From contig JACKLX010000008.1 in the NCBI GenBank assembly GCA_024235695.1, forward strand, positions 97,573 to 161,572: a stretch of DNA of 64,000 nt, written 5' to 3'. The translations under genes and the position numbers were made by a program. Each line of letters opens with the position of its first letter. The stretch's first letter is position 1. This document shows positions 1 through 64,000 of this stretch, in pieces. This DNA is from Accumulibacter sp. GTDB taxonomy: Bacteria > Pseudomonadota > Gammaproteobacteria > Burkholderiales > Rhodocyclaceae. Below the pieces are notes generated by a model. It saw only the letters and a list, made by a program, of their open reading frames with translations, had not been told where the DNA came from and ran no database searches.

Positions 1-24
1 TTCGGCATGGTCCTCGCTGCGCGG

Positions 25-981
25 TCAGCGGCAGAGGCTTCTTGCGGCAGCGACGATCGCCGCGGCATCTGGCGCGAAGGCCTGTTCCAGAGGGTGGCTG
101 GCGGCGGCTGGCGCGTCCGGGCCGCCGAGGCGAACGATCGGTGCGCGCAGACTGGCGAAGGCCCGTTCAGCTACCTGCGCGGCGATCTCGGCGCCGACGC
201 CGGCGATCCGGGCGGCTTCATGGACCACCAGCAGTCGGCCGGTCTTGTGCACCGAAGTCAGAAAGGCCGCCTCGTCCAGCGGTTTCAGGCTGCGCAGGTC
301 GATGACTTCGGCGACGATGCCCGCGGCGGCGAGCTGCTCCGCCGCCGCCAGGCAGGCGTGGACGGTCTTGCCGTAGGACAGCAGCGTCACGTCGCTGCCC
401 GGTCGCAAGACCTTGGCTTTGCCCAGGGGAACGACGTGCTCGCCATCCGGCACCTCGCCGGGCTGGTGGAGCAGCGCCAGATCGATGAAGAACAGCACCG
501 GGTTGTCGTCGCGGATGGCGCTCTTCAGCAGGCCCTTGAAATCGGCCGCGGAAGACGGCATCAGCACCTTGAGCCCCGGGCTATGAACGAACCAGGCCTC
601 GTTGTTGTGGTTGTGCTGCGCGCCGACGCCCCAGCCGCCGCCGGTCATCGCCAGGGTGACCAGGGGGAAGGCAAACTGGCCGCCGGAGATGAAACGCAGC
701 TTGCCGGCGCTGTTGACCAGCTCGTCCATGGCGTAACACAGGAAGGGAGCGAACAGCAGGTCGATCACCGGCCGCAGGCCGGTGGCTGCTGCACCAGCCG
801 CCGTGCCGGCGATAATGCCTTCGGCAAGCGGCGTGTTGCGCACGCGTGCCGGACCGAATTCGTCGACCAGGTCGTGGCGCTTGGTGGCGACGCCTTCACC
901 GAAAACCAGCACCGTCGGATCGCGGCGCATTTCCTCGGCAAGGGCGGCACCGATCGCTTCAAAGGGAGTCAGGGTGGGCAT
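25..981 (-). CDS. ThDP-dependent dehydrogenase E1 component, beta subunit
   Basis: Product is 318 residues, normal for the beta subunit of pyruvate, acetoin or branched-chain 2-oxoacid dehydrogenase E1. With the alpha subunit encoded just upstream it would decarboxylate a 2-oxoacid (or cleave acetoin) on thiamine diphosphate and pass the acyl group to a lipoyl E2. The transketolase-type pyrimidine-binding half shows FGEGV near residue 29, NTPLAEG near 50 and the GGGWGVGAQH segment; the C-terminal half is the transketolase C-like domain (DLRSLKPLD, HEAARIAGVGAEIA). The stop lies at the left edge, so an E2 or E3 gene could follow outside the window. The gap to the alpha stop is 10 bases, so the two form an operon. 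The substrate cannot be told from sequence alone; an acetoin-type or pyruvate-type E1 is most likely. Confidence 0.9.
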   Translation of the reverse strand: MPTLTPFEAIGAALAEEMRRDPTVLVFGEGVATKRHDLVDEFGPARVRNTPLAEGIIAGTAAGAAATGLRPVIDLLFAPFLCYAMDELVNSAGKLRFISGGQFAFPLVTLAMTGGGWGVGAQHNHNNEAWFVHSPGLKVLMPSSAADFKGLLKSAIRDDNPVLFFIDLALLHQPGEVPDGEHVVPLGKAKVLRPGSDVTLLSYGKTVHACLAAAEQLAAAGIVAEVIDLRSLKPLDEAAFLTSVHKTGRLLVVHEAARIAGVGAEIAAQVAERAFASLRAPIVRLGGPDAPAAASHPLEQAFAPDAAAIVAAARSLCR

Positions 982-991
982 GGCGGCAGTC

Positions 992-1954
992 TCAGGCGTA
1001 AACGTCGGTGGTCATTTCGTCCAGCGCGGGGAAGGGCGAAGCGTCGGCGAAGGCGAGGGCGGCAACAATGCGCTCGCGCACGCGCCGTTCGAGCGCGGCG
1101 GCCTCTTCGGGCGGCAAGCGGCCGCTGTCGACCAGTCGCTGCCGGGAGCGCGCGATCGGGTCGCGAGCCAGCCAGGCGGCATGCTCGGCGGGGTCGACGT
1201 AAGCCTGGTCGTCGGGCTCGAAGTGACCGCGGCTGCGGTAGGTCCAGGTCTCCAGCAGGAAGGGCCTGCCGCTGCTGCGCACCCCCTCGGCGGCCGCGAG
1301 CGCAGCGCTGCGCACGGCCAGCACGTCGTTGCCGTCCACCGTCGCGCCATCGATGCCGTAGGGCGCGGCCCGCTCCGAAATGTGCTCACCCTTCATCGTT
1401 TCGCGGCGATGGACGAAAGCCTGCCACTGGTTGTTCTCGCAGATGTAGAGAATCGGCAGCTGCCACACCGATGCCAGATTGAGCGACTCGTGGAAGACGC
1501 CTTCGCACGCGGCCCCGTCGCCGAAAAAACAGGCGACGATTCCCGGTCGCCCGAGCATTTTCTGCGACAGGGCAACGCCGGTCGCCAGCGACAGCTCGCC
1601 GCCGACGATGGTCGAAGTCAGCATCACGCCGAGTTCGCGCACCGAGATGTGCAGCGAGCCGCTCTTGCCCTTGCAGTAGCCATCACGGCGCCCCATAACC
1701 TCGGCCAGCAGGCGGCCAGGATCGGCGCCACGGGCCAGCAGATGGGCGGCGCTGCGGTGGTTGGTGAGGATCAGGTCGTCGCCGGCGAGGGCGCTGACGA
1801 CACCGACGCCGGCCGCTTCCTGGCCGACCGAGGTACAGGTCCCCGGCACCTTGCCGGCAACGCTGCCGGCGACAATTGCTTCTTCGTAGGCGCGCACCAG
1901 CAACATCTGCTCGAGCAGCGTCGTTTCATCGACGATCTGGCTTTTCGGCTTCAT
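992..1954 (-). CDS. ThDP-dependent dehydrogenase E1 component, alpha subunit
   Basis: Product is 320 residues. The thiamine diphosphate motif is clear: GDGAACEG near residues 144-151, ending in ENN about 25 residues later. The neighbouring HISVRELGV region and the phosphorylation-loop-like YRSRGHFEPD are typical of the acetoin/pyruvate E1 alpha family. It forms an alpha2beta2 heterotetramer with the product of the adjacent gene. The length is shorter than long-form homodimeric AceE and fits the two-subunit type. The ATG start is followed by a normal N-terminus (DETTLLEQMLLVRAYEEAI). It is transcribed leftwards from an AT-richer divergent intergenic region. Confidence 0.9.
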   Translation of the reverse strand: MKPKSQIVDETTLLEQMLLVRAYEEAIVAGSVAGKVPGTCTSVGQEAAGVGVVSALAGDDLILTNHRSAAHLLARGADPGRLLAEVMGRRDGYCKGKSGSLHISVRELGVMLTSTIVGGELSLATGVALSQKMLGRPGIVACFFGDGAACEGVFHESLNLASVWQLPILYICENNQWQAFVHRRETMKGEHISERAAPYGIDGATVDGNDVLAVRSAALAAAEGVRSSGRPFLLETWTYRSRGHFEPDDQAYVDPAEHAAWLARDPIARSRQRLVDSGRLPPEEAAALERRVRERIVAALAFADASPFPALDEMTTDVYA

Positions 1955-2286
1955 CGCAACTCCCGTCCTGAAGGTGGTGACCGCAGTCTAGGCCGCCCGC
2001 GAAAAACCACAAGATGGCCAGAGAGCACTTAAGAACCTTTTAAGGAGTCTTGAGGGAAGATTTAAGAAAGCGCCGCTGCGAGCCCTTCAGTCTCGTCAGC
2101 GGCGGCGTAGCGGTGGGCGGCGCGCCGCGCGAAGGGGCAGCCATGGCGGTGAGGGGCACGTCGGTCGTCGCGATCATCCCGCCGCGCCGCGACCGTCGGC
2201 AGTTGCCGACGCCCGAACACGAGCGCGCTCGCTTGACGGCTGCCCGGCAAGTGCTAGCCTGAGTTTTTCGCTCACTGGAGAGATCG
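1955..2286. other. Divergent intergenic region without a gene
   Basis: This 332-base region separates the E1 alpha gene (leftward) and the aldo/keto reductase gene (rightward). The half next to E1 alpha is AT-richer, with several CTTAA/TTAAG words. The half next to the reductase is GC-rich. The reductase start is preceded by a GGAGAG Shine-Dalgarno-like sequence at about 2276. No convincing small gene was seen. Confidence 0.5.
2028..2044. promoter_or_regulatory. Candidate dyad operator CTTAA-N7-TTAAG
   Basis: Perfect 5-base inverted arms (CTTAA and TTAAG) surround a 7-base spacer in the AT-rich stretch 74-90 bases upstream of the E1 alpha start. The position suits an operator or activator site for the E1 operon. 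No known regulator is assigned, and a dyad of this size can arise by chance. Confidence 0.25.
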
Positions 2287-3276
<990 letters not shown>

Positions 3277-3454
3277 GGTCTGCGCGCTGCCAGCAATGCG
3301 CATCGCGGCGGCTTCGTCGCCGCAGGCGGGCCATCCTTTGCCAAACGCAGGTGCCGCCCCGCCTCCGGCGTCGAGCACGTCCCCCGGCGGCAGGGTTTGC
3401 AGGGACGGGCAGTCCGGCTATTCTGGCGGCTCGCTCAGCACCGTCTGATGATCC

Positions 3455-5251
3455 ATGCAGCTGCTCGAACAAGTTGCCATCTTCCTGCTCGCCGCCGTGC
3501 TGCTGGTACCGCTGTTCCAGCGCCTCAAGCTCGGCGCGGTGCTCGGCTATCTCGCCGCCGGCATGCTGATTGGCCCATGGGGGCTGGGCGTCGTCGGCGA
3601 ACCGCAGTCGACCATGCATTTCGCCGAATTCGGCGTCGTCCTGCTGCTCTTCCTGATCGGCCTGGAGCTCGAACCGGCGAGGCTGTGGGCGCTGCGCCAC
3701 GCGGTCTTCGGACTCGGCGGCGCGCAGGTCGCGGTGACCGGTTTGCTGCTCTCGCTGGCTGGGCTGGCGGCCGGACTCGGCTGGCAGGCGGCATTGATCG
3801 CCGGCCTCGGTGGCGCGATGTCGTCGACCGCACTGGTCATCTCATCGCTCTCCGAGCGCGGCCAGTTGATGGCGCGGCACGGCCGCGACGCTTTTGCCGT
3901 GCTGCTTTTTCAGGATCTTGCGGTCATTCCGCTATTGGCGCTGTTGCCGCTGCTGAGTTCGGCGGCGGCGCAGGGCGGTGTTCAGTGGCTGGCGGCGGCA
4001 AAGGGCGTTGCCGCCATCGTGGCGGTCATCGCCGGCAGCCGACTGGTCGTGCGACCCGCCCTCAAGTTCATCGCGCGCCACAGCAGCCGCGAAGTGTTCA
4101 CCGCGGCGGCGCTGTTGCTGGTTGTCGGCGCTTCGCTGGTGATGGAGAAAATCGGCCTGTCGATGTCGCTCGGCGCATTCCTCGCGGGTGTGCTGCTCGC
4201 CGACTCCGAGTTCCGCCACGAACTCGAGGCCGACATCGAGCCCTTCAAGGGCCTGCTGCTCGGGCTGTTCTTCATGGCCGTCGGGATGAGTGCCAACCTC
4301 GGTCTGCTCTGGCACTCGCCCTTGCTGGTGTTGGCCATCGGCGTGGCGTTGATGCTGGCGAAGTTCGCCATCCTTTACGCGATCGGCAAGCTGATGCGCG
4401 CGCCCGAGGGCAGCGCGCAGCGCCTCGCCGTATCGCTCGCGCAGGGCGGCGAATTCGCCTTCGTGCTGTTCTCGGCCGCCGCCGCGCTCGGCGTCCTCGA
4501 GCGGCAAACCACCGAACTGCTGGTGATGGCGGTGACCCTGTCGATGCTGCTCGCACCGTTCGCCTTCACCGCCCATGAACGTCTGCTCGCGCGCTGGCTG
4601 GAACGTACCACCGAAGCCGCCTACGACACCATCGACGGCCCCGGCAATCCGGTCATCATCGCCGGCTACGGCCGCTTCGGCCAGATCGTCTCACGGACGC
4701 TGCGCATGTGCGGCGTCGCGTTCACTGCCCTCGAAGTCAACTATCAGCAGGTCGATTTCGTGCGCCGCTTTGGTAGCAAGGTCTACTTTGGCGATGCCTC
4801 GCGGCTTGAACTGCTGAACGCCGCCAAGGCCGCTGAAGCAAAGTTGTTCGTGCTGGCGATCGACGACGTCGAAGCCTCGGTCAGGACCGCGGCGCTGGTA
4901 CGCAGGCATTTCCCCGACCTGCCGATCCTCGCCCGCGCGCGCAACCGCGTGCATCACTTCCGCCTGCGCGACCTCGGCGTCAAGATGGTCTACCGCGACA
5001 CCTTCCTGTCGAGCCTGGAGGTCGCGCAACAGGCGCTGCTCGGTCTCGGCTTTGACCCGTCGTCGGCGCAACGCGCGGTCGCGCTGTTCAGGCAGCATGA
5101 CGAAGCGCTGCTCGACGTCCAGCACGCCGTTCACCACGACGAGGCGCAGCTGATCGAGAGCGCGCAGGAGGCCGCCGCGCAACTGCAGGACGTGTTCGAA
5201 GCCGACATAGCCCGTTTCGAACGTCCGCGTGGCGACGCCGGGGCCGGCTGA
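3455..5251 (+). CDS. Kef-type monovalent cation:proton antiporter with RCK domain
   Basis: Product is 598 residues, the usual size for KefB/KefC/YbaL-like CPA2 antiporters of the inner membrane. The N-terminal two thirds (to about residue 385) is hydrophobic, with about a dozen membrane segments, and contains the CPA2 signatures LIGPWGLG, FLIGLELEP and VLLFQDLAVIPLLAL. A TrkA-N/RCK nucleotide-binding domain follows, opening with IIAGYGRFGQ near residue 397. This arrangement indicates ligand-gated potassium or sodium efflux in exchange for protons, with a role in electrophile or pH stress. There is no KefF/KefG-type ancillary oxidoreductase next to it, so I leave the symbol blank. The gene downstream is convergent. 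Confidence 0.9.
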   Translation: MQLLEQVAIFLLAAVLLVPLFQRLKLGAVLGYLAAGMLIGPWGLGVVGEPQSTMHFAEFGVVLLLFLIGLELEPARLWALRHAVFGLGGAQVAVTGLLLSLAGLAAGLGWQAALIAGLGGAMSSTALVISSLSERGQLMARHGRDAFAVLLFQDLAVIPLLALLPLLSSAAAQGGVQWLAAAKGVAAIVAVIAGSRLVVRPALKFIARHSSREVFTAAALLLVVGASLVMEKIGLSMSLGAFLAGVLLADSEFRHELEADIEPFKGLLLGLFFMAVGMSANLGLLWHSPLLVLAIGVALMLAKFAILYAIGKLMRAPEGSAQRLAVSLAQGGEFAFVLFSAAAALGVLERQTTELLVMAVTLSMLLAPFAFTAHERLLARWLERTTEAAYDTIDGPGNPVIIAGYGRFGQIVSRTLRMCGVAFTALEVNYQQVDFVRRFGSKVYFGDASRLELLNAAKAAEAKLFVLAIDDVEASVRTAALVRRHFPDLPILARARNRVHHFRLRDLGVKMVYRDTFLSSLEVAQQALLGLGFDPSSAQRAVALFRQHDEALLDVQHAVHHDEAQLIESAQEAAAQLQDVFEADIARFERPRGDAGAG

Positions 5252-5458
5252 AGGCACAACTCGCCCGGCGCATCGCCTGACCGTCGTTTCCCGGTGCATG
5301 CCATCGACTGCGCGCTGACAGTGCTGCCAGCGATGCCGCTTGCGGCAGGTCGACGGCCCCGCTCGCGCGCTGTCGTTGCAGCCCAGGCGGCGCGCCAACA
5401 TACGACGCCAACGCTTGACTCCGTACCGTTCGGCGCGCTGACGCCAGGGGGCGTCGTT

Positions 5459-6844
5459 TCAGTCCGGCTTGATGTTCTGGTTCATGCGGAAGAAGTTGCC
5501 TGGGTCGTACTTCTTCTTCAGTTCCACCAGCCGGCCATACATGGCACCGTAGGCGAACTCGATGCGCTCACCCTCGTCCTGGGTGAGGAAGTTGATGTAC
5601 GCGCCGCCGCTGGCAAAAGGCTGTGACCTGGCGAAGAATTCCCGCGCCCAGGCGATGCAGCGCCCGTCCTCGGCGGCGGTCTCCCAGCGCCCGTGCACGT
5701 TCATGACATAGTTGGCGTCGCGGCTCGAGTACGCCATCGCATCAGCCGCCACGCGCGCGGTCTGGCCGCCGATCGTACCGATGAAAATCTCGCAGAGCGG
5801 CGACGGCAGTCTGCCTGCATACTCGATGATGGTGTCGATGGCGTCATCACTGAGCCGCACGAAGTTGTGCGACTTCCAGTAGTTGCGCGCACCGCGCGTC
5901 AGCAGGGGATCAAATGCCTGCTGCCATGCCGTGTACGGTTGCACGCCGACATGCTCGCCATACGCCTTGCCGAAGCTCCGCAGGGGCTCGATCAGCTTCT
6001 CGCCCGCCGTGGGGTCGCCGGCATAGCACAAGGCGAGCGCAACGATTTCCTTGCCGTGGACCTGTTCGGGAAGGAAGGGCAGTGGGGGCGCCTTGCGCGT
6101 GACCATCCAGACGTTGAGCTCGTCCGGCATCGTCTCGGTGAAACGCGCAAACTGCGTGAGCACGGCTTTCGCCTGGTCGAACGGGAATACGATGAGCCCG
6201 CTCAACACATCCGGCCCGACGGGATGGAGGTGGAACTCGAAGCTGGTAACGATACCGAAGTTGCCACCGCCACCACGCAGCCCCCAGAAAAGGTCCGCGT
6301 TTTCCAGTTCGCTGGCGTGCGCCAGGCCGCCGTCCGCCGTGACGACTTCCGCGGACAGCAGGTTGTCGACGGTCATGCCGTAGGTCCGGCTCAGCCAGCC
6401 GAAGCCGCCACCGAGCGTCAGGCCGGCGACGCCCGTGGTCGAGTTGATGCCCAGAGGCGTCGCCAGACCGTGCGCCTGTGTTGCCGCGTCAAGGTCGGCG
6501 AGGACGCAGCCGGGCTCGACGGTCGCCCGGCGGGCCTTCGCGTCGACCTCCACTCTCTTCATCAGCGAGAGATCGATCATGAGGCCGTCGTCACACGCGG
6601 CATTGCCGGCGATATTGTGTCCGCCGCCGCGAACCGAGACGAGCAGCTCGTGCCGGCGGGCGAACCTGACGGCCTGGACGACATCATCGCGCGACGTACA
6701 GCGAACAATCGCTGCCGGCTTGCGATCGACCATGGCGTTCCAGATTTGTCGCACTTCGTCGTAGTTTGCGTCGCCGGGAAGAACCACGTCCCCGCGGACA
6801 TGACTCTTGAACTCGTCAAATGTCGCTCGCTGTAGCTGTTCCAT
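5459..6844 (-). CDS. FAD-linked oxidase of the berberine-bridge (BBE) type
   Basis: Product is 461 residues. The N-terminal PCMH-type FAD domain includes LVSVRGGGHNIAGNA; the His in this segment is the usual site of covalent flavin attachment. A substrate-binding middle domain follows. The C-terminal BBE motif YDPGNFFRMNQNI is intact. Family members oxidise sugars, alcohols or secondary metabolites with oxygen and produce hydrogen peroxide. No signal peptide is evident, so it is probably cytoplasmic. The start is the ATG at 6844, preceded on the minus strand by a purine-rich AAGGAGCGAG stretch. It is convergent with the antiporter gene. The substrate is unknown. Confidence 0.88.
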   Translation of the reverse strand: MEQLQRATFDEFKSHVRGDVVLPGDANYDEVRQIWNAMVDRKPAAIVRCTSRDDVVQAVRFARRHELLVSVRGGGHNIAGNAACDDGLMIDLSLMKRVEVDAKARRATVEPGCVLADLDAATQAHGLATPLGINSTTGVAGLTLGGGFGWLSRTYGMTVDNLLSAEVVTADGGLAHASELENADLFWGLRGGGGNFGIVTSFEFHLHPVGPDVLSGLIVFPFDQAKAVLTQFARFTETMPDELNVWMVTRKAPPLPFLPEQVHGKEIVALALCYAGDPTAGEKLIEPLRSFGKAYGEHVGVQPYTAWQQAFDPLLTRGARNYWKSHNFVRLSDDAIDTIIEYAGRLPSPLCEIFIGTIGGQTARVAADAMAYSSRDANYVMNVHGRWETAAEDGRCIAWAREFFARSQPFASGGAYINFLTQDEGERIEFAYGAMYGRLVELKKKYDPGNFFRMNQNIKPD

Positions 6845-7254
6845 TGCTCGCTCCTTTTCCTTTGTACTGGTGGGCCTCTACCGCCATCGGTCAGGGCCTC
6901 GGCATGGCGCGGAGCTTGCCACGCAAGAGAGTGGTTCCCGATGCCGCGGAGAGAGTGGCGACTTGCCGCGCGGTGGACGCGCGCCAATAGTTGATCCGAC
7001 CGATGGGGCATACCTTGGTTCAGTTGCCGGGCCGCTTCCCCGACGGAGACACGCCGATGAGGCGTTGACCGCTTTCGCAGCCGTTGCGAAGTGCTGGCCG
7101 GCCGGTACCCTGCCACCAACGGCGGTCGCCGGGGGGGCGGTCAATACCGAGTCGGCGCAATGGCGTGTCAGCGTTGACCGTGTCCATGGCACCACAGCAG
7201 CGACCGGACGTCTCCTATAATGACGCGCGTAGGTGACACCGTGAGGGAAAACGC
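6845..7254. other. Intergenic region, divergent promoters
   Basis: This 410-base GC-rich region lies between the leftward FAD oxidase and the rightward MpaB-like gene. It contains the TATAAT described separately near its right end. I saw no credible small coding sequence or RNA in the rest. Confidence 0.4.
7215..7220 (+). promoter_or_regulatory. Candidate -10 element (TATAAT)
   Basis: A consensus TATAAT stands out in very GC-rich surroundings, 35 bases upstream of the ATG of the MpaB-like gene. No good -35 hexamer is found at 16-18 bases; a TTGACC at 7174 is too far away. It probably contributes to a sigma-70-type promoter. Confidence 0.4.
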
Positions 7255-8157
7255 ATGGCGCCAGACCAGGAACCCGATCCCCGACGAGACTGCCAGACAA
7301 TCGCGCGTCATCTGGCGACCGTCGCCTTTCCCTGGGACACCACGCGGGCGCTTGAACTCGCCCTGTTCCGCACCTTCGCGGCGGCACGCATTGCTGGCTT
7401 GCTGCACGCCAGCGGGGAATTCGAGAGGCGTCCCCAGAAACGCTACGACGACACCGATCTGCTGGTCAGCGAAATCATCGAGCATGGCTGCGACAGCCCG
7501 CGCGGCTCGCGCGCCATTGCGCGCATCAACGCCCTGCACGGACGTTTCCGCATCGCCAACGATGATTTTCTGTACGTCCTGTCAAGCTTCGTTTTCGAGC
7601 CGATCCGCTGGAATGCACGTTTTGGCTGGCGACGCATGACGGCAACCGAAATCTTCGCCTGGTTCTGGTTTTGGCGCCAGGTCGGCGAACGCATGTCGAT
7701 CCGCGACATCCCCGAGGACTATGCGGAATTCGAACGCTACAGCCGGCAATACGAAACCGACAATTTTCGCTGTACCGCCGCCAGCCAGCGCGTCGCCCTG
7801 GCGACCCGTGATCTCTTCGCTGCCTGGTTTCCGGCGCTGCTGCGGCCGTTGGTCCGCAGCAGCATTCACGCCCTGCTCGATCCGCCACTGCTCGCCGCGT
7901 TCGCTTTGCGTCCGGCGCCGCGCTGGCTGGCATGGCTCGCGGAAAGTGCGCTGCGGGCACGCGCACGGGCGCTGCGCTGGCTGCCAAAGCGCCGGCAAGC
8001 GAAGCTGCGCACGCAAGTCCCACGACCCGACTATCCCGCTGGCTACCAAATCGAATCGCTGGGGCCGCCGCCCGCCGGTCCGGCGGACGGGGTGGCGGCG
8101 CTGCGCTGCCCGTTTTCCGGCCAGCACAGCGCCGCGAGCCGTGCCACGGAGAGATAA
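7255..8157 (+). CDS. Oxygenase MpaB-like protein (DUF2236 family)
   Basis: Product is 300 residues and resembles the MpaB/latex-clearing-protein-like family of heme-associated oxygenases. Recognisable features are the helical N-terminus (ALELALFRTFAAARIAGLL), an acidic-aromatic NDDFLYVLSSFVFEP segment, and WRMTATEIFAWFWFWRQVGERM followed by IRDIPEDYAEF, which is the most conserved stretch of the family. The C-terminal third is rich in Arg and Pro and weakly conserved. Members act on hydrophobic substrates; the actual reaction here is unknown. A GAGGGAAAA sequence precedes the ATG. An antibiotic-biosynthesis-monooxygenase-fold gene lies 66 bases downstream in the same direction, so the two may be cotranscribed. 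Confidence 0.75.
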   Translation: MAPDQEPDPRRDCQTIARHLATVAFPWDTTRALELALFRTFAAARIAGLLHASGEFERRPQKRYDDTDLLVSEIIEHGCDSPRGSRAIARINALHGRFRIANDDFLYVLSSFVFEPIRWNARFGWRRMTATEIFAWFWFWRQVGERMSIRDIPEDYAEFERYSRQYETDNFRCTAASQRVALATRDLFAAWFPALLRPLVRSSIHALLDPPLLAAFALRPAPRWLAWLAESALRARARALRWLPKRRQAKLRTQVPRPDYPAGYQIESLGPPPAGPADGVAALRCPFSGQHSAASRATER

Positions 8158-8223
8158 TCGACCTGCGGCGTAGCCATCGGACGGCGCACCCGCGACGAAT
8201 GCTAGAACAAGGAGGCAGAGCGA

Positions 8224-8514
8224 ATGACGATCAGGATCATGGCCCGGCTGACAGCCCGGGCGGGCAGCGAAACGGCGTTGGCAACGATCTTGCGCGAACT
8301 TTGCGGCCCGAGTCGTCAGGAAGGCGGCTGCCTGGGCTACGAAGTTTTCCACAATCAGGACGATGCACGCGAGTTCGTGACGGTCGAGCAATGGACCGAC
8401 CAGGCGGCCGCCGACGCGCACCTGGCGACGCCGCATGTCGCCGAGGCAGTCAGGCTGGCCAGCGCGCTGCTGGCGCAGCCGCCCCTGATCCACCGCTTTC
8501 GGCAGCTCGCCTGA
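8224..8514 (+). CDS. Antibiotic biosynthesis monooxygenase (ABM/YgiN-like) family protein
   Basis: Product is 96 residues, the normal size for a one-domain dimeric alpha-beta ABM barrel. Typical features are IMARLTARAGSE at the N-terminus, EGGCLGYEVFHN, and FVTVEQWTDQAAADAHLATPH, the family signature. Members include quinol or heme monooxygenases that need no prosthetic group, and small stress proteins. A strong AAGGAGG Shine-Dalgarno sequence sits just upstream of the ATG. It probably lies in one transcript with the MpaB-like gene before it. The exact substrate is unknown. Confidence 0.82.
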   Translation: MTIRIMARLTARAGSETALATILRELCGPSRQEGGCLGYEVFHNQDDAREFVTVEQWTDQAAADAHLATPHVAEAVRLASALLAQPPLIHRFRQLA

Positions 8515-8942
8515 TGGCGACGGTGGTTTCCGCCGGGTTCGGCCGAGCGTTGGCAGGATCAGCGATGCGATGACGTTGATCGCAATGGTGAGCACGGTGG
8601 CGACACACAGCAGGACTTGCGCATTGCGTCGGGCGCTGCGGCAGCGGCAGCCCGGACGGACGCAAAGCAGAAAGTAGCCGGCGGCCAGTGATGTTCTCGG
8701 GCTTCACTGGAATGCACTGCGGTGACACTTCCTTCGCCCCGTCGGGTGTTTGATGCGGATGCCGCTGCCGTTGCAGGGCAGCAGCAGAGCTTCGCGATCG
8801 TTTCGGCAGGGTGCAAGAGCCTGCGCCGACGGACGCGGCGACGCTTGCACTTCGACTGCCGTTGTCGTGGACAGACCCAGGGCATTGCCTGAGCAAAGCC
8901 GATTGCGGCTGCGGGCCGGCGCTCGCTTGCCGTGCGGCCCGC
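8515..8942. other. Convergent intergenic region, nothing recognised
   Basis: These 428 bases lie between the ends of the ABM gene and the cysteine synthase gene. I found no convincing gene, terminator with a U-tract, or repeat. Open frames here have implausible composition and no ribosome-binding site. Confidence 0.4.
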
Positions 8943-10433
8943 TCAGCGCGGGTGTAGCCAGCCTGGCAGGAAGCTGTAGGGATCGGCGTCGACCGTCGTG
9001 TCGTAGGAAATGCCGTGGCGCTGCAGCCGCTCGGCGAGTTGGCCGTCCTTGCAGGCGTCGAACAGTTCGGTACAGCCGCCGACGAAGTCGCCGCCGATGA
9101 AGATCTGCGGGAAGGTGTTGGAGCCGGTATGCGCCCGCAGCGCCTGGCGCAGCTTGCCGCCGCGGTTGTCCTGCTGGTAGGCGACCGAATCGAGATCCAC
9201 CGAACGGTAGGGGATGCCGTATTTCGCCAGCACCTTGCGCACCGACCAGCAGAACTCGCACCACTCCAGCGCGAACATCACCACCGGGTGCTCGGCGTCG
9301 GTCACCAGGGCGGCGACTTCCGCTGCCGCAGCCTCGTCCAGCAGCGGCGCTTCCGCCTCGCTGGCGGGCGCCGTGGCCGGTGCGCTGAGGTCGAAGCGGT
9401 AGCCTTCGGTCGAACGCGAGATCTCCTGCTCTTCCGCGGTCATGTCCACTGCCACGTCGTCGAACAAGGGCGTGCTCAGGTAGCGCTCGCCGGTATCCGG
9501 CAGCATGCAGAGGATGTTCGCTCCCGCTGGCGCCGTCGCGGCGACCTGCAGTGCGCCGGCGAAGGTGGCACCGGACGATATGCCGACGAAGATACCTTCC
9601 CTGCTCGCCAGGTCGCGTGCGCATTGCAGGGCGTGCTTGCCGTCGATCGCCAGGAAGTCGTCGATGCGTTGGCCTTCGATCACTTCGTCGGCGAGTTGCG
9701 GCACGAAATCCGGCGACCAGCCCTGCATCAGGTGCGGACGGAACAGCGGGTGACTCTCGGCGACAGAGCCGTCCGCATTGCGCACCTGCGGAATGCCGCT
9801 GGCGATGATCGCCGAGTTGTCCGGCTCGCAGACGACGATGCGCGTGTCCGGGCGGCGTTGACGCAAGACGCGCGAGACGCCGTTCAGCGTGCCGGCGGTG
9901 CCGAAGCCGGTGACCCAGTAGTCGAGCTTGACATCGTCGAAGGCGTCCAGAATCTCGACCGCGGTGGTGCGCGCGTGGGTTTCGGCATTGGCCGGATTCT
10001 CGAACTGGCGCGATTGCCACCAGCCGTGCGCGCGGGCCAGCTCCGCCGCCTTGGCGACCATCCCCGAGCCCTTCAGCGAGGCCGGTGTCAGCACTACTCG
10101 GGCACCCAGGAAGCGCATCAGCTTGCGGCGCTCGACGCTGAAGTTCTCGGCCATGGTGACCACCAGCGGATAGCCTTTCTGCGCGCAGACCATCGCCAGT
10201 CCAATGCCGGTGTTGCCGCTGGTCGCTTCGACGACGGTCTGGCCCGGCTTCAGTTCGCCGCGCCGCTCGGCATCTTCGATGACTCCCAGCGCCAGGCGGT
10301 CCTTGACCGAGCCCATCGGGTTGAAGGCCTCGATCTTGACGTACAGATTGACGTGCTTCGGGGCCAGGTTGTTGACGCGCACCACCGGCGTGTTGCCGAT
10401 GGTGGCGAGGATGCTGTCGAAACGCTTGCTCAT
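8943..10433 (-). CDS. Cysteine synthase (OASS family) fused to a C-terminal glutaredoxin domain
   Basis: Product is 496 residues, against about 310-320 for an ordinary CysK/CysM. Residues 1 to about 320 form a PLP-dependent beta-family fold. The Schiff-base lysine is Lys44 in NPMGSVKDR, the substrate loop is TSGNTG, and the phosphate loop is TGFGTAGT. A linker rich in Ala, Glu and Pro leads into a glutaredoxin domain (about residues 375-470) with active site CEFC at 392-395 and the cis-Pro region NTFPQIFIGG. The first part would make cysteine from O-acetylserine or O-phosphoserine plus a sulfur donor. The second could reduce or deliver the sulfur carrier. Both active sites look intact. It is monocistronic, with an ATG preceded by AAGGAGACA on the minus strand. 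Confidence 0.92.
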   Translation of the reverse strand: MSKRFDSILATIGNTPVVRVNNLAPKHVNLYVKIEAFNPMGSVKDRLALGVIEDAERRGELKPGQTVVEATSGNTGIGLAMVCAQKGYPLVVTMAENFSVERRKLMRFLGARVVLTPASLKGSGMVAKAAELARAHGWWQSRQFENPANAETHARTTAVEILDAFDDVKLDYWVTGFGTAGTLNGVSRVLRQRRPDTRIVVCEPDNSAIIASGIPQVRNADGSVAESHPLFRPHLMQGWSPDFVPQLADEVIEGQRIDDFLAIDGKHALQCARDLASREGIFVGISSGATFAGALQVAATAPAGANILCMLPDTGERYLSTPLFDDVAVDMTAEEQEISRSTEGYRFDLSAPATAPASEAEAPLLDEAAAAEVAALVTDAEHPVVMFALEWCEFCWSVRKVLAKYGIPYRSVDLDSVAYQQDNRGGKLRQALRAHTGSNTFPQIFIGGDFVGGCTELFDACKDGQLAERLQRHGISYDTTVDADPYSFLPGWLHPR

Positions 10434-10648
10434 GGTGTGTCTCCTTGCGGCTCAGCCGCTTGTGAGTACGGGTAACGATCATGATGGAAAAGCAGCGCTT
10501 GCTGGTCAAACAAGTGGATGCAAGGCGGTGATTTTCCCTCAAGATGGGTGACCAGCAATCGATCAAAGCGGGTGGGCACAGCCGCGTCCACAGGATCAAG
10601 CTGAAGCTGCCGGCGCAGGCCTCGATGCGTCGGTCGCCACCGGTCTCC

Positions 10649-11239
10649 TCATCGCGGCTCCTTCCTGCGCAGGACCTCGTTGCGAATTTCCTGATAATGC
10701 TCGCGGGTTTCGGCCTGGATCAGGGAGATGCCGAGCCCTGGCGGCAGGATGGTATCGGGCACCGCCTCGGCCTGATAGACCACCCTGGTGCCGTTACCCG
10801 AGGCTTCCAGCCGCGTGCTGCCGCGATACTGTTTCATGTTGCCGCTGAGCATGCGCGACTCGAAGCCGTCGATGGGCATCAGGGTGATTTCCCGCTCCGA
10901 CTGAAACTCGATCGTCAGCGGGCCGAAACTGGTCGTTCCCGTCTGCGCTACCCGGACCGTGTTTCCCTGTCTGGACAGCACCTTGCTCGTCGCAATATTG
11001 GTAAGGAAGCGGGGCAGGTTGTCGAAGTCGGTCAATACATCCCAGACCTTTTGTTGCGATGCCGGTATGACGAGTTCGGCTTGCACGCTGACGACCCTGC
11101 CGTGAACCTCGACGCGAACGACGACGTCAGCACCATCCTCGGCGCGCGCTTCCAGTCGCGGAACCAGCAGCAGCGAGACGAGAAAAAGCGCTCGCAAGAG
11201 AAGCTGGCGCACGCCAGGAATGTTCCCGTCTGATGCCAT
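10649..11239 (-). CDS. Exported SRPBCC (START/polyketide-cyclase-like) family protein
   Basis: Product is 196 residues. An N-terminal hydrophobic segment (LLLRALFLVSLLLVP, about residues 13-27) with a following small-residue site looks like a signal peptide. The rest is an SRPBCC fold: AELVIPASQQKVWDVLTDFDNLPRF is the classic opening of the family, and the C-terminal helix runs from about residue 165. Members bind hydrophobic ligands. The signal predicts periplasmic or envelope placement. An unrelated GAF gene ends 60 bases upstream. Function is otherwise unknown. Confidence 0.75.
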   Translation of the reverse strand: MASDGNIPGVRQLLLRALFLVSLLLVPRLEARAEDGADVVVRVEVHGRVVSVQAELVIPASQQKVWDVLTDFDNLPRFLTNIATSKVLSRQGNTVRVAQTGTTSFGPLTIEFQSEREITLMPIDGFESRMLSGNMKQYRGSTRLEASGNGTRVVYQAEAVPDTILPPGLGISLIQAETREHYQEIRNEVLRRKEPR

Positions 11240-11299
11240 GGTGCTGAACGCGGGTCTCGGAATGGCTCTGTCGCCGGCAAACGCAGACCGCTGCTGCGT

Positions 11300-12637
11300 T
11301 CAGCTGGCGATCAATTGCAGCGGCCGCTCGACGCTCAGCGCGAAGCGGCCGCGGCCGGTCTTGACCAGCGTGACGCCGGCGCGGCGTTCGTCGAGCCGCC
11401 TTTGCAGCAGGACCAGACGCGCCTCGAGATTGTCGCTGACCCCCGGCAGACGGATGCGCGGATCGATACGCAGCTCCTTGTTGCTGAAGCTGGTGCGTCC
11501 GCGCTCGGCATGGTCTTGGACAAGCGCCCAGAGAATCGCTCCGGCGACGCCCTTGATCAGGTAGTCGTCGTCGAGGAAGACGCTGTCGCTGCCGGAAAAA
11601 TGCCGTACGGCAAGCGGCTTGCCGGTCGGCGGGGATGGCCCCGGCTCATTGGCCGCTGGTTCTTCCGCCGCGTCTGCCACCTGCTGGTGATGCGCGATGG
11701 CCATGCCGAGCTGCGCGGCGAAGGCGACCAGAGCGTCCTCGTCGTCGTAGCCGAAATGCAGGTCGGCGGTGCTTTCGACGTAGATGACGCCGACCAGGCG
11801 GTCGAACGCAGTGATCGGCACGGCCAACTGGCTGGCGGCTTCCGGCAGGCCGGGCAGCGGAATGGCCGTCTCGAGAGCTGCTGAGAGGCCGCTGGCAGCC
11901 GCATTTTCGCGGATTGCGCGCCCGTAGGCGTATTCCGATGTCGTGTAGCCGATGCGAATCGGCGTCCGTTCGCGAGCGCAGACGCCGATCACTCCCGCGC
12001 CCACCGGGATCTCCGAACCGACGCCCGATGCCGGATAGCCGCGGCTGGCCAGCGTGTACAGCCGTTGTCCGGCGTCGTCGTACATCAGCAGCATCAGGTG
12101 ATGGATGGCGAATTCCGAGCCCAGGCAGTCGACAGCGGTGTTCAGCAGGTTCTCGAAGTGATCGCAGGCGGCCAAGCGGTCGCTGCAGCGGCGCAGTGCG
12201 GTAAGGTAATTCACCGACGGTGGGGGAAGTGCCAGGGTCGGCCCCGGCAGTTGCTCGATGTCCAGGATGCGATAGACGTCGGAGCCGAGCAGCTTGAACA
12301 CCCCGCTCATGCCGGTGTGCGAGGCGATGCCGGCGAGCTTGGCCTTCATCTGTTCGAACAGAGGGCCGGCTGTTTCGGTGCGCAGATAGCGCAGGCTGAG
12401 GCGGTACTGGCCTGCGGTGAGGTGGCTGGTGAGCAGCAGACGGACGGTTGGGTTGACCAACACGTTCTGTCTTGTCTTGTTGAAGAACTGGTACGACAGC
12501 GCGACGTGCTCGAGGTCGACGAACTGGACCTGCGACAGATACGCCATGTTCGGGACACCGTCGGCGTCGCAAGTGGCGATCAGGCCGGGGATGACGCCGT
12601 CCAGGCACTCGCGGATGGTGTCGATGCGCACGCTCAC
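11300..12637 (-). CDS. Flavin-split-barrel (PNPOx-like) plus GAF domain protein with C-terminal winged-helix-like region
   Basis: Product is 445 residues from the GTG at 12637. That start is chosen because it overlaps the stop of the upstream gene (GTGA) and gives a proper split-barrel N-terminus. Residues 1 to about 145 resemble pyridoxamine-phosphate-oxidase-like domains (PGLIATCDADGVPNMAYLSQV, then SYQFFNKTRQNVLVNP). A GAF domain follows from about 175 to 335 (IPVGAGVIGVCARERTPIRIG, then LAVPITAFDRLVGVIYVES). The C-terminal 90 residues are charged and helical (RTSFSNKELRIDP) and may be a winged helix. A role in ligand or redox sensing is inferred. The overlap implies translational coupling to the small split-barrel gene. 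Confidence 0.8.
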   Translation of the reverse strand: MSVRIDTIRECLDGVIPGLIATCDADGVPNMAYLSQVQFVDLEHVALSYQFFNKTRQNVLVNPTVRLLLTSHLTAGQYRLSLRYLRTETAGPLFEQMKAKLAGIASHTGMSGVFKLLGSDVYRILDIEQLPGPTLALPPPSVNYLTALRRCSDRLAACDHFENLLNTAVDCLGSEFAIHHLMLLMYDDAGQRLYTLASRGYPASGVGSEIPVGAGVIGVCARERTPIRIGYTTSEYAYGRAIRENAAASGLSAALETAIPLPGLPEAASQLAVPITAFDRLVGVIYVESTADLHFGYDDEDALVAFAAQLGMAIAHHQQVADAAEEPAANEPGPSPPTGKPLAVRHFSGSDSVFLDDDYLIKGVAGAILWALVQDHAERGRTSFSNKELRIDPRIRLPGVSDNLEARLVLLQRRLDERRAGVTLVKTGRGRFALSVERPLQLIAS

Positions 12638-13110
12638 GCTGCGCCAACGATGGCTTGGCCGGCGCGCGGGCCGGGGGTTTGCGAGAAGGCTGCGGTGGGG
12701 GTGAAGACGATCACCGTCAGATCTGCGGGCGAATAGGCGTGAATGGTGCGAACCGCAATCTCGGAGACTCCTTCCGGCAGGACTTCGCACAGGAAGGCTT
12801 CGGTATGGCGCTCGATCAGCGTCAGGTCGGTGGTGTCGAAAGCGCTGGTCTGCGCATCGCTGCCCTTCAGCTGCAGCGTCCGGTTGCTGCTCGGCAGGCT
12901 GAAAACGGCGGCGACGCGGCCGTTCTCGGCGATGTTGGCGACGACGGCGCGTGCCTGGCTGGCGCGCACGAAGATCGCCACCCGTTGTCCGCCATCGACC
13001 AGCTTGCAACCCAGTGCGCGCACGTTGTTCGGCACGCGGTCGGCACCGCAGCTGGCGAGGCTGATGGCGACACCGGTCTGAATGAAGGCGGCGTTGTCGT
13101 GATCGATCAT
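12634..13110 (-). CDS. Pyridoxamine 5'-phosphate oxidase-like flavin split-barrel protein
   Basis: Product is 158 residues from the ATG at 13110. The open frame extends much further upstream, but that part has shadow-like composition and no family resemblance. The protein shows the PNPOx-like pattern: ISLASCGADRVPNNVRALGCKL at the N-terminus, VAIFVRASQARAVVANIAENGRVAAVFSLP in the middle, and a basic-hydrophobic C-terminus. Such small proteins bind FMN, F420 or heme, or serve as sensors; the ligand is not evident. Its stop overlaps the GTG start of the split-barrel/GAF protein, so the two are coupled and may act together. The upstream divergent gene encodes a membrane hydrolase. Confidence 0.72.
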   Translation of the reverse strand: MIDHDNAAFIQTGVAISLASCGADRVPNNVRALGCKLVDGGQRVAIFVRASQARAVVANIAENGRVAAVFSLPSSNRTLQLKGSDAQTSAFDTTDLTLIERHTEAFLCEVLPEGVSEIAVRTIHAYSPADLTVIVFTPTAAFSQTPGPRAGQAIVGAA

Positions 13111-13392
13111 CGTTGTTCCGATCGGGCCGTTGACGGGACGATTGTAACGGGTCTCGAGTGCCGCCAGTAGGCGCCATCTTTCCGCCAGTGCGCTGGCGAG
13201 CCGATCGCGGCGTCGATCATCGCGACGTCCCGCCGGGTTTGGGCGATAATGATCAGCCTCAGGTCGCACGGGTTGGCAACCTGCTGTCCGCCAGCGCTTG
13301 CCGCCGCACGCCTGGACGTCCGTGCGCTGCCCGCGTTGTCCGTGAAGGCAGGGTGGCAGCTTCGACCAGAACCGACTTGTGGCTGAAACCCG

Positions 13393-14421
13393 ATGGATCC
13401 TCTGACCCACGCACTGCTCGGCGCGAGCGCCGCGCAAGTCGCCCTCGGCCCGCGCCTCGGTCGCCGGGCGTGGCTGCTCGGCGCCGTTGGCGGCCTGTTG
13501 CCTGACGCCGACGTCCTGATCAGGAGTTCTGCCGACCCCTTGCTGGCCATCCAGTATCACCGCCATTTCACGCACGCACTGGCCTTCGTCCCGATCGGCG
13601 GCCTTGTCGCGGCGTCGCCGTGGCTGGCGCAGACACAACATCGCCAGAACTGGCGACCGATCCTTGCTGCGACGACCATCGGCTATGCCACGCATGCCTT
13701 GCTCGACGCGTGCACCAATTACGGAACGCATCTGCTGTGGCCATTCTCGTCGCTGCGCGTCGCCTGGCACTGGATTACGACCATCGGCCCGCCGCTGACC
13801 CTGACCTTGCTGGTCGGGCTGATCGTCGCCGTCCGGCGGCGCTCCCGCTTGCCGGCGGCTGTGGCGCTGCTGCTCGGCCTCGCCTACGTCGGAACGGCTG
13901 CCTGGCAGCGCGAGCGCGCGCTTCAAGTACAGTCGCTGATCGCTGCCGCCCGCGGCCATCGCGTGGAGCGCGCCGAGATGTTCCCGACGGTCGGCAACCC
14001 GCTGCTCTGGCGATCGGTCTATCAATCGCAAGGAACTCTGTACACCGACCGCCTGCGCATCGTCGGCGCCGACACGACGCGCTGGCAGGAGGGCAGCACG
14101 GTCGAACTGCTGTTGGAGAAGGACCTGTCGCCACAGGCCAGGGATGACGCACGCGTTCGTCGCGATTTCGCGCGCTTCAGCTATTTCTCTGCCGGCTGGA
14201 TCGCGCGCGCCAGCGCCGATCCGAGCGTCATCGGCGACGCTCGCTACTCGCTGCGTAGCGATCGCTTCGAACCGATCTGGGGAGTCCGATTTCATCCCGG
14301 TGCGGTCGCGCCGACCGAGTGGGTCGATCGCACCGCCAGCAACCGCGTTCCGGTCGGCGAGCTGTGGCGCGAGATCAGCGGCACCGCCGGCGGCTACATC
14401 GCAGTGCCGCGGGCGCGCTGA
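13393..14421 (+). CDS. Membrane-bound metal-dependent hydrolase, YdjM/DUF457 family
   Basis: Product is 342 residues. The N-terminal 170 residues contain the family histidine and aspartate motifs: MDPLTHALLGA at the start, GGLLPDADVL near residue 37, and YHRHFTHAL near 56. Several hydrophobic segments predict an integral inner-membrane enzyme. The C-terminal half is soluble-looking and poorly conserved. Family members are annotated as LexA-regulated or phospholipase-type hydrolases, but the reaction is not established. It stands alone and is divergent from the PNPOx-like gene. Confidence 0.8.
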   Translation: MDPLTHALLGASAAQVALGPRLGRRAWLLGAVGGLLPDADVLIRSSADPLLAIQYHRHFTHALAFVPIGGLVAASPWLAQTQHRQNWRPILAATTIGYATHALLDACTNYGTHLLWPFSSLRVAWHWITTIGPPLTLTLLVGLIVAVRRRSRLPAAVALLLGLAYVGTAAWQRERALQVQSLIAAARGHRVERAEMFPTVGNPLLWRSVYQSQGTLYTDRLRIVGADTTRWQEGSTVELLLEKDLSPQARDDARVRRDFARFSYFSAGWIARASADPSVIGDARYSLRSDRFEPIWGVRFHPGAVAPTEWVDRTASNRVPVGELWREISGTAGGYIAVPRAR

Positions 14422-14607
14422 AAACGGTTTGCAGCCAGAAGGTCGCGATCACGGCTGACGCTTTCGCGGACCTGCGGGTGTGGCCGGTGTACTTGCCCGG
14501 TCTACGGCTGGCGGGGCGGAAACCGGCTGCCTTGGCGATCGCGCTGGCCGCTCGGGCGAGATATCGTTCAACGGCTCGCGCTGCGGCGAGCTTTCCGTCG
14601 ACAACAG

Positions 14608-14638
14608 GAGCAGGGCGGGGAAAAGCCCGGCCCTGCTC
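14608..14638. terminator. Candidate stem-loop between convergent genes
   Basis: GAGCAGGGC at 14608-14616 pairs perfectly with GCCCTGCTC at 14630-14638 around a short G/A-rich loop. It lies between the convergent hydrolase and PEP-CTERM genes, 23 bases beyond the PEP-CTERM stop on the minus strand. There is no clear U-tract on either strand, so it may be a transcript-stabilising or weak terminator hairpin. Confidence 0.4.
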
Positions 14639-14660
14639 GTCGGATCCCGGTTCTTCGAGG

Positions 14661-15473
14661 CTAAGCGTTCGGTGAAGGTGTTGCGCGCCTTGCGGCCAAA
14701 CCGAGCAACGACAGGCTCAGTCCGATCAGGACGAGAGTGCCGGGTTCGGGTACTTCCACTTTGACACTATCCCAGGCATTCCACGCGGCGACCGCCAGGC
14801 CGGTTGTCGGATCGATGGGAAACGGCTGGCTCTGCATCCCCGACTCGTTGAAACGCATCGCAACCACTTTCGTGATGTCGAAGAGCGGATCGCTCCAATA
14901 GAAGGAAAACGGGTTCTGCAGGCCGAGATTCGGGCTGATCCAGAAGGTATCCCACAGATTGGCCGGGCCAAAGCGGAACCATCCCCGGGAACGTCCATTG
15001 ACATCCATCAATTCGAGCGACAGGTCCCAGACACCACGCGGCGGATAGACGGAGAAATGAATCATGCTGCTGCCGCTGCCCAGGTTAACCGGCGTGCTGC
15101 CAAGCGGATCGAAGCGATAGTCCCACCAGGCGATGGCAAGGGCGTCGTTCGACGGCAGATCCCAGGACATCACCAGGGTGTTGTCGATCACCGTCGCCTG
15201 CGGGTCGCTGACGCCATCGAAATCAGGCGTCAGCCGGGCGGCCTCAACGGCCAGCGGGACCCCTTGCGGCAGGTAGAATTGCAGTGCCGCGTCGGTCAGA
15301 TTTGCGCCGGCGGTTGACGGCACGATGTTGCCCGCCGCGATCGCCTGTTGCCAGGACCCGGCGGTGGGGATGTCAACCAGGATGGTCGCGCCTGCCCTTG
15401 CCGAGGAGAGGATCGCCAGGGCGGCGATAAGGATGCCAAGGCATCTCTTGATGGGCGTCTGCTTGTCAGTCAT
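14661..15473 (-). CDS. PEP-CTERM sorting domain protein
   Basis: Product is 270 residues. It has a signal peptide (about residues 1-28, ending SSARAGA) and a textbook C-terminal sorting signal: the VPEPGT motif, a hydrophobic helix and a basic tail (ARRATPSPNA). Exosortase would cleave at PEP and release or anchor the protein at the cell surface or in the matrix. The mature region has no domain I recognise; it is rich in Trp, Asp and Ser (VMSWDLPSNDALAIAWWDY), like other matrix proteins of floc-forming bacteria. The gene has a long leader and a -24/-12 promoter with an upstream dyad (listed separately). No exosortase gene is in this window. Confidence 0.9.
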   Translation of the reverse strand: MTDKQTPIKRCLGILIAALAILSSARAGATILVDIPTAGSWQQAIAAGNIVPSTAGANLTDAALQFYLPQGVPLAVEAARLTPDFDGVSDPQATVIDNTLVMSWDLPSNDALAIAWWDYRFDPLGSTPVNLGSGSSMIHFSVYPPRGVWDLSLELMDVNGRSRGWFRFGPANLWDTFWISPNLGLQNPFSFYWSDPLFDITKVVAMRFNESGMQSQPFPIDPTTGLAVAAWNAWDSVKVEVPEPGTLVLIGLSLSLLGLAARRATPSPNA

Positions 15474-15693
15474 TGGTCTGCCTCCTGTATGTTGCTCACG
15501 AAAGCATCGAGCGGTTTGACCGGGCCGCAGGCAAGAGACCAGCTTGTCTGCTTGTGTCTGCTTGCGAGCCGCGGCGCCCTGCCGGGAACGCCACCTGGTC
15601 GTTCTGTGGGCGCTTGCCGGTCACGCTCCATTCCGGTTGGCTGGCTGGCCCCCTGCGGCCACCACGCCAGCGTGTAAACCGTACTTAAATCAA

Positions 15694-15708
15694 GCAACAA
15701 TCGCGCCA
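15694..15708 (-). promoter_or_regulatory. Sigma-54 (RpoN) -24/-12 promoter of the PEP-CTERM gene
   Basis: On the minus strand the sequence reads TGGCGCG-ATTG-TTGC, followed by T. The consensus is TGGCACG-N4-TTGC followed by A or T. Spacing between the GG and GC elements is exact. Transcription would begin near 15682, leaving a leader of about 210 bases before the PEP-CTERM start at 15473. Confidence 0.75.
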
Positions 15709-15783
15709 AGAAAAGAAACCAATCGAAAAATCATGCGGTTATCGCAACCGGCTAGAACCTGGCGATGTTTCCGCGCCAACAAC

Positions 15784-15800
15784 TGTAAGAAATTCCGACA
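15784..15800 (-). promoter_or_regulatory. Candidate enhancer-binding-protein site (UAS)
   Basis: Read towards the gene it is TGTCGG-AATTTC-TTACA, an imperfect dyad of TGTNNG half sites with a 5-base centre. It lies 75 bases upstream of the -24 element, the usual distance for a sigma-54 activator. A 17-base element matching at 13 positions, in the same orientation, precedes the sigma-54 promoter of the giant PEP-CTERM gene at 26587-26603. Confidence 0.6.
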
Positions 15801-16319
15801 CTTCCATGGCGACAGTCGGTGTTATATCAGCGCCAGATGCCACTCCTGCCGCTGCGACGGCGGCGCGTTTGCCGGTGGCAAATTGACGGAAGCGAAGAAG
15901 ACGTGCTCGACCTTGCTTACCTGGCCATTTTCCCCTGCCGAGCGTCGCGGCGAGTTCCCTGTCCGCTTGCGAGCCGCTTCTTGGCGCACCAACGGAAGCA
16001 TCGCTGACCACCTGCCGTCGCTTTCGTGAGCGGGCGACGGTGTGGCTGTTGCGACCGGCCGATCATCAATGCCCCGGGGATCCGCGTCAGTGCCTTGGCG
16101 AGCGGACGGCAGCCGTTGGCTTGCTGGCGGTCGGCGTGCGCGCCGACCGGCTGCTCCCCGAATGGTGATGCTTGTTGGGCTGGAATGGGGGAAAATCGGC
16201 GAGGTGACTGCGATCGCATGCGTCAGCCCTGCTTCCCACGGCCTGGCCTGATTTCGTATCCTGGCGGCGTGCCACGGATGTGCGTAAGTGCAGTCGAACT
16301 TGATTGAAATGGAGGCGAA

Positions 16320-16850
16320 ATGGACAGCAACTCTTCAGTAGGGCGACGCGGGCTGCTGGTTTTCAGCACCCTGCTTGTTGTCGCGTGTGCCGGTTACAGC
16401 GGCGCCAATCTCAAGCCGGGCGTGTCGACCTTGCCCGAAGTCGTAGCCTCGATGGGCCAGCCGGCGATGTCCTGGACGAATCCGGATGGCAGCGAACAAC
16501 TGGCTTACCCGCGCGGCTCGGGGGGGACACAGACGTTCATGGCGTATGTCGGGCCGGATGGCAAACTGCAGCGCATCGAAAAAGTGCTGAACCAGGAGCA
16601 TTTTGCGCGTGTCCGGCCGGGAATGAGCAAGGACGAGGTGCTGCGCATCCTCGGTCCGTCGGGATCGCTATGGACCCAGTTCTACGCGCGGAGCAATCAG
16701 CTCGCCTGGTCGTGGCTGTTCTGCAACAGCTGGAATGCCGAGGAGTTCTTTGACGTCATGTTCGACGCCAGCACCGGTATCGTGCATTCGACCGGGCAGC
16801 ACCCGAACCTGGCGGGGCCTGACGGCGTGCAGCCGCGTTGCGGGCAATGA
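16320..16850 (+). CDS. BamE/SmpA-like outer-membrane lipoprotein
   Basis: Product is 176 residues. The signal peptide ends in a lipobox LVVAC with the lipidated cysteine at residue 23. The mature part carries two SmpA/OmlA-type repeats, KPGVSTLPEVVASMGQPAMSW and FARVRPGMSKDEVLRILGPSG. BamE itself has one such domain and about 110 residues, so this is a larger BamE-like lipoprotein rather than BamE proper. It probably sits in the outer membrane facing the periplasm. The ATG follows a GGAGG ribosome-binding site by 4 bases. It is isolated, and convergent with dinB. Confidence 0.82.
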   Translation: MDSNSSVGRRGLLVFSTLLVVACAGYSGANLKPGVSTLPEVVASMGQPAMSWTNPDGSEQLAYPRGSGGTQTFMAYVGPDGKLQRIEKVLNQEHFARVRPGMSKDEVLRILGPSGSLWTQFYARSNQLAWSWLFCNSWNAEEFFDVMFDASTGIVHSTGQHPNLAGPDGVQPRCGQ

Positions 16851-17008
16851 CCAGCATGCTGGATGACCTGCCGGGCGGGCGAGTCGCGGCGCTCGACGGT
16901 TGGCGAGGCTTCTTGAAGCTCCGACGCGTCGACGCCCGCACACTTCCGGCAAGCGCCCGATCGGCGGTCATCGGGCATTCGGCGGCGGGCTAGCGAAGGA
17001 CTTGTTGC

Positions 17009-18220
17009 TCAGTCCGGTCGTTCCTGCGGCTCGTCGGTCAAGGCCAGTTCGCCCTGACGTGGCGACTGCCGATCCGGCGCCGCGCCGCGTGTCGACAGCG
17101 CGCTGACGCGCACGCCGAGCAGCCGCAGCCTGCGGTCGAGCGGAACCCGCCGCAGGCATTCGCCGGCCGCGCGGCGGATCGTTTGCGGATCGCCGGTGGC
17201 GGTGGCCAGCGTCAGGTCGCGGGTCAGGGTCTGAAAGTCGGCAAAACGCAGCTTGATGCCGACCGTGCGTCCCAGGCAGTCCTTGCGTCGCAGGTCTTCG
17301 GCGACACGCGCGCACAGGCTGCTGAAGATGCCGCTCAGCGTCTCGCGATCGTGGCGTGGATGCAGGTCGCGGTCGAAGGTCGTTTCGCGACTGATCGACT
17401 TCGGGTCCGACGATGTGACCAGCGGTCGGTCGTCGACGCCGTGTGCCGCCGCGTGCAGCCAGCTGCCATAACTCCGGCCGAAGTGCTGCCGCAGCAGGCT
17501 CGCGTCGACCGCGGCCAGTTCGCCGATGCGGTGGATGCCGAGCGTCGCCAGGCGGTCGCCGGCCTTCGGGCCGATGCCGTTGATCTTGCGCACCGGCAGC
17601 GGCCAGATCCGTGCCGCGACATCGGCGCTGCCAAGTACCGTCAGACCGTCCGGCTTGTCGAGGTCCGAAGCGATCTTGGCGAGCAGCTTGTTGGCCGCGA
17701 CGCCGATCGAGCACGACAGGCCCGTCGCCTCGCGGACCGCGTCCTTGATGCTCTGCGCCAGCGGTCGGGTGGCGTCGGGCAGGGCAGCGAGGTCGATGTA
17801 TATTTCATCGATGCCGCGGTCTTCGATCTGCGGCGCGATCTGCGCGACCGCCGCCTTGAACAGCCGCGAGTAGTGGCGATAGGCGGCAAAATCGACCGGC
17901 AGCAGAATCGCCTCCGGCGCCAGCCGGGCTGCTTTCATGATTCCCGTCGCCGAGAAGACGCCGAGTGCGCGCGCCTCGTAGGTCGCGGTGGTGACGACGC
18001 CGCGGCCGACGTAGTCGCGCAACCTGGCGAAACGGCGGCCGCCGTCGGCGAGCGCCAGCGGTTGCTGTTCGCGGCTGCCGCCGATCACCACCGGCAGGCC
18101 ACGCAGTTCCGGGTAGCGCAGCAATTCGACCGACGCGTAGAAAGCGTCCATGTCGAGATGGGCGACGCGGCGTGCCGGTGGCTCTGCCGACCGCTCCGGG
18201 GCGGTACCGTCGAGCTTCAA
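17009..18220 (-). CDS. dinB: DNA polymerase IV (Y-family translesion polymerase)
   Basis: Product is about 403 residues. The Y-family motifs are present: HLDMDAFYASVE near the N-terminus, VVTTATYEAR, and the catalytic GIDEIYIDL with adjacent Asp-Glu. The thumb helix-hairpin-helix (INGIGPKAGDRLATLGI) and little-finger domain follow. It copies damaged DNA in an error-prone way. Nothing closer than the TTG at 18220 can start before the essential HLDMDAF; that TTG overlaps the TGA of the preceding gene (TTGA) and is preceded by AGGAG. A start further inside would delete the first catalytic motif. Coupling to the muramidase gene upstream is unusual. The C-terminus ends with a polar tail, and no clear clamp-binding peptide was assigned. 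Confidence 0.9.
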   Translation of the reverse strand: MKLDGTAPERSAEPPARRVAHLDMDAFYASVELLRYPELRGLPVVIGGSREQQPLALADGGRRFARLRDYVGRGVVTTATYEARALGVFSATGIMKAARLAPEAILLPVDFAAYRHYSRLFKAAVAQIAPQIEDRGIDEIYIDLAALPDATRPLAQSIKDAVREATGLSCSIGVAANKLLAKIASDLDKPDGLTVLGSADVAARIWPLPVRKINGIGPKAGDRLATLGIHRIGELAAVDASLLRQHFGRSYGSWLHAAAHGVDDRPLVTSSDPKSISRETTFDRDLHPRHDRETLSGIFSSLCARVAEDLRRKDCLGRTVGIKLRFADFQTLTRDLTLATATGDPQTIRRAAGECLRRVPLDRRLRLLGVRVSALSTRGAAPDRQSPRQGELALTDEPQERPD

Positions 18221-19428
18221 TAGAGGAGGAACTCCTGCCGCATCCGCTCCCAGGCGTCTTCGTCGACGCGGCTCAGGGCGTCGAGGTCGGCCGGCGTCGC
18301 TGCCGGATCGTCGACCCACTCGCGCAGCAGCGGCGAGCCGTTGATCAGATCGATCGCCAGACGGTCGTTTTCGTACTCGTAGGCGAAATCGCGCCACAGC
18401 GGGTAGTCCGGGTGCAAGCGCCGCAGCGCCTTGAAGGCCAGGCATTGCAGACGCCATGGGCGAAACCAAGGGTGCTGGTAATGACCGTCGTCGACGTGGA
18501 TCTGCACGCCCCGGCAGAGCCTGCCGGCGTGTTTGTGGAAAGTCGGCTCGAACCAGCATTCGCGCAGGCGGCAGCCGAGCAGCCAGTCCGGCGCCAGCGC
18601 GTCCATCGTCGCGATCAGCCGGCCGGCATCGATATCGGGTGCGCCAAAAAGCTCCAGCGGTCGGGTCGTGCCGCGTCCTTCGGAGAGCGTCGTCCCTTCG
18701 AGCATCACCGTACCGGCGTAACAGCGGGCCATCGAGACGTTCGGCGCGTTCGGGCTGGGGTTGATCCAGCTCCGTTCGCCGGCCGGCCAGCCGTAACCGG
18801 GCGCCGCATCGGGCAGCCAGCCGTGCATGGCGATTACCGTACAGTCGACGTCGAGGCCGAGCGTGCCGACGAACCAGTACGCCAGTTCGCCCATGGTCAG
18901 GCCATGGCGCATCGGCAGTGCGCCGGCGCCGACGAAACTCTCCCAGCCGGGGCGAAGCAGCAGTCCCTCGAGCGGCCTCCCGACCGGGTTCGGGCGATCG
19001 AGGATCCACACCGACTTGCCGTGCGTGGCCGCGGCTTCGAGCAGGTAGCGCAGGGTAGTGATGAAGGTATAGATGCGGCAGCCGAGGTCCTGCAAGTCGA
19101 TCAACAGCACGTCGAAGCTGTCGATCATCGCCGGCGTCGGGCGGCGTACCTCGCCGTACAGGCTGAATACCGGAATGCCGTGTACCGGATCGACGAAATC
19201 CGGTGATTCGATCATGTTGTCCTGCTTGTCGCCGCGCAGGCCGTGTTGCGGGCCGAAGGCAGCGGTCAGCCGCAGCTCGGGCAGCGCCGCCAGTGCGTCG
19301 AGTGCGTGTGTCAGGCGGGCGGTGACCGAAGCCGGGTGCGCGACCAGCGCCAGGCGGCGACCGTGCAGCGGTTTGCGCAGCTCGGGGTTGTTGAGCAGCC
19401 GGTCGAGGCCGAATTCGATGGCGGACAT
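18217..19428 (-). CDS. Exo-beta-N-acetylmuramidase NamZ-like (DUF1343)
   Basis: Product is 403 residues from the ATG at 19428, which follows AAGGAAACC. Family hallmarks are RLALVAHPASVT near residue 28, AFGPQHGLRG near 66, FDVLLIDLQDLGCRIYTF, and WILDRPNPVGR. Family GH171 enzymes remove N-acetylmuramic acid from the non-reducing end of peptidoglycan fragments, typically after export. I see no clear signal peptide here, which would place the enzyme in the cytoplasm for muropeptide recycling. It is the middle gene of a tight operon: 11 bases after the DOMON-like gene and overlapping dinB by 4 bases. Confidence 0.85.
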   Translation of the reverse strand: MSAIEFGLDRLLNNPELRKPLHGRRLALVAHPASVTARLTHALDALAALPELRLTAAFGPQHGLRGDKQDNMIESPDFVDPVHGIPVFSLYGEVRRPTPAMIDSFDVLLIDLQDLGCRIYTFITTLRYLLEAAATHGKSVWILDRPNPVGRPLEGLLLRPGWESFVGAGALPMRHGLTMGELAYWFVGTLGLDVDCTVIAMHGWLPDAAPGYGWPAGERSWINPSPNAPNVSMARCYAGTVMLEGTTLSEGRGTTRPLELFGAPDIDAGRLIATMDALAPDWLLGCRLRECWFEPTFHKHAGRLCRGVQIHVDDGHYQHPWFRPWRLQCLAFKALRRLHPDYPLWRDFAYEYENDRLAIDLINGSPLLREWVDDPAATPADLDALSRVDEDAWERMRQEFLLY

Positions 19429-19439
19429 CCAGGTTTCCT

Positions 19440-20015
19440 TCAGGCACGCACTTGCAGCGGCGCCAGTTCGAGCGTGAAGCCGTTGCGGTGGTGAAAATCG
19501 GGCAAGGCGGCAGGGTGGTGCAGCGCCCAGTAGCTGTGGCTGCCGTCGACGGTGTCGGACGCTTCGACGACGGCAGCCAGGCCGATCTGCAGCCTTGCCG
19601 TTGCTGCCGGCAAGGCGTCGGGCGGCAGCGTCGCCGCCAGTTCGAGCCGCCCCGCCGACTGCCTGGCGATGATCCGTGGCGGGCCGAGCAGCGCCGGCGT
19701 CGCGTCGCGCTGCCGGTAGCCGGCGAACGCATAGGCGGCCCACTGCCCCGACGGTGAAAAATTGAACTCGCGGTAGGCGGGATCGCCGGCGGCGCCGACG
19801 AAGGCCTCGAAGCAGGTGTGTTGCCAAAGGCCGTCGGCGCAAGCCGCCGAGCGCGGTTCCGGGATCAGCAGGCGGGCGATGTCGCCGCGCAGGCACCAGC
19901 TGAGTTCGAGGCTACCGTCGGCGCGACGCTCAGCGTGCGCTTCGATCGTCCGCACCACCGGTGCCGGCGTCGCCGGATGCGGGCAAAGGGTCAGGGTGGA
20001 TTCGCTCGGGAACAT
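19440..20015 (-). CDS. DOMON-like domain protein
   Basis: Product is 191 residues, a one-domain protein similar to the DOMON_like family. Typical motifs are FEAFVGAAGDPAYREFNFSP, the QWAAYAFAGYR segment and SYWALHHPAALPDFHHRNGF near the C-terminus. DOMON-type folds bind heme or sugars; the ligand is not evident. It is the first gene of the operon with NamZ and dinB (11-base gap to NamZ). Co-occurrence with NamZ suggests a sugar-related role, but that is inference. There is no signal peptide. Confidence 0.75.
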   Translation of the reverse strand: MFPSESTLTLCPHPATPAPVVRTIEAHAERRADGSLELSWCLRGDIARLLIPEPRSAACADGLWQHTCFEAFVGAAGDPAYREFNFSPSGQWAAYAFAGYRQRDATPALLGPPRIIARQSAGRLELAATLPPDALPAATARLQIGLAAVVEASDTVDGSHSYWALHHPAALPDFHHRNGFTLELAPLQVRA

Positions 20016-20346
20016 TGGTCGCTTGTCGAGGCGGCAGGTCAGTAGAGGATTCTAGCCGTTTCAGCGCTGTTTCTTCCGGGCTTCGCCGCTTTCTTGCGCC
20101 GCCGGGAGCGCCCCGCAGGGGGAGCGCCCGCCGGGCGCCGCCAGGAATGCAAGAAGGCGCTTGATCGCCGCTACTCCAGGCCTACAATCAAGACTCAAGA
20201 GTGACCGCCGGCTGCTCGGTGCTTCTTGCCCAACGCGGCCTGGCCACCGTGATCGGTGGGCCGTGCGGCGGGACTTGCGGGGCCTTCGAGCCGCGCCAGG
20301 CTACGGGACAACTTGCACCGGGTGCTTCACCTGAAAGGAGTTCGTG
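20016..20346. other. Divergent intergenic region
   Basis: 331 bases between the leftward DOMON-like operon and the rightward small secreted protein. Around 20100-20140 there is a very GC-rich stretch with a direct repeat of GGGAGCGCCC. A TACAAT hexamer near 20178 could be a -10 element. The ribosome-binding site GAAAGGAG for the next gene is at about 20333. No gene was recognised. Confidence 0.4.
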
Positions 20347-20787
20347 ATGAGAACAGTCCTCGCCGCAATTCTCCTGGTTGGCGCTTCAAGCCAGGTTCTC
20401 GGACAGCCATCGAGCGCCTTTCGCCTGAGCGATCTCCACGCCCAGGGTGCGACGCAGTTATCGAAGGATGAACTGCAGGTACTGCTTCCCGGGGCAAAGG
20501 TGGAAAGCCGCACCGTGCAGGGTTCCACCCGGTTTTGGGAGAACTCTGCGGACGGCAGTCTGCTTGCGTCCACCGACAATCGTGGCGACGTCAGCTCGAG
20601 ACGACATGCCACTGCCCGTGGGAGCTGGCAACTGGCTGACAACGGCAGCTATTGCGTCCTTCTCGAATGGAAGAGCAAGACAGAGCAATGGTGCCGATTC
20701 ATCTTCAAGTCCGGCGACAGGTACTTCGCCGTGAAGTCAACGTCCGATCAATCGAGCGTCGCCCATGAACTGGCATTTTCTCGCTGA
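20347..20787 (+). CDS. Small secreted protein (DUF995-like)
   Basis: Product is 146 residues. A signal peptide is evident (RTVLAAILLVGASSQVLG). The rest has the pattern of small periplasmic DUF995-like proteins: LSKDELQVLLPGAKVES, a glycine/aspartate-rich middle, GSWQLADNGSYCVLLEW and EQWCRFIFKSGDRYF, with two conserved cysteines likely to form a disulfide. A GTG directly before the ATG could serve as start and would add one residue. Function is unknown. Neighbours give no clue. Confidence 0.65.
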   Translation: MRTVLAAILLVGASSQVLGQPSSAFRLSDLHAQGATQLSKDELQVLLPGAKVESRTVQGSTRFWENSADGSLLASTDNRGDVSSRRHATARGSWQLADNGSYCVLLEWKSKTEQWCRFIFKSGDRYFAVKSTSDQSSVAHELAFSR

Positions 20788-20840
20788 CATGGTCGCTTGT
20801 CACGGCGGCTTTTCCGGCGCATCGCTCCGAGCGGTCCGGG

Positions 20841-21146
20841 TCAGCAGCCGCTCAAGCCGTGCCAGCCGCAAAGCTCGCGCTTGACCCAGGCGAGCAGGAT
20901 CCACAGCCCGAACATCAGGAAGAACGCCACCAAGGGAACGAGCCGGTCGACCACGCGCCGCGGTGCGAGCTGGCGCGTCAGGCGGATCGCCGGGCGGGTG
21001 ACGATCTGGAAGAGCCGGTAGATCGGATTGCCGGTGCGACCGGCTCCCGCCAGCAGCGCCACCGCGCCTTGCCCGAGCAGGCAGAGCAGCGCGACCTCGA
21101 CCAGTGCGCGCACGATCGAGACGATCAACAGGTCGGGATGGCTCAT
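20841..21146 (-). CDS. Small integral membrane protein (YggT-like appearance)
   Basis: Product is 101 residues from the ATG at 21146. Two hydrophobic segments (about residues 6-32 and 70-88) are joined by a basic linker containing GNPIYRLFQIVTRPAIRLTRQLAPRRVVD. The NPIYR and TRPAIR elements resemble the YggT family of inner-membrane proteins linked to cell-division and ion functions. The open frame runs further upstream, but that part looks non-coding. It lies convergent to the small secreted protein gene. Moderate confidence in the gene, low confidence in the family. Confidence 0.65.
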   Translation of the reverse strand: MSHPDLLIVSIVRALVEVALLCLLGQGAVALLAGAGRTGNPIYRLFQIVTRPAIRLTRQLAPRRVVDRLVPLVAFFLMFGLWILLAWVKRELCGWHGLSGC

Positions 21147-21757
21147 GCTATCTGCCGCTGGACTCTTGCCTTGAAAGTCGCGTCTTCGACTGACGAATCG
21201 CCGCTCGCCCGTGCTGCTGCGACGGGTCGGCGAAAGCGGCGGGGAATTGCGCGCGCGCTCTCTGTCCGGCCAAGGATTCCGGCGTCCAAGCCGGAACGAA
21301 CACGGCAGGTGAGGGCAACGGTGATCACGTCCATGATCGGCTGTTTCGGCAGTTGATGACCGTACGGCCTGAATCCGCGGGGTCTGCGTGGCGTCTGCAG
21401 ATGGTCCTCGTGGTCCTCGAGTAGTGGCGACATTATGCCCGGGCATCGCTGTCTTGTTTCTTCGGCAGCGACGACAAGGTCCGCGATGCTGGGCACAAGT
21501 AAGCGCTCGCTTCGGTGATTGCGGCGAGGCCGTTCGATTGCGGTCGCGACCGGCGAAGGGCGCATCGACCGCGACCCGGCCGGCGCCGCTTCCCGATCTG
21601 CTGGTCTATACTGGTCTGGTCGTGTGTCGTGGCCCGCGTGGAGCGCGCGGTGCCGCCGCTGCCCGGGAGGAGCTTGCGCGGCCTGCCGTTGATGCAACAG
21701 CGCAAAGCCGCGACGCGAAGTGCTGGCCGCAGGCGACCGACGAAGAGGAGAACGACG
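21147..21757. other. 611-base intergenic region, nothing firmly recognised
   Basis: Upstream of the second PEP-CTERM gene. I looked for the sigma-54 plus TGTCGG dyad arrangement seen before the other two PEP-CTERM genes and did not find it. A TATACT at about 21607 could be a sigma-70 -10 element. A GAAGAGGAG ribosome-binding site lies immediately before the gene. No small gene stands out. Confidence 0.4.
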
Positions 21758-22786
21758 ATGGGGTGCCTTGAAAATGACCTGGCAGCGCCACTGCGGATCG
21801 CTCGGACTGTCCGGCGTTGCCTGTTTGGCCTCGCCTTGCTGGTTTTCGCCGGCGCCGCACAGGCGGCGGCATTGACCGGGATCCAGGACTACCGCTATCT
21901 GGTCAGTGGTCTTCCCTCGCCGGAGAGAGAGTTCCCGGCGCTGGTCCATGAGTTCGAGGGACTGGCGTTTACCGCCGACGGCAGCCTTTGGGCCTCGATC
22001 GCTGCCGACCCCCTGGGTACCCGGCGGGAATTCTGGCGGCTGGACGTCAAGGACAATGTCGTCCATCAGGCGATCGCCGATAGCCGTTTCGAGCCGACCG
22101 CGCAGTTTGCCAATCCGGTCGCCCTGGCCGGCGCGGGAGCGCAGCTGATCGTCGGCGAGAACTTCCACGCCTTCAGATCGCGAGGCTTTCCGCTGAACGA
22201 CATTCTCTGGGCATTCACCCCGGGGGTCAGTACGCCGGCTGTGCCCGACTGGACCTTCTCGCTCGCCGTGACCGACTGCGACGAAGTGGAAGGCGCCGCC
22301 GCGGCCAGGGGAAAGCTCTATGTGAGCTGTCAGGGCGACGGCACTATTCTCGAGCTTGACCCGCAAAGCGGCCAGGTCGGCAGGAAATTCGCGCTGAATG
22401 CCCAGTTGCTGGGCCTGGAAGCAATCGATGACCGCCGCCTGCTGGTCGGCGATTACAGCAATCATCGCTTGCTGGTTTTCGACCTCGGCCTCGAGCAGGT
22501 CAGCGAGTCGATCGATCTGGCGAGCCTCTTTCGCGGGCCGGGCAGCGACTACTTCCGGCTTACCGGCGAGGAGTACCTGGTTCAGGTCGTGCCGTCGGAA
22601 GGTTTCAGGAGAACGCCCGATCCCGACGGCCTCGCCTATCGCGATGGGACGATCTACATGGCATTTGACGGCGACCTGCGAATCTTCGCCATCTCCCTGA
22701 ACGTCTCCGAGCCCGGAACGGTGGCGCTGCTCGGGCTGGCATTGCTCGGCCTGGCCTGGCTCGGTCGGCGTCGACCGAGCGGCTAG
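21758..22786 (+). CDS. PEP-CTERM sorting domain protein with beta-propeller-like body
   Basis: Product is 342 residues from the ATG at 21758. The N-terminal signal is VRRCLFGLALLVFAGAAQA. The mature region shows repeated blade-like segments (GLAFTADGSLWASI, GKLYVSCQGDGTILELD, LEAIDDRRLLVGDYSNHRLL, DGLAYRDGTIYMAFDG), resembling SMP-30/NHL or phytase-type propellers. The C-terminus is a PEP-CTERM signal of variant type: VSEPGT replaces the usual VPEPGT, followed by a hydrophobic helix and RRRPSG. It should be exported and handled by exosortase. The upstream region lacks the dyad plus -24/-12 arrangement of the other PEP-CTERM genes. Confidence 0.85.
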   Translation: MGCLENDLAAPLRIARTVRRCLFGLALLVFAGAAQAAALTGIQDYRYLVSGLPSPEREFPALVHEFEGLAFTADGSLWASIAADPLGTRREFWRLDVKDNVVHQAIADSRFEPTAQFANPVALAGAGAQLIVGENFHAFRSRGFPLNDILWAFTPGVSTPAVPDWTFSLAVTDCDEVEGAAAARGKLYVSCQGDGTILELDPQSGQVGRKFALNAQLLGLEAIDDRRLLVGDYSNHRLLVFDLGLEQVSESIDLASLFRGPGSDYFRLTGEEYLVQVVPSEGFRRTPDPDGLAYRDGTIYMAFDGDLRIFAISLNVSEPGTVALLGLALLGLAWLGRRRPSG

Positions 22787-23209
22787 CGGCAGCCCGGCCC
22801 GGTTGCGCCGCCACGCCGTCGCGCAGCCCGGGCCTGCACGAAGCGTCCGGCTGGCCGTGCCGCGACCGCGCGTCGGCCGCGCGGCCCGCGGGGATTTCGC
22901 CTGGCCGCCGGAGTCGCCCCTTCGACCGTTTCTCCGACACGCCGGCATGTCCCCGGCATTCCATGCGATATGCATGGCCCTTGTGCGGCCAGCCAGTTCG
23001 CGGCATTGCGCCGCAAGGGTTGGCGATGCGCCGCGTTTTCATGCCGATAGCCTTGCCGTGGGCAGCGATCTGCGGCATGATTTGCCTCCACGCCGACGAC
23101 GGCGGCTCACTCGATCAATCTGCCGAACAGCCGATGACCTTCCCGCGCCATGGTTCTTCACTACTGCCGAGCGCCGCCTTGCGGCCAGCGGTAGCGAGCT
23201 AGGGCGCGC
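22787..23209. other. Intergenic region, nothing recognised
   Basis: 423 GC-rich bases between the PEP-CTERM gene and the DUF1538 gene, both rightward. A 79-codon open frame at 22963-23202 has no ribosome-binding site and no family resemblance. No terminator with a U-tract was seen. Confidence 0.4.
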
Positions 23210-24712
23210 ATGGGTTCGTTGCTGCGCCTGGTCAAGGAACTCCTGCAAGAGGCGGCCCGGGATCTGGCGCCGACACTGATCGTCGTCGCGATTTTCCAGA
23301 CTTTTTTCATCCAGCGCATGCCGGACAGTCCCGGCGCGCTGATCGGCGGCTTCGCCGCGGTGCTGATCGGCCTGGCCCTGTTCGTCAAGGGGCTGGATGC
23401 GGCGATCTTCCCGGCCGGCGAGACGATGGCCTTCGATTTTGCCCGCCGGGGATCGTTTCTGTGGCTGATGGCCTTCGCCTTCTGCATCAGCTTCGCATCG
23501 GTCGCCGCCGAGCCGGCCTTGATGGCCGTGGCTTACAAGGCCGAGGCCGTTTCCGGCGGCAGCATGGGTGCCATGACGCTGCGCATGGTTGCCGCCCTGG
23601 CGGTCGGGCTGGCGGTGATGGTCGGCGTCTGGCGCATCGTGCTCGGGCATCCGATTGCCCTCTACCTGATTCCCGGTTATCTGATCGTCGTCTCGCTGAC
23701 CGCCATGTCGCCGCCGGAACTGGTCGGCCTGGCGTTCGATTCGGGCGGCGTCGTCGCTTCCACGGTCACCGCGCCGTTACTGACGGCGATGGGCGTTGGC
23801 CTGGCGGCGACCATCCGCGGCCGCAACCCGATGCTCGACGGCTTTGGCCTCATCGCCTTCGGCGCGCTGGCGCCGATGATCGTCATCCAGCTCTACGGCA
23901 TCCTTTTCTTCGTTGCCGCCGACCATGGTACGGCGGTGGTGCTGATGCCGACCGACGACGAGCATCAGCTGACGGCCTGGGCAATGCTCGGCAACTTCCT
24001 GGGGATGGTCAAGAACCTCTTGCCGATCATCGCCGTTGTCTTGTTCTCGAGTTTCGTCATCCTCCGCCGGCCACTTGCCGACCCCAGGGGATTGGCGGTC
24101 GGCATGCTCTTCGTGGCGGTCGGCCTGTACCTGTTCGACGAGGGTTTGCAGGTCGGGCTATTTCCGCTCGGCGACGAAATGACCAGCGGCCTGATGCAGG
24201 ACGGCGCGGCGATGTGGGTGCTCTATCTCTACGGCTTCCTGATCGGTTTCGCCACTACCATGGCCGAACCGGCGCTGATCGCCCTGTCGATCAAGGCCGA
24301 TGAGGTCAGCCTCGGCCAGCTCAGGGGATTCTGGCTGCGGACGCTGGTTTCCATTGGCGTCGGTGTCGGCCTGGTGATCGGCTGCGCACGCATCGTCGAC
24401 GGAACACCGATCGCCTACTGGCTGATCCCCGGTTACCTGCTGGTGATCGTCATGACCAGACTGGCGCCACGCTTCATCGTCCCGATCGCTTTCGACTGTG
24501 GCGGCGTGACCACTTCGACGGTGACCGTGCCGCTGGTGACCGCGCTTGGCGTCGGCCTGGCCGAACGGACGGCGGGGAGGGATCCGATGATCGACGGCTT
24601 CGGCCTGATCGCCTTCGCCTCGCTGCTGCCGATGATCATCGTCATGTCCTATGGCATCCTCGCCACCTTGCTCTTGCAGTCAAGGAAACCGGTCAAGGAG
24701 AGAACATCATGA
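23210..24712 (+). CDS. DUF1538 family polytopic membrane protein (two tandem domains)
   Basis: Product is 500 residues with about a dozen membrane segments. It consists of two homologous halves (about residues 1-245 and 255-495). Each contains an AEPALMAVAYKAE or AEPALIALSIKAD segment, a LIPGYL segment, a AFDSGGVVASTVTAPLLTA or AFDCGGVTTSTVTVPLVTA segment, and DGFGLIAFG/A. The inverted or pseudo-symmetric duplication suggests a transporter or channel, but no substrate is established for this family. It is the first of a tight operon: its TGA overlaps the ATG of a PII-like gene, and a CBS-domain gene follows. This arrangement suggests gating of a membrane protein by nucleotide-binding regulators. 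Confidence 0.88.
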   Translation: MGSLLRLVKELLQEAARDLAPTLIVVAIFQTFFIQRMPDSPGALIGGFAAVLIGLALFVKGLDAAIFPAGETMAFDFARRGSFLWLMAFAFCISFASVAAEPALMAVAYKAEAVSGGSMGAMTLRMVAALAVGLAVMVGVWRIVLGHPIALYLIPGYLIVVSLTAMSPPELVGLAFDSGGVVASTVTAPLLTAMGVGLAATIRGRNPMLDGFGLIAFGALAPMIVIQLYGILFFVAADHGTAVVLMPTDDEHQLTAWAMLGNFLGMVKNLLPIIAVVLFSSFVILRRPLADPRGLAVGMLFVAVGLYLFDEGLQVGLFPLGDEMTSGLMQDGAAMWVLYLYGFLIGFATTMAEPALIALSIKADEVSLGQLRGFWLRTLVSIGVGVGLVIGCARIVDGTPIAYWLIPGYLLVIVMTRLAPRFIVPIAFDCGGVTTSTVTVPLVTALGVGLAERTAGRDPMIDGFGLIAFASLLPMIIVMSYGILATLLLQSRKPVKERTS

Positions 24713-25056
24713 AATTTTCTGCCGTTGTGCTGATCGTCCCGGAAGAGGACGAGGATCGCGCCGTCGAGTTGCTCAAGCAGGCCGGCGCCACCGGCATCAC
24801 CATCCTCAAGGGCAAGGGGCTGCGGCACAATGAGCGCAAGACCTTTCTCGGTCTCGGCCTGGAGCGCAAGGAATCACTGCTGCTGTGCGTCACCGAGCAG
24901 CAACTGGCGATGCGCATTCTGCGCGCGGTCAAGTTGCAGATGAAGCTCGATCTGCCGGGAGGAGGTCTGGCGTTTTCGCTGGCGCTGGGCAGCGTCGTCG
25001 GCATCGGTGTCGAGCAGATGAAGCTGTTCCGGCGCGAAGTCGAGGGCGGCATGTGA
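24709..25056 (+). CDS. PII-like signalling protein
   Basis: Product is 115 residues, the size of a PII/GlnK subunit, and starts MKFSAVVLIVPEEDEDRAVELLKQAGATGITILKGKG in PII fashion. The uridylylated T-loop tyrosine and the standard TGxxGDGKIF B-loop are absent; the corresponding stretch is LPGGGLAFSLALG. It is therefore a divergent PII-like protein and not GlnB or GlnK. It presumably trimerises, binds a nucleotide, and regulates the DUF1538 membrane protein encoded immediately upstream (ATGA overlap, so translation is coupled). Confidence 0.8.
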   Translation: MKFSAVVLIVPEEDEDRAVELLKQAGATGITILKGKGLRHNERKTFLGLGLERKESLLLCVTEQQLAMRILRAVKLQMKLDLPGGGLAFSLALGSVVGIGVEQMKLFRREVEGGM

Positions 25057-25121
25057 GCCAGGGCGCCGACTGCAGGCCCGGTCGATTACTATGCACGATC
25101 ATTGAGTGAAGGAGTTCTAGC

Positions 25122-25517
25122 ATGCTGGTTGCCGGAATCATGAAGAGAAACGTCATCACCATCAGTCCGCTGGCGACCGTCCGAGAGGCTCTGATGATGA
25201 TGAAGGAGCGCGGCGTCAAGTCGCTGGTGGTGGAAAAGCGCCATTCCGGCGATGCGCACGGGCTGATCGCCTATCGCGACGTCGCCAGGGCGGTGATCGC
25301 CGACGACGGCGACATCGACCTGCTCAACGTGTATGACATTGCCCAGAAGCCGGCGCTGCAGGTCTCGCAGCACCTCGAGGTCCGCTATCTGGCGCGGCTG
25401 ATGATCCAGTACGCGGTGAAGAGCGTGCTGGTGATCGACAACAACGATCTGCAGGGCTTCGTTTCGGATACCGACGTCGTCGCCAGTCTCATCGATCGGG
25501 CAGCGCAGGAAAAATAG
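25122..25517 (+). CDS. CBS-domain pair protein
   Basis: Product is 131 residues made of two CBS motifs (MKRNVITISPLATVREALMMM and VRYLARLMIQYAVKSVLVIDNNDLQGFVSDTDVV). CBS pairs bind adenosine nucleotides and report energy state. A GAAGGAG ribosome-binding site precedes the ATG. The gene follows the PII-like gene by 65 bases in the same direction and probably completes a DUF1538/PII-like/CBS regulatory module. Confidence 0.9.
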   Translation: MLVAGIMKRNVITISPLATVREALMMMKERGVKSLVVEKRHSGDAHGLIAYRDVARAVIADDGDIDLLNVYDIAQKPALQVSQHLEVRYLARLMIQYAVKSVLVIDNNDLQGFVSDTDVVASLIDRAAQEK

Positions 25518-25529
25518 GGCCGACCGGCT

Positions 25530-25967
25530 ATGGAAAAGAACGTCCGCCGCTATTCTGCCTTCATCCCGCGCTGGTGCCAGGCCTTCGGCGACCACGCGCC
25601 GGATCCCGGCGGCGAGGGTCGGGCAGTCGAGTGGCTGGTCGGAGCCGATGCCGTCGGTATTGTCGTCCTGCCCGAGATTCGACGCATGTTGACGCACGAG
25701 CTGCTCGGTGCCAGGAATCCCGAACTCGAGTTCGGCGCGCGGTCGGTGCGGCTCAACCAGCGAACCTTCGACCAGATGAACATCCTCGGGCACCCGGGCT
25801 ATGCCGCCTTGCGCGAATTGCTGTTGGGCGCTGACCAGTTGCACCTGTTCCTGACCTACCATCTGATCCATCCGCCAGGCACGCGGATCATCACTGTCGC
25901 CCGCAAGCCACCGCTGCCGCTGCTGTACAAGGAGATGGCACCGCTGCCGGTGATTGTCAGCGAGTGA
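25530..25967 (+). CDS. Conserved-looking hypothetical protein
   Basis: Product is 145 residues, not recognised. It has a soluble, mixed composition with well-formed hydrophobic segments (VEWLVGADAVGIVVLPEIRRMLTHELLG and LRELLLGADQLHLFLTYHLIHPPGTRIITVARK), unlike the low-complexity shadows in other frames. It begins 12 bases after the CBS gene stop, so it is probably the last gene of that operon. No strong ribosome-binding site was seen before the ATG. A longer open frame on the opposite strand is judged a shadow. Confidence 0.55.
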   Translation: MEKNVRRYSAFIPRWCQAFGDHAPDPGGEGRAVEWLVGADAVGIVVLPEIRRMLTHELLGARNPELEFGARSVRLNQRTFDQMNILGHPGYAALRELLLGADQLHLFLTYHLIHPPGTRIITVARKPPLPLLYKEMAPLPVIVSE

Positions 25968-26077
25968 GCTGCCTGTTGTCTGGCGGCGGCGCTTCTTGCC
26001 CGGAGCGTTGATCGGCCGCATCGCCCGCCGTCCGCCGACGCGGTCGTCGGCCAGCCGAGGCTGCCGATCGCCGGTGC

Positions 26078-26083
26078 TATAAT
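26078..26083 (+). promoter_or_regulatory. Candidate -10 element (TATAAT) of queD
   Basis: A consensus TATAAT lies 27 bases upstream of the queD ATG, so a start of transcription near 26090 would leave a very short leader. There is no good -35 match at 17 bases, as is common in GC-rich betaproteobacterial promoters. Confidence 0.45.
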
Positions 26084-26110
26084 CGCCGCTCATTTCAGCG
26101 CGCCTCTCCG

Positions 26111-26554
26111 ATGCTCATCACCCGTCGTCTCGAATTCGATGCAGGCCACCGCATTCCCGACCACCAGAGCCAGTGTCGCCATCTGCACGGCCACCGTTAC
26201 GCGATCGAGATCACCCTGGGCGGCGACATCATCCGGCAGGCCGGCGACCCGGCCAACGGCATGGTGATGGACTTCTCCGAGATCAAGGACCTGGCCAGAC
26301 GGCATCTGGTCGATCTCTGGGATCACGCCTTCCTGGCCTGGGCAGGCGACCAGCCGGTGGTCGACTTCCTGCGCTCGCTGCCGGGTCACAAGACGGTGCT
26401 CTTCGATTGCGTCCCGACTGCCGAAAACCTCGCCCAGACGGCGTTTGCGATCCTCGACGGCGTTTACCGCGATAGCTACGGCAACCACCTGCGCCTCGAA
26501 CGCCTGCGCCTCTACGAAACGCCCAATTGCTGGGCCGAGGCGATTCGCCCCTAG
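26111..26554 (+). CDS. queD: 6-carboxy-5,6,7,8-tetrahydropterin synthase
   Basis: Product is 147 residues, normal for QueD. It converts dihydroneopterin triphosphate to 6-carboxytetrahydropterin, the second step of queuosine/7-deazaguanine synthesis. The zinc ligands and catalytic cysteine are visible: His13 in FDAGHR, and the CxxxHGH motif with Cys22, His26 and His28. The C-terminal LRLYETPNCWAE segment is the family signature. It is monocistronic, with a consensus -10 element upstream. Confidence 0.93.
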   Translation: MLITRRLEFDAGHRIPDHQSQCRHLHGHRYAIEITLGGDIIRQAGDPANGMVMDFSEIKDLARRHLVDLWDHAFLAWAGDQPVVDFLRSLPGHKTVLFDCVPTAENLAQTAFAILDGVYRDSYGNHLRLERLRLYETPNCWAEAIRP

Positions 26555-26586
26555 CGCGCGGCACGTCGGCACCGCCGCAGGTCAAC

Positions 26587-26603
26587 TGTCGGTAAATTTT
26601 ACA
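26587..26603 (+). promoter_or_regulatory. Candidate enhancer-binding-protein site (UAS)
   Basis: TGTCGG-TAAATT-TTACA lies 87 bases upstream of the -24 element at 26691. It matches the element at 15784-15800 at 13 of 17 positions, in the same orientation relative to its gene. Both are imperfect dyads of TGTNNG half sites. Confidence 0.6.
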
Positions 26604-26690
26604 GTGGCCGCGTGGCAGGGCCGGCGCAGCTTGTCGCTCGTCCGCTCGACGCATTGATTTATCAGGGATGGCCTGCCTTGCTCGGCGACA

Positions 26691-26706
26691 TGGCTTGATT
26701 CTTGCT
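26691..26706 (+). promoter_or_regulatory. Sigma-54 -24/-12 promoter of the giant PEP-CTERM gene
   Basis: TGGCTTG-ATTC-TTGCT matches the RpoN consensus at TGGC, G and TTGCT with exact spacing. Predicted transcription start is near 26717, giving a leader of about 137 bases before the ATG at 26854. Confidence 0.7.
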
Positions 26707-26853
26707 ATAGCGCTTGTACCGTAGCCGCGGGTCTCTCCTGAGGCGCTTGTCCGCGTTCTACCGTTTGCTGTCGATAGATGGTCAAACCGGGTTCCGTCGC
26801 CGCCGCGCGACGGGTCAGTTGAAACGATGTTTCGGTTGGCGGAGCGTAGACAA

Positions 26854-29800
26854 ATGAAAAACAACAACGCGCGGAGCGTTTCGGTGCGGCCGGTCGGCCG
26901 ACTCCTGGCCTTGCCCATGGCTTTGGCAATGATCGGCGTGGCGCCAGGGGCGCAGGCTGCCAACTTCGCGTGCGACTGGATCGCCAACGCCGGCTCGTGG
27001 CTTGCCAGCGCCAATTGGAGCACGTGCAACAGCGCCTACCCCAACAACGGCGGTGGCAACACCTTCGACGCCACGATCAACACCGGAGGGTACACGGTCG
27101 ACCTGACCTCTCCGGTCAGCATCGGCACGCTGACCATCAGCCAGAACACCCTGAACAATTCGTCGACGCTGACCACCACCGGCGGCGTCGTGATTAGCTC
27201 GTACGGCGGCACGCTGCTCGGCGGCACCTACGTCGGTAGCGGCGGGACGGCGGTTTCATTCGCCTCTGGCGCCTATGGCACGCTGGACAACGTCACCCTG
27301 CGCGGCAACCTGGACCTCTCGGCCACCTCGGCAACCGCGTACTTCGTCAATGGCCTGGCGGTCAGGGACGTCAGCGGCAGCAACCCGGGTGTGATCAACG
27401 TCACGGGTAATGGCGCGTGGTTGCAATCACAAGGCACGCAGACGCTGAACGGTGCGACGGTGCACCTTGGTGGTGCCGTAGGTGGCAGCTCCATCTATTC
27501 GGGCGTCGGAACGCTGACCCTGGGCGCCAACCTGCAGGTTCTCGCCGATGGTGCCGGCTCGTACGCGTATGTTTATGGTGGCCCGATCGTCAACGAGGGC
27601 AGCATGGCCTTCAGCAACGGCTTCGGCAACGCCATCTTCCCGAGCGAGTTCACCAACAAGGGCACGATCACCGTCGCCCCGGCAGCGGCGCTGTCCATCA
27701 CCCCAACGACGCTGACCAACAGCGCGACCGGCAGCATCACCGGTGGCGACGGTTCGTCCATCCAGTTTGGTGGGGCGGCAGCGAGCAACGCCGGTACGAT
27801 CACCATGAACGGCGCCGGTGGCACCACCGTTCTGCAGATGGGCTACGCCGGCAACCCGGGCGACCAGCCCTACTACCAATGGACCAACACCGGCACGATC
27901 AACGTCACCGACACCGAGTTGCGTCTCGGCGGCTACTTCATGCAGTCCGACATCGGCACGATCAACCGGACCGGCGGCACGGTCAAGCTCAACGGCTTCC
28001 TCGAAAACAGCGGCCAGACGCTGGACATCAGCGCCAGCTCGCCGCTCGACGGCCTGCGCATGGCCGGTGGCACGATCCACGGCGGCACCGTTCTCGGCAA
28101 CGCCGCCGCCAACCTGTTCGCCACCGACTCCAGTAGCGGCACGCTCGACGGCGTCACGGTGCACGGCAATCTCGACGTCACCGGTTACGGCGCCACGGCG
28201 TTCTTCGTCAATGGCCTGAGCGTCAAGGACAGCAGCGGCAGCAATCCGGGCGTGATCAACGTCACGGGTCCCGCCGCCTACCTGCAATCGAATGGCACGC
28301 AGACGCTCGACAACGCGACGGTGCACCTCGGCGGCGCCTCGAGTGCCGGCTTCATCTATTCGGGCGCCGGAACGCTGACCCTGGGCGCCAACCTGCAGGT
28401 TCTCGCCGACGGTGCCGGCTCGTACGGCCAGCTCTATGGCGGCCCGATCGTCAATGAAGGGAGCATCGCCTTCAGCAACGGGCACTACAACAACACCATC
28501 AACCCGAGCGAGTTCACCAACAAGGGTACGATCACCGTCGACCCGGCGACGACCCTGTACATCACGCCAACGACGCTGACCAACAGCGCAACCGGCAGCA
28601 TCACCGGTGGCGACGGTTCGTCCATCCAGTTTGGTGGGGCGGCGGCGAGCAACGCCGGCACGATCACCATGAACGGCGCCGGTGGCACCACCGTTCTGCA
28701 GATGGGCTACGCCGGCAACCCGGGCGACCAGCCCTACTACCAATGGACCAACACCGGCACGATCAACGTCACCGACACCGAGTTGCGTCTCGGCGGCTAC
28801 TTCATGCAGTCCGACATCGGCACGATCAACCGGACCGGCGGCACGGTCAAGCTCAACGGCTTCCTCGAAAACAGCGGCCAGACGCTGGACATCAGCGCCA
28901 GCTCGCCGCTCGACGGCCTGCGCATGGCCGGTGGCACGATCCACGGCGGCACCGTTCTCGGCAACGCCGCCGCCAACCTGTTCGCCACCGACTACAGTAG
29001 CGGCACGCTCGACGGCGCCACGGTGCACGGCAATCTCGACGTCACCGGTTACGGCGCCGCCGCGTTCTTCGTCAATGGCCTGAGCGTCAAGGACAGCAGC
29101 GGCAGCAATCCGGGCGTGATCAACGTCACGGGTCCCGCCGCCTACCTGCAATCGAATGGCACGCAGACGCTCGACAACGCGACGGTGCACCTCGGCGGCG
29201 CCTCGAGTGCCGGCTTCATCTATTCGGGCGCCGGAACGCTGACCCTGGGCGCCAACCTGCAGGTTCTCGCCGACGGTGCCGGCTCGTACGGCCAGCTCTA
29301 TGGCGGCCCGATCGTCAATGAAGGGAGCATCGCCTTCAGCAACGGGCACTACAACAACACCATCAACCCGAGCGAGTTCACCAACAAGGGTACGATCACC
29401 GTCGACCCGGCGACGACCCTGTACATCACGCCAACGACGCTGACCAACAGCGCAACCGGCAGCATCACCGGTGGCGACGGTTCGTCCATCCAGTTTGGTG
29501 GGGCGGCGGCGAGCAACGCCGGCACGATCACCATGAACGGCGCCGGTGGCACCACCGTTCTGCAGATGGGCTACGCCGGCAACCCGGGCGACCAGCCCTA
29601 CTACCAATGGACCAACACCGGCACGATCAACGTCACCGACACCGAGTTGCGTCTCGGCGGCTACTTCATGCAGTCCGACATCGGCACGATCAACCGGACC
29701 GGCGGCACGGTCAAGCTCAACGGCTTCCTCGAAAACAGCGGCCAGACGCTGGACATCAGCGCCAGCTCGCCGCTCGACGGCCTGCGCATGGCCGGTGGCA

Positions 29801-32800
29801 CGATCCACGGCGGCACCGTTCTCGGCAACGCCGCCGCCAACCTGTTCGCCACCGACTACAGTAGCGGCACGCTCGACGGCGTCACGGTGCACGGCGACCT
29901 CGATCTCACCGCTTACGGCGCCACTGCGTATTTCGTAAACGGCCTGAGCGTCAAGGACAGCAGCGGCAGCAACCCGGGTGTGATCAACGTCACGGGGCTC
30001 GGCGCCTACCTGTATTCGCTGGGCACGCAGACGCTGGATCAGGCGACGGTGCACCTCGGTGGTGCCTCGAGCACGGCTTACCTTTATTCCGGCAGCGGCA
30101 CGCTGACACTCGGGCCCGACCTGCAGGTCCTCGCCGACGGCGTTGGCTCGTACGGGTATATCTACGGTGGCCCGATCGTCAACAACGGTAGCATGAGCTT
30201 CAGCAATGGTAGCGCCAGCAACTACATCGCCCCGAGCGAGTTCACCAACAACGGCACGATAGCGTCTTCGAACGGTTCCGTCGTCCTGATTCAACCGACG
30301 ACCTTTACCAACCTGGTCGCCGGCACGCTGACCGGGGGCAGTTATCAGGCTTATGCCGGTTCCGAGATCAGCTTGCAGCAATCGTCGATCAGCCCGGTGG
30401 CGACCCTGGCCGCTGACGTCGTGCTCAGCGGTGCGGGTTCGCGGCTGCGTACCTATGACACGCTTACTGGCACCTACACCGCCCTCGAAGACAGCCTGAC
30501 GACGATCACCGCGGCGGGTGCACTGCACGTGCTGGCCAACCGCGACTATGCGACCAGCAAGGCGATCAGCAACCAGGGCACGCTCGAACTCGGCGGCGGC
30601 AGCTTCACCGCCCCCACCCTGACCAACGCCGGCACCCTGCGCGGCTTCGGTTCGGTCGTGCCGGCGATCGCCAACAGCGGTCTGGTGCGCGCCAGCGGCG
30701 GCACGCTGATCGCGCAAGCCGGCGTGAACGGCAGCGGCAACATCGAGGTCGCCAGTGGCGCGACGCTCGACCTGAGCAGCGCCGCCGGCGCCAGCAGCGG
30801 GCAGCGGCTGACCATGGACGGCGCGCTCAATCTCGGCGGCCAGAACCTCGTCGTCAGCAAGGACTACAGCAACGCCAACTTCGGCACCGGCAACAGCTTC
30901 AACCGCCGCAACAACGTCAGCGGCGCCGGCCAACTGATCGGCCAGAACGCCGCCCAGACCGTCGTCGGCCAGGTCGTCAGCGCCGGCGCCAACAGCTTCA
31001 CCGTCGAGCTTGGCAACGTCCGCGGCGGCACCAGCGCCAGCAAGACCTTCCAGGTCCAGAACAGTGGCAGCGGCGCCGACATCCGCGGCGCCGTGCAGAG
31101 CGCCGGCGCCGGCAACGTCACCGACGGCCGGCTGTCGCTCACCACCGGCAACTTCGGCCCGCTCGCCGTCGGCGCCAGCAGCGGCGACTACACCATCAGC
31201 TTCAACGCCAGCAGCGGCGGCGCACTCACCGGCCAGAAGGCCGGCGTCGTCAGCAACTTCGACAACGTCGCCACCCAGACCATCACCATCAACGGCTTCG
31301 CCTCGGTGCTGGCGCAAGGCAGCGCCACGCCCAGTACCGACCCCGTCAACCTCGGCAACTTCCGGGTCGGCGCCACGGCACCGGCCCAGAACTTCGACGT
31401 CAGCAACCTCACCAGCGGCAGCGGTGCCGAGCGTCTCGGCATCGGCTCGGCCGGCGCCAGCGGCAACTTCGCGGCGGTCAACAACCTCGGCAGCAACCTC
31501 ATCGGCCCCGGCGCGCAGCAGACCGCCGCCGTCACCGCGACCGTCAACAACGGCGTCGCCGGCATCAACAACGGCGCCGTCACCCTCCAGTACACCACCA
31601 ACGGCCAGCTGATCGATCCCGCGTTCGTCACCCAGAACGCCAATGCCCAGACCATCAACCTGCAGGCCACCGGCTACAACGCCGCCGTCGGCAGCGCCAC
31701 GCCGGACCCGGTCGTACTCGCCAACCAGCGCACCGGCGGCAGCCAGAGCCAGGTCCTCACCGTCAGCAACAGCGCACCGGCCGGCAGCTTCACCGAAAAA
31801 CTCAACGCCGGCTTCGGCAGCACCACCGGCAACGCCACCCACAATAGCGGCACCGTCAGCCTGCTCGCCGCCGGCGACCCCGGCAGCACCGCCATGGCCG
31901 TCGGCGTAGACACCAGCACCGCCGGCGCCCGCAGCGGCACCGTCACCCTCAACTACCAGACCGACGGCAACGGCACCAGCGGCCTCGCCGCCGCCAGCGC
32001 CGGCTCGCAAGTGATCAACGTCTCCGGCAACGTCTACCAGCTCGCCAGCGGCCAGCTCAACAGCTCGCCGCTCAACTTCGGCACCGTCCAGGTCGGCCAG
32101 TCGGTCAGTCGGGTCCTCAGCATCAGCAACACCGCCAGCGGCGCCACCGGCTTCGTCGAAGACCTCAACGCCGCCTTTGGCGCCAGTTCCGGTATTGGCA
32201 GCAGCCTGATCAGCGGCAGCGGCAGCATCAGCGGCCTGGTGGCCGGCGCCACCAACGCCAGCGGCATGACCGTCACCGTCGACACCGGTGCCGCCGCCAC
32301 GGTCAACGGCGCCATCGCCGTCAACTTCGCCAGCGCCGGCGCCGTCAATGGCGTCAGCAACGGACTCGGCACCTTCGCCCTGGGCTCCGTCGACTACGGC
32401 GTGCAGGGGATGATCGAGACGCAGGTCAACATCATCAACACCGCCAGCCCGGTGATCAACAACAGCCCGATCGCCCTCGGCAACGTCCGCATCGGCGACG
32501 CCTCGCCGACCGCCCTGGTCAGCGTCAGCAACCAGGCCACCAGCGCCCCGCAAGCCGCGCTCAACGCGACGATCAGCGGTAACGGGCCGATCACCGCCAG
32601 CGGCGCCTTCAACCTGCTCGATCCGGGCGCCACCAACCACAGCGACCTGCAGGTGGCGATGAACACCGCCAGCGCCGGCGCGATCAACGGCACCGCCACC
32701 ATCGCCTTCGTCTCCGACGCCAACAACGTCGGCGGCTGCGCGCCCAACTGCCAGCTCGACCTGCCCAGCCAGGACGTCACCGTCAGCGGCGGTGTCTACC

Positions 32801-35487
32801 AGATCGCCCAGGCCAACCTGCCGGCCAGCGTCGACGTCGGCGCCTTCCGGCTCGGCAGCGCCGCCAGCCAGGCGATCAACATCGCCAACAGCAGCCTCGC
32901 CCCGGCCGGTTTCCAGGAAGGCCTCGACGCCAGCGTCGGCGGCAGCAGCGGCAAGGCCACCGCCAGCGGCGGACCGATCAGCAACCTCGCGCAGGGCGCC
33001 AGCTCCAGCGCCCTCAGCGTCGGCATCGACAACGCCACCGCCAGCGCCGGCATCAACACCGGCAGCGTCACCATCCAGCTCGCCAGCAACGGCAGCACCA
33101 CCTCCGGGCTGGCGACCCTCGCCCTGCCGGACGCCACCATCAATGTCAGCGGCACCGGCTACAACGCCGCCGTCGGCAGCGCCACGCCGGACCCGGTCGT
33201 ACTCGCCAACCAGCGCACCGGCGGCAGCCAGAGCCAGGTCCTCACCGTCAGCAACAGCGCACCGGCCGGCAGCTTCACCGAAAAACTCAACGCCGGCTTC
33301 GGCAGCACCACCGGCAACGCCACCCACAACGGCGGCACCGTCAGCCTGCTCGCCGCCGGCGACCCCGGCAGCACCGCCATGGCCGTCGGCGTAGACACCA
33401 GCACCGCCGGCGCCCGCAGCGGCACCGTCACCCTCAACTACCAGACCGACGGCAACGGCACCAGCGGCCTCGCCGCCGCCAGCGCCGGCTCGCAAGTGAT
33501 CAACGTCTCCGGCAACGTCTACCAGCTCGCCAGCGGCCAGCTCAACAGCTCGCCGCTCAACTTCGGCACCGTCCAGGTCGGCCAGTCGGTCAGTCGGGTC
33601 CTCAGCATCAGCAACACCGCCAGCGGCGCCACCGGCTTCGTCGAAGACCTCAACGCCGCCTTTGGCGCCAGTTCCGGTATTGGCAGCAGCCTGATCAGCG
33701 GCAGCGGCAGCATCAGCGGCCTGGTGGCCGGCGCCACCAACGCCAGCGGCATGACCGTCACCGTCGACACCGGTGCCGCCGCCACGGTCAACGGCGCCAT
33801 CGCCGTCAACTTCGCCAGCGCCGGCGCCGTCAATGGCGTCAGCAACGGACTCGGCACCTTCGCCCTGGGCTCCGTCGACTACGGCGTGCAGGGGATGATC
33901 GAGACGCAGGTCAACATCATCAACACCGCCAGCCCGGTGATCAACAACAGCCCGATCGCCCTCGGCAACGTCCGCATCGGCGACGCCTCGCCGACCGCCC
34001 TGGTCAGCGTCAGCAACCAGGCCACCAGCGCCCCGCAAGCCGCGCTCAACGCGACGATCAGCGGCAACGGGCCGATCACCGCCAGCGGCGCCTTCAACCT
34101 GCTCGATCCGGGCGCCACCAACCACAGCGACCTGCAGGTGGCGATGAACACCGCCAGCGCCGGCGCGATCAACGGCACCGCCACCATCGCCTTCGTCTCC
34201 GACGCCAACAACGTCGGCGGCTGCGCGCCCAACTGCCAGCTCGACCTGCCCAGCCAGGACGTCACCGTCAGCGGCGCCGTCTATCGCCTCGCCAACCCGC
34301 TGCTCAACACCACCGCGCTCAGCCTCGCCGCCCGCGTCGGCGACGCCGCGCCGAGTGCCGCGATCAGCGTCAGCAACAGCTCGCCCGATAGCTATACCGA
34401 AGGCCTCAAGGTCAGCACCGGCAGCGCCCCGGCGGGCTTCAGCAACAGCGGCAGCATCGCCAACCTGGTGGCCGGCGGCACCGACGCCAGCAGCGTCAAG
34501 GTCGCGCTCGACACCGCCACCGCCGGCATCTTCAACGGCACCCAGACGCTCGACTTCGTGTCGACCGGAGCGGGAACCACCGGCGCCGCCGATATCGGCG
34601 TCGGCAACGGCAACGTCGCGGTCAGCGGCAAGGTGTATACGCCGGCGGTGGCGACGCTCAATACGACCAACGTCAACTTCGGCATCGTGCACGTCGGCGA
34701 TACCGTCAGCCAGGCCATCTCGGTGAGCAACACGGCGCCGGTCAGCGCGTTGAACGACGTCCTGCGCGGCGAGTTCAGCAGCGCCAGCGCCTCGTTCTCC
34801 GGCGGCGGCACGCTCGGCGCCGGGATCGACGCCGGTGCCACCGACAACAGCCGCCTGAGCGTCGGCATGGCCACCACGACTGCCGGCAACCTCAGTGGCA
34901 GCGCGAGCTTCAGCATGCGCAGCCACGACGTCGACCTCAGCGACCAGGCGTTGGCCGACCTGACGGTGGGACTGAGCGGTACGGTCAACAACTACGCCAG
35001 CTCGATCTTTACCTTCGGCAGCGGCGCCGGTCACTTCAGCGGCAGCGGCAACAGCTTCGAGCTCGACTTCGGCACGCAGCTGGTCGGTTCCGGCGCGCTG
35101 ACCAGCACGCTGTTTGCCGGCAACGGCGCCATTGGTCCGGCCGACCTGCTCGACGGCGACTTCAGCTTCCTCGACACCATCGACTTCGTGCAGGCCGGTT
35201 TCGGCCCGTTCTTCAACCTCGGTGCCGGTGATCTGAGCAGCGCGCTGTTGCTCGCCTTCAATACCAGCAACGTCGGCGACTACATCGACACCATCCTGCT
35301 GAGCGGTTTCGGTCACAACGCCAGCGGCTACCGTGATGCCGTCGCCGACGTCACGCTCACCGTGCGGGGCCGCGTGATCCAGGGTGGCGGCGACGTTCCC
35401 GAGCCGGGAACGCTGTGGCTGGCGACCCTCGCGCTGCTGGCGATCGGCCGCCGCGCCATCCGGCGCACGCTGGGCAGAGCGGGCTGA
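26854..35487 (+). CDS. Giant repetitive PEP-CTERM surface or matrix protein
   Basis: Product is about 2,877 residues. The ATG at 26854 is preferred over one at 26827 because GGAG lies 9 bases before it and a signal peptide follows directly (about residues 1-35, ending APGAQA). Residues of about 135-1150 are four repeats of 288 residues, rich in Gly, Thr, Asn and Ser, that look like a beta-helix. After a linker, about eleven repeats of roughly 110-130 residues follow (FGTVQVGQSVSRVLSISN type), resembling choice-of-anchor-D/HYDIN-like immunoglobulin-fold domains. A unique domain and the sorting signal VPEPGT, hydrophobic helix and basic tail end the protein. It should be exported, cut by exosortase and placed in the matrix, as an adhesin or scaffold. 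DNA repeats inside are listed separately. The third base is strongly biased to C and G. Confidence 0.9.
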   Translation: MKNNNARSVSVRPVGRLLALPMALAMIGVAPGAQAANFACDWIANAGSWLASANWSTCNSAYPNNGGGNTFDATINTGGYTVDLTSPVSIGTLTISQNTLNNSSTLTTTGGVVISSYGGTLLGGTYVGSGGTAVSFASGAYGTLDNVTLRGNLDLSATSATAYFVNGLAVRDVSGSNPGVINVTGNGAWLQSQGTQTLNGATVHLGGAVGGSSIYSGVGTLTLGANLQVLADGAGSYAYVYGGPIVNEGSMAFSNGFGNAIFPSEFTNKGTITVAPAAALSITPTTLTNSATGSITGGDGSSIQFGGAAASNAGTITMNGAGGTTVLQMGYAGNPGDQPYYQWTNTGTINVTDTELRLGGYFMQSDIGTINRTGGTVKLNGFLENSGQTLDISASSPLDGLRMAGGTIHGGTVLGNAAANLFATDSSSGTLDGVTVHGNLDVTGYGATAFFVNGLSVKDSSGSNPGVINVTGPAAYLQSNGTQTLDNATVHLGGASSAGFIYSGAGTLTLGANLQVLADGAGSYGQLYGGPIVNEGSIAFSNGHYNNTINPSEFTNKGTITVDPATTLYITPTTLTNSATGSITGGDGSSIQFGGAAASNAGTITMNGAGGTTVLQMGYAGNPGDQPYYQWTNTGTINVTDTELRLGGYFMQSDIGTINRTGGTVKLNGFLENSGQTLDISASSPLDGLRMAGGTIHGGTVLGNAAANLFATDYSSGTLDGATVHGNLDVTGYGAAAFFVNGLSVKDSSGSNPGVINVTGPAAYLQSNGTQTLDNATVHLGGASSAGFIYSGAGTLTLGANLQVLADGAGSYGQLYGGPIVNEGSIAFSNGHYNNTINPSEFTNKGTITVDPATTLYITPTTLTNSATGSITGGDGSSIQFGGAAASNAGTITMNGAGGTTVLQMGYAGNPGDQPYYQWTNTGTINVTDTELRLGGYFMQSDIGTINRTGGTVKLNGFLENSGQTLDISASSPLDGLRMAGGTIHGGTVLGNAAANLFATDYSSGTLDGVTVHGDLDLTAYGATAYFVNGLSVKDSSGSNPGVINVTGLGAYLYSLGTQTLDQATVHLGGASSTAYLYSGSGTLTLGPDLQVLADGVGSYGYIYGGPIVNNGSMSFSNGSASNYIAPSEFTNNGTIASSNGSVVLIQPTTFTNLVAGTLTGGSYQAYAGSEISLQQSSISPVATLAADVVLSGAGSRLRTYDTLTGTYTALEDSLTTITAAGALHVLANRDYATSKAISNQGTLELGGGSFTAPTLTNAGTLRGFGSVVPAIANSGLVRASGGTLIAQAGVNGSGNIEVASGATLDLSSAAGASSGQRLTMDGALNLGGQNLVVSKDYSNANFGTGNSFNRRNNVSGAGQLIGQNAAQTVVGQVVSAGANSFTVELGNVRGGTSASKTFQVQNSGSGADIRGAVQSAGAGNVTDGRLSLTTGNFGPLAVGASSGDYTISFNASSGGALTGQKAGVVSNFDNVATQTITINGFASVLAQGSATPSTDPVNLGNFRVGATAPAQNFDVSNLTSGSGAERLGIGSAGASGNFAAVNNLGSNLIGPGAQQTAAVTATVNNGVAGINNGAVTLQYTTNGQLIDPAFVTQNANAQTINLQATGYNAAVGSATPDPVVLANQRTGGSQSQVLTVSNSAPAGSFTEKLNAGFGSTTGNATHNSGTVSLLAAGDPGSTAMAVGVDTSTAGARSGTVTLNYQTDGNGTSGLAAASAGSQVINVSGNVYQLASGQLNSSPLNFGTVQVGQSVSRVLSISNTASGATGFVEDLNAAFGASSGIGSSLISGSGSISGLVAGATNASGMTVTVDTGAAATVNGAIAVNFASAGAVNGVSNGLGTFALGSVDYGVQGMIETQVNIINTASPVINNSPIALGNVRIGDASPTALVSVSNQATSAPQAALNATISGNGPITASGAFNLLDPGATNHSDLQVAMNTASAGAINGTATIAFVSDANNVGGCAPNCQLDLPSQDVTVSGGVYQIAQANLPASVDVGAFRLGSAASQAINIANSSLAPAGFQEGLDASVGGSSGKATASGGPISNLAQGASSSALSVGIDNATASAGINTGSVTIQLASNGSTTSGLATLALPDATINVSGTGYNAAVGSATPDPVVLANQRTGGSQSQVLTVSNSAPAGSFTEKLNAGFGSTTGNATHNGGTVSLLAAGDPGSTAMAVGVDTSTAGARSGTVTLNYQTDGNGTSGLAAASAGSQVINVSGNVYQLASGQLNSSPLNFGTVQVGQSVSRVLSISNTASGATGFVEDLNAAFGASSGIGSSLISGSGSISGLVAGATNASGMTVTVDTGAAATVNGAIAVNFASAGAVNGVSNGLGTFALGSVDYGVQGMIETQVNIINTASPVINNSPIALGNVRIGDASPTALVSVSNQATSAPQAALNATISGNGPITASGAFNLLDPGATNHSDLQVAMNTASAGAINGTATIAFVSDANNVGGCAPNCQLDLPSQDVTVSGAVYRLANPLLNTTALSLAARVGDAAPSAAISVSNSSPDSYTEGLKVSTGSAPAGFSNSGSIANLVAGGTDASSVKVALDTATAGIFNGTQTLDFVSTGAGTTGAADIGVGNGNVAVSGKVYTPAVATLNTTNVNFGIVHVGDTVSQAISVSNTAPVSALNDVLRGEFSSASASFSGGGTLGAGIDAGATDNSRLSVGMATTTAGNLSGSASFSMRSHDVDLSDQALADLTVGLSGTVNNYASSIFTFGSGAGHFSGSGNSFELDFGTQLVGSGALTSTLFAGNGAIGPADLLDGDFSFLDTIDFVQAGFGPFFNLGAGDLSSALLLAFNTSNVGDYIDTILLSGFGHNASGYRDAVADVTLTVRGRVIQGGGDVPEPGTLWLATLALLAIGRRAIRRTLGRAG
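27256..30320 (+). repeat. Four tandem 864-bp repeats inside the giant PEP-CTERM gene
   Basis: The period is exactly 864 bases (288 codons). Approximate units are 27256-28119, 28120-28983, 28984-29847 and 29848 to about 30320 (partial). Units two and three are nearly identical at the DNA level, differing by a few bases near their start (for example GACTCC against GACTAC). The first half of unit one and most of unit four are diverged. The in-frame period preserves the protein reading frame. Confidence 0.9.
31668..32791 (+). repeat. 1,124-bp direct repeat, copy A
   Basis: Copy A matches 33153-34276 with an offset of exactly 1,485 bases (495 codons). I counted three substitutions: two near 31850 and one near 32580. 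It encodes three anchor-D-like domains. Confidence 0.9.
33153..34276 (+). repeat. 1,124-bp direct repeat, copy B
   Basis: Second copy of the segment at 31668-32791. The 361 bases between the copies encode one diverged domain of the same type, so the duplicated block is four domains long with three nearly identical. Confidence 0.9.
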
Positions 35488-35676
35488 CCGGGCAAGCGGG
35501 CCCAGCGCCAGCGGGTCGCTGGTAACGCTCGGGGCGAGGCGCCCGGTTCGCTCTCGCGGGTCGTTCGGGTCGATTGCGAACGGTCCGCGAACGGCGCTTC
35601 GCGAGCGTCCGGCCGGGCTCCCGCCGGGCTGAAAACTGATCTAAGATGGCAACCCTTTCCCCCCTGAAAGAAGCAC

Positions 35677-36021
35677 ATGCTGAAGCAAACCGAGTTCAGA
35701 CTGCTTACCCTGATCGCTGCCGCGACGCTGCTGGTGGCCCTGGCCAACATCGTCCTGTTCAGCCAGAACCGCGACCGGCAGCAGGAAGTGACGTCACGCG
35801 GGCAATACATCCAGCAGAGCGTTCAGCTCGAGGGTCTGTACCGCGAGATCGTCAAGGCGCTGGCCGATCTGGCGGTGCGCAACAACGACAAGCCGATCCG
35901 CGACATGCTTGCCGCGCAGGGGATCTCGGTGACGGCCAGCCCGGCGCCGGCGGCGGCAACTGCCGCGGCGACTGCCACGGCGACGCCAGCGGCGGCCGAG
36001 CTGAAGAAAGGAGGGAAGTGA
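35677..36021 (+). CDS. Small single-pass membrane protein, paralogue of the next gene
   Basis: Product is 114 residues. One membrane segment (about residues 8-29: LLTLIAAATLLVALANIVLF) is followed by a helical, probably coiled-coil region (RDRQQEVTSRGQYIQQSVQ to MLAAQGISVT) and an Ala/Thr/Pro-rich tail of about 30 residues ending in Lys-Gly-Gly-Lys. I do not recognise a family. The helical part aligns with that of the next protein (ERQ or RQQ start, LA.L..R.N, R.I.D.L...G..VT). An AAAGAAGC purine stretch precedes the ATG. It lies 190 bases after the giant PEP-CTERM gene, 1 base before its paralogue. Confidence 0.72.
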   Translation: MLKQTEFRLLTLIAAATLLVALANIVLFSQNRDRQQEVTSRGQYIQQSVQLEGLYREIVKALADLAVRNNDKPIRDMLAAQGISVTASPAPAAATAAATATATPAAAELKKGGK

Positions 36022-36022
36022 G

Positions 36023-36439
36023 ATGAACGATCTTTCCGCCAGCGATTCTCCGGCGATCGGGAGACCGGCTGACGGCAACGGCCGCGGCGGCGACGCTTCG
36101 CTGGCGAATCCGCGTTCCGCCGTCGATCACGAGCGCCGCTTCAGTCCTTTCCTGCCGCTGCTGCTGGCGGTGCTGGCGGTCTTTCTGTGGACCGGTTTCC
36201 AGTGCTACCAGCTGTTTGGCGAGCGCCAGGCGCTGCTCACCGCGCACGCCAACCAGCAGCGCCTGCTCGACGAATCGGCCAAATTGCGCGGCTCGCTCGA
36301 TACGCTGGCGCGCGAAACGGCTACCCTCGCCGACCAGGGCAACGCCAGCGCCCGGCTGATCGTCGACGAACTGCGCAAGCGCGGCGTGACGATCAATCCC
36401 AACGCGGCGCCTGCCGGCAAGGCGGCCGACAGGAAATAG
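36023..36439 (+). CDS. Small single-pass membrane protein with coiled coil
   Basis: Product is 138 residues. A polar N-terminus of about 40 residues is followed by a membrane segment (PFLPLLLAVLAVFLWTGFQ, about 42-60) and a helical region with heptad-like Leu/Ala spacing (ERQALLTAHANQQRLLDESA onwards), ending at LRKRGVTINPNAAP. It is related to the preceding protein in both order and motif. It begins 1 base after that gene's stop, with GGAGGGAAG as ribosome-binding site, so the pair is one operon. Role unknown; a membrane-anchored partner pair is plausible. Confidence 0.72.
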   Translation: MNDLSASDSPAIGRPADGNGRGGDASLANPRSAVDHERRFSPFLPLLLAVLAVFLWTGFQCYQLFGERQALLTAHANQQRLLDESAKLRGSLDTLARETATLADQGNASARLIVDELRKRGVTINPNAAPAGKAADRK

Positions 36440-36610
36440 CCTTGTCGATGCGCTCGCGGCGGGGCGGGTGAATGGGTTGCGCTATCGATCGGCCAGGCAG
36501 CCGCCGATCGCGCTAGACTGTGTGCCTCGCCGACTCCCGCCCGACCGCCGTCCGGGCGATCCGCCCGTCATGGATTTTCCGATCAAGCTGCTTCCCTTGC
36601 TCGCGCGCTG

Positions 36611-37873
36611 ATGGCCAGCGGCCCCGAGGCGATGGCTCGCATTCCGCTGACGCTCGCCGATCTGCAGGCGGCACGCGCGCGCATCGCGTCGCTGATCCTG
36701 GCGACGCCGCTGTGGCTCAACGATCCGCTGTCGCGCGAGTTCGCCGTGCCGATCCATTTCAAGCTCGAGAACCTGCAACCGACCGGTTCATTCAAGTTGC
36801 GTGGCGCCAGTCACAAGGTCGACCGGCTGCTCGCCAGCGGCCGCGAGTTGCGGGGAGTGATCGCCGCGTCGGCCGGCAACCACGCGCAGGGCGTCGCACG
36901 CGCGGCGCTGGTCAAGGGCTTGCCGGCGACCGTCGTGATGCCGGTCGCCGCGCCATTGACCAAGATCGAAGCGTGTCGCGGCCTCGGCGCCGAGGTCGTG
37001 CTGGCCGGAACCACCCTCGAGGAGGCGAGGACGCTGGCCGAGCGCCTGGCTGGCGAACGCGGGCTGGAATTCATCCATCCCTACGACGACTGGCAGATCA
37101 TCGCCGGGCAGGCGAGTGCCGGTCTGGAAATCGTCGAAGTCTTGCCGACCGCGACGCTGGTGATCGTTCCGCTCGGCGGCGGCGGCCTCATTTCGGGCGT
37201 CGCGCTGGCGATCAAGCTGCAACGGCCGGACGTGTGCATCGTCGGCGTGCAGACCGAGACGGTCGCGCCGTTCAGGCGCTTTCTCGACGATGGCAGCCTC
37301 GAAGTCGTGTCGCCGTCGGCGCACACCATCGCCGACGGCATCAAGGTCAAGGCGCCCGGGGAGCTGACCCGGCAGGTGATCGCGCGCTACGTCGACGCCA
37401 TCGTGACCGTTGACGACAATGCCATCGCCGAGGCGATGGTCTGCCTGCTCGAGCGCACGCGGACGATCGGCGAGGGTGCTGGCGTCGTCGCACTGGCGGC
37501 GCTGCTCAAGGGCAAGATCGTGCCGCGGCCGCATGATCGCGTCGTCGTTCTGGTCAGTGGCGGCAATGCCGACATGACGCTGGTTGGCCGCTCGATCGAC
37601 TATGGTCTGGCGTCGAGCGGCCGGCTGATGAGCGTCGCCGTGCGCGTCGCCGATTCGCCGGGCCGACTGGCGGCGCTGCTCGGCGTCGTCGCCGAACACG
37701 GCATGAACGTTCGGCACGTCGAACATCGGCGCGGCGAACTGCACGTGCCGGTGGGGATGACCGAAATCATCATGCAGATCGAGACGCGCGATTTCGCGCA
37801 CCAGGGCGAATTGCTCGATCATTTTGCGGCGCAGGGCCTTGATGCGCGCAACCTCATCGGTGCGGTCGAATAG
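36611..37873 (+). CDS. Threonine ammonia-lyase (threonine dehydratase) with ACT domain
   Basis: Product is 420 residues. It is a PLP enzyme that deaminates threonine to 2-oxobutyrate. The Schiff-base lysine is Lys62 in PTGSFKLRG, the serine/asparagine loop is SAGNHAQGVA, and the glycine-rich phosphate loop is PLGGGGLISG. A single ACT-like regulatory domain occupies the last 85 residues (MSVAVRVADSPGRLAALLGVV onwards). The short one-ACT form matches the TdcB/IlvA-short type and not the two-domain IlvA of enteric bacteria. A second ATG at 36632 is a possible start. Neighbours are unrelated. Confidence 0.9.
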   Translation: MASGPEAMARIPLTLADLQAARARIASLILATPLWLNDPLSREFAVPIHFKLENLQPTGSFKLRGASHKVDRLLASGRELRGVIAASAGNHAQGVARAALVKGLPATVVMPVAAPLTKIEACRGLGAEVVLAGTTLEEARTLAERLAGERGLEFIHPYDDWQIIAGQASAGLEIVEVLPTATLVIVPLGGGGLISGVALAIKLQRPDVCIVGVQTETVAPFRRFLDDGSLEVVSPSAHTIADGIKVKAPGELTRQVIARYVDAIVTVDDNAIAEAMVCLLERTRTIGEGAGVVALAALLKGKIVPRPHDRVVVLVSGGNADMTLVGRSIDYGLASSGRLMSVAVRVADSPGRLAALLGVVAEHGMNVRHVEHRRGELHVPVGMTEIIMQIETRDFAHQGELLDHFAAQGLDARNLIGAVE

Positions 37874-37927
37874 ACCCGCGTCCCCCTGGCGATCACGCGT
37901 TTCCCTTTTTCCCCTGAGCCCGGCGCC

Positions 37928-40900
37928 TTGACCACTGAAACCCGTTCACCACAAGCGTCTACCGGCGAGCCCTCGTCGGCACGTCCGCTGTGGTTCTGGC
38001 TGGCCGTGCGATTCGTCCTGGCCGGGGTCTTGCCGCTGCTGCTGGTTGCCGCGCTGGTGCTGTGGGTGCGTCTGCCGCAGGCCCTCGCCGACCTCGAAAA
38101 CCGCCACCAGGAGCTGGCGCGCGCGGTCTCCGGGCAGGTCGAAGTGCACCTGCTCGGGGCGGGGCGCGAACTGGCGGCAATCGCCGAGCACCTTCGCCAG
38201 CGCAGCGATCAGCCGCCGTCGTTCTGGTTTACCGTGCTCGATGCGCACGTCGGCGCCGGCGACGTGTTCGCGGCGATCTACATCGTCGACCTGCGTGACT
38301 CGGTGTACGCCGTCGGCCTGCCCGAGGGACGGCGAAGCCGGCGCAGCGAACTGCTGACCATCGACCTGTCACGGGCGGCTTTCGTCGCCGAAGCGCGTGC
38401 CGGCAACCAGCGTTTGTGGTCCGAGGTCTTTCTCTCGGCGGTCAGTGCCCGGCTGGCGGTCAGCCTGGCGATCCCGGTCGGCGATGAGGTCCTGCTTGGC
38501 GAGGTCTCGATCGACCGGCTGTCGGAGTTTCTCAAGCGCTGGCCGGGCGAGGCGGGGATGACGACGATGATTCTCGACCGTCGCGGCCAGGTGATCGCCG
38601 ATTCGCAGGTCACTTCGGCGGCCCACGAGCTCAATCTCAGCCACTTGCCGATCGTCAGCGACGGCCTGCACGGGCGCTACACGACGCGGGCGTTCGCCTG
38701 GGAGGGCAAGCAGTTCCTCGGCACGCTGGTCCGCGTTCCGCAGCTCGACTGGATGGTGCTGGTCGCGCAGCCGCGCGGCGACGTTCTCAAGCCGTTTCTG
38801 GCGACGCTGTGGGCGCTGGCTGCCGGCTTGCTGGTCGCGGTGTTGCTGGCGACCAGCACAACGCTGATCATGGCGCGTGCCTTCGCTCGCCGTCTCGGCC
38901 TGTACACCGCGCAGGCGCGCGCACTCGCCGACGGTGACTACGATCAGCGCTGGCCGGCATCCACTATCCGCGAATTCGACGGCCTGGCGGACGACCTCGA
39001 CCGCATGTCGCTGGCGATTCGCCAACGCGAAGGGGAACTGGCGAGCAGCGAGGCGCGCTTCCGCTCGGTGATCAGCAACGCGCCGGTGGTGATCTTCCAG
39101 TTCGACGAGCACGGCGTGTTCTCGCTCAGCGAAGGAAAGGGTCTGGCGGGCGCCGGACTCGAGCCCGGCGCTGCGGTCGGGCAGTCGATCTTCGAGCTCT
39201 ATCGCGACTATCCCGAGATCTGCGGGCCGGCGCGTCGGGCGATCGCCGGCGAGGCCCTGCATTTCACCGTGCGGGTGCGGGGAACCGTTTTCGAAACCTA
39301 TTTCAATCCGTTCCGGGACGGCGATGGTGCGGTGCAGGTGATGGGCGTCGCGCTTGACGTATCCGAGCGGGTGCGTGCCGAGGAACAGCTGCGGCAAGCA
39401 AACATGGTGGTCGAAAACAGCCCGGCAATGTTGTTCCGCTGGCGCGCGGTGGCCGGTTGGCCGGCGGTCTTTGCCTCGGACAACGTCAGCCAGCTCGGTT
39501 ATTCCGCCGAAGAGCTGCTCGACGGCTCGATCCAGTTTGCTGCGCTGATTCATCGCGACGATCTGGCGCGGGTCAGCGCCGAGGTGCAAGCCTACTCCGA
39601 AAACCGCGAAGACCATTTCCAGCAGGAATACCGCATCGTCGCCCGCGACGGCAGCATACGCTGGGTCGACGACCGCACGGCGGTCGAGCGAGACGCCGCC
39701 GGCGAGGTGACGCACTACCTCGGGATCGTCATCGACATCACCGCGCGCAAGCAGGCCGAACAGGCGCTTCACCTGGCCAACCGGCAGTTGCGGATGATCA
39801 GCGAGTGCAACCAGGCGCTGATTCGTGCCAGCGAAGAAAGCGAGTTGTTGACCACCGTCTGTGGCATCGTCGTCGAGGTCGGCGGTTACCGGATGGCCTG
39901 GGTCGGCTATCGGGAAGACGAGCAATCGACAAGAGTGCGGCCGGTGGCGCACGCTGGCCATCAAGCGGGCTACCTCGATCGCCTGAACTCGCCGCGGGCC
40001 GACGCCGGGCGCGATCGTTGTGCCAACGACATCGCCGTGCGTACCGGCAGCGCTTTCCTGATGCAGAACATCGCCAAGGACGCGCGCTCGTCGTCCTGGC
40101 GCGCCGACGCCGCCGAACGGGACTATGCTGCCCTGTGCGCCTTGCCGCTACGCGACGGCGAGCGGATCGTCGGCGCCTTGAGCATCTATTCGTCGGCCGC
40201 CGACGCTTTTGACACCGACGAAGTCGCCCTGCTCGGCGAACTGGCGGACGACCTCGGTTTCGGCATCACCGTGCTGCGCACCCGCGCCGAACGTACCCTG
40301 GCCGATCAGGCGCTGCGCGAAAGCGAGGCGCGCTATCGGCTGCTCTTCGACAGCAACCCGCACCCGATGTGGGTCTACGACCGCGAGACGCTGGCCTTCC
40401 TGAACGTCAATGATGCGGCGGTCAACAAGTACGGCTATTCCCGCGACGAATTCCTGACGATGACGGTCATGGACATCCGCGTCAGCGATGACACGCCGAT
40501 TCCCATCGAAGACATCGTCGACATGGACGAAGTGGGCCAGATCGATGGCGCGGTCGATTATGGCGGCGTCTGGCAGCATCGCATGAAGGATCAAACGATC
40601 ATCGACGTCGAAATCATCTCGCATGCCGTTTCCTACCAGGGGCGCCAGGCCGAACTGGTCCTGGCCGACGACATCACCGCTCGCCGTCGCTCCGAGCAGG
40701 CCCTGCTGGAGAGCGAGCTGAAGTACCGCGAACTCGTCGAGAACGCCAACAGCATCATCCTGCGCTGGAACCCCGAAGGCCAGGTCACCTTCATCAACGA
40801 GTTCGGCCTGCAGTTCTTCGGCTACGCGGAGGAGCAACTGCTCGGTCGCCACGTCGTCGGCACCATCGTGCCGCCCTTCGAGAGCAGTGGCCAGGACCTG

Positions 40901-41935
40901 CGGGCACTGATGAAGGACATCTGTCGCAGTCCCGAGCGGTTCGAGCACAACATCAACGAGAACATTCGCTGTGGCGGCGAGCGGGTGTGGGTGGCGTGGA
41001 CCAACCGGGCGATCGTCGACGCCAGTGGCAAGGTCGTCGAGGTGTTCAGCGTCGGCTCGGACATCACCGAGCGCAAGCACGCCGAAGTCGAACTCCAGCG
41101 GTATCGGGAACAGCTCGAGGAGCTGGTGGCCGAGCGCACCGCCGAATTGCGGCAGGCGATGGCGCAGTTGCTGCAGGCCGAGAAACTGGCCGCGCTGGGC
41201 AACCTGGTGGCCGGCGTGGCGCACGAGTTGAACACGCCGCTGGGCAACGCGCGGGTCGTCGCCAGCCTCTTGAGCGAGCAGTTTCGCGAGTTCTCCGACG
41301 CCGTCGAATCCGGCAGCCTGCGCCGTTCGCAGGTCGACACCCTGCTCGGCCGCGGCCGCGAAGCGGTCGACCTGCTGGAGCGCAATACCGCGCGTGCCGC
41401 CGAACTGATCGGCCACTTCAAGCAGGTGGCGGTGGACCAGAGCAGCGCCCGGCGGCGGTCGTTCGACCTGCGCCAGACCGTCGAGGAGATGCTGGTGACG
41501 CTGCGGCCGAGCTTCAAGTCTACCCGACACCGGATCGAACTGGCGATTGCCGCCGGCCTGGAGCTCGACAGCTACCCCGGGCCGCTGGAACAGGTCATCG
41601 CCAACCTGGTCGGCAACTCGCTGGTGCACGGTTTTGCCGGCATCGACGAAGGTCGCATCGAGATCGAGGCGCACGCGCTTGACGACGACAGGGTGGTCCT
41701 GCGCTACAGCGACAACGGCGTCGGCATTGCCGAAGCGACGCTGAACCGCATCTTCGAACCCTTCTTCACGACGCGGCTGGGGCAGGGTGGCAGCGGCCTC
41801 GGCCTGTACATCGTCTACAACCTGGTCAACGCGGTTCTCGGCGGGACGATCGAGGTCGAGAGCGCGCCGTCGGCTGGCACCACGTTCACGCTGACCCTGC
41901 CGCGCAGCGCGCCGGACCGCAGTAGCGCCGGCTGA
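37928..41935 (+). CDS. Multi-PAS/GAF transmembrane sensor histidine kinase
   Basis: Product is 1,335 residues from a TTG start, 54 bases after the threonine dehydratase stop. Order of domains: membrane segment (about 20-48), a periplasmic Cache-like sensor (about 50-285), a second membrane segment (about 290-315), HAMP, two PAS/PAC units (about 375-615), GAF (about 630-790), two more PAS/PAC units (about 800-1055), a short coiled coil (REQLEELVAERTAELRQ), HisKA and HATPase. The phosphorylatable histidine is His1099 in GVAHELNTP. N-box (NLVGNSLVHGF) and G-boxes (GGSGLGLYIVYN) are intact. There is no receiver domain and no response regulator nearby, so its partner is elsewhere. The ligands are unknown. 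Confidence 0.88.
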   Translation: MTTETRSPQASTGEPSSARPLWFWLAVRFVLAGVLPLLLVAALVLWVRLPQALADLENRHQELARAVSGQVEVHLLGAGRELAAIAEHLRQRSDQPPSFWFTVLDAHVGAGDVFAAIYIVDLRDSVYAVGLPEGRRSRRSELLTIDLSRAAFVAEARAGNQRLWSEVFLSAVSARLAVSLAIPVGDEVLLGEVSIDRLSEFLKRWPGEAGMTTMILDRRGQVIADSQVTSAAHELNLSHLPIVSDGLHGRYTTRAFAWEGKQFLGTLVRVPQLDWMVLVAQPRGDVLKPFLATLWALAAGLLVAVLLATSTTLIMARAFARRLGLYTAQARALADGDYDQRWPASTIREFDGLADDLDRMSLAIRQREGELASSEARFRSVISNAPVVIFQFDEHGVFSLSEGKGLAGAGLEPGAAVGQSIFELYRDYPEICGPARRAIAGEALHFTVRVRGTVFETYFNPFRDGDGAVQVMGVALDVSERVRAEEQLRQANMVVENSPAMLFRWRAVAGWPAVFASDNVSQLGYSAEELLDGSIQFAALIHRDDLARVSAEVQAYSENREDHFQQEYRIVARDGSIRWVDDRTAVERDAAGEVTHYLGIVIDITARKQAEQALHLANRQLRMISECNQALIRASEESELLTTVCGIVVEVGGYRMAWVGYREDEQSTRVRPVAHAGHQAGYLDRLNSPRADAGRDRCANDIAVRTGSAFLMQNIAKDARSSSWRADAAERDYAALCALPLRDGERIVGALSIYSSAADAFDTDEVALLGELADDLGFGITVLRTRAERTLADQALRESEARYRLLFDSNPHPMWVYDRETLAFLNVNDAAVNKYGYSRDEFLTMTVMDIRVSDDTPIPIEDIVDMDEVGQIDGAVDYGGVWQHRMKDQTIIDVEIISHAVSYQGRQAELVLADDITARRRSEQALLESELKYRELVENANSIILRWNPEGQVTFINEFGLQFFGYAEEQLLGRHVVGTIVPPFESSGQDLRALMKDICRSPERFEHNINENIRCGGERVWVAWTNRAIVDASGKVVEVFSVGSDITERKHAEVELQRYREQLEELVAERTAELRQAMAQLLQAEKLAALGNLVAGVAHELNTPLGNARVVASLLSEQFREFSDAVESGSLRRSQVDTLLGRGREAVDLLERNTARAAELIGHFKQVAVDQSSARRRSFDLRQTVEEMLVTLRPSFKSTRHRIELAIAAGLELDSYPGPLEQVIANLVGNSLVHGFAGIDEGRIEIEAHALDDDRVVLRYSDNGVGIAEATLNRIFEPFFTTRLGQGGSGLGLYIVYNLVNAVLGGTIEVESAPSAGTTFTLTLPRSAPDRSSAG

Positions 41936-41962
41936 GTCGCAGAGCGCCCGCCGCGGCAGGAA

Positions 41963-41979
41963 CTGACAATTTTCGTCAG
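41963..41979. promoter_or_regulatory. Candidate activator dyad CTGAC-N7-GTCAG
   Basis: Perfect 5-base inverted arms around a 7-base AT-rich centre lie 74 bases upstream of the -24 element of the pilin promoter. This is the distance expected for a PilR-type enhancer site. It does not match the TGTCGG element of the PEP-CTERM genes. No regulator is proven. Confidence 0.4.
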
Positions 41980-42052
41980 GCAGGTGCCGCTAATCGACTC
42001 TTTCGGCCGTTGCGGCGTGCGAAAAGTCACGTATTTGCGTCGTTTCATTGCC

Positions 42053-42068
42053 TGGCACGGAAATTGAT
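42053..42068 (+). promoter_or_regulatory. Sigma-54 -24/-12 promoter of the pilin operon
   Basis: TGGCACG-GAAA-TTGAT has a perfect -24 element and a near-consensus -12 element with exact spacing. Predicted transcription start is near 42079, about 40 bases before the pilin ATG. RpoN-dependent pilin transcription through PilS/PilR is established in Pseudomonas and others. Confidence 0.8.
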
Positions 42069-42119
42069 AGCAGCTATATCAACGGATTGTCCGTTAACTC
42101 ACTGGAAGGAGTTATCACC

Positions 42120-42302
42120 ATGAAGAAGCTGCAAAAAGGCTTTACCCTGATCGAACTGATGATCGTCGTCGCGATCATCGGTATCCTGGCCGCCATCGCC
42201 ATCCCGCAGTTCTCCGAGTACACCAAGAAGGGCGAAGACAAGTCGGCGCAGTCGGATGCGCGCAACCTGCTGACCGCCGCCATCGCCAATTCGAACAAGT
42301 AA
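42120..42302 (+). CDS. Very short type IV prepilin (PilA-N-like)
   Basis: Product is only 60 residues, against about 140-160 for usual major pilins. It has a six-residue basic leader and the prepilin peptidase site KG/FTLIE, giving a mature chain of 53 residues with Glu5, then the conserved hydrophobic helix ([19 protein letters not shown]) and a short polar tail with no globular domain and no cysteines. This closely matches the short pilins of Geobacter and, as I recall, the unusually short PilA of Azoarcus pilAB. GGAAGGAG provides the ribosome-binding site. A second gene follows after 25 bases, and the two precede a strong terminator. It probably forms the pilus core together with its partner. 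Confidence 0.88.
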
Positions 42303-42327
42303 CGTCATTTCTTAACGGAGACTTCAC

Positions 42328-42693
42328 ATGAAAAACCTGATCTTGGGCTCGGTCTTTGTTGCCGCAGCGGTCACTTCCCTTTCAGCAAGCGCGGCCGGCG
42401 AGCAGACGTTCTGCAACGGCACTGCCGCGGGTGACGCGACGGTCGCGGCCACTGCCGCCGACACCGATTTCGTCAAGGTGGCGTTTACGCCGAAATGCTC
42501 GGCAAATGTTTTCCTGGTCGGCAACGACCGTTCGGCGCTGGTCTACACGGTGGGTTCGTCGTCGGTCAAGGGCAAGTCGAAGTTCGGCGGCTCCAGCGTC
42601 GGTGGCTCGGTCGGCAGCCAGGGCAACTGCGCAGCGACCCCGTGCGCCTTGACCGATGCGCAGGCCGCTTCGAACGCTTCGCCGTCTTCCTGA
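42328..42693 (+). CDS. Small secreted partner of the short pilin (PilA-C/PilB-like candidate)
   Basis: Product is 121 residues. A Sec signal peptide (about residues 1-22, ending SLSASA) is followed by a mature domain of about 99 residues with four cysteines (in TFCNGT, TPKCSAN and QGNCAATPC), which could form two disulfides, and a Gly/Ser-rich region (KGKSKFGGSSVGGSVGS). The C-terminus is Ala/Ser-rich. It has no prepilin cleavage site. Position directly after the short pilin, and size, recall the separate globular partner encoded after short pilins in Geobacter and in Azoarcus pilAB; the sequence relationship was not tested. The likely role is as pilus surface subunit or chaperone. Confidence 0.7.
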   Translation: MKNLILGSVFVAAAVTSLSASAAGEQTFCNGTAAGDATVAATAADTDFVKVAFTPKCSANVFLVGNDRSALVYTVGSSSVKGKSKFGGSSVGGSVGSQGNCAATPCALTDAQAASNASPSS

Positions 42694-42713
42694 CGCTACG
42701 CTTTCTGGTATAA

Positions 42714-42748
42714 GGAGGGGCGCACCCCAGGGTGCGCTCCCTTTTTTT
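42714..42748 (+). terminator. Rho-independent terminator after the pilin operon
   Basis: A GC-rich hairpin (GCGCACCC paired with GGGTGCGC, with a C-A loop and flanking G/C pairs) is followed by seven consecutive T residues at 42742-42748. It limits the abundant pilin transcript and separates it from the ABC-transporter genes, whose first start lies 14 bases beyond. Confidence 0.9.
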
Positions 42749-42761
42749 GTGGCTGACGATC

Positions 42762-43565
42762 ATGCGCGAGTTTGCCCTCTCTGGTCTGCGTTCCGGTCTG
42801 CGCGGCAAGAGTTTCCAGGCCGTTTTCATCCTCGGCGTACTGATGATCGGCATCGCCTATCTGTCCGGCTTTTTCTCGCCGCGGCAGCCGCAGACGGTCG
42901 CGCTCGACGTCGGTTTTTCCGGCATCCGCTTTTCGCTGGTCTTGCTGAATCTCTTCTGGGTTCAGGAACTGGTGGCGCGCGAGATCGACCGGCGGGTAAT
43001 CCTCTTCTCGCTGGCCTATCCGGTATCGCGCGGCGCTTTCCTGGCCGGGCGTTTCGCTGCCATCCTCCTTCTCTCGATGCTGGCGGCGGTGGTGCTGGGC
43101 CTGCTTCTGCTGTTGGCGGTGGTGCTGGTTGGCGGCGGCTACAGCCAGGAGTTTACGCTGGCGCTCGGTGTGCCATTCTGGAGCGCCGTCGCCGGCTTCA
43201 CGATCGATGCCGCCGTCGTGGCGGCATTCGCCCTGTGCATCGCCGCCCTGTCGACGGTATCGGTGCTGCCGCTCGCTCTCGGGGCCGCCTTCGCCGTGGC
43301 CGGCAAGGCGCTCGGAGCGACGATCGCCTATCTTTCGCAAGGCGCTGATGGCGACCAGGAACTGGTCGCCAGCTTCAACCCGGCGATCGAGGTGGTGAAG
43401 TGGCTGGTGCCCGACCTGTCGCGTCTCGACTGGCGAGAGTGGGCCATGTATCAACTGGCGCCGGCAGCGGCTGAGGTGCTCTGGGCGGTGGTGATGGCGG
43501 TGGCCTATATGGTCCTGCTGCTGGTCGGCGCGAGCCTGCTGTTCGCCAGGCGCGAGTTTTCCTGA
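42762..43565 (+). CDS. ABC transporter permease (ABC-2 type), pilus-locus associated
   Basis: Product is 267 residues from the ATG at 42762. An upstream GTG at 42732 would begin inside the terminator and is rejected. About six hydrophobic segments are present, with the polar ends ALSGLRSGLRGKSFQ and LLFARREFS and an internal ELVAREIDRRVILFSLAYPVSRGAFLAGRF segment typical of ABC-2 permeases. Its stop overlaps the next ATG. With the following two genes it forms a transporter trio like the pilG-pilH-pilI set of Myxococcus, which is required for pilus formation there. That link is inferred from gene order only. Confidence 0.8.
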   Translation: MREFALSGLRSGLRGKSFQAVFILGVLMIGIAYLSGFFSPRQPQTVALDVGFSGIRFSLVLLNLFWVQELVAREIDRRVILFSLAYPVSRGAFLAGRFAAILLLSMLAAVVLGLLLLLAVVLVGGGYSQEFTLALGVPFWSAVAGFTIDAAVVAAFALCIAALSTVSVLPLALGAAFAVAGKALGATIAYLSQGADGDQELVASFNPAIEVVKWLVPDLSRLDWREWAMYQLAPAAAEVLWAVVMAVAYMVLLLVGASLLFARREFS

Positions 43566-44407
43566 TGGCCGGCCGGCAGAGTGCGCTACCGCTGGTTTTG
43601 CTTGGCGTTCTTTCGGCCGTGGTCTATGGCCTTGCCGCACAGCGCTTGTCTGCGCAGCCGCGAGAAACCGCGAAGCCCGAGTTGCTGATCGCCCTGCCGC
43701 GTTTTGCGCAGGTGCTGATGGCCGGCGGCGATCGCTACCTGGCGGCCAATCTGGCGGGGTTTCGGGTACTGGTCGCCGACACCGGCCGGATGGGCGCCGA
43801 CGACTATGCCGTGCAGGCCAAGCTGCAGCGAGACATCGCCTGGTTCAATCCGGCGCACGAGGACAACTATTACATCGCGGCGGCGATCCTTCCCTGGAAC
43901 GGCGAAGTCGATGCGGCACAATACATCCTGCGCAAGGCGTCGGACGCGCGCATTTTCGACTGGTATCCCCTGTTCCACTACGGTTTCATCTTCTATCATT
44001 TCCGCCAGGATCCGGCGACCGGCGCGCAGTGGCTGCTCAAGGGGATTCCGCGGGTCAGGGACCAGCAGGACCAGTGGGCCCTGCAGAATGCCGCCGCCTT
44101 GTGGATCGAGAAGGGGTACCAGACGGCCAGCGCCGCCGGGCTGGTCGACGCGATGGCGGCGAATTCTCCGCCGGGCGCTTTCCGCAACTACCTGAAGATG
44201 AGGGCGGCGCGCCTGCAGGACCTCGCGACCCTGCAGGACGCCGTGCAGCGTTTTCGCGAGCGCTTCGGCAAGGATGTCGAGAAGCTCGACGACCTGGTCA
44301 GCAGCGGCTTGATCGCCGAGATCCCGGCAGACCCTCTGGGATTCGGCTACCGCCTCGATGCGGGCGGCTCGCCGACCTTCAACCCGACGCGTTCACCAAA
44401 GAAATGA
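43565..44407 (+). CDS. Membrane-anchored accessory protein of the ABC trio
   Basis: Product is 280 residues. One N-terminal membrane segment (LPLVLLGVLSAVVYGLA, about residues 8-24) anchors a soluble, largely helical domain with TPR-like helical pairs (PAHEDNYYIAAAILPWNGEVDAAQYIL, then WALQNAAALWIEKGYQTASAAGLVDAM). The last part, RFRERFGKDVEKLDDLVSSGLIAEIPADPLGFGYRLD, resembles the carboxyl ends of pilus-associated proteins. The ATG overlaps the permease stop, and its TGA overlaps the next ATG, so the three genes are translated together. It is the counterpart in position of PilG; function unproven. Confidence 0.72.
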   Translation: MAGRQSALPLVLLGVLSAVVYGLAAQRLSAQPRETAKPELLIALPRFAQVLMAGGDRYLAANLAGFRVLVADTGRMGADDYAVQAKLQRDIAWFNPAHEDNYYIAAAILPWNGEVDAAQYILRKASDARIFDWYPLFHYGFIFYHFRQDPATGAQWLLKGIPRVRDQQDQWALQNAAALWIEKGYQTASAAGLVDAMAANSPPGAFRNYLKMRAARLQDLATLQDAVQRFRERFGKDVEKLDDLVSSGLIAEIPADPLGFGYRLDAGGSPTFNPTRSPKK

Positions 44408-45300
44408 TGTTGCCCGCGATCGCCATCGAAGGTCTCGAGAAACGCTACCGCAAGGCATGGCGGTCGCGGCCGGTGGTCGCCCTCGACGGCGTTTCTCTCA
44501 CCGTCGAGACCGGCGAGGCCTTCGGTTTCATCGGCGCAAACGGCGCCGGCAAGACGACGACGATCAAGGTTCTGATGGGCCTGATCCAGGCGACCAGGGG
44601 AGCGGCGAGCCTGTTCGGTACGTCGGTGGCCCTGCCGGAGGCTCGCCTGGGCCTCGGCTACGTTCCCGAGAACCCCTATCTCTACGATTATCTGACGCCG
44701 CTCGAAGTGCTGTTGATGAGCTTGCGTCTGCATCGCGTCAAGGTCGATGCGCCGGCAACGCACTGCCTGGCCTGGCTGGAGAGGCTTGGCCTGGCGCACG
44801 CGGCGACCAAGACGATTCGCTCTTTCTCCAAGGGAATGACGCAGCGGGTGGCGATCGCCCAGGCGCTGTGCATCAAGCCGCGCCTGCTGATTCTCGACGA
44901 GCCGCTGTCGGGCCTCGACCCGATCGGTCGGCGCGATGTCGTCGATATCCTTTCCGAATACAAGCGCGGCGGCGGGACACTGTTTCTCACCTCGCACGTT
45001 CTGCACGACGTCGAGCGGCTCGCCGACCGTTTCGGCCTGATCCACGAAGGTGTGCTGCGCGCCGTTCGATCGCCGGCCGAACTGACCGGCGATCAGGAGA
45101 TGGTGCTGGTGCGCTCGCTGGGAGAGACCCCGGTCGCCGGCATGCGCGAGGATTTCTCGGGACGCTGGATCGGCGAAGTGCCGCGTGCCAAGCTCTGGGC
45201 GTGCCTCGACGCCCTGCACCGGGCCGGACACGTCCTGCTCGAGGTTCGTCCGAGCCTGTCACTGGAAGTGGCGTTCATGCGCGCCGTCGGCCAGCAGTAG
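44404..45300 (+). CDS. ABC transporter ATP-binding protein
   Basis: Product is 298 residues from the first of two adjacent ATGs (44404), which overlaps the upstream TGA. Walker A is GANGAGKT at residues 44-51, the signature is FSKGMTQRVA, Walker B is LLILDEPLSGLDP, and the H-loop is LTSHVLHDVERLADR. A C-terminal extension of about 80 residues is typical of ABC-2 exporters. It powers the permease encoded two genes upstream. Gene order matches pilus-linked ABC systems (PilH position). Confidence 0.9.
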   Translation: MMLPAIAIEGLEKRYRKAWRSRPVVALDGVSLTVETGEAFGFIGANGAGKTTTIKVLMGLIQATRGAASLFGTSVALPEARLGLGYVPENPYLYDYLTPLEVLLMSLRLHRVKVDAPATHCLAWLERLGLAHAATKTIRSFSKGMTQRVAIAQALCIKPRLLILDEPLSGLDPIGRRDVVDILSEYKRGGGTLFLTSHVLHDVERLADRFGLIHEGVLRAVRSPAELTGDQEMVLVRSLGETPVAGMREDFSGRWIGEVPRAKLWACLDALHRAGHVLLEVRPSLSLEVAFMRAVGQQ

Positions 45301-45390
45301 GGGCGGCGGGCTCCCCGTTTGGCGACAGCGCGCGCTGGCTGATCGTGTGCCGATGGCAGAATCGGGTCATTTGAGAAAGCTGTCGACGGA

Positions 45391-47334
45391 ATGAAGACTA
45401 CACGGAAAAAACGGCCCGCGGAGGCGCCCCGGCGCACGCCGCTCGATTCCGCATCCCTGGCGCTGATGCGTCTGGTGGATGCCTCGCGTCATGTCGATGC
45501 CGAAGCGGCGGCGCGGCGGATTCTCGCTGGTCGGCCGAAACATCCGCTGGCGCTGAAAGCGCTCGGCTTCGCGCTGATCGGACAAGGTCGCTACGACGAT
45601 GCGCTGCCGATTCTTCGTTATTCCCTCGAGCGCGCGCCAAACGATCCGGAACTGCATAACAACCTGGGAATCGTCCTTTCGGCGCTGATGCGCTGGGACG
45701 ATGCGCTGCAGTGCTTCAAGCGCTCGCTCGAGATCAAGCCGGACGATCCCGAGGTGTTGAACAACCACGGCGCCGCGCTGGCGAGGATGTTCCGCTTCGA
45801 CGAGGCTGTTCCACTCTTCGTCAAGGCGATCGAGTGCCATCCCGGCGACTATCTCGCGGCCATCGAGCAACTCGGTGGCGCCTTGCTCTACTCCAAGCAG
45901 AACGATGGCGCCTGGACCTGCTTCAACGAGCTGTGGAAGAACGATCCGACCAACGCGACGATCCTGTCGCAACTCATCTGCGTCAACCTCAGGAGGTGCG
46001 ACTGGCTTGATCTGGGCCCGCGGCTGCGTACCCTCAGGGCACTGTCGGCCGACGATCGATCGCTGGCCGACAATCCATTGGTCGCCCTGTCGTTTCCTGG
46101 TGTGACGTCGGCAGAGCAGGGGCGGATCGCCGCGAGTTTCGCACGCCGGAATATCCCGACGAGCGTGCTTGCCGCAGCCGACGTCGTCTGGCCGCCGCGC
46201 GAGAAAGCTGCAGGGCAAGGCACCCGCCTGCGAATTGCCTACCTGTCAGCCGATTTTCGCGACCACGCCGTCGGCAGGATCATGCCGCAGGTCATCGAGC
46301 TGCACGATCGCTCGCGCGTCGAGGTCTTCGGTTATTCGATGGCGATCGACGATCACAGCGCCGTTCGGCAACGCCTGGCCGGTGCTTTCGACCAGTTCGT
46401 CGATCTCTTGCCCTGCAGTGTGCGCGAGACCGCGCAGCGCATTCGGGCCGACCGGATCGATATCCTGATCGACCTGCACGGCTGGACGGCCGGCGGACGG
46501 CCCGAGGCGCTCGCCTTGCGCTGCGCGCCGGTGCAGGTGAACTGGCTCGGTTACGCCGGCACGCTTGGCCACCCGAAACTCGCCGACTATCTTCTCGGTG
46601 ACGCGGTCGTCACGCCGCTGCACGAGCAGGCTCACTACACCGAGGCGCTGGCGCATCTGCCGCACTGCTACCTGCCGGCGGATACCGCCATCGACCTGCG
46701 GCCGCCGCCGTCGCGTGCCGACGCCGGGCTGCCGACCGAGGGTTTCGTCTTCTGCTCGTTCAACAACAGCTACAAGTTCAACCCGGCGGTCTTCGACCTC
46801 TGGTGCCGGCTGCTGCGCGAGTTGCCGGACAGCTGCCTGTGGTTGAGTCAGCCGGGAGGTTCGGCGGAGGAGCGTTTGCGGCAAGAGGCGCAGGCGCGCG
46901 CTGTCGACCCGGCGAGGATCGTCTTCGCGCCGCGCGTCGCGTCGCGCCTCGATCACCTGTCGCGCCTGCAACTCGCCGACCTGGCGCTCGACCCGTTTCC
47001 CTACAACTCGCATTCATCGGCGATCGACGTCCTGTGGGCCGGCGTGCCGATGGTCGCGCTGCTCGGCGAGACCTTCCCGGGCCGCGTTGGCGCCAGCGTG
47101 TTGCGCGCTGCTCGGCTTGACGAGTTGATCGCCGGCTCACCGGACGATTACTGCCGGATCGCGCTGGCGCTGGCGCGCGATCGGCAACGCCTGCAGGCGC
47201 TACGTGCGACGCTGGCCGACGACAAGCGGGCGTGCCCGCTGTTCGACATGCCACGCTTCGTTGGCGCGCTGGAGGACGTCTACTTCCGGATGTGGGAGCA
47301 GCACCTTCAGGGTGTTCGGGCAGCCCTGGTCTGA
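45391..47334 (+). CDS. TPR-containing O-GlcNAc-transferase-like glycosyltransferase (GT41)
   Basis: Product is 647 residues. The N-terminal third (about 15-200) has five or so TPR repeats (LKALGFALIGQGRYDDALPILR, LHNNLGIVLSALMRWDDALQC). The rest is a GT41/SPINDLY-type catalytic region: LRIAYLSADFRDHAVGRI, ILIDLHGWTAGGRPEALALR, VQVNWLGYAGTLG, FCSFNNSYKFNP, and the sugar-nucleotide site LDPFPYNSHSSAIDVLWAGVPMV. Such enzymes add a sugar from a UDP-donor to Ser/Thr of proteins in the cytoplasm. It is 90 bases after the ABC ATPase, in the same direction, downstream of the pilin and partner, so these are plausible acceptors. It converges on the polysaccharide locus, 12 bases apart. Confidence 0.9.
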   Translation: MKTTRKKRPAEAPRRTPLDSASLALMRLVDASRHVDAEAAARRILAGRPKHPLALKALGFALIGQGRYDDALPILRYSLERAPNDPELHNNLGIVLSALMRWDDALQCFKRSLEIKPDDPEVLNNHGAALARMFRFDEAVPLFVKAIECHPGDYLAAIEQLGGALLYSKQNDGAWTCFNELWKNDPTNATILSQLICVNLRRCDWLDLGPRLRTLRALSADDRSLADNPLVALSFPGVTSAEQGRIAASFARRNIPTSVLAAADVVWPPREKAAGQGTRLRIAYLSADFRDHAVGRIMPQVIELHDRSRVEVFGYSMAIDDHSAVRQRLAGAFDQFVDLLPCSVRETAQRIRADRIDILIDLHGWTAGGRPEALALRCAPVQVNWLGYAGTLGHPKLADYLLGDAVVTPLHEQAHYTEALAHLPHCYLPADTAIDLRPPPSRADAGLPTEGFVFCSFNNSYKFNPAVFDLWCRLLRELPDSCLWLSQPGGSAEERLRQEAQARAVDPARIVFAPRVASRLDHLSRLQLADLALDPFPYNSHSSAIDVLWAGVPMVALLGETFPGRVGASVLRAARLDELIAGSPDDYCRIALALARDRQRLQALRATLADDKRACPLFDMPRFVGALEDVYFRMWEQHLQGVRAALV

Positions 47335-47346
47335 TCGCCGGCGGGG

Positions 47347-48849
47347 CTATGGCCGGCGCCCGCTGGCCGGGCGCTGCTCGCGGCCGGGAACGGGCACCGG
47401 ATCGCGCAGCAGGAGGCGCATGTCGGCGCGATCGAGCCGGCCGACGTAATGCGCTGGGAAAGCACCGCCCTGGCGGTCGATCAGCGTCGGTGCGTAGTCC
47501 GGCAGCCACCGTCGGACGGTCGCTGCCCGTCCGAATTCGTAGGCAGGCGAAAATGCCCCGATGGCCAGCACGACGACGATCAGCCACGGCGTGTCCCGGC
47601 GTTCCGGCGCGCCGCCGGCCGGCTGGAAGACCGTCAGTGTCAGGATCATCAGCATGATCAGCGCCGGTACGGAGGCGCGCAGCAAGAGATCGTTCGATGG
47701 CCCGAAGGCCAGGAAAGGCAGCAAGGCCAGCGTGCCGCCCGCGATCAGCAGAATGCCGTACGAGTGTCGCAGGCGAAGCGACAGGGCGAGCGCCAGGGCG
47801 CCGAATTCGAGCACGGTGAACGACAGGTAGCTGAGCAGGAACTGGTCGGCTGCTCTTGTCTGGTGGATGCCGATGGTGGTCGGAATGTCGCCGATATTGA
47901 GGGTCAGGAAGCGCGCCATCAGGGCGATGACCAGGATGGCACTGACTACGGCAAGCAGCGGCAAGCGTCGATTGCCGGCAAGGTGGTACTGCACGGCCGC
48001 CAGCAGCAGGAAAGGCGCCAGGCCAGGCAGTGCGAACGGCGTCCAGACCGGCAGCAGCGCCACCAGCAGCAGTGCGAAGGCGGGGAAATCGGGGTGGTGC
48101 CAGTGGCGGTAGAAGAGGCTGCTGGCGAGCCAGATCGGCAGGGTGTGATTCGGTGCCCAGAACAGTTGCGCGGCGAGCGACGAATAGCTGAACTGGGTCC
48201 ACCATTCGAGTCGACCGGGAAACTCCGGCCAGTCACCCTGATAGGCGAGAACGCCGAGCAGGTCCATGCCGCTGAACATCGTCACCAGCGTCAGCAGGAT
48301 CAACAGGCGCCAACCGAACTGGCGAGGAAACGGCAGGCTCAGCATGAACAGCGCGGTGCCCAGCCCGGTCCACAGGTACAGCGCGAGGTCGGCGAGCTGA
48401 ACTCCCAGCGCCTTGGCCAGTACGGCGGCGGGCAGGAAATAGCCGATCGCCGAGCGGAGGATGTAATGGACGCCGTCCTTTTCGGCGTACGAAACCGGCC
48501 AGTCGCCATGGATCAGGTCGCCGAGGACCGCGTCGCGGATCTGCCAGTCGATGGTCGCGGCGCCGAAATGTCCGGCGCCGCCAAAAGCGCTCCAGACGAA
48601 TGCACCGACGACGATGGTCAGGCACACCGGTGCGCGATACGGCAGCGTCCAGACGATCCGTCGCCAGTCGAGCGCGACGAAAATCGACGACGCGACGAGC
48701 AGCGAGAAGAAGATCGCGAAAGGCCAGCGCAGCCAGCCGGCGAAAAAAATGAAGTTCGGCAGCGCCAGGTAGGCGAGTGTGGCGATCGACAGCGCATCGA
48801 GTGGTCGTGCCGAATTGAGCGGGTCGTGCGCGAGCAGGGCGGTCGTCAA
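47347..48849 (-). CDS. Polytopic membrane protein, possible lipid-linked-sugar glycosyltransferase
   Basis: Product is 500 residues with about eleven hydrophobic segments and a soluble C-terminal tail of about 90 residues. No characterised family is recognised. The overall layout (many membrane helices with conserved loop residues such as ATIDWQIRDAVLGDLIHGDWPVSY and WWTQFSYSSLAAQLFW) resembles GT-C glycosyltransferases such as ArnT-like enzymes, and it sits 43 bases downstream of a DPM1/GtrB-like GT2 that would make the polyprenyl-linked donor. It is therefore probably the membrane transferase using that donor. It is the last gene of the minus-strand locus. Confidence 0.65.
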   Translation of the reverse strand: MTTALLAHDPLNSARPLDALSIATLAYLALPNFIFFAGWLRWPFAIFFSLLVASSIFVALDWRRIVWTLPYRAPVCLTIVVGAFVWSAFGGAGHFGAATIDWQIRDAVLGDLIHGDWPVSYAEKDGVHYILRSAIGYFLPAAVLAKALGVQLADLALYLWTGLGTALFMLSLPFPRQFGWRLLILLTLVTMFSGMDLLGVLAYQGDWPEFPGRLEWWTQFSYSSLAAQLFWAPNHTLPIWLASSLFYRHWHHPDFPAFALLLVALLPVWTPFALPGLAPFLLLAAVQYHLAGNRRLPLLAVVSAILVIALMARFLTLNIGDIPTTIGIHQTRAADQFLLSYLSFTVLEFGALALALSLRLRHSYGILLIAGGTLALLPFLAFGPSNDLLLRASVPALIMLMILTLTVFQPAGGAPERRDTPWLIVVVLAIGAFSPAYEFGRAATVRRWLPDYAPTLIDRQGGAFPAHYVGRLDRADMRLLLRDPVPVPGREQRPASGRRP

Positions 48850-48892
48850 TCGCCGGCTGGCCGGCGTGCGTGCCTCGGCCGCTGTTCCCTGC

Positions 48893-49840
48893 TCAGTCCG
48901 ACGCGGGGGAATCGAAATTGACGCGCTCCTTTTCGATCACCAGCGGTCGCTTGAGGACCTGGGTGTGGATTGCCGCGATGTATTCGCCGAGGATGCCGAT
49001 GAAGAAGAGCTGCACCGAGGCGAAGAAGAAGAATCCGATCACCACCGGCGCGATGCCGACCGAGAACTGCTCCCAGCTGACCAGTTTGTAGATCAGGTAG
49101 GTGATCGCCACCAGCAGGCTGAGCGCCGACAGCGCGAAGCCGGCCATCGTCGCCAGGCGTATCGGTATCTTCGAATGGCTGGTGATGCCGAGGATGGCCA
49201 TGTCGTACAGCGTGTAGAAGTTGTTCTTGCTGATGCCATGGCTGCGTCGCGGCTGGACAAAGGGGACTTCCGCGTGCTCGAAGCCGATGTCGGCGATCAG
49301 GCCGCGGAAATAGGGATAGGGGTCGTCGGTCTGGCGGATGATTTCGACCACCGCCCGGTCGTACAGCCCGAAGCCGGTGAAGTTGGGGATCAGCCGGGTA
49401 TCGGAGATGCGCCCGATGGTGGCGTAGAACGAGCGACGAACGAAAGACATCGCGGTGGTGTGGGCGCTGCTCGGCTTGACGCCGGCGACGACGCGGTAGC
49501 CCTGTTCCCATCTGGCGAGGAACTCGGGGATCAGCTCCGGCGGTTCCTGCAGGTCCGACGCCATGGCGATGATCGCGTCGCCGCGCGCCTGCAGCAAGGC
49601 ATGCACCGGTGACCGGATATGACCGAAATTGCGGGTATTGACGATCAGCTTGACGCGCCGGTCGCGCGCAGCGATTGCCTTGATCCGGGCGACCGTGCCG
49701 TCGCTCGAGGCGTTGTCGATGAAGATGTGTTCGTAGTCGTAAGCCGGTAGTTGTTCGAACTGCGCACGGATACGCCGGTACAGTTCGTCGACGTTTTCTT
49801 CCTCGTTGAAGCAGCCGGTGACAACACTGATCAGCTTCAT
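48893..49840 (-). CDS. Polyprenyl-phosphate glycosyltransferase, GT2 (DPM1/GtrB-like)
   Basis: Product is 315 residues. The GT2 domain has CFNEEENVDELYRRI near residue 10, the donor/metal site SDLQEPP near 95, and FTGFGLYDRAVVEII. Two membrane helices follow at about 235-258 and 267-290. The set is that of GtrB/DPM1-type enzymes, which transfer a sugar from a nucleotide donor to undecaprenyl phosphate. Its ATG overlaps the TGA of the HAD gene. With the polytopic protein after it, it forms a two-gene side-chain or core glycosylation unit. Confidence 0.88.
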   Translation of the reverse strand: MKLISVVTGCFNEEENVDELYRRIRAQFEQLPAYDYEHIFIDNASSDGTVARIKAIAARDRRVKLIVNTRNFGHIRSPVHALLQARGDAIIAMASDLQEPPELIPEFLARWEQGYRVVAGVKPSSAHTTAMSFVRRSFYATIGRISDTRLIPNFTGFGLYDRAVVEIIRQTDDPYPYFRGLIADIGFEHAEVPFVQPRRSHGISKNNFYTLYDMAILGITSHSKIPIRLATMAGFALSALSLLVAITYLIYKLVSWEQFSVGIAPVVIGFFFFASVQLFFIGILGEYIAAIHTQVLKRPLVIEKERVNFDSPASD

Positions 49841-50472
49841 CGCGTCAGGTAGGTCAGCAGTTCGCGCGGTGTCGCGAAGCGCCGGCTGTCGGCAGCCGGA
49901 AACTCGCCGTAGCCCCAGGTGACGGCGGCGAAATGCAGGCCATTGGCGTCGGCGGCGGCCTGGTCCTCGGGCGTGTCGCCGACGTAGATGGTGTCCGTCG
50001 CCGCCAGCGCCTGCTCGGCGACCAGCCGAGCGAGCATCGTGCTCTTGTCGGGGAGGCGTGGCGTTTGCCGATCAAGCGCGTACACGGCGGTGAAGTATCT
50101 TTCCCAGTGCAGGTGCTGCAGGATCAGGCGGGTCGGCAGGAAGCGCTTGTTGGTCGCCAGAAAGCAGCGACTGCCGCCTGCCGCCAGCGCTTCGAGCAAC
50201 TCCGGGATGTCGCTGAAGACCTCGCTGGCGCGGTAGCCGCTGCTGTCGTAGTGCGCCTTGAAGTGCTCGGCGAGCGAATCGAGGAGTTTCTGGTCACTGC
50301 TGCCGGTCAGTTCACGCAAGGTTTCGGCGAGCGGCGGCCCGATGCGTACGGCCGACAGCGCGATCCGCGGTGCGATGCCCTGTTCTTCGAGGGCCTTGCC
50401 AAAAGCATCGAGAATGGCCGCGCGCGAGTCGATCAGCGTGCCGTCGAGGTCGAAGATGATGGCCTTGAACAC
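49837..50472 (-). CDS. HAD-superfamily phosphatase
   Basis: Product is 211 residues, of phosphoglycolate-phosphatase (Gph/PGMB) type. Motif I is FDLDGTLIDS with nucleophile Asp8, motif II is FLATNKR, and motif IV is YVGDTPEDQAAADANG. The helical cap is at about 15-80. It probably removes a phosphate from a sugar intermediate. It is 12 bases after the NeuB-like gene and overlaps the GT2 gene, so a phosphatase step after the NeuB-type condensation is a reasonable guess. Confidence 0.85.
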   Translation of the reverse strand: MFKAIIFDLDGTLIDSRAAILDAFGKALEEQGIAPRIALSAVRIGPPLAETLRELTGSSDQKLLDSLAEHFKAHYDSSGYRASEVFSDIPELLEALAAGGSRCFLATNKRFLPTRLILQHLHWERYFTAVYALDRQTPRLPDKSTMLARLVAEQALAATDTIYVGDTPEDQAAADANGLHFAAVTWGYGEFPAADSRRFATPRELLTYLTR

Positions 50473-50484
50473 GCTGCGATCCGA

Positions 50485-51585
50485 TCAGAGTCCGCGTTGG
50501 TAAATCAGTGCCTTGAGCTGTTCGATCTCGGCATAGGGGCTGTCGATCATGTCGATCATGATCGGGCCGTCGGCTGCGACGTCGTGCAGCAGCAACTCGC
50601 CGCGCATCAGTTCGCGGCACGAGATCTGGCCTTTCTGCAGCGGGATCGCCAGGTAGATGTCATCGTCGCAGAGCGCGTGCCCCCGGCGAAGATCGCGTCG
50701 TGCGTAGACGCCGCGCACGAGCGCGTCGAGATACTGGCTTTCCCGGTTCAGCGGAATGCGTTTCTGGGTACCCGGCGCACCGCACATTTCGACCACGCGC
50801 CGGTACGCCTTGAACCACTGGTCGATCTGCTGCGGCAGGCTGCAGTATGCGGCGACCGGGATGTCGTCCGCCGCGATGTCGATATGTCGTTCGAAGGTGC
50901 GCGCGCCCTTGGCGTAGGCGATGGCGATCGACGTCTGCCAGTCGCCGTGTTCGTGCGTCGACAGGCCGATGACATTCAGCGGATAGCGGCGGCGCAGGAA
51001 GTCGATCTGGTTGAGTTCGATCTCGTGGTCTTCGGACGGGTACAGCGAGACGCAATGGTTGATCGCCAGCGGGATGCCGCGCCGGTTGAAGAACTTGACC
51101 AGATCGTCGACATCCTTCAGTGACGATCCGCCGGTCGACACGACGACCGGCTTCCGGGTGGTGGCGATCTTCTCGATCAGAATCCAGTCGTTGATGTCGG
51201 AACTGGCGATCTTGATGATGTCGACGCCGAGTTCGACGCAGAGGTCCACCGATACCTCGTCGAACGGCGTCGCCATCGGAATGCAGCCGCCACGGCGGAT
51301 GGCCGTTGTCAGGCTGGCGTACTCGTCCTTTGCCAGGCGGGTGTCGAGCGTTCGCTTGATGTAGCGGATGTCGGTGCGCGCACGGAAGTCCCGGTGGATG
51401 AAGGCATCGACATCGCGCAACTGCAGCTTGATCGCCGCCTTGACGTTGTTGAAGCGGACGATTCTCGAGAAATCGCGGACGATGCGCAGCCCGCGCTCCA
51501 GGCGACCCTGATGGTTGTTCGCCAGTTCGAGGACGAACAGGTGTTCGAAGATCTCTGGCGCCGAGGTGTTGGGCGAAGCGGTCAT
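50485..51585 (-). CDS. NeuB-like nonulosonate synthase family protein
   Basis: Product is 366 residues, the length of sialic-acid-synthase-type enzymes. The opening FVLELANNHQGRLERGL corresponds to the AEIGNNHxG motif. The TIM barrel continues with MATPFDEVSVDLCVELGVDIIKIASSD and VSTGGSSLKDVDDLVKFF, and a SAF/antifreeze-like domain ends the protein (VYARRDLRRGHALCDDDIYL). Such enzymes condense phosphoenolpyruvate with a sugar to make a nonulosonic acid. The usual NeuA (CMP transferase) and NeuC genes are not seen in this window, so the sugar may be unusual. Downstream genes are HAD and GT2. Confidence 0.85.
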   Translation of the reverse strand: MTASPNTSAPEIFEHLFVLELANNHQGRLERGLRIVRDFSRIVRFNNVKAAIKLQLRDVDAFIHRDFRARTDIRYIKRTLDTRLAKDEYASLTTAIRRGGCIPMATPFDEVSVDLCVELGVDIIKIASSDINDWILIEKIATTRKPVVVSTGGSSLKDVDDLVKFFNRRGIPLAINHCVSLYPSEDHEIELNQIDFLRRRYPLNVIGLSTHEHGDWQTSIAIAYAKGARTFERHIDIAADDIPVAAYCSLPQQIDQWFKAYRRVVEMCGAPGTQKRIPLNRESQYLDALVRGVYARRDLRRGHALCDDDIYLAIPLQKGQISCRELMRGELLLHDVAADGPIMIDMIDSPYAEIEQLKALIYQRGL

Positions 51586-51750
51586 GGGCGTGCCGGTGTC
51601 ATGGGTCTGTGTGCCGCCACGCGGCTGGAAGAAGCGGCGGCGGGTGTTTCCGGTCGAGTCTGGACTTCCTGGATTCTATACGGAATGAAGCTGGAATGCC
51701 GCTCCCGGTGGCTCGTTTGCCGCCGCATCATTCGTCGCCGGCCGGCAATA
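51586..51750. other. Gap within the polysaccharide locus
   Basis: A gap of 165 bases separates the ThDP enzyme and the NeuB-like gene. It is the largest gap in the minus-strand series, where most genes overlap or abut, and could hold an internal promoter for the NeuB-HAD-GT2 group. No clear element was recognised. Confidence 0.3.
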
Positions 51751-53580
51751 TCAGGCCGCCGGGTCGGCATCGTCGGGTGGCCACAGGTTGCGCGCCAGTT
51801 CATCGCGATCGAGGAAGGGATACATGTCTTCCAGTGGCGCCGAGACGATGCGGCCGTCGTCGAGCTGGCGCGAACTCGTGCGCGGTTCGAACTGCTGCCT
51901 TTCGTCGAGCATCACCTGGCACAGGCAGGGACCGGGCGCGTCCAGAATTGCCGGCAGCCGCGCAGCGAAGTCGGCCGCATCGAGGCGCGATGCGGGAATG
52001 CCGAAGGCGCCGGCGACGGCGACGAAATCGGGCAGCTCGACGCCGGACTCCGGGCCGGCGCCGGCCAGTCGGCCGAAGAAGTTGCCCTGCGAGCTGCGGA
52101 TCGACAGGTAGCCGCGGTTGTCCAGCACGAAGATCTTGAGCGGTAGCCGGTAATGGGCAACGGTCTGCAATTCCTGGACGTTCATCATGATGCTGCCGTC
52201 GCCGGCCAGGCAGACGACGCGGCGCTGCCGGCCTCTGGCGTTTAGCGCGCCGTAATACGCGCCGATCGCCGCCGGCAGGTCGTAACCCATCGACGCGCTG
52301 CCGGAATTCGAGAACATCCGCATGCCGCGCCTGATCGCCGCCACCTGGAACGGTACGATGGTCGCGCTGGCGTTGCCGCAGGCGACGATGTCGTCGTCGC
52401 CAAGCCGGTTGAACAGCGTTTCGATGAAGTGGTAGGGGTTGATCCGTTCGCCGGCTGGTGCGCGCTGTTCGGGGCGCACGTTCGGATAGTCGAGCAGGCG
52501 CTGTTTGCACCACGCCAGCCAGGCCTGGTGGCTTTCGCTCGGACGCCAGCTGGCCAGGTGCGTCGCCAGGGTCGCGAGAAATCTTCCGAGATCGGCACAG
52601 ATCGGCAGATCGGGTCTGACGGTCGGCTTGCTCAGCTCGGCAGGGTCGATGTCCACCTGGATCTTGAAGGCGCGCGGCGCGAACGCCGGCCAGTTGTAGC
52701 TCACCTGGCGAACGTTCAGACGGCTGCCGAGAATCAGCAGGAGATCGGCGTTTTGCACCGTGAAGTTTCCGGCGCGCGTGCCGATGGTGCCGGGGCGGCC
52801 GCAGAACAGGGCGTCGTCCGAGGCGATCAGGTCGTGTGTCCACGCTGTCGTGACCGGAATTTCGAGGCGACGGATGACCGACTCGAAACCGGCAGTGGCG
52901 CGCCCCGCGCGCACGCCACTGCCGGCGACAATCACCGGCCGGCGTGCGCTGCGCAGGCGTTCGACCACACCTTCCATGTCGGCAACCGAGATCTCGCCAG
53001 CCGCGTCGGGCGCCGGCAGGAAGCGCCGTAACCCGGCCGGGTCGACGCTGGCGCTTTGCACGTCGATCGGAATGTCCAGCCAAACCGGCCCCGGCCGTCC
53101 GGAGGTCGCCAGGTGCAAGGCCTGGTCGAGGTGCCAGGCAATGTCTTCGGGTCGTTCAACGAGCGCCGCATACTTGCTGATGCCGGCCACCATGCGGACG
53201 ATCTCGCCTTCCTGGTCACCCAGTTGCCGCAGCCCGGGGACGGGTGTCGTCGCCAGGCAGGTGGCGCGCTTGACCTGGCCCGAAATGACGATCATCGGTA
53301 CCGAGTCGGTCCAGGCGCCAAAGACGCCGTTGAGCGCATTGATGCCGCCGGGGCCGGTGGTGACGTTCAGGACCGGCGGCCGGTCGGCGATGCGGGCATA
53401 GGCCTCGGCGGCCATCGCGGCGGCCTGTTCGTGGTGGAAGAAAACCGGCGCGATGCCGGGGTGATGACAGAGCGCGTCGTTGAGGAACATGGCGCCGCCG
53501 CCGGTGACGAGGAAGACGTGGCGATGGCCCGTGTCAGCCAGGTGCCTGGCGATAAAAGCTGCGACGCTGATGGTGGTCAT
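51751..53580 (-). CDS. Thiamine-diphosphate enzyme, acetolactate-synthase/YerE-like
   Basis: Product is 609 residues from the ATG at 53580, which overlaps the upstream TGA. The upstream open part has shadow composition. ThDP-enzyme hallmarks are the catalytic Glu51 in FHHEQAAAMAAEAYAR, NVTTGPGGINALNGVFGAWTDSVPMI, and the cofactor motif GDGSIMMNVQELQTVAHY about 25 residues before the conserved Asn (LDNRGY). Substrate is open. In a polysaccharide locus such enzymes (for example YerE in yersiniose synthesis) attach a two-carbon unit to a keto sugar, or make a 2-oxoacid-derived precursor. A housekeeping IlvB role is less likely here. Confidence 0.85.
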   Translation of the reverse strand: MTTISVAAFIARHLADTGHRHVFLVTGGGAMFLNDALCHHPGIAPVFFHHEQAAAMAAEAYARIADRPPVLNVTTGPGGINALNGVFGAWTDSVPMIVISGQVKRATCLATTPVPGLRQLGDQEGEIVRMVAGISKYAALVERPEDIAWHLDQALHLATSGRPGPVWLDIPIDVQSASVDPAGLRRFLPAPDAAGEISVADMEGVVERLRSARRPVIVAGSGVRAGRATAGFESVIRRLEIPVTTAWTHDLIASDDALFCGRPGTIGTRAGNFTVQNADLLLILGSRLNVRQVSYNWPAFAPRAFKIQVDIDPAELSKPTVRPDLPICADLGRFLATLATHLASWRPSESHQAWLAWCKQRLLDYPNVRPEQRAPAGERINPYHFIETLFNRLGDDDIVACGNASATIVPFQVAAIRRGMRMFSNSGSASMGYDLPAAIGAYYGALNARGRQRRVVCLAGDGSIMMNVQELQTVAHYRLPLKIFVLDNRGYLSIRSSQGNFFGRLAGAGPESGVELPDFVAVAGAFGIPASRLDAADFAARLPAILDAPGPCLCQVMLDERQQFEPRTSSRQLDDGRIVSAPLEDMYPFLDRDELARNLWPPDDADPAA

Positions 53581-54716
53581 GATTTCGCCACCGCCTGCGT
53601 GAATGGCGGTTGATGCTCGGGCGCGTCGGTGGCTACGGCTGCCCGGTAATCGGCGCCGCGGCCTTGCTCCCACAAGCGGCCCGCCGCAAGCAACTGCAGA
53701 AGCGCCGCACTGACATTGCCCGGTGTCAGTTGCGCGAGCGAACCCTCGCTTCGCAGACAACGCCACAAGGGCCCCCTGGCGTGTGGTCCGCTGTAGGGGA
53801 AATAGCCGGAAAAATTTCGGAAGGCGCCCAGCAGAACCAGTGCCGGGACCTCGAGGGCATTGGCGCAATGGGCGAACCCGCTATCGACGCCGACGAAGCA
53901 ATCGACCGTTGCCAGTGCTTCGACGTGAGAAGCGATCTCGCTGCCTTGCGGCAGGCAGGCGACTGGATTCGGCTGTGCGGAAACCAGGCGCTCATTACCG
54001 AGCTCGATCAGCTCGCAGCCGGCCGCCAGGGCGGCGTGGCAAAATGTGCGAGCATTCTCGATGGGCCAGCTACGGGCCGGGTCACGGCTGCTGAAATGGA
54101 CGGCCACCCGGGGTTTCGCGGCCGCTGGCGCGGGGAGGCGCGCTGCGCGTTGCCGTGTGAAGCGCGGTAACTGCGGCGGCAGGTCCGGCACGGGACAGCC
54201 CGCGGCTGCAGAATAGGCCGCAAGTAGCGAATTTCCCCCGCAGTAATAGTTGTGGATCGACCAGCCCGTCTTGTGCTGTTTGACGCGCAGGCCGGTCCAG
54301 CAGCATCTGTCGCTGTCAAGGAAAAGTTCCACTATCAGCGTTTGCGGCGCCAGGTGTCGGCGGACCATCATCCAGGTGGTCAGGCAAGGCTCGACGAATA
54401 CCGCGTCGATATCGGGATTGCCCGCAAGCAGGCTTACATACTCGGCGGCACACACCCAGGCAATACGTGCGCGTGGGCCATGTGTTTGCCGGAGGTGGCC
54501 GGCGACCGCCGTGGTGGCGACGATATCTCCCAGTCGTTCAATGCGGCAGAGCACCACCGGCAGATGTCCTGACGCGATGGTTTCTTTGCACCACTCGATC
54601 AACGCCCGATTTGGCTTTATCGACCGCAAGGCAAGCTGTGGCAGTTGGCGAGGCAGTCCGAGCATGGCGTTGCCGAAAGCGGCGAGACGTTCCCGGGCGA
54701 GGGTCATGGGTGGCAC
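53577..54716 (-). CDS. Glycosyltransferase family 9 (heptosyltransferase-like)
   Basis: Product is 379 residues. The N-terminal half has CRIERLGDIVATTAVAGHLR, the GT9 opening. The C-terminal half has VAVHFSSRDPARSWPIENA and the nucleotide-sugar site FVGVDSGFAHCANALEVPALVLLG. GT9 enzymes transfer ADP-heptose or related sugars to lipopolysaccharide or capsule. Upstream is a large GT9-like gene 21 bases away, so the two are likely cotranscribed. Acceptor and donor are unknown. Confidence 0.85.
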   Translation of the reverse strand: MPPMTLARERLAAFGNAMLGLPRQLPQLALRSIKPNRALIEWCKETIASGHLPVVLCRIERLGDIVATTAVAGHLRQTHGPRARIAWVCAAEYVSLLAGNPDIDAVFVEPCLTTWMMVRRHLAPQTLIVELFLDSDRCCWTGLRVKQHKTGWSIHNYYCGGNSLLAAYSAAAGCPVPDLPPQLPRFTRQRAARLPAPAAAKPRVAVHFSSRDPARSWPIENARTFCHAALAAGCELIELGNERLVSAQPNPVACLPQGSEIASHVEALATVDCFVGVDSGFAHCANALEVPALVLLGAFRNFSGYFPYSGPHARGPLWRCLRSEGSLAQLTPGNVSAALLQLLAAGRLWEQGRGADYRAAVATDAPEHQPPFTQAVAKS

Positions 54717-54737
54717 CTGCGCGGCGGTCGATGGCGC

Positions 54738-56609
54738 CTATCGATCATCGGGCCGCTGTCCCCTTCCCAGCAATCTCATCACGTATTCCCAGGACAATGA
54801 GTTGGCTCGCCACCAACCCTGCGTGCGGACCGCCGCAACGTATTCGGCCAGCAGCCTGTAAGCGGTCAGGGAAGACCTTAGGGCGCGCATGAAGCGGTAC
54901 CGACGGTGCGCCACGCGGTAGTTCAAACGCTCGCCGCGCAAGACCAGTGGCCGTCCGTTCTGCGCTCGCAGGTGCGGTGGGAGTTGGGCAGACGGCAACG
55001 ACTTGAACTCTGCGGAGCAATCAGACTGCGCAAGGCCAACAGCCCCAGACGTCGGGGAATGCGTCCTGACCGAACAAGCGGTTGCCGCCAGGATCTGTTC
55101 GACCACGCGAAAAACCTTGTCTGGACGAGAGAAGTTGCGACAGATATTGCCGCCAAAACGTGGGCAGCGCTGGAAACTGCGACAAGGAGCGCAACCAAGT
55201 TCCTCGCAAAGCCACTGGTAGCGCGCTGACCGTGTCGTGCGCGAATGCGCCGGGTGGGTACTTGAGAAGAGGCACACGGTTGGCGTCTGTCCCACCAGCG
55301 ACGCGTAGTGTGCCGGGAAGGAATCCATGCCAATCAGCAAGTCATGTTGCTGGAGCAGCGCCTCGAAGTGAGGCAAGGAGTCGAAACGCACGTTCTGGCA
55401 GCCATGGATTGTGGCGGTGGTGTCCAACATGGTCAGTGAGTGGCCTCGTTGCAGAAGCAGACCGGCAAGCTCGCGTTGCCATTCCGGAGGATAGATCTTC
55501 AACGGCCAGCCGGCATCGAAATGCAGGAGTATCCGTCGACGGCCACCGATTTCCGTCGAGGGCGGGGTGGGTCCTCCTGCCGCCAATGTTGCTGGTCGGC
55601 CGCCGTTGAGATCCGCCGCCGACGCCAAGGATGCCCCGAGCAGGAAAGCGTAATGGTCGATCAGGTGATGACTGCTGTTGTTGTAGTCGCGGCTGGTTCG
55701 CGCATATACATAGAAGCGGTCATTGGGAAGCGCGGGGAAAACGTCGAGGAAGTGTTCAGGGTCATTCCGCGTGTAGCCGCCGCGGTGCGCTACCGGTCCG
55801 GAGAATTGGAGTGTGGGCAATGGCAGGCCAGCGTGATCACAGATCGCTGCATAGTCCTGATGGATGACGAGTCCATGGAAAAGCGCTGGTGTGGTCCGCG
55901 CAGCAAGGGTTGCAAAAAGCACGTCGCCCGCGTGATGTGAAACGAAGGCGAATAACGGAAGCGCGTTGCGGCATTCGCGGCGCGATCGGTGATCGTCTGC
56001 GCCGGCAGCGTCGCGGCGCATTGACAGCAGCATCGCGGCATGCCGACAACAGACCTCGCCGGGTCGCAGCGAGCTCGCCGTGTGGAAGCCGTTGCTGATC
56101 GCCAGCGACACCGAGATGTCGAGGCTCGTGGTGCGGGTCGGGCAGTCATAGAGAGCAGCTAGCGCCGAAGCATCGAGCGTCGCATTCGAACATGACAATA
56201 GCAGCAGAAATCGCCCGTCGTCGATCAGCGCACGGGGCAACAGGTAGGCTAGCGGAACGTCATTTGCGTCGCACAGGACGTGGATGGCTGGGCGATCGAC
56301 GGAGAGACTCTCGATCTGGCGAAGCACAGTCAGGATGACCAGCGTTTCGTCGCGACGTAAGAGCAGCAGGGGATTGAACAGTAGCAGGGCTCCGCGCGAC
56401 TCAACCGTGGCGGCATCGATGCGACGAAACATCTCCAGGAGATAGCGGGCTGGCGTCGCGACACACGAATCGAACATCCTGGTTGGGCCGGGTTCGTCCG
56501 GGGTGATCGCGAAGTCATGCGCGTGCCAATGACCCACGGTGTCGACGCGAAGAGCGAGGCTGGGGTGACACAAGCCGATATCGATTCTTGCCAGGCGTGC
56601 TTCAGTCAT
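54738..56609 (-). CDS. Large protein with C-terminal GT9-like domain
   Basis: Product is 623 residues from the ATG at 56609. The N-terminal 250 residues are unrecognised. The C-terminal part (about 330-540) shows GT9-type features: RRRILLHFDAGWPLKIYPPEWQ, then LLIGMDSFPAHYASLVGQTPTVCLFS, and a cysteine-rich CAPCRSFQRCPRFGGNIC segment. The last 100 residues are basic. It overlaps the upstream glycosyltransferase gene by 8 bases. It probably transfers a sugar in the same pathway; fusion of an additional N-terminal domain is unusual for GT9. Confidence 0.7.
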   Translation of the reverse strand: MTEARLARIDIGLCHPSLALRVDTVGHWHAHDFAITPDEPGPTRMFDSCVATPARYLLEMFRRIDAATVESRGALLLFNPLLLLRRDETLVILTVLRQIESLSVDRPAIHVLCDANDVPLAYLLPRALIDDGRFLLLLSCSNATLDASALAALYDCPTRTTSLDISVSLAISNGFHTASSLRPGEVCCRHAAMLLSMRRDAAGADDHRSRRECRNALPLFAFVSHHAGDVLFATLAARTTPALFHGLVIHQDYAAICDHAGLPLPTLQFSGPVAHRGGYTRNDPEHFLDVFPALPNDRFYVYARTSRDYNNSSHHLIDHYAFLLGASLASAADLNGGRPATLAAGGPTPPSTEIGGRRRILLHFDAGWPLKIYPPEWQRELAGLLLQRGHSLTMLDTTATIHGCQNVRFDSLPHFEALLQQHDLLIGMDSFPAHYASLVGQTPTVCLFSSTHPAHSRTTRSARYQWLCEELGCAPCRSFQRCPRFGGNICRNFSRPDKVFRVVEQILAATACSVRTHSPTSGAVGLAQSDCSAEFKSLPSAQLPPHLRAQNGRPLVLRGERLNYRVAHRRYRFMRALRSSLTAYRLLAEYVAAVRTQGWWRANSLSWEYVMRLLGRGQRPDDR

Positions 56610-57762
56610 GTGCTCGCCTGGTAAGAGCGCGCACCGCGTAGCGCACGGCTTGTGACAGCGCCTGAGCAAGGCCGTGCCGCTCGGCGACGACGGCGAAATC
56701 ACCGAGCCTGGCGGCAAGGCCGTGAAGCAGCCCAATCATCGCCTTGCGCTGCGGTTTCGGGATCAGATCATGGAAGTTGCCAGCAAACGGGTCGGTGATC
56801 TGGCGTCTCATGGCGCGCGGCATGGCAAGCAAGCTACGCCGTTCAAGCTTGCTGATTTCCTGGCCGTTGGTGAAGTGGGCAAAGGAGTAAGCTTGCTGGT
56901 CCAAGCCACACCAGGCGTTATCCCGAGTCTTCTTCAAATATGCCGAGAGCAGCGTGTGCAACGCGCTTCCCGGTGCTGCCGAGACGCGGTTCTGATGACG
57001 GGAGACCTGCGTCAGATCATCGTCGGGAAGACCGCTGAAATGAAAGAACTTCAACGGGCGTCCCTGGCATGACCAGCTGTCGTCAAGACGTTCCAGCGGG
57101 CGTTGGAAGACATTCCAATAGGCCACGTTGTATTCCGGCGCGCGAAGGCAATGAAAATTCTGGATAAAGGAGGGGAGCGCGGCAGCCCAGAACTGGTCCA
57201 CGAAGTAGCCTTTTTCCGGGTCGACAATGCAGTGCTCGACGCAGATTTCCTGCCACCAGCGCAGTGCTCGAAAGACCTCGGCGTCGCGAGCCAGTCCGAT
57301 GAAGCCGAGGTTGAACTGGCCAACCTTGATGATGTCGTCGATGCTCGGTCGGAGGCCATCGACGTACAGTGGTTCGCAAACGTGTGGGGTCAGGATCAGA
57401 GCGTGCTGCGCCGCCAGGTTCTCCAGTGCTTCCAGTGAACCGAAGATCTCGATGTCGGGATCGAAATAGAATACGGCATCGCCGCGATCGCGCAGCAGGT
57501 AGTCCAGCAGGAAAGGCTTGAGGGCGGTGTTGAATTCGGTTATGTCATAAGTGAAGGCCATTTCTCGCCAGTCCGCGCACACCTCTGCCGGTGAAAGGAA
57601 ACGGAAACCCGTTTTCACCGACAGCTCGCGGCAGCGCTCTGGCCATTCACAAAGCAGAACCTGCAAGCTTGCGTTGGATTGGTGGGCAGCCAGCGAGTCG
57701 GCGAGAACCTTGACCCGTGGGAGATAGTTCGCACTGGCAATCGTGCAATAGACGACTTTCAT
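56602..57762 (-). CDS. Glycosyltransferase with DxD motif (GT8-like)
   Basis: Product is 386 residues from the ATG at 57762. The metal-binding DPD sits at residues 101-103 in FYFDPDIEIFGSL, after NTALKPFLLDYLLRDRGD. QFNLGFIGL and KGYFVDQFWAAALP are typical of GT-A retaining enzymes of GT8/GT-like type. The last third is helical and basic. Its start overlaps the TGA of the upstream methyltransferase (ATGA). Donor unknown. Confidence 0.82.
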   Translation of the reverse strand: MKVVYCTIASANYLPRVKVLADSLAAHQSNASLQVLLCEWPERCRELSVKTGFRFLSPAEVCADWREMAFTYDITEFNTALKPFLLDYLLRDRGDAVFYFDPDIEIFGSLEALENLAAQHALILTPHVCEPLYVDGLRPSIDDIIKVGQFNLGFIGLARDAEVFRALRWWQEICVEHCIVDPEKGYFVDQFWAAALPSFIQNFHCLRAPEYNVAYWNVFQRPLERLDDSWSCQGRPLKFFHFSGLPDDDLTQVSRHQNRVSAAPGSALHTLLSAYLKKTRDNAWCGLDQQAYSFAHFTNGQEISKLERRSLLAMPRAMRRQITDPFAGNFHDLIPKPQRKAMIGLLHGLAARLGDFAVVAERHGLAQALSQAVRYAVRALTRRAHD

Positions 57763-58634
57763 GTTCGCGGTAAGGTCGCTGTGACTTGCAGTTCGGAATA
57801 CTCTGCGCGATTCGCAGGCGGCCGTGCCAGCGAACGGCGCAGGCCGTGAAACCGCAGCCTGCTGTTGCCCATGGCAATCAGTCGACGATAGGCGGGGATA
57901 CGCCGTAGAAGGGGCATTCCCCAAAGAGCGCCGCTGATGCGGTACAAACGCGCGTGGGTGACGTCACAATGGTTGTTGGCATCCCAGCGTTCATGGTACG
58001 AGACCTGAATGTCGACAAATCCGTGGCGTGTGAGCAGAGCACGAAGGCCGACGGCGGTGAAGTGGAAGAGATGGATGAGGGGGGGTTGGGCCCATACCCA
58101 CTGCATGCCGACTTCGCGGTAGCCGCGTCCTGAAAAGTTGGGCACGGCGAGCAACAGGCGGCCACCAGGCACCAGGAAAGCTTTCATTTGCCGGCAGATC
58201 CGGTCGAGGTCGTTGGCGTGTTCCAGCACGTGCAAGGCGACGACGGTGTCCCAGCTCGCGGGTGCCGCCGCGACGGCGGTCGTGAACGGGTCGTAGGTCG
58301 TGCTGTCATAGCCGGCGGCACGCGCAACTTCGGAAAAGTAGCCGACGCCACCGCCGAAATCCAGGACATGCTTGCCGAGTACGGAGCGGTATTCCTCAAG
58401 TCTCTGGCACGCGTCCCTTTTCTTGGCAGCGTAGTGGTCTCGATACCACTCGTAGCTGAAGCAGCTACGGTAAACCTCCTGTAACGTTGCGTCGTCAGGC
58501 TTCGGGAAGGTAAAACTCGTGCCGCAGGCGACGCACCGGGCGAGGTTCCAGACGCGATCGAGGGCCTCGCGGCTCTCGCCAGCCAGGAACGTGGTCTTGC
58601 CGTGGCAGGCAGGGCACAGTGGATTCGTTGTCAA
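57759..58634 (-). CDS. Class I SAM-dependent methyltransferase with N-terminal zinc ribbon
   Basis: Product is 291 residues. A four-cysteine zinc ribbon is at the N-terminus (Cys7, Cys10, Cys34, Cys37). SAM motif I is VLDFGGGVGYFSEVARAAGY, and the remaining motifs are VVALHVLEHANDLDRI and GGRLLLAVPNFSGRGYREV. It probably methylates a sugar or glycan end. It lies 4 bases after the next gene's stop in the same operon. Confidence 0.85.
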   Translation of the reverse strand: MTTNPLCPACHGKTTFLAGESREALDRVWNLARCVACGTSFTFPKPDDATLQEVYRSCFSYEWYRDHYAAKKRDACQRLEEYRSVLGKHVLDFGGGVGYFSEVARAAGYDSTTYDPFTTAVAAAPASWDTVVALHVLEHANDLDRICRQMKAFLVPGGRLLLAVPNFSGRGYREVGMQWVWAQPPLIHLFHFTAVGLRALLTRHGFVDIQVSYHERWDANNHCDVTHARLYRISGALWGMPLLRRIPAYRRLIAMGNSRLRFHGLRRSLARPPANRAEYSELQVTATLPRT

Positions 58635-58638
58635 GGTT

Positions 58639-60423
58639 CTAGCCGCCCGTCAGTTTCGTGAACCACGCGTTGGCGATCCGCAACGGGGCGGTCAAGCGCC
58701 ACGAACGCGATGCGAGCATGGTGGCAACTTCATCTTCCATGCTCGGCGGTGCGCAGAAGGAAAACAGCGGCCGTTCCAGTAGCTCGGTGAGGTGTGGGAC
58801 GCCGCGCACTGGACCATAGACCAATAGTGCCAACTCGTCTTCGAGTTCCGCAGCGCGTTGATAGGCGCTTTTTCCGAGCGGCGGGTGGCTGAGCAAATGC
58901 AGGCTGCCGTCAATCAGTTCGCGAAAGCTCATCTTTGCCAGCGCAGGCGGCACCGGGCAGGCGGTGAAGGAATTGATCAGCCCGCGAACTACGACCCAGG
59001 AAATCGGCACTGGCTCGACTGCAAACCACTCCGTATCGATCACCTGCAGAGTGCCATCATCCTTCCTGACAAAATTTGCCGGGATCGCGTCGAGCCAGTC
59101 GTTGGGAAGAAGCTCTCCGGCGCGAACGGCATTCGATTGTGCTTGCAAGGCGTCCAACCAGGGGCGTGCCCAATCGGCGACGCTGGCCAGCGTGCCGTCG
59201 CTCGCCAGCAGCCGCTGGAGTTCACACAGGTAAAGGCGACCTTGAACATAGCGCGCGGCCTCCGACGGCCGGTGCATGACGAAGGAGTCTGCGCAGGCAG
59301 TGATGGAGGGTGGCATCAACCGCCGCTTGCTGACGGTAAGGCCCTCATCGGAGCGTACGAATAGTGTCTCGATTGCGTAGCGAGCCTGTCGCTGATGGGT
59401 ATAGGAACTGGCCAGCCAGCGCTCGGATGGCGGCGCCGATTCGACCGGAACGCCGGGCGCAGCCAGCACCAGGAACGAGTTGGCCAAGTCCGCCATCAGT
59501 CCGTTGCGAGCCAACGCTTGCCATGCCAGGTTCTCGGAGAAATTGCAGCGCGTTTGCCCGACACGGTCGCGGCTCGATGTCCGGCACAGCATGTCCGCCG
59601 GACGCAGCTCAGGATCGAGCATGGCCTGGTCGGACATGATCAGCGTGGGAAGTTTGTAGTCGGGGAACGGGTAGTAGAACCGCTGTTGCTCGAAACCCGC
59701 AGCTGCAAGGCGCCCGGCCAGTTCCCGCCTGCCGAAGGTGATCGGCTGGTGCTCGCGGTAGAGGTCATGAAGGCCGAAGTAACGTTCACCCAAATGATCT
59801 TCGCGGCAGCCATTGAAGTACTTGAGTCCGATCTGGTTTTCAATGGCGAGGATCAGCTGCCCGTGTGGTGCGAGAAAGTGTCGGGCAATCCGCAGGCATT
59901 CGCCCACCGGGTCGGCGCCTGGAATGGACACCGGTGCGTGTTCGAGAACGCCAATCAGACACACGAAGTCGAATCGCTCCGCGGACGCGAAGTCCATGAG
60001 AGTGTCGCCGTAAATGCGGACATTGGGCAGGTCACGACAACGTTCAGCAGCAATCGCCGCCCGCGTGACCGAGCTTTCGACGGCAACCACCTCTTTGCAG
60101 GTTTCACCAAGATAACGGGTCAGTGCGCCACAGCCGCAATCGAATTCGAGCACCCGGTGTTCGCCACCAATGCGCAAGGGGCGGAGGAGATTGTGCCTGG
60201 CGGGACTGAGGTGGTACTCGGTTGGCCAGTCCACAATGTACTGACGAAGTTCGTCGGAACTCGAACTCAGGTCACGGCACTGCTCCAGGGAAGCGAGAAG
60301 GTGGCGCTCAAGCGCGTCGCCGCTGGCCAAGGCGCTGCTCGCGGGCGCCTGCGGCTGCCAGAAGCCAAGCGTGCCATTACGTTGGTAGCGACGGGTTTCG
60401 CCTCTCATTGGGAGCTGTGGCAC
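58639..60423 (-). CDS. Large SAM methyltransferase with possible kinase-like C-terminal half
   Basis: Product is 594 residues, much more than a simple methyltransferase. The N-terminal half (to about 260) has a methyltransferase core: VLEFDCGCGALTRYLGE, VCLIGVLEHAPVSIP and APHGQLILAIENQIGLKYF. The C-terminal half contains DWLDAIPANFV and LQVIDTEWF at about 443-468. Asp-xx-Pro-x-Asn followed by a later Asp-x-Glu-Trp recalls the catalytic and metal loops of phosphotransferase-type kinases. WbdD of E. coli O9a, which caps a polymannose O-antigen, joins a methyltransferase to a kinase; the present gene may have the same layout. The kinase call is inference. Confidence 0.75.
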   Translation of the reverse strand: MPQLPMRGETRRYQRNGTLGFWQPQAPASSALASGDALERHLLASLEQCRDLSSSSDELRQYIVDWPTEYHLSPARHNLLRPLRIGGEHRVLEFDCGCGALTRYLGETCKEVVAVESSVTRAAIAAERCRDLPNVRIYGDTLMDFASAERFDFVCLIGVLEHAPVSIPGADPVGECLRIARHFLAPHGQLILAIENQIGLKYFNGCREDHLGERYFGLHDLYREHQPITFGRRELAGRLAAAGFEQQRFYYPFPDYKLPTLIMSDQAMLDPELRPADMLCRTSSRDRVGQTRCNFSENLAWQALARNGLMADLANSFLVLAAPGVPVESAPPSERWLASSYTHQRQARYAIETLFVRSDEGLTVSKRRLMPPSITACADSFVMHRPSEAARYVQGRLYLCELQRLLASDGTLASVADWARPWLDALQAQSNAVRAGELLPNDWLDAIPANFVRKDDGTLQVIDTEWFAVEPVPISWVVVRGLINSFTACPVPPALAKMSFRELIDGSLHLLSHPPLGKSAYQRAAELEDELALLVYGPVRGVPHLTELLERPLFSFCAPPSMEDEVATMLASRSWRLTAPLRIANAWFTKLTGG

Positions 60424-60447
60424 GGGAGGCAGCAGGACGTCCGCTGC

Positions 60448-61410
60448 CTAATCACTACATGCATCCTTGCGTCTCTCTAGAAGGTGGTGCCAGTAACTGT
60501 CCGACGGCGGGTCGGGAATCTTGTAGGTCAATTTCTGAATTGGCGTCAGCGCAAGGATTTCAGCCATCATCGCCTGGTCGTACGATTCTGCCAGGCAATG
60601 CTGCAGTGTATGCGCGCGTGCCGAGCACTCGATATGTCTGGCATCCCATATGGCCCTGAATTGTGCGTGTTGGTTATAGAGTGCTTCGAACAGATAGTGA
60701 ATCCAGAAATAGTCTTCAAGCCGAGTGGATGCAGCCCAGTAGTCGAGCAGGGCATCCCGCAGCATCACGGGGATCGGGTTGCCCGGCGCGGAAATCATCA
60801 GCCAACTTGACATGAGGTAGGTATCGGTCCTCGTATAGGCGAAGAATCCGTCCTTCGTTCTTGTAAACAGCGGCTGTAGTGGCTGCGCGCAGTAGCAGGT
60901 TGCATCACACCAGATCCCGCCATGACGGGCCAGCAACGAACAGCGCAAGATGTCCGAGAAGTGTGTCTTGTTGTGGAAAATCTTGCGGAAGATGTAATTC
61001 GGAATGTCAACATAATCGCCAATGTTGTCGTCATCGATCTCGACTATTCTTGCGCCATCGTTCATTTCAAACATGCGGCGCCGACAGGCGGAAACGATTT
61101 CTGGCGCGCTACGGAAGCCCTGCGCCCAATAAATCCAGATCTGGAACTGGTCATTGCTCAGTGGTCTTTGGCAGGTCTCCCCTGACGAGTGTGCCGACAC
61201 ACCTGGCCGGTCGGCATACAGGTCATGGCGGGCAAGAAAGTCGTCGATGAATCGATGGGCGCGGACACGCGACGCGAAACCGGTTTCGCCACGCCGACGA
61301 ATGCTTCGTTTGATCCGCAGGTACTTCAGGGGATCGATGACAAGCTTGGCCAGAGATCTCAAAAAGAAAAGTCCTGTAGCGAGACTGTTCGCCCTTCTCG
61401 TTCCACGCAC
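60448..61410 (-). CDS. Capsular polysaccharide synthesis glycosyltransferase (Caps_synth/GT32-like)
   Basis: Product is 320 residues from the GTG at 61410. The donor-binding segment is FSDILRCSLLARHGGIWCDATCYC, containing the DxT site, and FQIWIYWAQGFRSAPEIVSACRRRM is the usual family opening. A short helix at the N-terminus is basic and amphipathic, with no signal peptide. It is 24 bases before the methyltransferase gene. Donor unknown. The start codon is uncertain; a later one is possible. Confidence 0.82.
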   Translation of the reverse strand: MRGTRRANSLATGLFFLRSLAKLVIDPLKYLRIKRSIRRRGETGFASRVRAHRFIDDFLARHDLYADRPGVSAHSSGETCQRPLSNDQFQIWIYWAQGFRSAPEIVSACRRRMFEMNDGARIVEIDDDNIGDYVDIPNYIFRKIFHNKTHFSDILRCSLLARHGGIWCDATCYCAQPLQPLFTRTKDGFFAYTRTDTYLMSSWLMISAPGNPIPVMLRDALLDYWAASTRLEDYFWIHYLFEALYNQHAQFRAIWDARHIECSARAHTLQHCLAESYDQAMMAEILALTPIQKLTYKIPDPPSDSYWHHLLERRKDACSD

Positions 61411-61441
61411 TCGCTGGTCGGACGGCGCCAGCGTAATACAA

Positions 61442-62161
61442 TCAATCGATGTTCTGGCTATCCAGACGGCCTTCGGTCAGTGTCGCAATGCGAGTGGATA
61501 GACGCTCTTGAAGAGCATGACTATGGGTCACAAAGATGATGGTTCGTCCTGCTTTCGCTTGTTGCGACAGGTTCTCGATACATTTCGCCTGGAATTCCTC
61601 ATCACCGACAGAAAGCACCTCGTCAATCACCTGGATATCTGCATCAACGTGCGCTGCAACGGAGTAGGCGAGACGAACATACATGCCATTGGAGTAGTGC
61701 TTGACCGGCGTATCAAGAAATCGCTCGACTCCAGAAAAATCGACAATCGCGTCAAAGCGACGGCGAAGCTCAAGCTCGGAGCAACCGAGGAGTGCTCCGT
61801 TGAGGAATATGTTCTCACGTCCGGTAAGCTCGGGATGAAATCCGGTACCCACTTCCAGTAGCGAGGCTATCCGCCCGTGGACGACAATTCGGCCGCTGGT
61901 TGGTGGGACAACGCGGGAGAGAATTTTCAAGAGCGTCGATTTTCCGGAACCATTGTTGCCGACCAGCGCAAGGCACTCCCCCTGTCGTATCTGCAGCGTA
62001 ACATTCTTCAATGCCCAGAATTCTTCGTCGTTATCAGTTTGTAGCCCTTGAGCGCGCGTCACAAGGCCAGACAGCCACGTCTTGATCGACTCTGGGCGGT
62101 GTTGATGCGACAGGAAGTAGCGCTTGCTGATGTCACGAATATCGATGACGATGTCGTTCAT
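61442..62161 (-). CDS. wzt: Polysaccharide ABC exporter ATPase (Wzt-type, short form)
   Basis: Product is 239 residues. Walker A is GNNGSGKST at 68-76, the signature is HYSNGMYVRLA, and Walker B is VIDEVLSVGDEEF. The insert WALKNVTLQIRQGE is typical of Wzt/TagH. It lacks the roughly 150-residue carbohydrate-binding C-terminal domain of O9a-type Wzt, so export should not depend on a special chain-end signal read by Wzt. It lies 13 bases after the Wzm gene and forms the ATPase of the exporter. Confidence 0.9.
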   Translation of the reverse strand: MNDIVIDIRDISKRYFLSHQHRPESIKTWLSGLVTRAQGLQTDNDEEFWALKNVTLQIRQGECLALVGNNGSGKSTLLKILSRVVPPTSGRIVVHGRIASLLEVGTGFHPELTGRENIFLNGALLGCSELELRRRFDAIVDFSGVERFLDTPVKHYSNGMYVRLAYSVAAHVDADIQVIDEVLSVGDEEFQAKCIENLSQQAKAGRTIIFVTHSHALQERLSTRIATLTEGRLDSQNID

Positions 62162-62174
62162 GGTTGCGCGTCGC

Positions 62175-63068
62175 TCAGGCGAGATCGCCCAGTCTGTTTT
62201 CGGTCGCGAGAAAGTGGCGGATCGACGCTACGCCAATTGCAAATGTGACAGCAAGTGATACAAGGACTGCCAGATGAGGGAAACCGTCCATCCCTCTCAA
62301 CAAGCTCCAGCGCAAGCCCTCAACAATGCCCACCAACGGGTTGGCGATATATAGCGTCTGCCAGGTGTCGGGAATCCGCGCCGACGTGTAGCCGATGGGC
62401 GAAACGAAAAATCCGATAGTCATCAGGAAAGGGACGAGATTGCCGATGTCACGAAATTGCACGTTGAGTACGGCCAACCAAAGTCCAAGCAGGGCGCACA
62501 GAATCAGCAACTGCAAACAGAACAATGGGAAGAAAATCACCTGCCAACCCGGCAGGTAGCCGTACCAAATGCAGCCCAGGCCAAACAGTAGCCACGCAAC
62601 AAGAAACTCTATGGCGTCAACGACGACAACGGCGATGGTGATGATGGCGCGTGGAAAGTACGTTTTCTGGATAACGTGAAGATGTCCCAGGAGGGAATTC
62701 ATGCTGTCCGGGATGGCATTGGAGAAGAAATACCACGGGATCACGCCGCAGAATATCACTAGCGGATAGGGTGCCGTGTGATTTTGCCCGAAGCCTGCGA
62801 GGAAGCCAAAAGCGAAGGTCATTACCGCCATCAGCATCAACGGCTTGAAGAGCAGCCAGGCGAACCCGAAATACGTTTGACGGAAACGTATGATCAGATC
62901 TCGTCGGATAAGCATGCGCAGGACTTCACGAAAGGCCCTGAGTTCTTTCCAGTACGCTGGCAAGGTGGGTGATCTCGCGTCAATGACTGTCGGATCGTTG
63001 TTGGTGCGTGAAGTCAATGTCTTGTGACTTTTCCAAGCAGTTTCAGGGTGACCGGTTGTGGGCAGCAA
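62175..63068 (-). CDS. wzm: Polysaccharide ABC exporter permease (Wzm-type)
   Basis: Product is about 297 residues if translation begins at the TTG at 63068; a start nearer the conserved KELRAFREVLRMLIRRD is possible. Six membrane segments are present, with the typical FRQTYFGFAWLLFKPLMLM, PWYFFSNAIPDSMNSLLGH and NPLVGIVEGLRWSLL motifs. With Wzt it exports undecaprenyl-linked polysaccharide across the inner membrane. It lies directly after a gap of about 110 bases from the epimerase gene. Confidence 0.88.
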   Translation of the reverse strand: MLPTTGHPETAWKSHKTLTSRTNNDPTVIDARSPTLPAYWKELRAFREVLRMLIRRDLIIRFRQTYFGFAWLLFKPLMLMAVMTFAFGFLAGFGQNHTAPYPLVIFCGVIPWYFFSNAIPDSMNSLLGHLHVIQKTYFPRAIITIAVVVVDAIEFLVAWLLFGLGCIWYGYLPGWQVIFFPLFCLQLLILCALLGLWLAVLNVQFRDIGNLVPFLMTIGFFVSPIGYTSARIPDTWQTLYIANPLVGIVEGLRWSLLRGMDGFPHLAVLVSLAVTFAIGVASIRHFLATENRLGDLA

Positions 63069-63177
63069 TGGCTGAATGTCATGGCTGCCGGTCGATGGAA
63101 AACCTTGGTCGCGGCATCATTTGCAAGCCCGGAGAAATCGGGACGGCGTTGGCTGTGAAGTGGCGAGTGTTTTCCCA

Positions 63178-64000
63178 TCACTGCGCTTGCCGGATCCAGG
63201 CGAGGGTTCGGGCCAGGGCCTCGGGTCTCGGTATCAGTACGGTCAGGCCAAGTTCATCGCGTGCTCTGCTGATTTCCGGCGTGTAACGGTCGCACGACTC
63301 CGTGGTGCGCAAGCCCAAGATCTTGATTTCGGGGCATTCTGCGGCCAGTGCGATTTCTGTCGCGAGGTCTGCCAGGCAAACCGCTTGATCCGAGCCAACG
63401 TTGTATGGGCGATTGGGCTTGCCCCGAAGGAGCAGGACGAGTAACCAGATCACCAGGTCGGCGGCGTAGAGATAGGCTCTCGACGGCCTGCCGTCACCAT
63501 GAATGAGGATTGGTCCTCCGGCGATGGCGTCACGAAAGAAGCCGCCGACGGCAAACTTGTCGGTGAGTGGAAGGTGCGGTCCGACAAAGCTGAAGCCACG
63601 AGCGATGATGCACTCAAGGTCGGGACTGGCCGCACAGAACAGTTCCGACAGTCGCTTGACTTCACCATAGGCAGAAGCCGCGTCCTGGGGGTTCGGCCCA
63701 CCGCCATAGTCTTCCGGGATGCGGAACATGTCAGCCGGTTGTCGTCCGTAAACAGCACCTGAACTGGCGAGCAGAAGCCGTTGCGCACCGCACATGCGGG
63801 CGAAGTCGATGACGCGCTGAGTTCCGACGAGTGTGGCGATGGCCAGAGCCGGGTGTCCGGCTCGGAGTTCGGCGGCCGATGCTGTGGCCAGGTGAAAGAC
63901 AAAATCATAGTGACCGCAGGGAAAGCGGAAGTTTGCCGTCTCTCCGCTGAGCCAGTCGAATTCATCCCGGTCGCGCAGGTGCGGCATCGCGGCGCGGAAT
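63178..64000 (-). CDS. NAD-dependent epimerase/dehydratase (partial, 5' end beyond window)
   Basis: At least 274 residues, truncated at the right edge. Present are FVFHLATASAAELRAGHPALA, LLLASSGAVYG with the catalytic Ser, and SAYGEVKRLSELF with the Tyr-x3-Lys pair, then AYLYAADLVIWLLVLL. The Rossmann GxxGxxG at the start is missing because it lies outside the window. It resembles UDP-glucose-4-epimerase or dTDP-sugar epimerases and would supply a nucleotide sugar to the locus. Confidence 0.85.
   Translation of the reverse strand, partial: FRAAMPHLRDRDEFDWLSGETANFRFPCGHYDFVFHLATASAAELRAGHPALAIATLVGTQRVIDFARMCGAQRLLLASSGAVYGRQPADMFRIPEDYGGGPNPQDAASAYGEVKRLSELFCAASPDLECIIARGFSFVGPHLPLTDKFAVGGFFRDAIAGGPILIHGDGRPSRAYLYAADLVIWLLVLLLRGKPNRPYNVGSDQAVCLADLATEIALAAECPEIKILGLRTTESCDRYTPEISRARDELGLTVLIPRPEALARTLAWIRQAQ

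Follow-up and report, generated by a model that had tools for sequence, protein, structure and literature searches.

Sigma-54-type promoters of PEP-CTERM genes in Accumulibacter combine a candidate PrsR site, an IHF-consensus site and phased spacing

Ahead of 99 of 167 proteobacterial PEP-CTERM genes, Haft et al. (2006) described a motif 1 of 17 nt with TTTACA at its 3' end, a spacer (mean 62.8 nt, SD 10.6, range 32-92 nt) and a sigma-54 motif 2; they proposed PrsK/PrsR as the regulators, and the PrsK/PrsR/PrsT assignment is theirs (PMC1569441). For pepA of Aquincola tertiaricarbonis, a PEP-CTERM gene, a mapped start, -24/-12 motifs and rpoN dependence have been reported, and the authors point to a predicted enhancer upstream (PMC9850573). 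In D. vulgaris, the predicted PEP-CTERM controller DVUA0057 enriched five predicted PEP-CTERM targets in DAP-chip (PMC3333781), and its motif was inferred later (PMC4641369). In RpoN-dependent systems, IHF commonly binds between enhancer and promoter, the usual distance between these two being 100-140 bp (PMC7962754). Finally, the helical repeats fitted to lac loops in vivo are 11.60, 11.08 and 10.95 bp per turn (PMC1762422, Table 1).

The DNA analysed here, 64,000 nt of an Accumulibacter sp. contig (the window), carries two PEP-CTERM genes with such a promoter, and their parts are collected in Table 1. Like the promoters of Haft et al., the two sites lie upstream of PEP-CTERM genes in a genome that encodes PrsK, PrsR and PrsT, and their spacers of 87 nt (giant gene) and 75 nt (second gene) fall within 32-92 nt and are followed by a sigma-54 -24(GG)/-12(GC) element; the comparison with motifs 1 and 2 was made on their description in the text (PMC1569441). 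The locus is another case of this published kind of promoter. At its 3' end, motif 1 reads TTTTACA at the giant gene (6/6 positions of TTTACA) and TCTTACA at the second gene (5/6). A sequence-only reading of the window had placed the 17-mer and, 87 nt further on, the sigma-54 element ahead of the giant gene, and had placed the same pair, 75 nt apart, ahead of the minus-strand gene. These coordinates were confirmed, and 13 of the 17 positions are identical between the two 17-mers. The word "dyad", which that reading had used for the 17-mer, holds only loosely, the half-sites being TGTCGR and, on the opposite strand, TGTAAR. Between the two elements of each promoter lies an IHF-like site that the reading had not mentioned.

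Table 1. Promoter parts and genes at the two PEP-CTERM loci of the window
Feature	Sequence	Position	Strand	Remark
Motif 1 of giant gene, candidate PrsR binding site	TGTCGGTAAATTTTACA	26587..26603	+	one of 29 genome-wide sites
IHF-like site of giant gene		26647..26659	-	8/9 consensus positions of WATCAANNNNTTR, read on - strand
Sigma-54 -24/-12 element of giant gene	TGGCTTGATTCTTGCT	26691..26706	+	pattern match
Giant PEP-CTERM gene		26857..35487	+	choice-of-anchor D repeats, VPEP tail
Motif 1 of second PEP-CTERM gene, candidate PrsR binding site	TGTCGGAATTTCTTACA	15784..15800	-	
IHF-like site of second gene	AATCATGCGGTTA	15729..15741	+	8/9; sequence as on + strand
Sigma-54 -24/-12 element of second PEP-CTERM gene	TGGCGCGATTGTTGCT	15693..15708	-	
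Second PEP-CTERM gene		14661..15473	-	270 aa

Both proteins pass the PEP-CTERM profile PF07589 (30.2 bits for the giant protein and 24.9 bits for the second, cut-off 20.7), and the choice-of-anchor D repeats of the giant protein gave a profile match of 362.6 bits. TIGR02595 at E<=0.01 detected the second gene and missed the giant one. The ORF of the giant gene opens at 26827 (first ATG); judged by eye, the alternative ATG at 26857 is the likelier start, with GGAG shortly before it and a signal-peptide-like stretch after it. Elsewhere in the window, one region (24763-25965) is 80.7% identical in nucleotides over 1210 nt to a Candidatus Accumulibacter conexus contig (L249), a hint of kinship with that group rather than with Zoogloea.

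The frequency of both elements was compared with chance expectation. TGTCGG-N6-TTACA has two exact matches in the window, both at PEP-CTERM genes, and the two exact copies of TGGC-N2-G-N4-TTGCT stand at these same genes. With up to two mismatches, the 17-mer was found 7 times in the window against 7.5 expected, which is close to chance, so that the signal is confined to exact or near-exact copies. The sigma-54 element with up to one mismatch was found 18 times in the window against 5.7 expected and is unspecific alone. In the whole genome (3.83 Mb searched, 84% complete), TGTCGG-N6-TTACA had 18 exact matches, and 59 at up to one mismatch against 19 for the reversed control; 11 of the one-mismatch sites carry A in place of G at position 6. 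Refined to TGTCGR-N5-YTTACA, the pattern gave 29 genome sites against 1 for the reversed control, a difference that rules out a chance origin of the 17-mer. The variable position of the TTTACA end was T in 189 and C in 43 of 232 sites, the pattern having admitted only these two bases.

From the two copies in the window, the sequence-only reading had argued for one regulon and had proposed a genome-wide check for enrichment before PEP-CTERM genes. In the genome, 19 of the 25 TIGR02595 places have a site upstream when paired by coordinates, 17 of them below pattern sites and 2 below one-mismatch sites. The claim of one regulon is thereby supported. The six places lacking a site are C15:12397, C5:29391, C12:95888, C9:8857, C4:44005 and C8:120275. 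The last of these (window 22703-22774, + strand; 23.2 bits) is antisense to a longer ORF of the window (21143-22975, - strand) and is probably not a gene but a false PEP-CTERM match. Ahead of the other five, no hidden site was detected, the best score being at most 6.9 compared with at least 11.1 for members.

Twelve of the 29 pattern sites have no TIGR02595 match downstream. Six of these are the site of the giant gene; C15:99192, where a contig end cuts short a homologue of that gene; a further copy of motif 1, which stands 214 bp upstream of C15:99192; C11:28401, whose gene has a PEP-like PIPSS tail; C19:25085, ahead of an HPr-rel-A operon; and C20:4253, described below. The other six stand ahead of large or small genes. 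The truncated homologue (L080 6193-6898) has its own site pair with a spacer of 87. The C19:25085 site (L085 686-2548) is of the PrsR type, has a spacer of 85 and precedes a small operon, a non-PEP-CTERM target, that encodes a PqqD-like protein (TIGR04353, 33.0 bits, cut-off 35) and HprK-related kinase A (TIGR04352, 360.1 bits, cut-off 200). At C6:10801 (L071 1098-5699), a site pair with a spacer of 84 precedes a protein of at least 1534 aa with a LEPR-XLL domain match close to the start; its FxDxF PEP-CTERM match is partial and below the cut-off. The site C20:4253 (TGTCGACCTGGTTTACA) fits the pattern, but its core contains GC and no strict sigma-54 element follows it at spacers 30-122; it was taken as a probable chance match. 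A second motif 1 copy (at least 10/12, within 300 nt) accompanied 21 of 136 sites against 7.2 expected and is somewhat over-represented; a regular second copy, as in classical NtrC enhancers, was rejected, since the large majority are single sites. No dyad in the opposite orientation to the promoter was found in 13 genus genomes, searched over one spacing range.

The regulators predicted for such promoters are encoded in the genome. On contig C20, prsT, prsR, prsK and epsB2 are adjacent, all above their NCBIfam cut-offs (PrsT, TIGR02917, 908.4 bits; PrsK, TIGR02916, 845.2 bits; epsB2, 516.5 bits). PrsR, at 740.6-740.9 bits, is the sole protein of the genome above the TIGR02915 cut-off of 502.6, the next reaching 371.4, and rpoN occurs in a single copy (469.2 bits, cut-off 277.35). 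With rpoN in the genome and elements of the TGGC-N8-TTGCT type at both window genes, the earlier assignment to the sigma-54 promoter type is supported. Among 185 genomes of the class, all but one of the 29 that have the strict motif pair also encode PrsR (28/29), compared with 23 of the 156 genomes lacking the pair (Fisher p=4e-18, a value that takes no account of how the genomes are related); the count refers to the strict pair in one searched spacing range, and 23 of the 51 PrsR genomes lack that pair in this range. Together, the prs cluster and the 28/29 co-occurrence support the 17-mer as a candidate PrsR site, as the sequence-only reading had suggested; the proposal was right but not new, having been published already (Haft et al. 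2006; PMC9850573; PMC3333781).

The lengths of the spacers between motif 1 and the sigma-54 element are not spread evenly. The 29 spacers of the genome are 41; 51, 52, 52 and 52; 62-65 (12 sites); 75, 75 and 76; 84-87 (7 sites); and 97 and 99, with a best period of 11.4 bp (R 0.90) that none of 20000 jittered sets equalled. This ladder was also seen in at least 168 pairs from 12 congener genomes (period 11.08, bootstrap 10.94-11.22), and it was repeated in 56 pairs elsewhere in the class (spacers 61-91) and in at least 122 pairs from named genomes (spacers 49-79), whose listed titles include Massilia, Thiobacillus, Zoogloea, Nitrosospira, Marinobacter, Alteromonas, Novosphingobium and Geomonas. 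In each of the congener, class and named sets, none of 5000 jittered sets reached the observed periodicity. Pooling the 375 pairs listed gave a best period of 11.28 (bootstrap 11.16-11.40) and a rung slope of 11.21 (standard error 0.08), with rung means of 41.0 (2 sites), 51.6, 63.1, 74.0, 85.5 and 96.4 and single sites at 106 and 119. The stretches between rungs are nearly empty in all sets, with a few off-rung spacers such as 81, 82, 90 and 94 among the congeners and, in the named set, 59, 77 and 78. Period estimates vary across the sets from 11.08 to 11.58. Since a single rung accounts for 206 of the 375 sites, the pooled set also gives a fairly high periodicity at 10.5 bp (R 0.72). The reversed-pattern control for the pair gave 0 matches in every genome searched. 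In the named set, an ORF with a PEP C-terminus, recognised by a text pattern rather than an HMM, lies below 70 of the 107 sites with enough downstream DNA, as compared with 2 of 164 control stretches.

These sets were composed as follows. In the genome itself, 31 sites were examined (28 of the 29 pattern sites, two one-mismatch sites and that of the giant gene) and 29 were kept, 24 with a strict sigma-54 element and 5 by a scored element. The two left out were C20:4253 and C15:98978; the best element of the latter (spacer 54, score 11.7) equals that of the accepted C1:205328, and the site was dropped because the gene has a second, nearer one, C15:99192. For C16:4769, the spacer of 52 given by the strict pattern was used, though an element at 139 scored higher. 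Each search among relatives left the gap free over 31 values, and the class and named searches covered three rungs each. For the congeners, 132 of the 145 matches in the range concerned were used, and four from one genome of another family were left out; the 168 pairs include one double site (sigma-54 elements at 62 and 81) and some near-identical copies. The named set consists of the first 120 stretches among the matches listed, a non-random choice, with 122 of 123 sites in range and titles for 80 of the 120.

Homologous promoters were also compared. The congener locus L151 (genome G009) is 90.5% identical to the giant-gene locus over 190 nt downstream of the promoter, and its spacer is 98 compared with 87 in the window. 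In the alignment, a single gap, 11 nt long, falls after motif 1 and before the IHF-like site, and the distance from this site to the promoter is 31 in both. Among 227 records there are 45 homologous pairs. The difference is 0-2 nt in 35 of them; in the remaining 10 it is 11, 11, 11, 12, 23, 23, 24, 25, 32 and 33 nt. Several of these 10 are short matches, and of four alignments inspected, that of the window pair alone is convincing over its full length.

The IHF consensus is WATCAANNNNTTR. When the spacers were aligned by rung, a conserved AT element matching this consensus emerged, and the spacers become AT-richer toward the promoter. In the genus data, which comprise 80 of the 168 congener spacers, selected by rung, along with those of the genome itself, at least 8/9 consensus positions were matched in 59 of 109 spacers against 10.3 after block shuffling, with 14 perfect matches against 0.7; the remaining 50 match at most 7/9. 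The true consensus was found in 124 of 231 spacers, the best of 1000 permuted consensuses reaching 62, and its 38 perfect matches compare with at most 11. In one orientation, the matches follow motif 1 by about 20, 31 or 42 nt and precede the -24 element by 8-9, 19 or 30 nt; in the other, the corresponding distances are 33, 44 or 55 nt and 6, 17 or 28 nt, and the matches are less sharply phased (R about 0.55-0.6 versus 0.75-0.8). The two orientations are offset by about 2 nt, both in fixed registers, and 35 of 148 matches at 8 or more positions fall off the rungs. As these registers were chosen on the genus data, the named set is the only fair test. Among the matches listed in that set, 66 of 123 spacers have a match of at least 8/9, and 56 of 123 have one in the registers fixed beforehand against 3.2 expected, with 21 perfect matches against 0.2. 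Both window promoters carry their 8/9 site in register. That of the giant gene is 43 nt 3' of motif 1 and 31 nt ahead of the -24 element; that of the second gene, in "-" orientation relative to its promoter, follows motif 1 by 42 nt and precedes -24 by 20 nt.

We consider it highly probable that the window sites are sigma-54 promoters controlled by PrsK/PrsR, bent by IHF and helically phased, with binding of PrsR and IHF predicted from their sites. Phosphorylated PrsR would bind the imperfect dyad TGTCGR-N5-YTTACA, and IHF would bend the AT-rich stretch between dyad and promoter. The bend may fold PrsR back onto RNA polymerase-sigma54 at -24/-12, where ATP-driven, RpoN-dependent opening would lead to transcription of the surface protein gene, with a start expected at about 26717 for the giant gene. 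In loops below about 100 bp, bending and twisting are costly, so that a strong bend and a fixed face are to be expected. A loop as short as the 41-99 nt of this genome would hold dyad, bend and promoter on fixed helix faces, and fixed faces would in turn account for nearly all spacers lying on whole-turn steps of about 11.2 bp, a value near the helical repeat reported for negatively supercoiled DNA in vivo. The helical repeat of relaxed DNA is 10.5 bp. The rung step of about 11.2 agrees with the repeats of lac loops in vivo (PMC1762422) rather than with that value; it may correspond to the local helical repeat, but the geometry of a bent loop could shift the step.

Other explanations of these observations have to be weighed. 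It is hardly credible that the ladder is an artefact of duplicated promoters or of selection by the search pattern. Related pairs do occur (45 among the 227 records), orthologous promoters are common to the congeners and a strict pattern loses variant sites; but the spacers of the genome share little sequence (median identity 31%, highest 50%), the gap was free over its 31 values in each search, and the ladder recurs elsewhere in the class and also in named genomes that belong to other proteobacterial classes. Moreover, the ten homologous pairs at least 4 nt apart, several of them short matches, differ by 11-12, 23-25 or 32-33 nt. That another NtrC-type activator reads the dyad instead of PrsR is also improbable, if less so. 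The genome has eight further TIGR02915 matches above 280 bits, all below the cut-off, and in Desulfovibrio one predicted motif is common to two regulators (PMC4641369). Against this stand the motif pair's tracking of PrsR across the 185 genomes, the gap between PrsR and the next protein on the TIGR02915 scale, and the DAP-chip enrichment of predicted PEP-CTERM targets by DVUA0057 (PMC3333781).

Somewhat less remote, though still unlikely, is that the AT element is not an IHF site but an intrinsic bend or the binding site of a different nucleoid protein such as HU or Fis, the phasing arising from the short loop alone. The 50 of 109 spacers at or below 7/9 and the rise in AT content toward the promoter would suit such an element, but it would leave unexplained why the true consensus outperforms all 1000 permuted ones and why two orientations, offset by about 2 nt, keep to fixed registers; IHF between enhancer and sigma-54 promoter is, besides, a common arrangement (PMC7962754). 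We therefore retain IHF-bent, helically phased PrsR promoters as the preferred reading.

As far as the literature was searched, the phased three-part anatomy is a new and well-supported property of PEP-CTERM promoters, its function being predicted. Among the papers listed, the search found no report of phasing or IHF at these promoters; as it covered only a minority of subscription journals, the evidence for novelty is weak. At the site itself, a prediction made twenty years ago is borne out in a further genome. With the added anatomy, what was "motif 1, spacer, motif 2" becomes a switch of three parts under geometric constraint, which names IHF as a candidate partner and should sharpen the genome-wide prediction of PrsR targets. 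On balance, we also lean slightly toward regarding PrsR promoters as a natural ruler of DNA twist in vivo across the Proteobacteria, whose rung step would read out the helical repeat and which would evolve by gain or loss of whole turns, as at the giant gene; if so, the rung ladder measured by species could be used to compare supercoiling.

Compared with the described systems, the co-occurrence across 185 genomes applies to a different set of genomes the phylogenetic-profile argument that Haft et al. had made (PMC1569441). Unlike the present analysis, their motif section deals with neither helical phasing nor IHF, and a term search of the main text returned no "IHF", "integration host" or "phas" (PMC1569441). 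The account of the pepA promoter of Aquincola, in section 7 of that paper, is likewise free of phasing and IHF (PMC9850573). DVUA0057 is a response regulator whose predicted targets, like those of PrsR, are PEP-CTERM genes, and Desulfovibrio represents a different lineage (PMC3333781, PMC4641369). The PrsR-type spacers, mostly 52-97 nt, are shorter than the usual 100-140 bp of IHF-assisted sigma-54 promoters (PMC7962754). Lastly, the lac loop values were obtained from engineered spacings (PMC1762422), whereas the ladder of the PrsR promoters is natural and supplies extensive data on short DNA loops and on the helical repeat in vivo.
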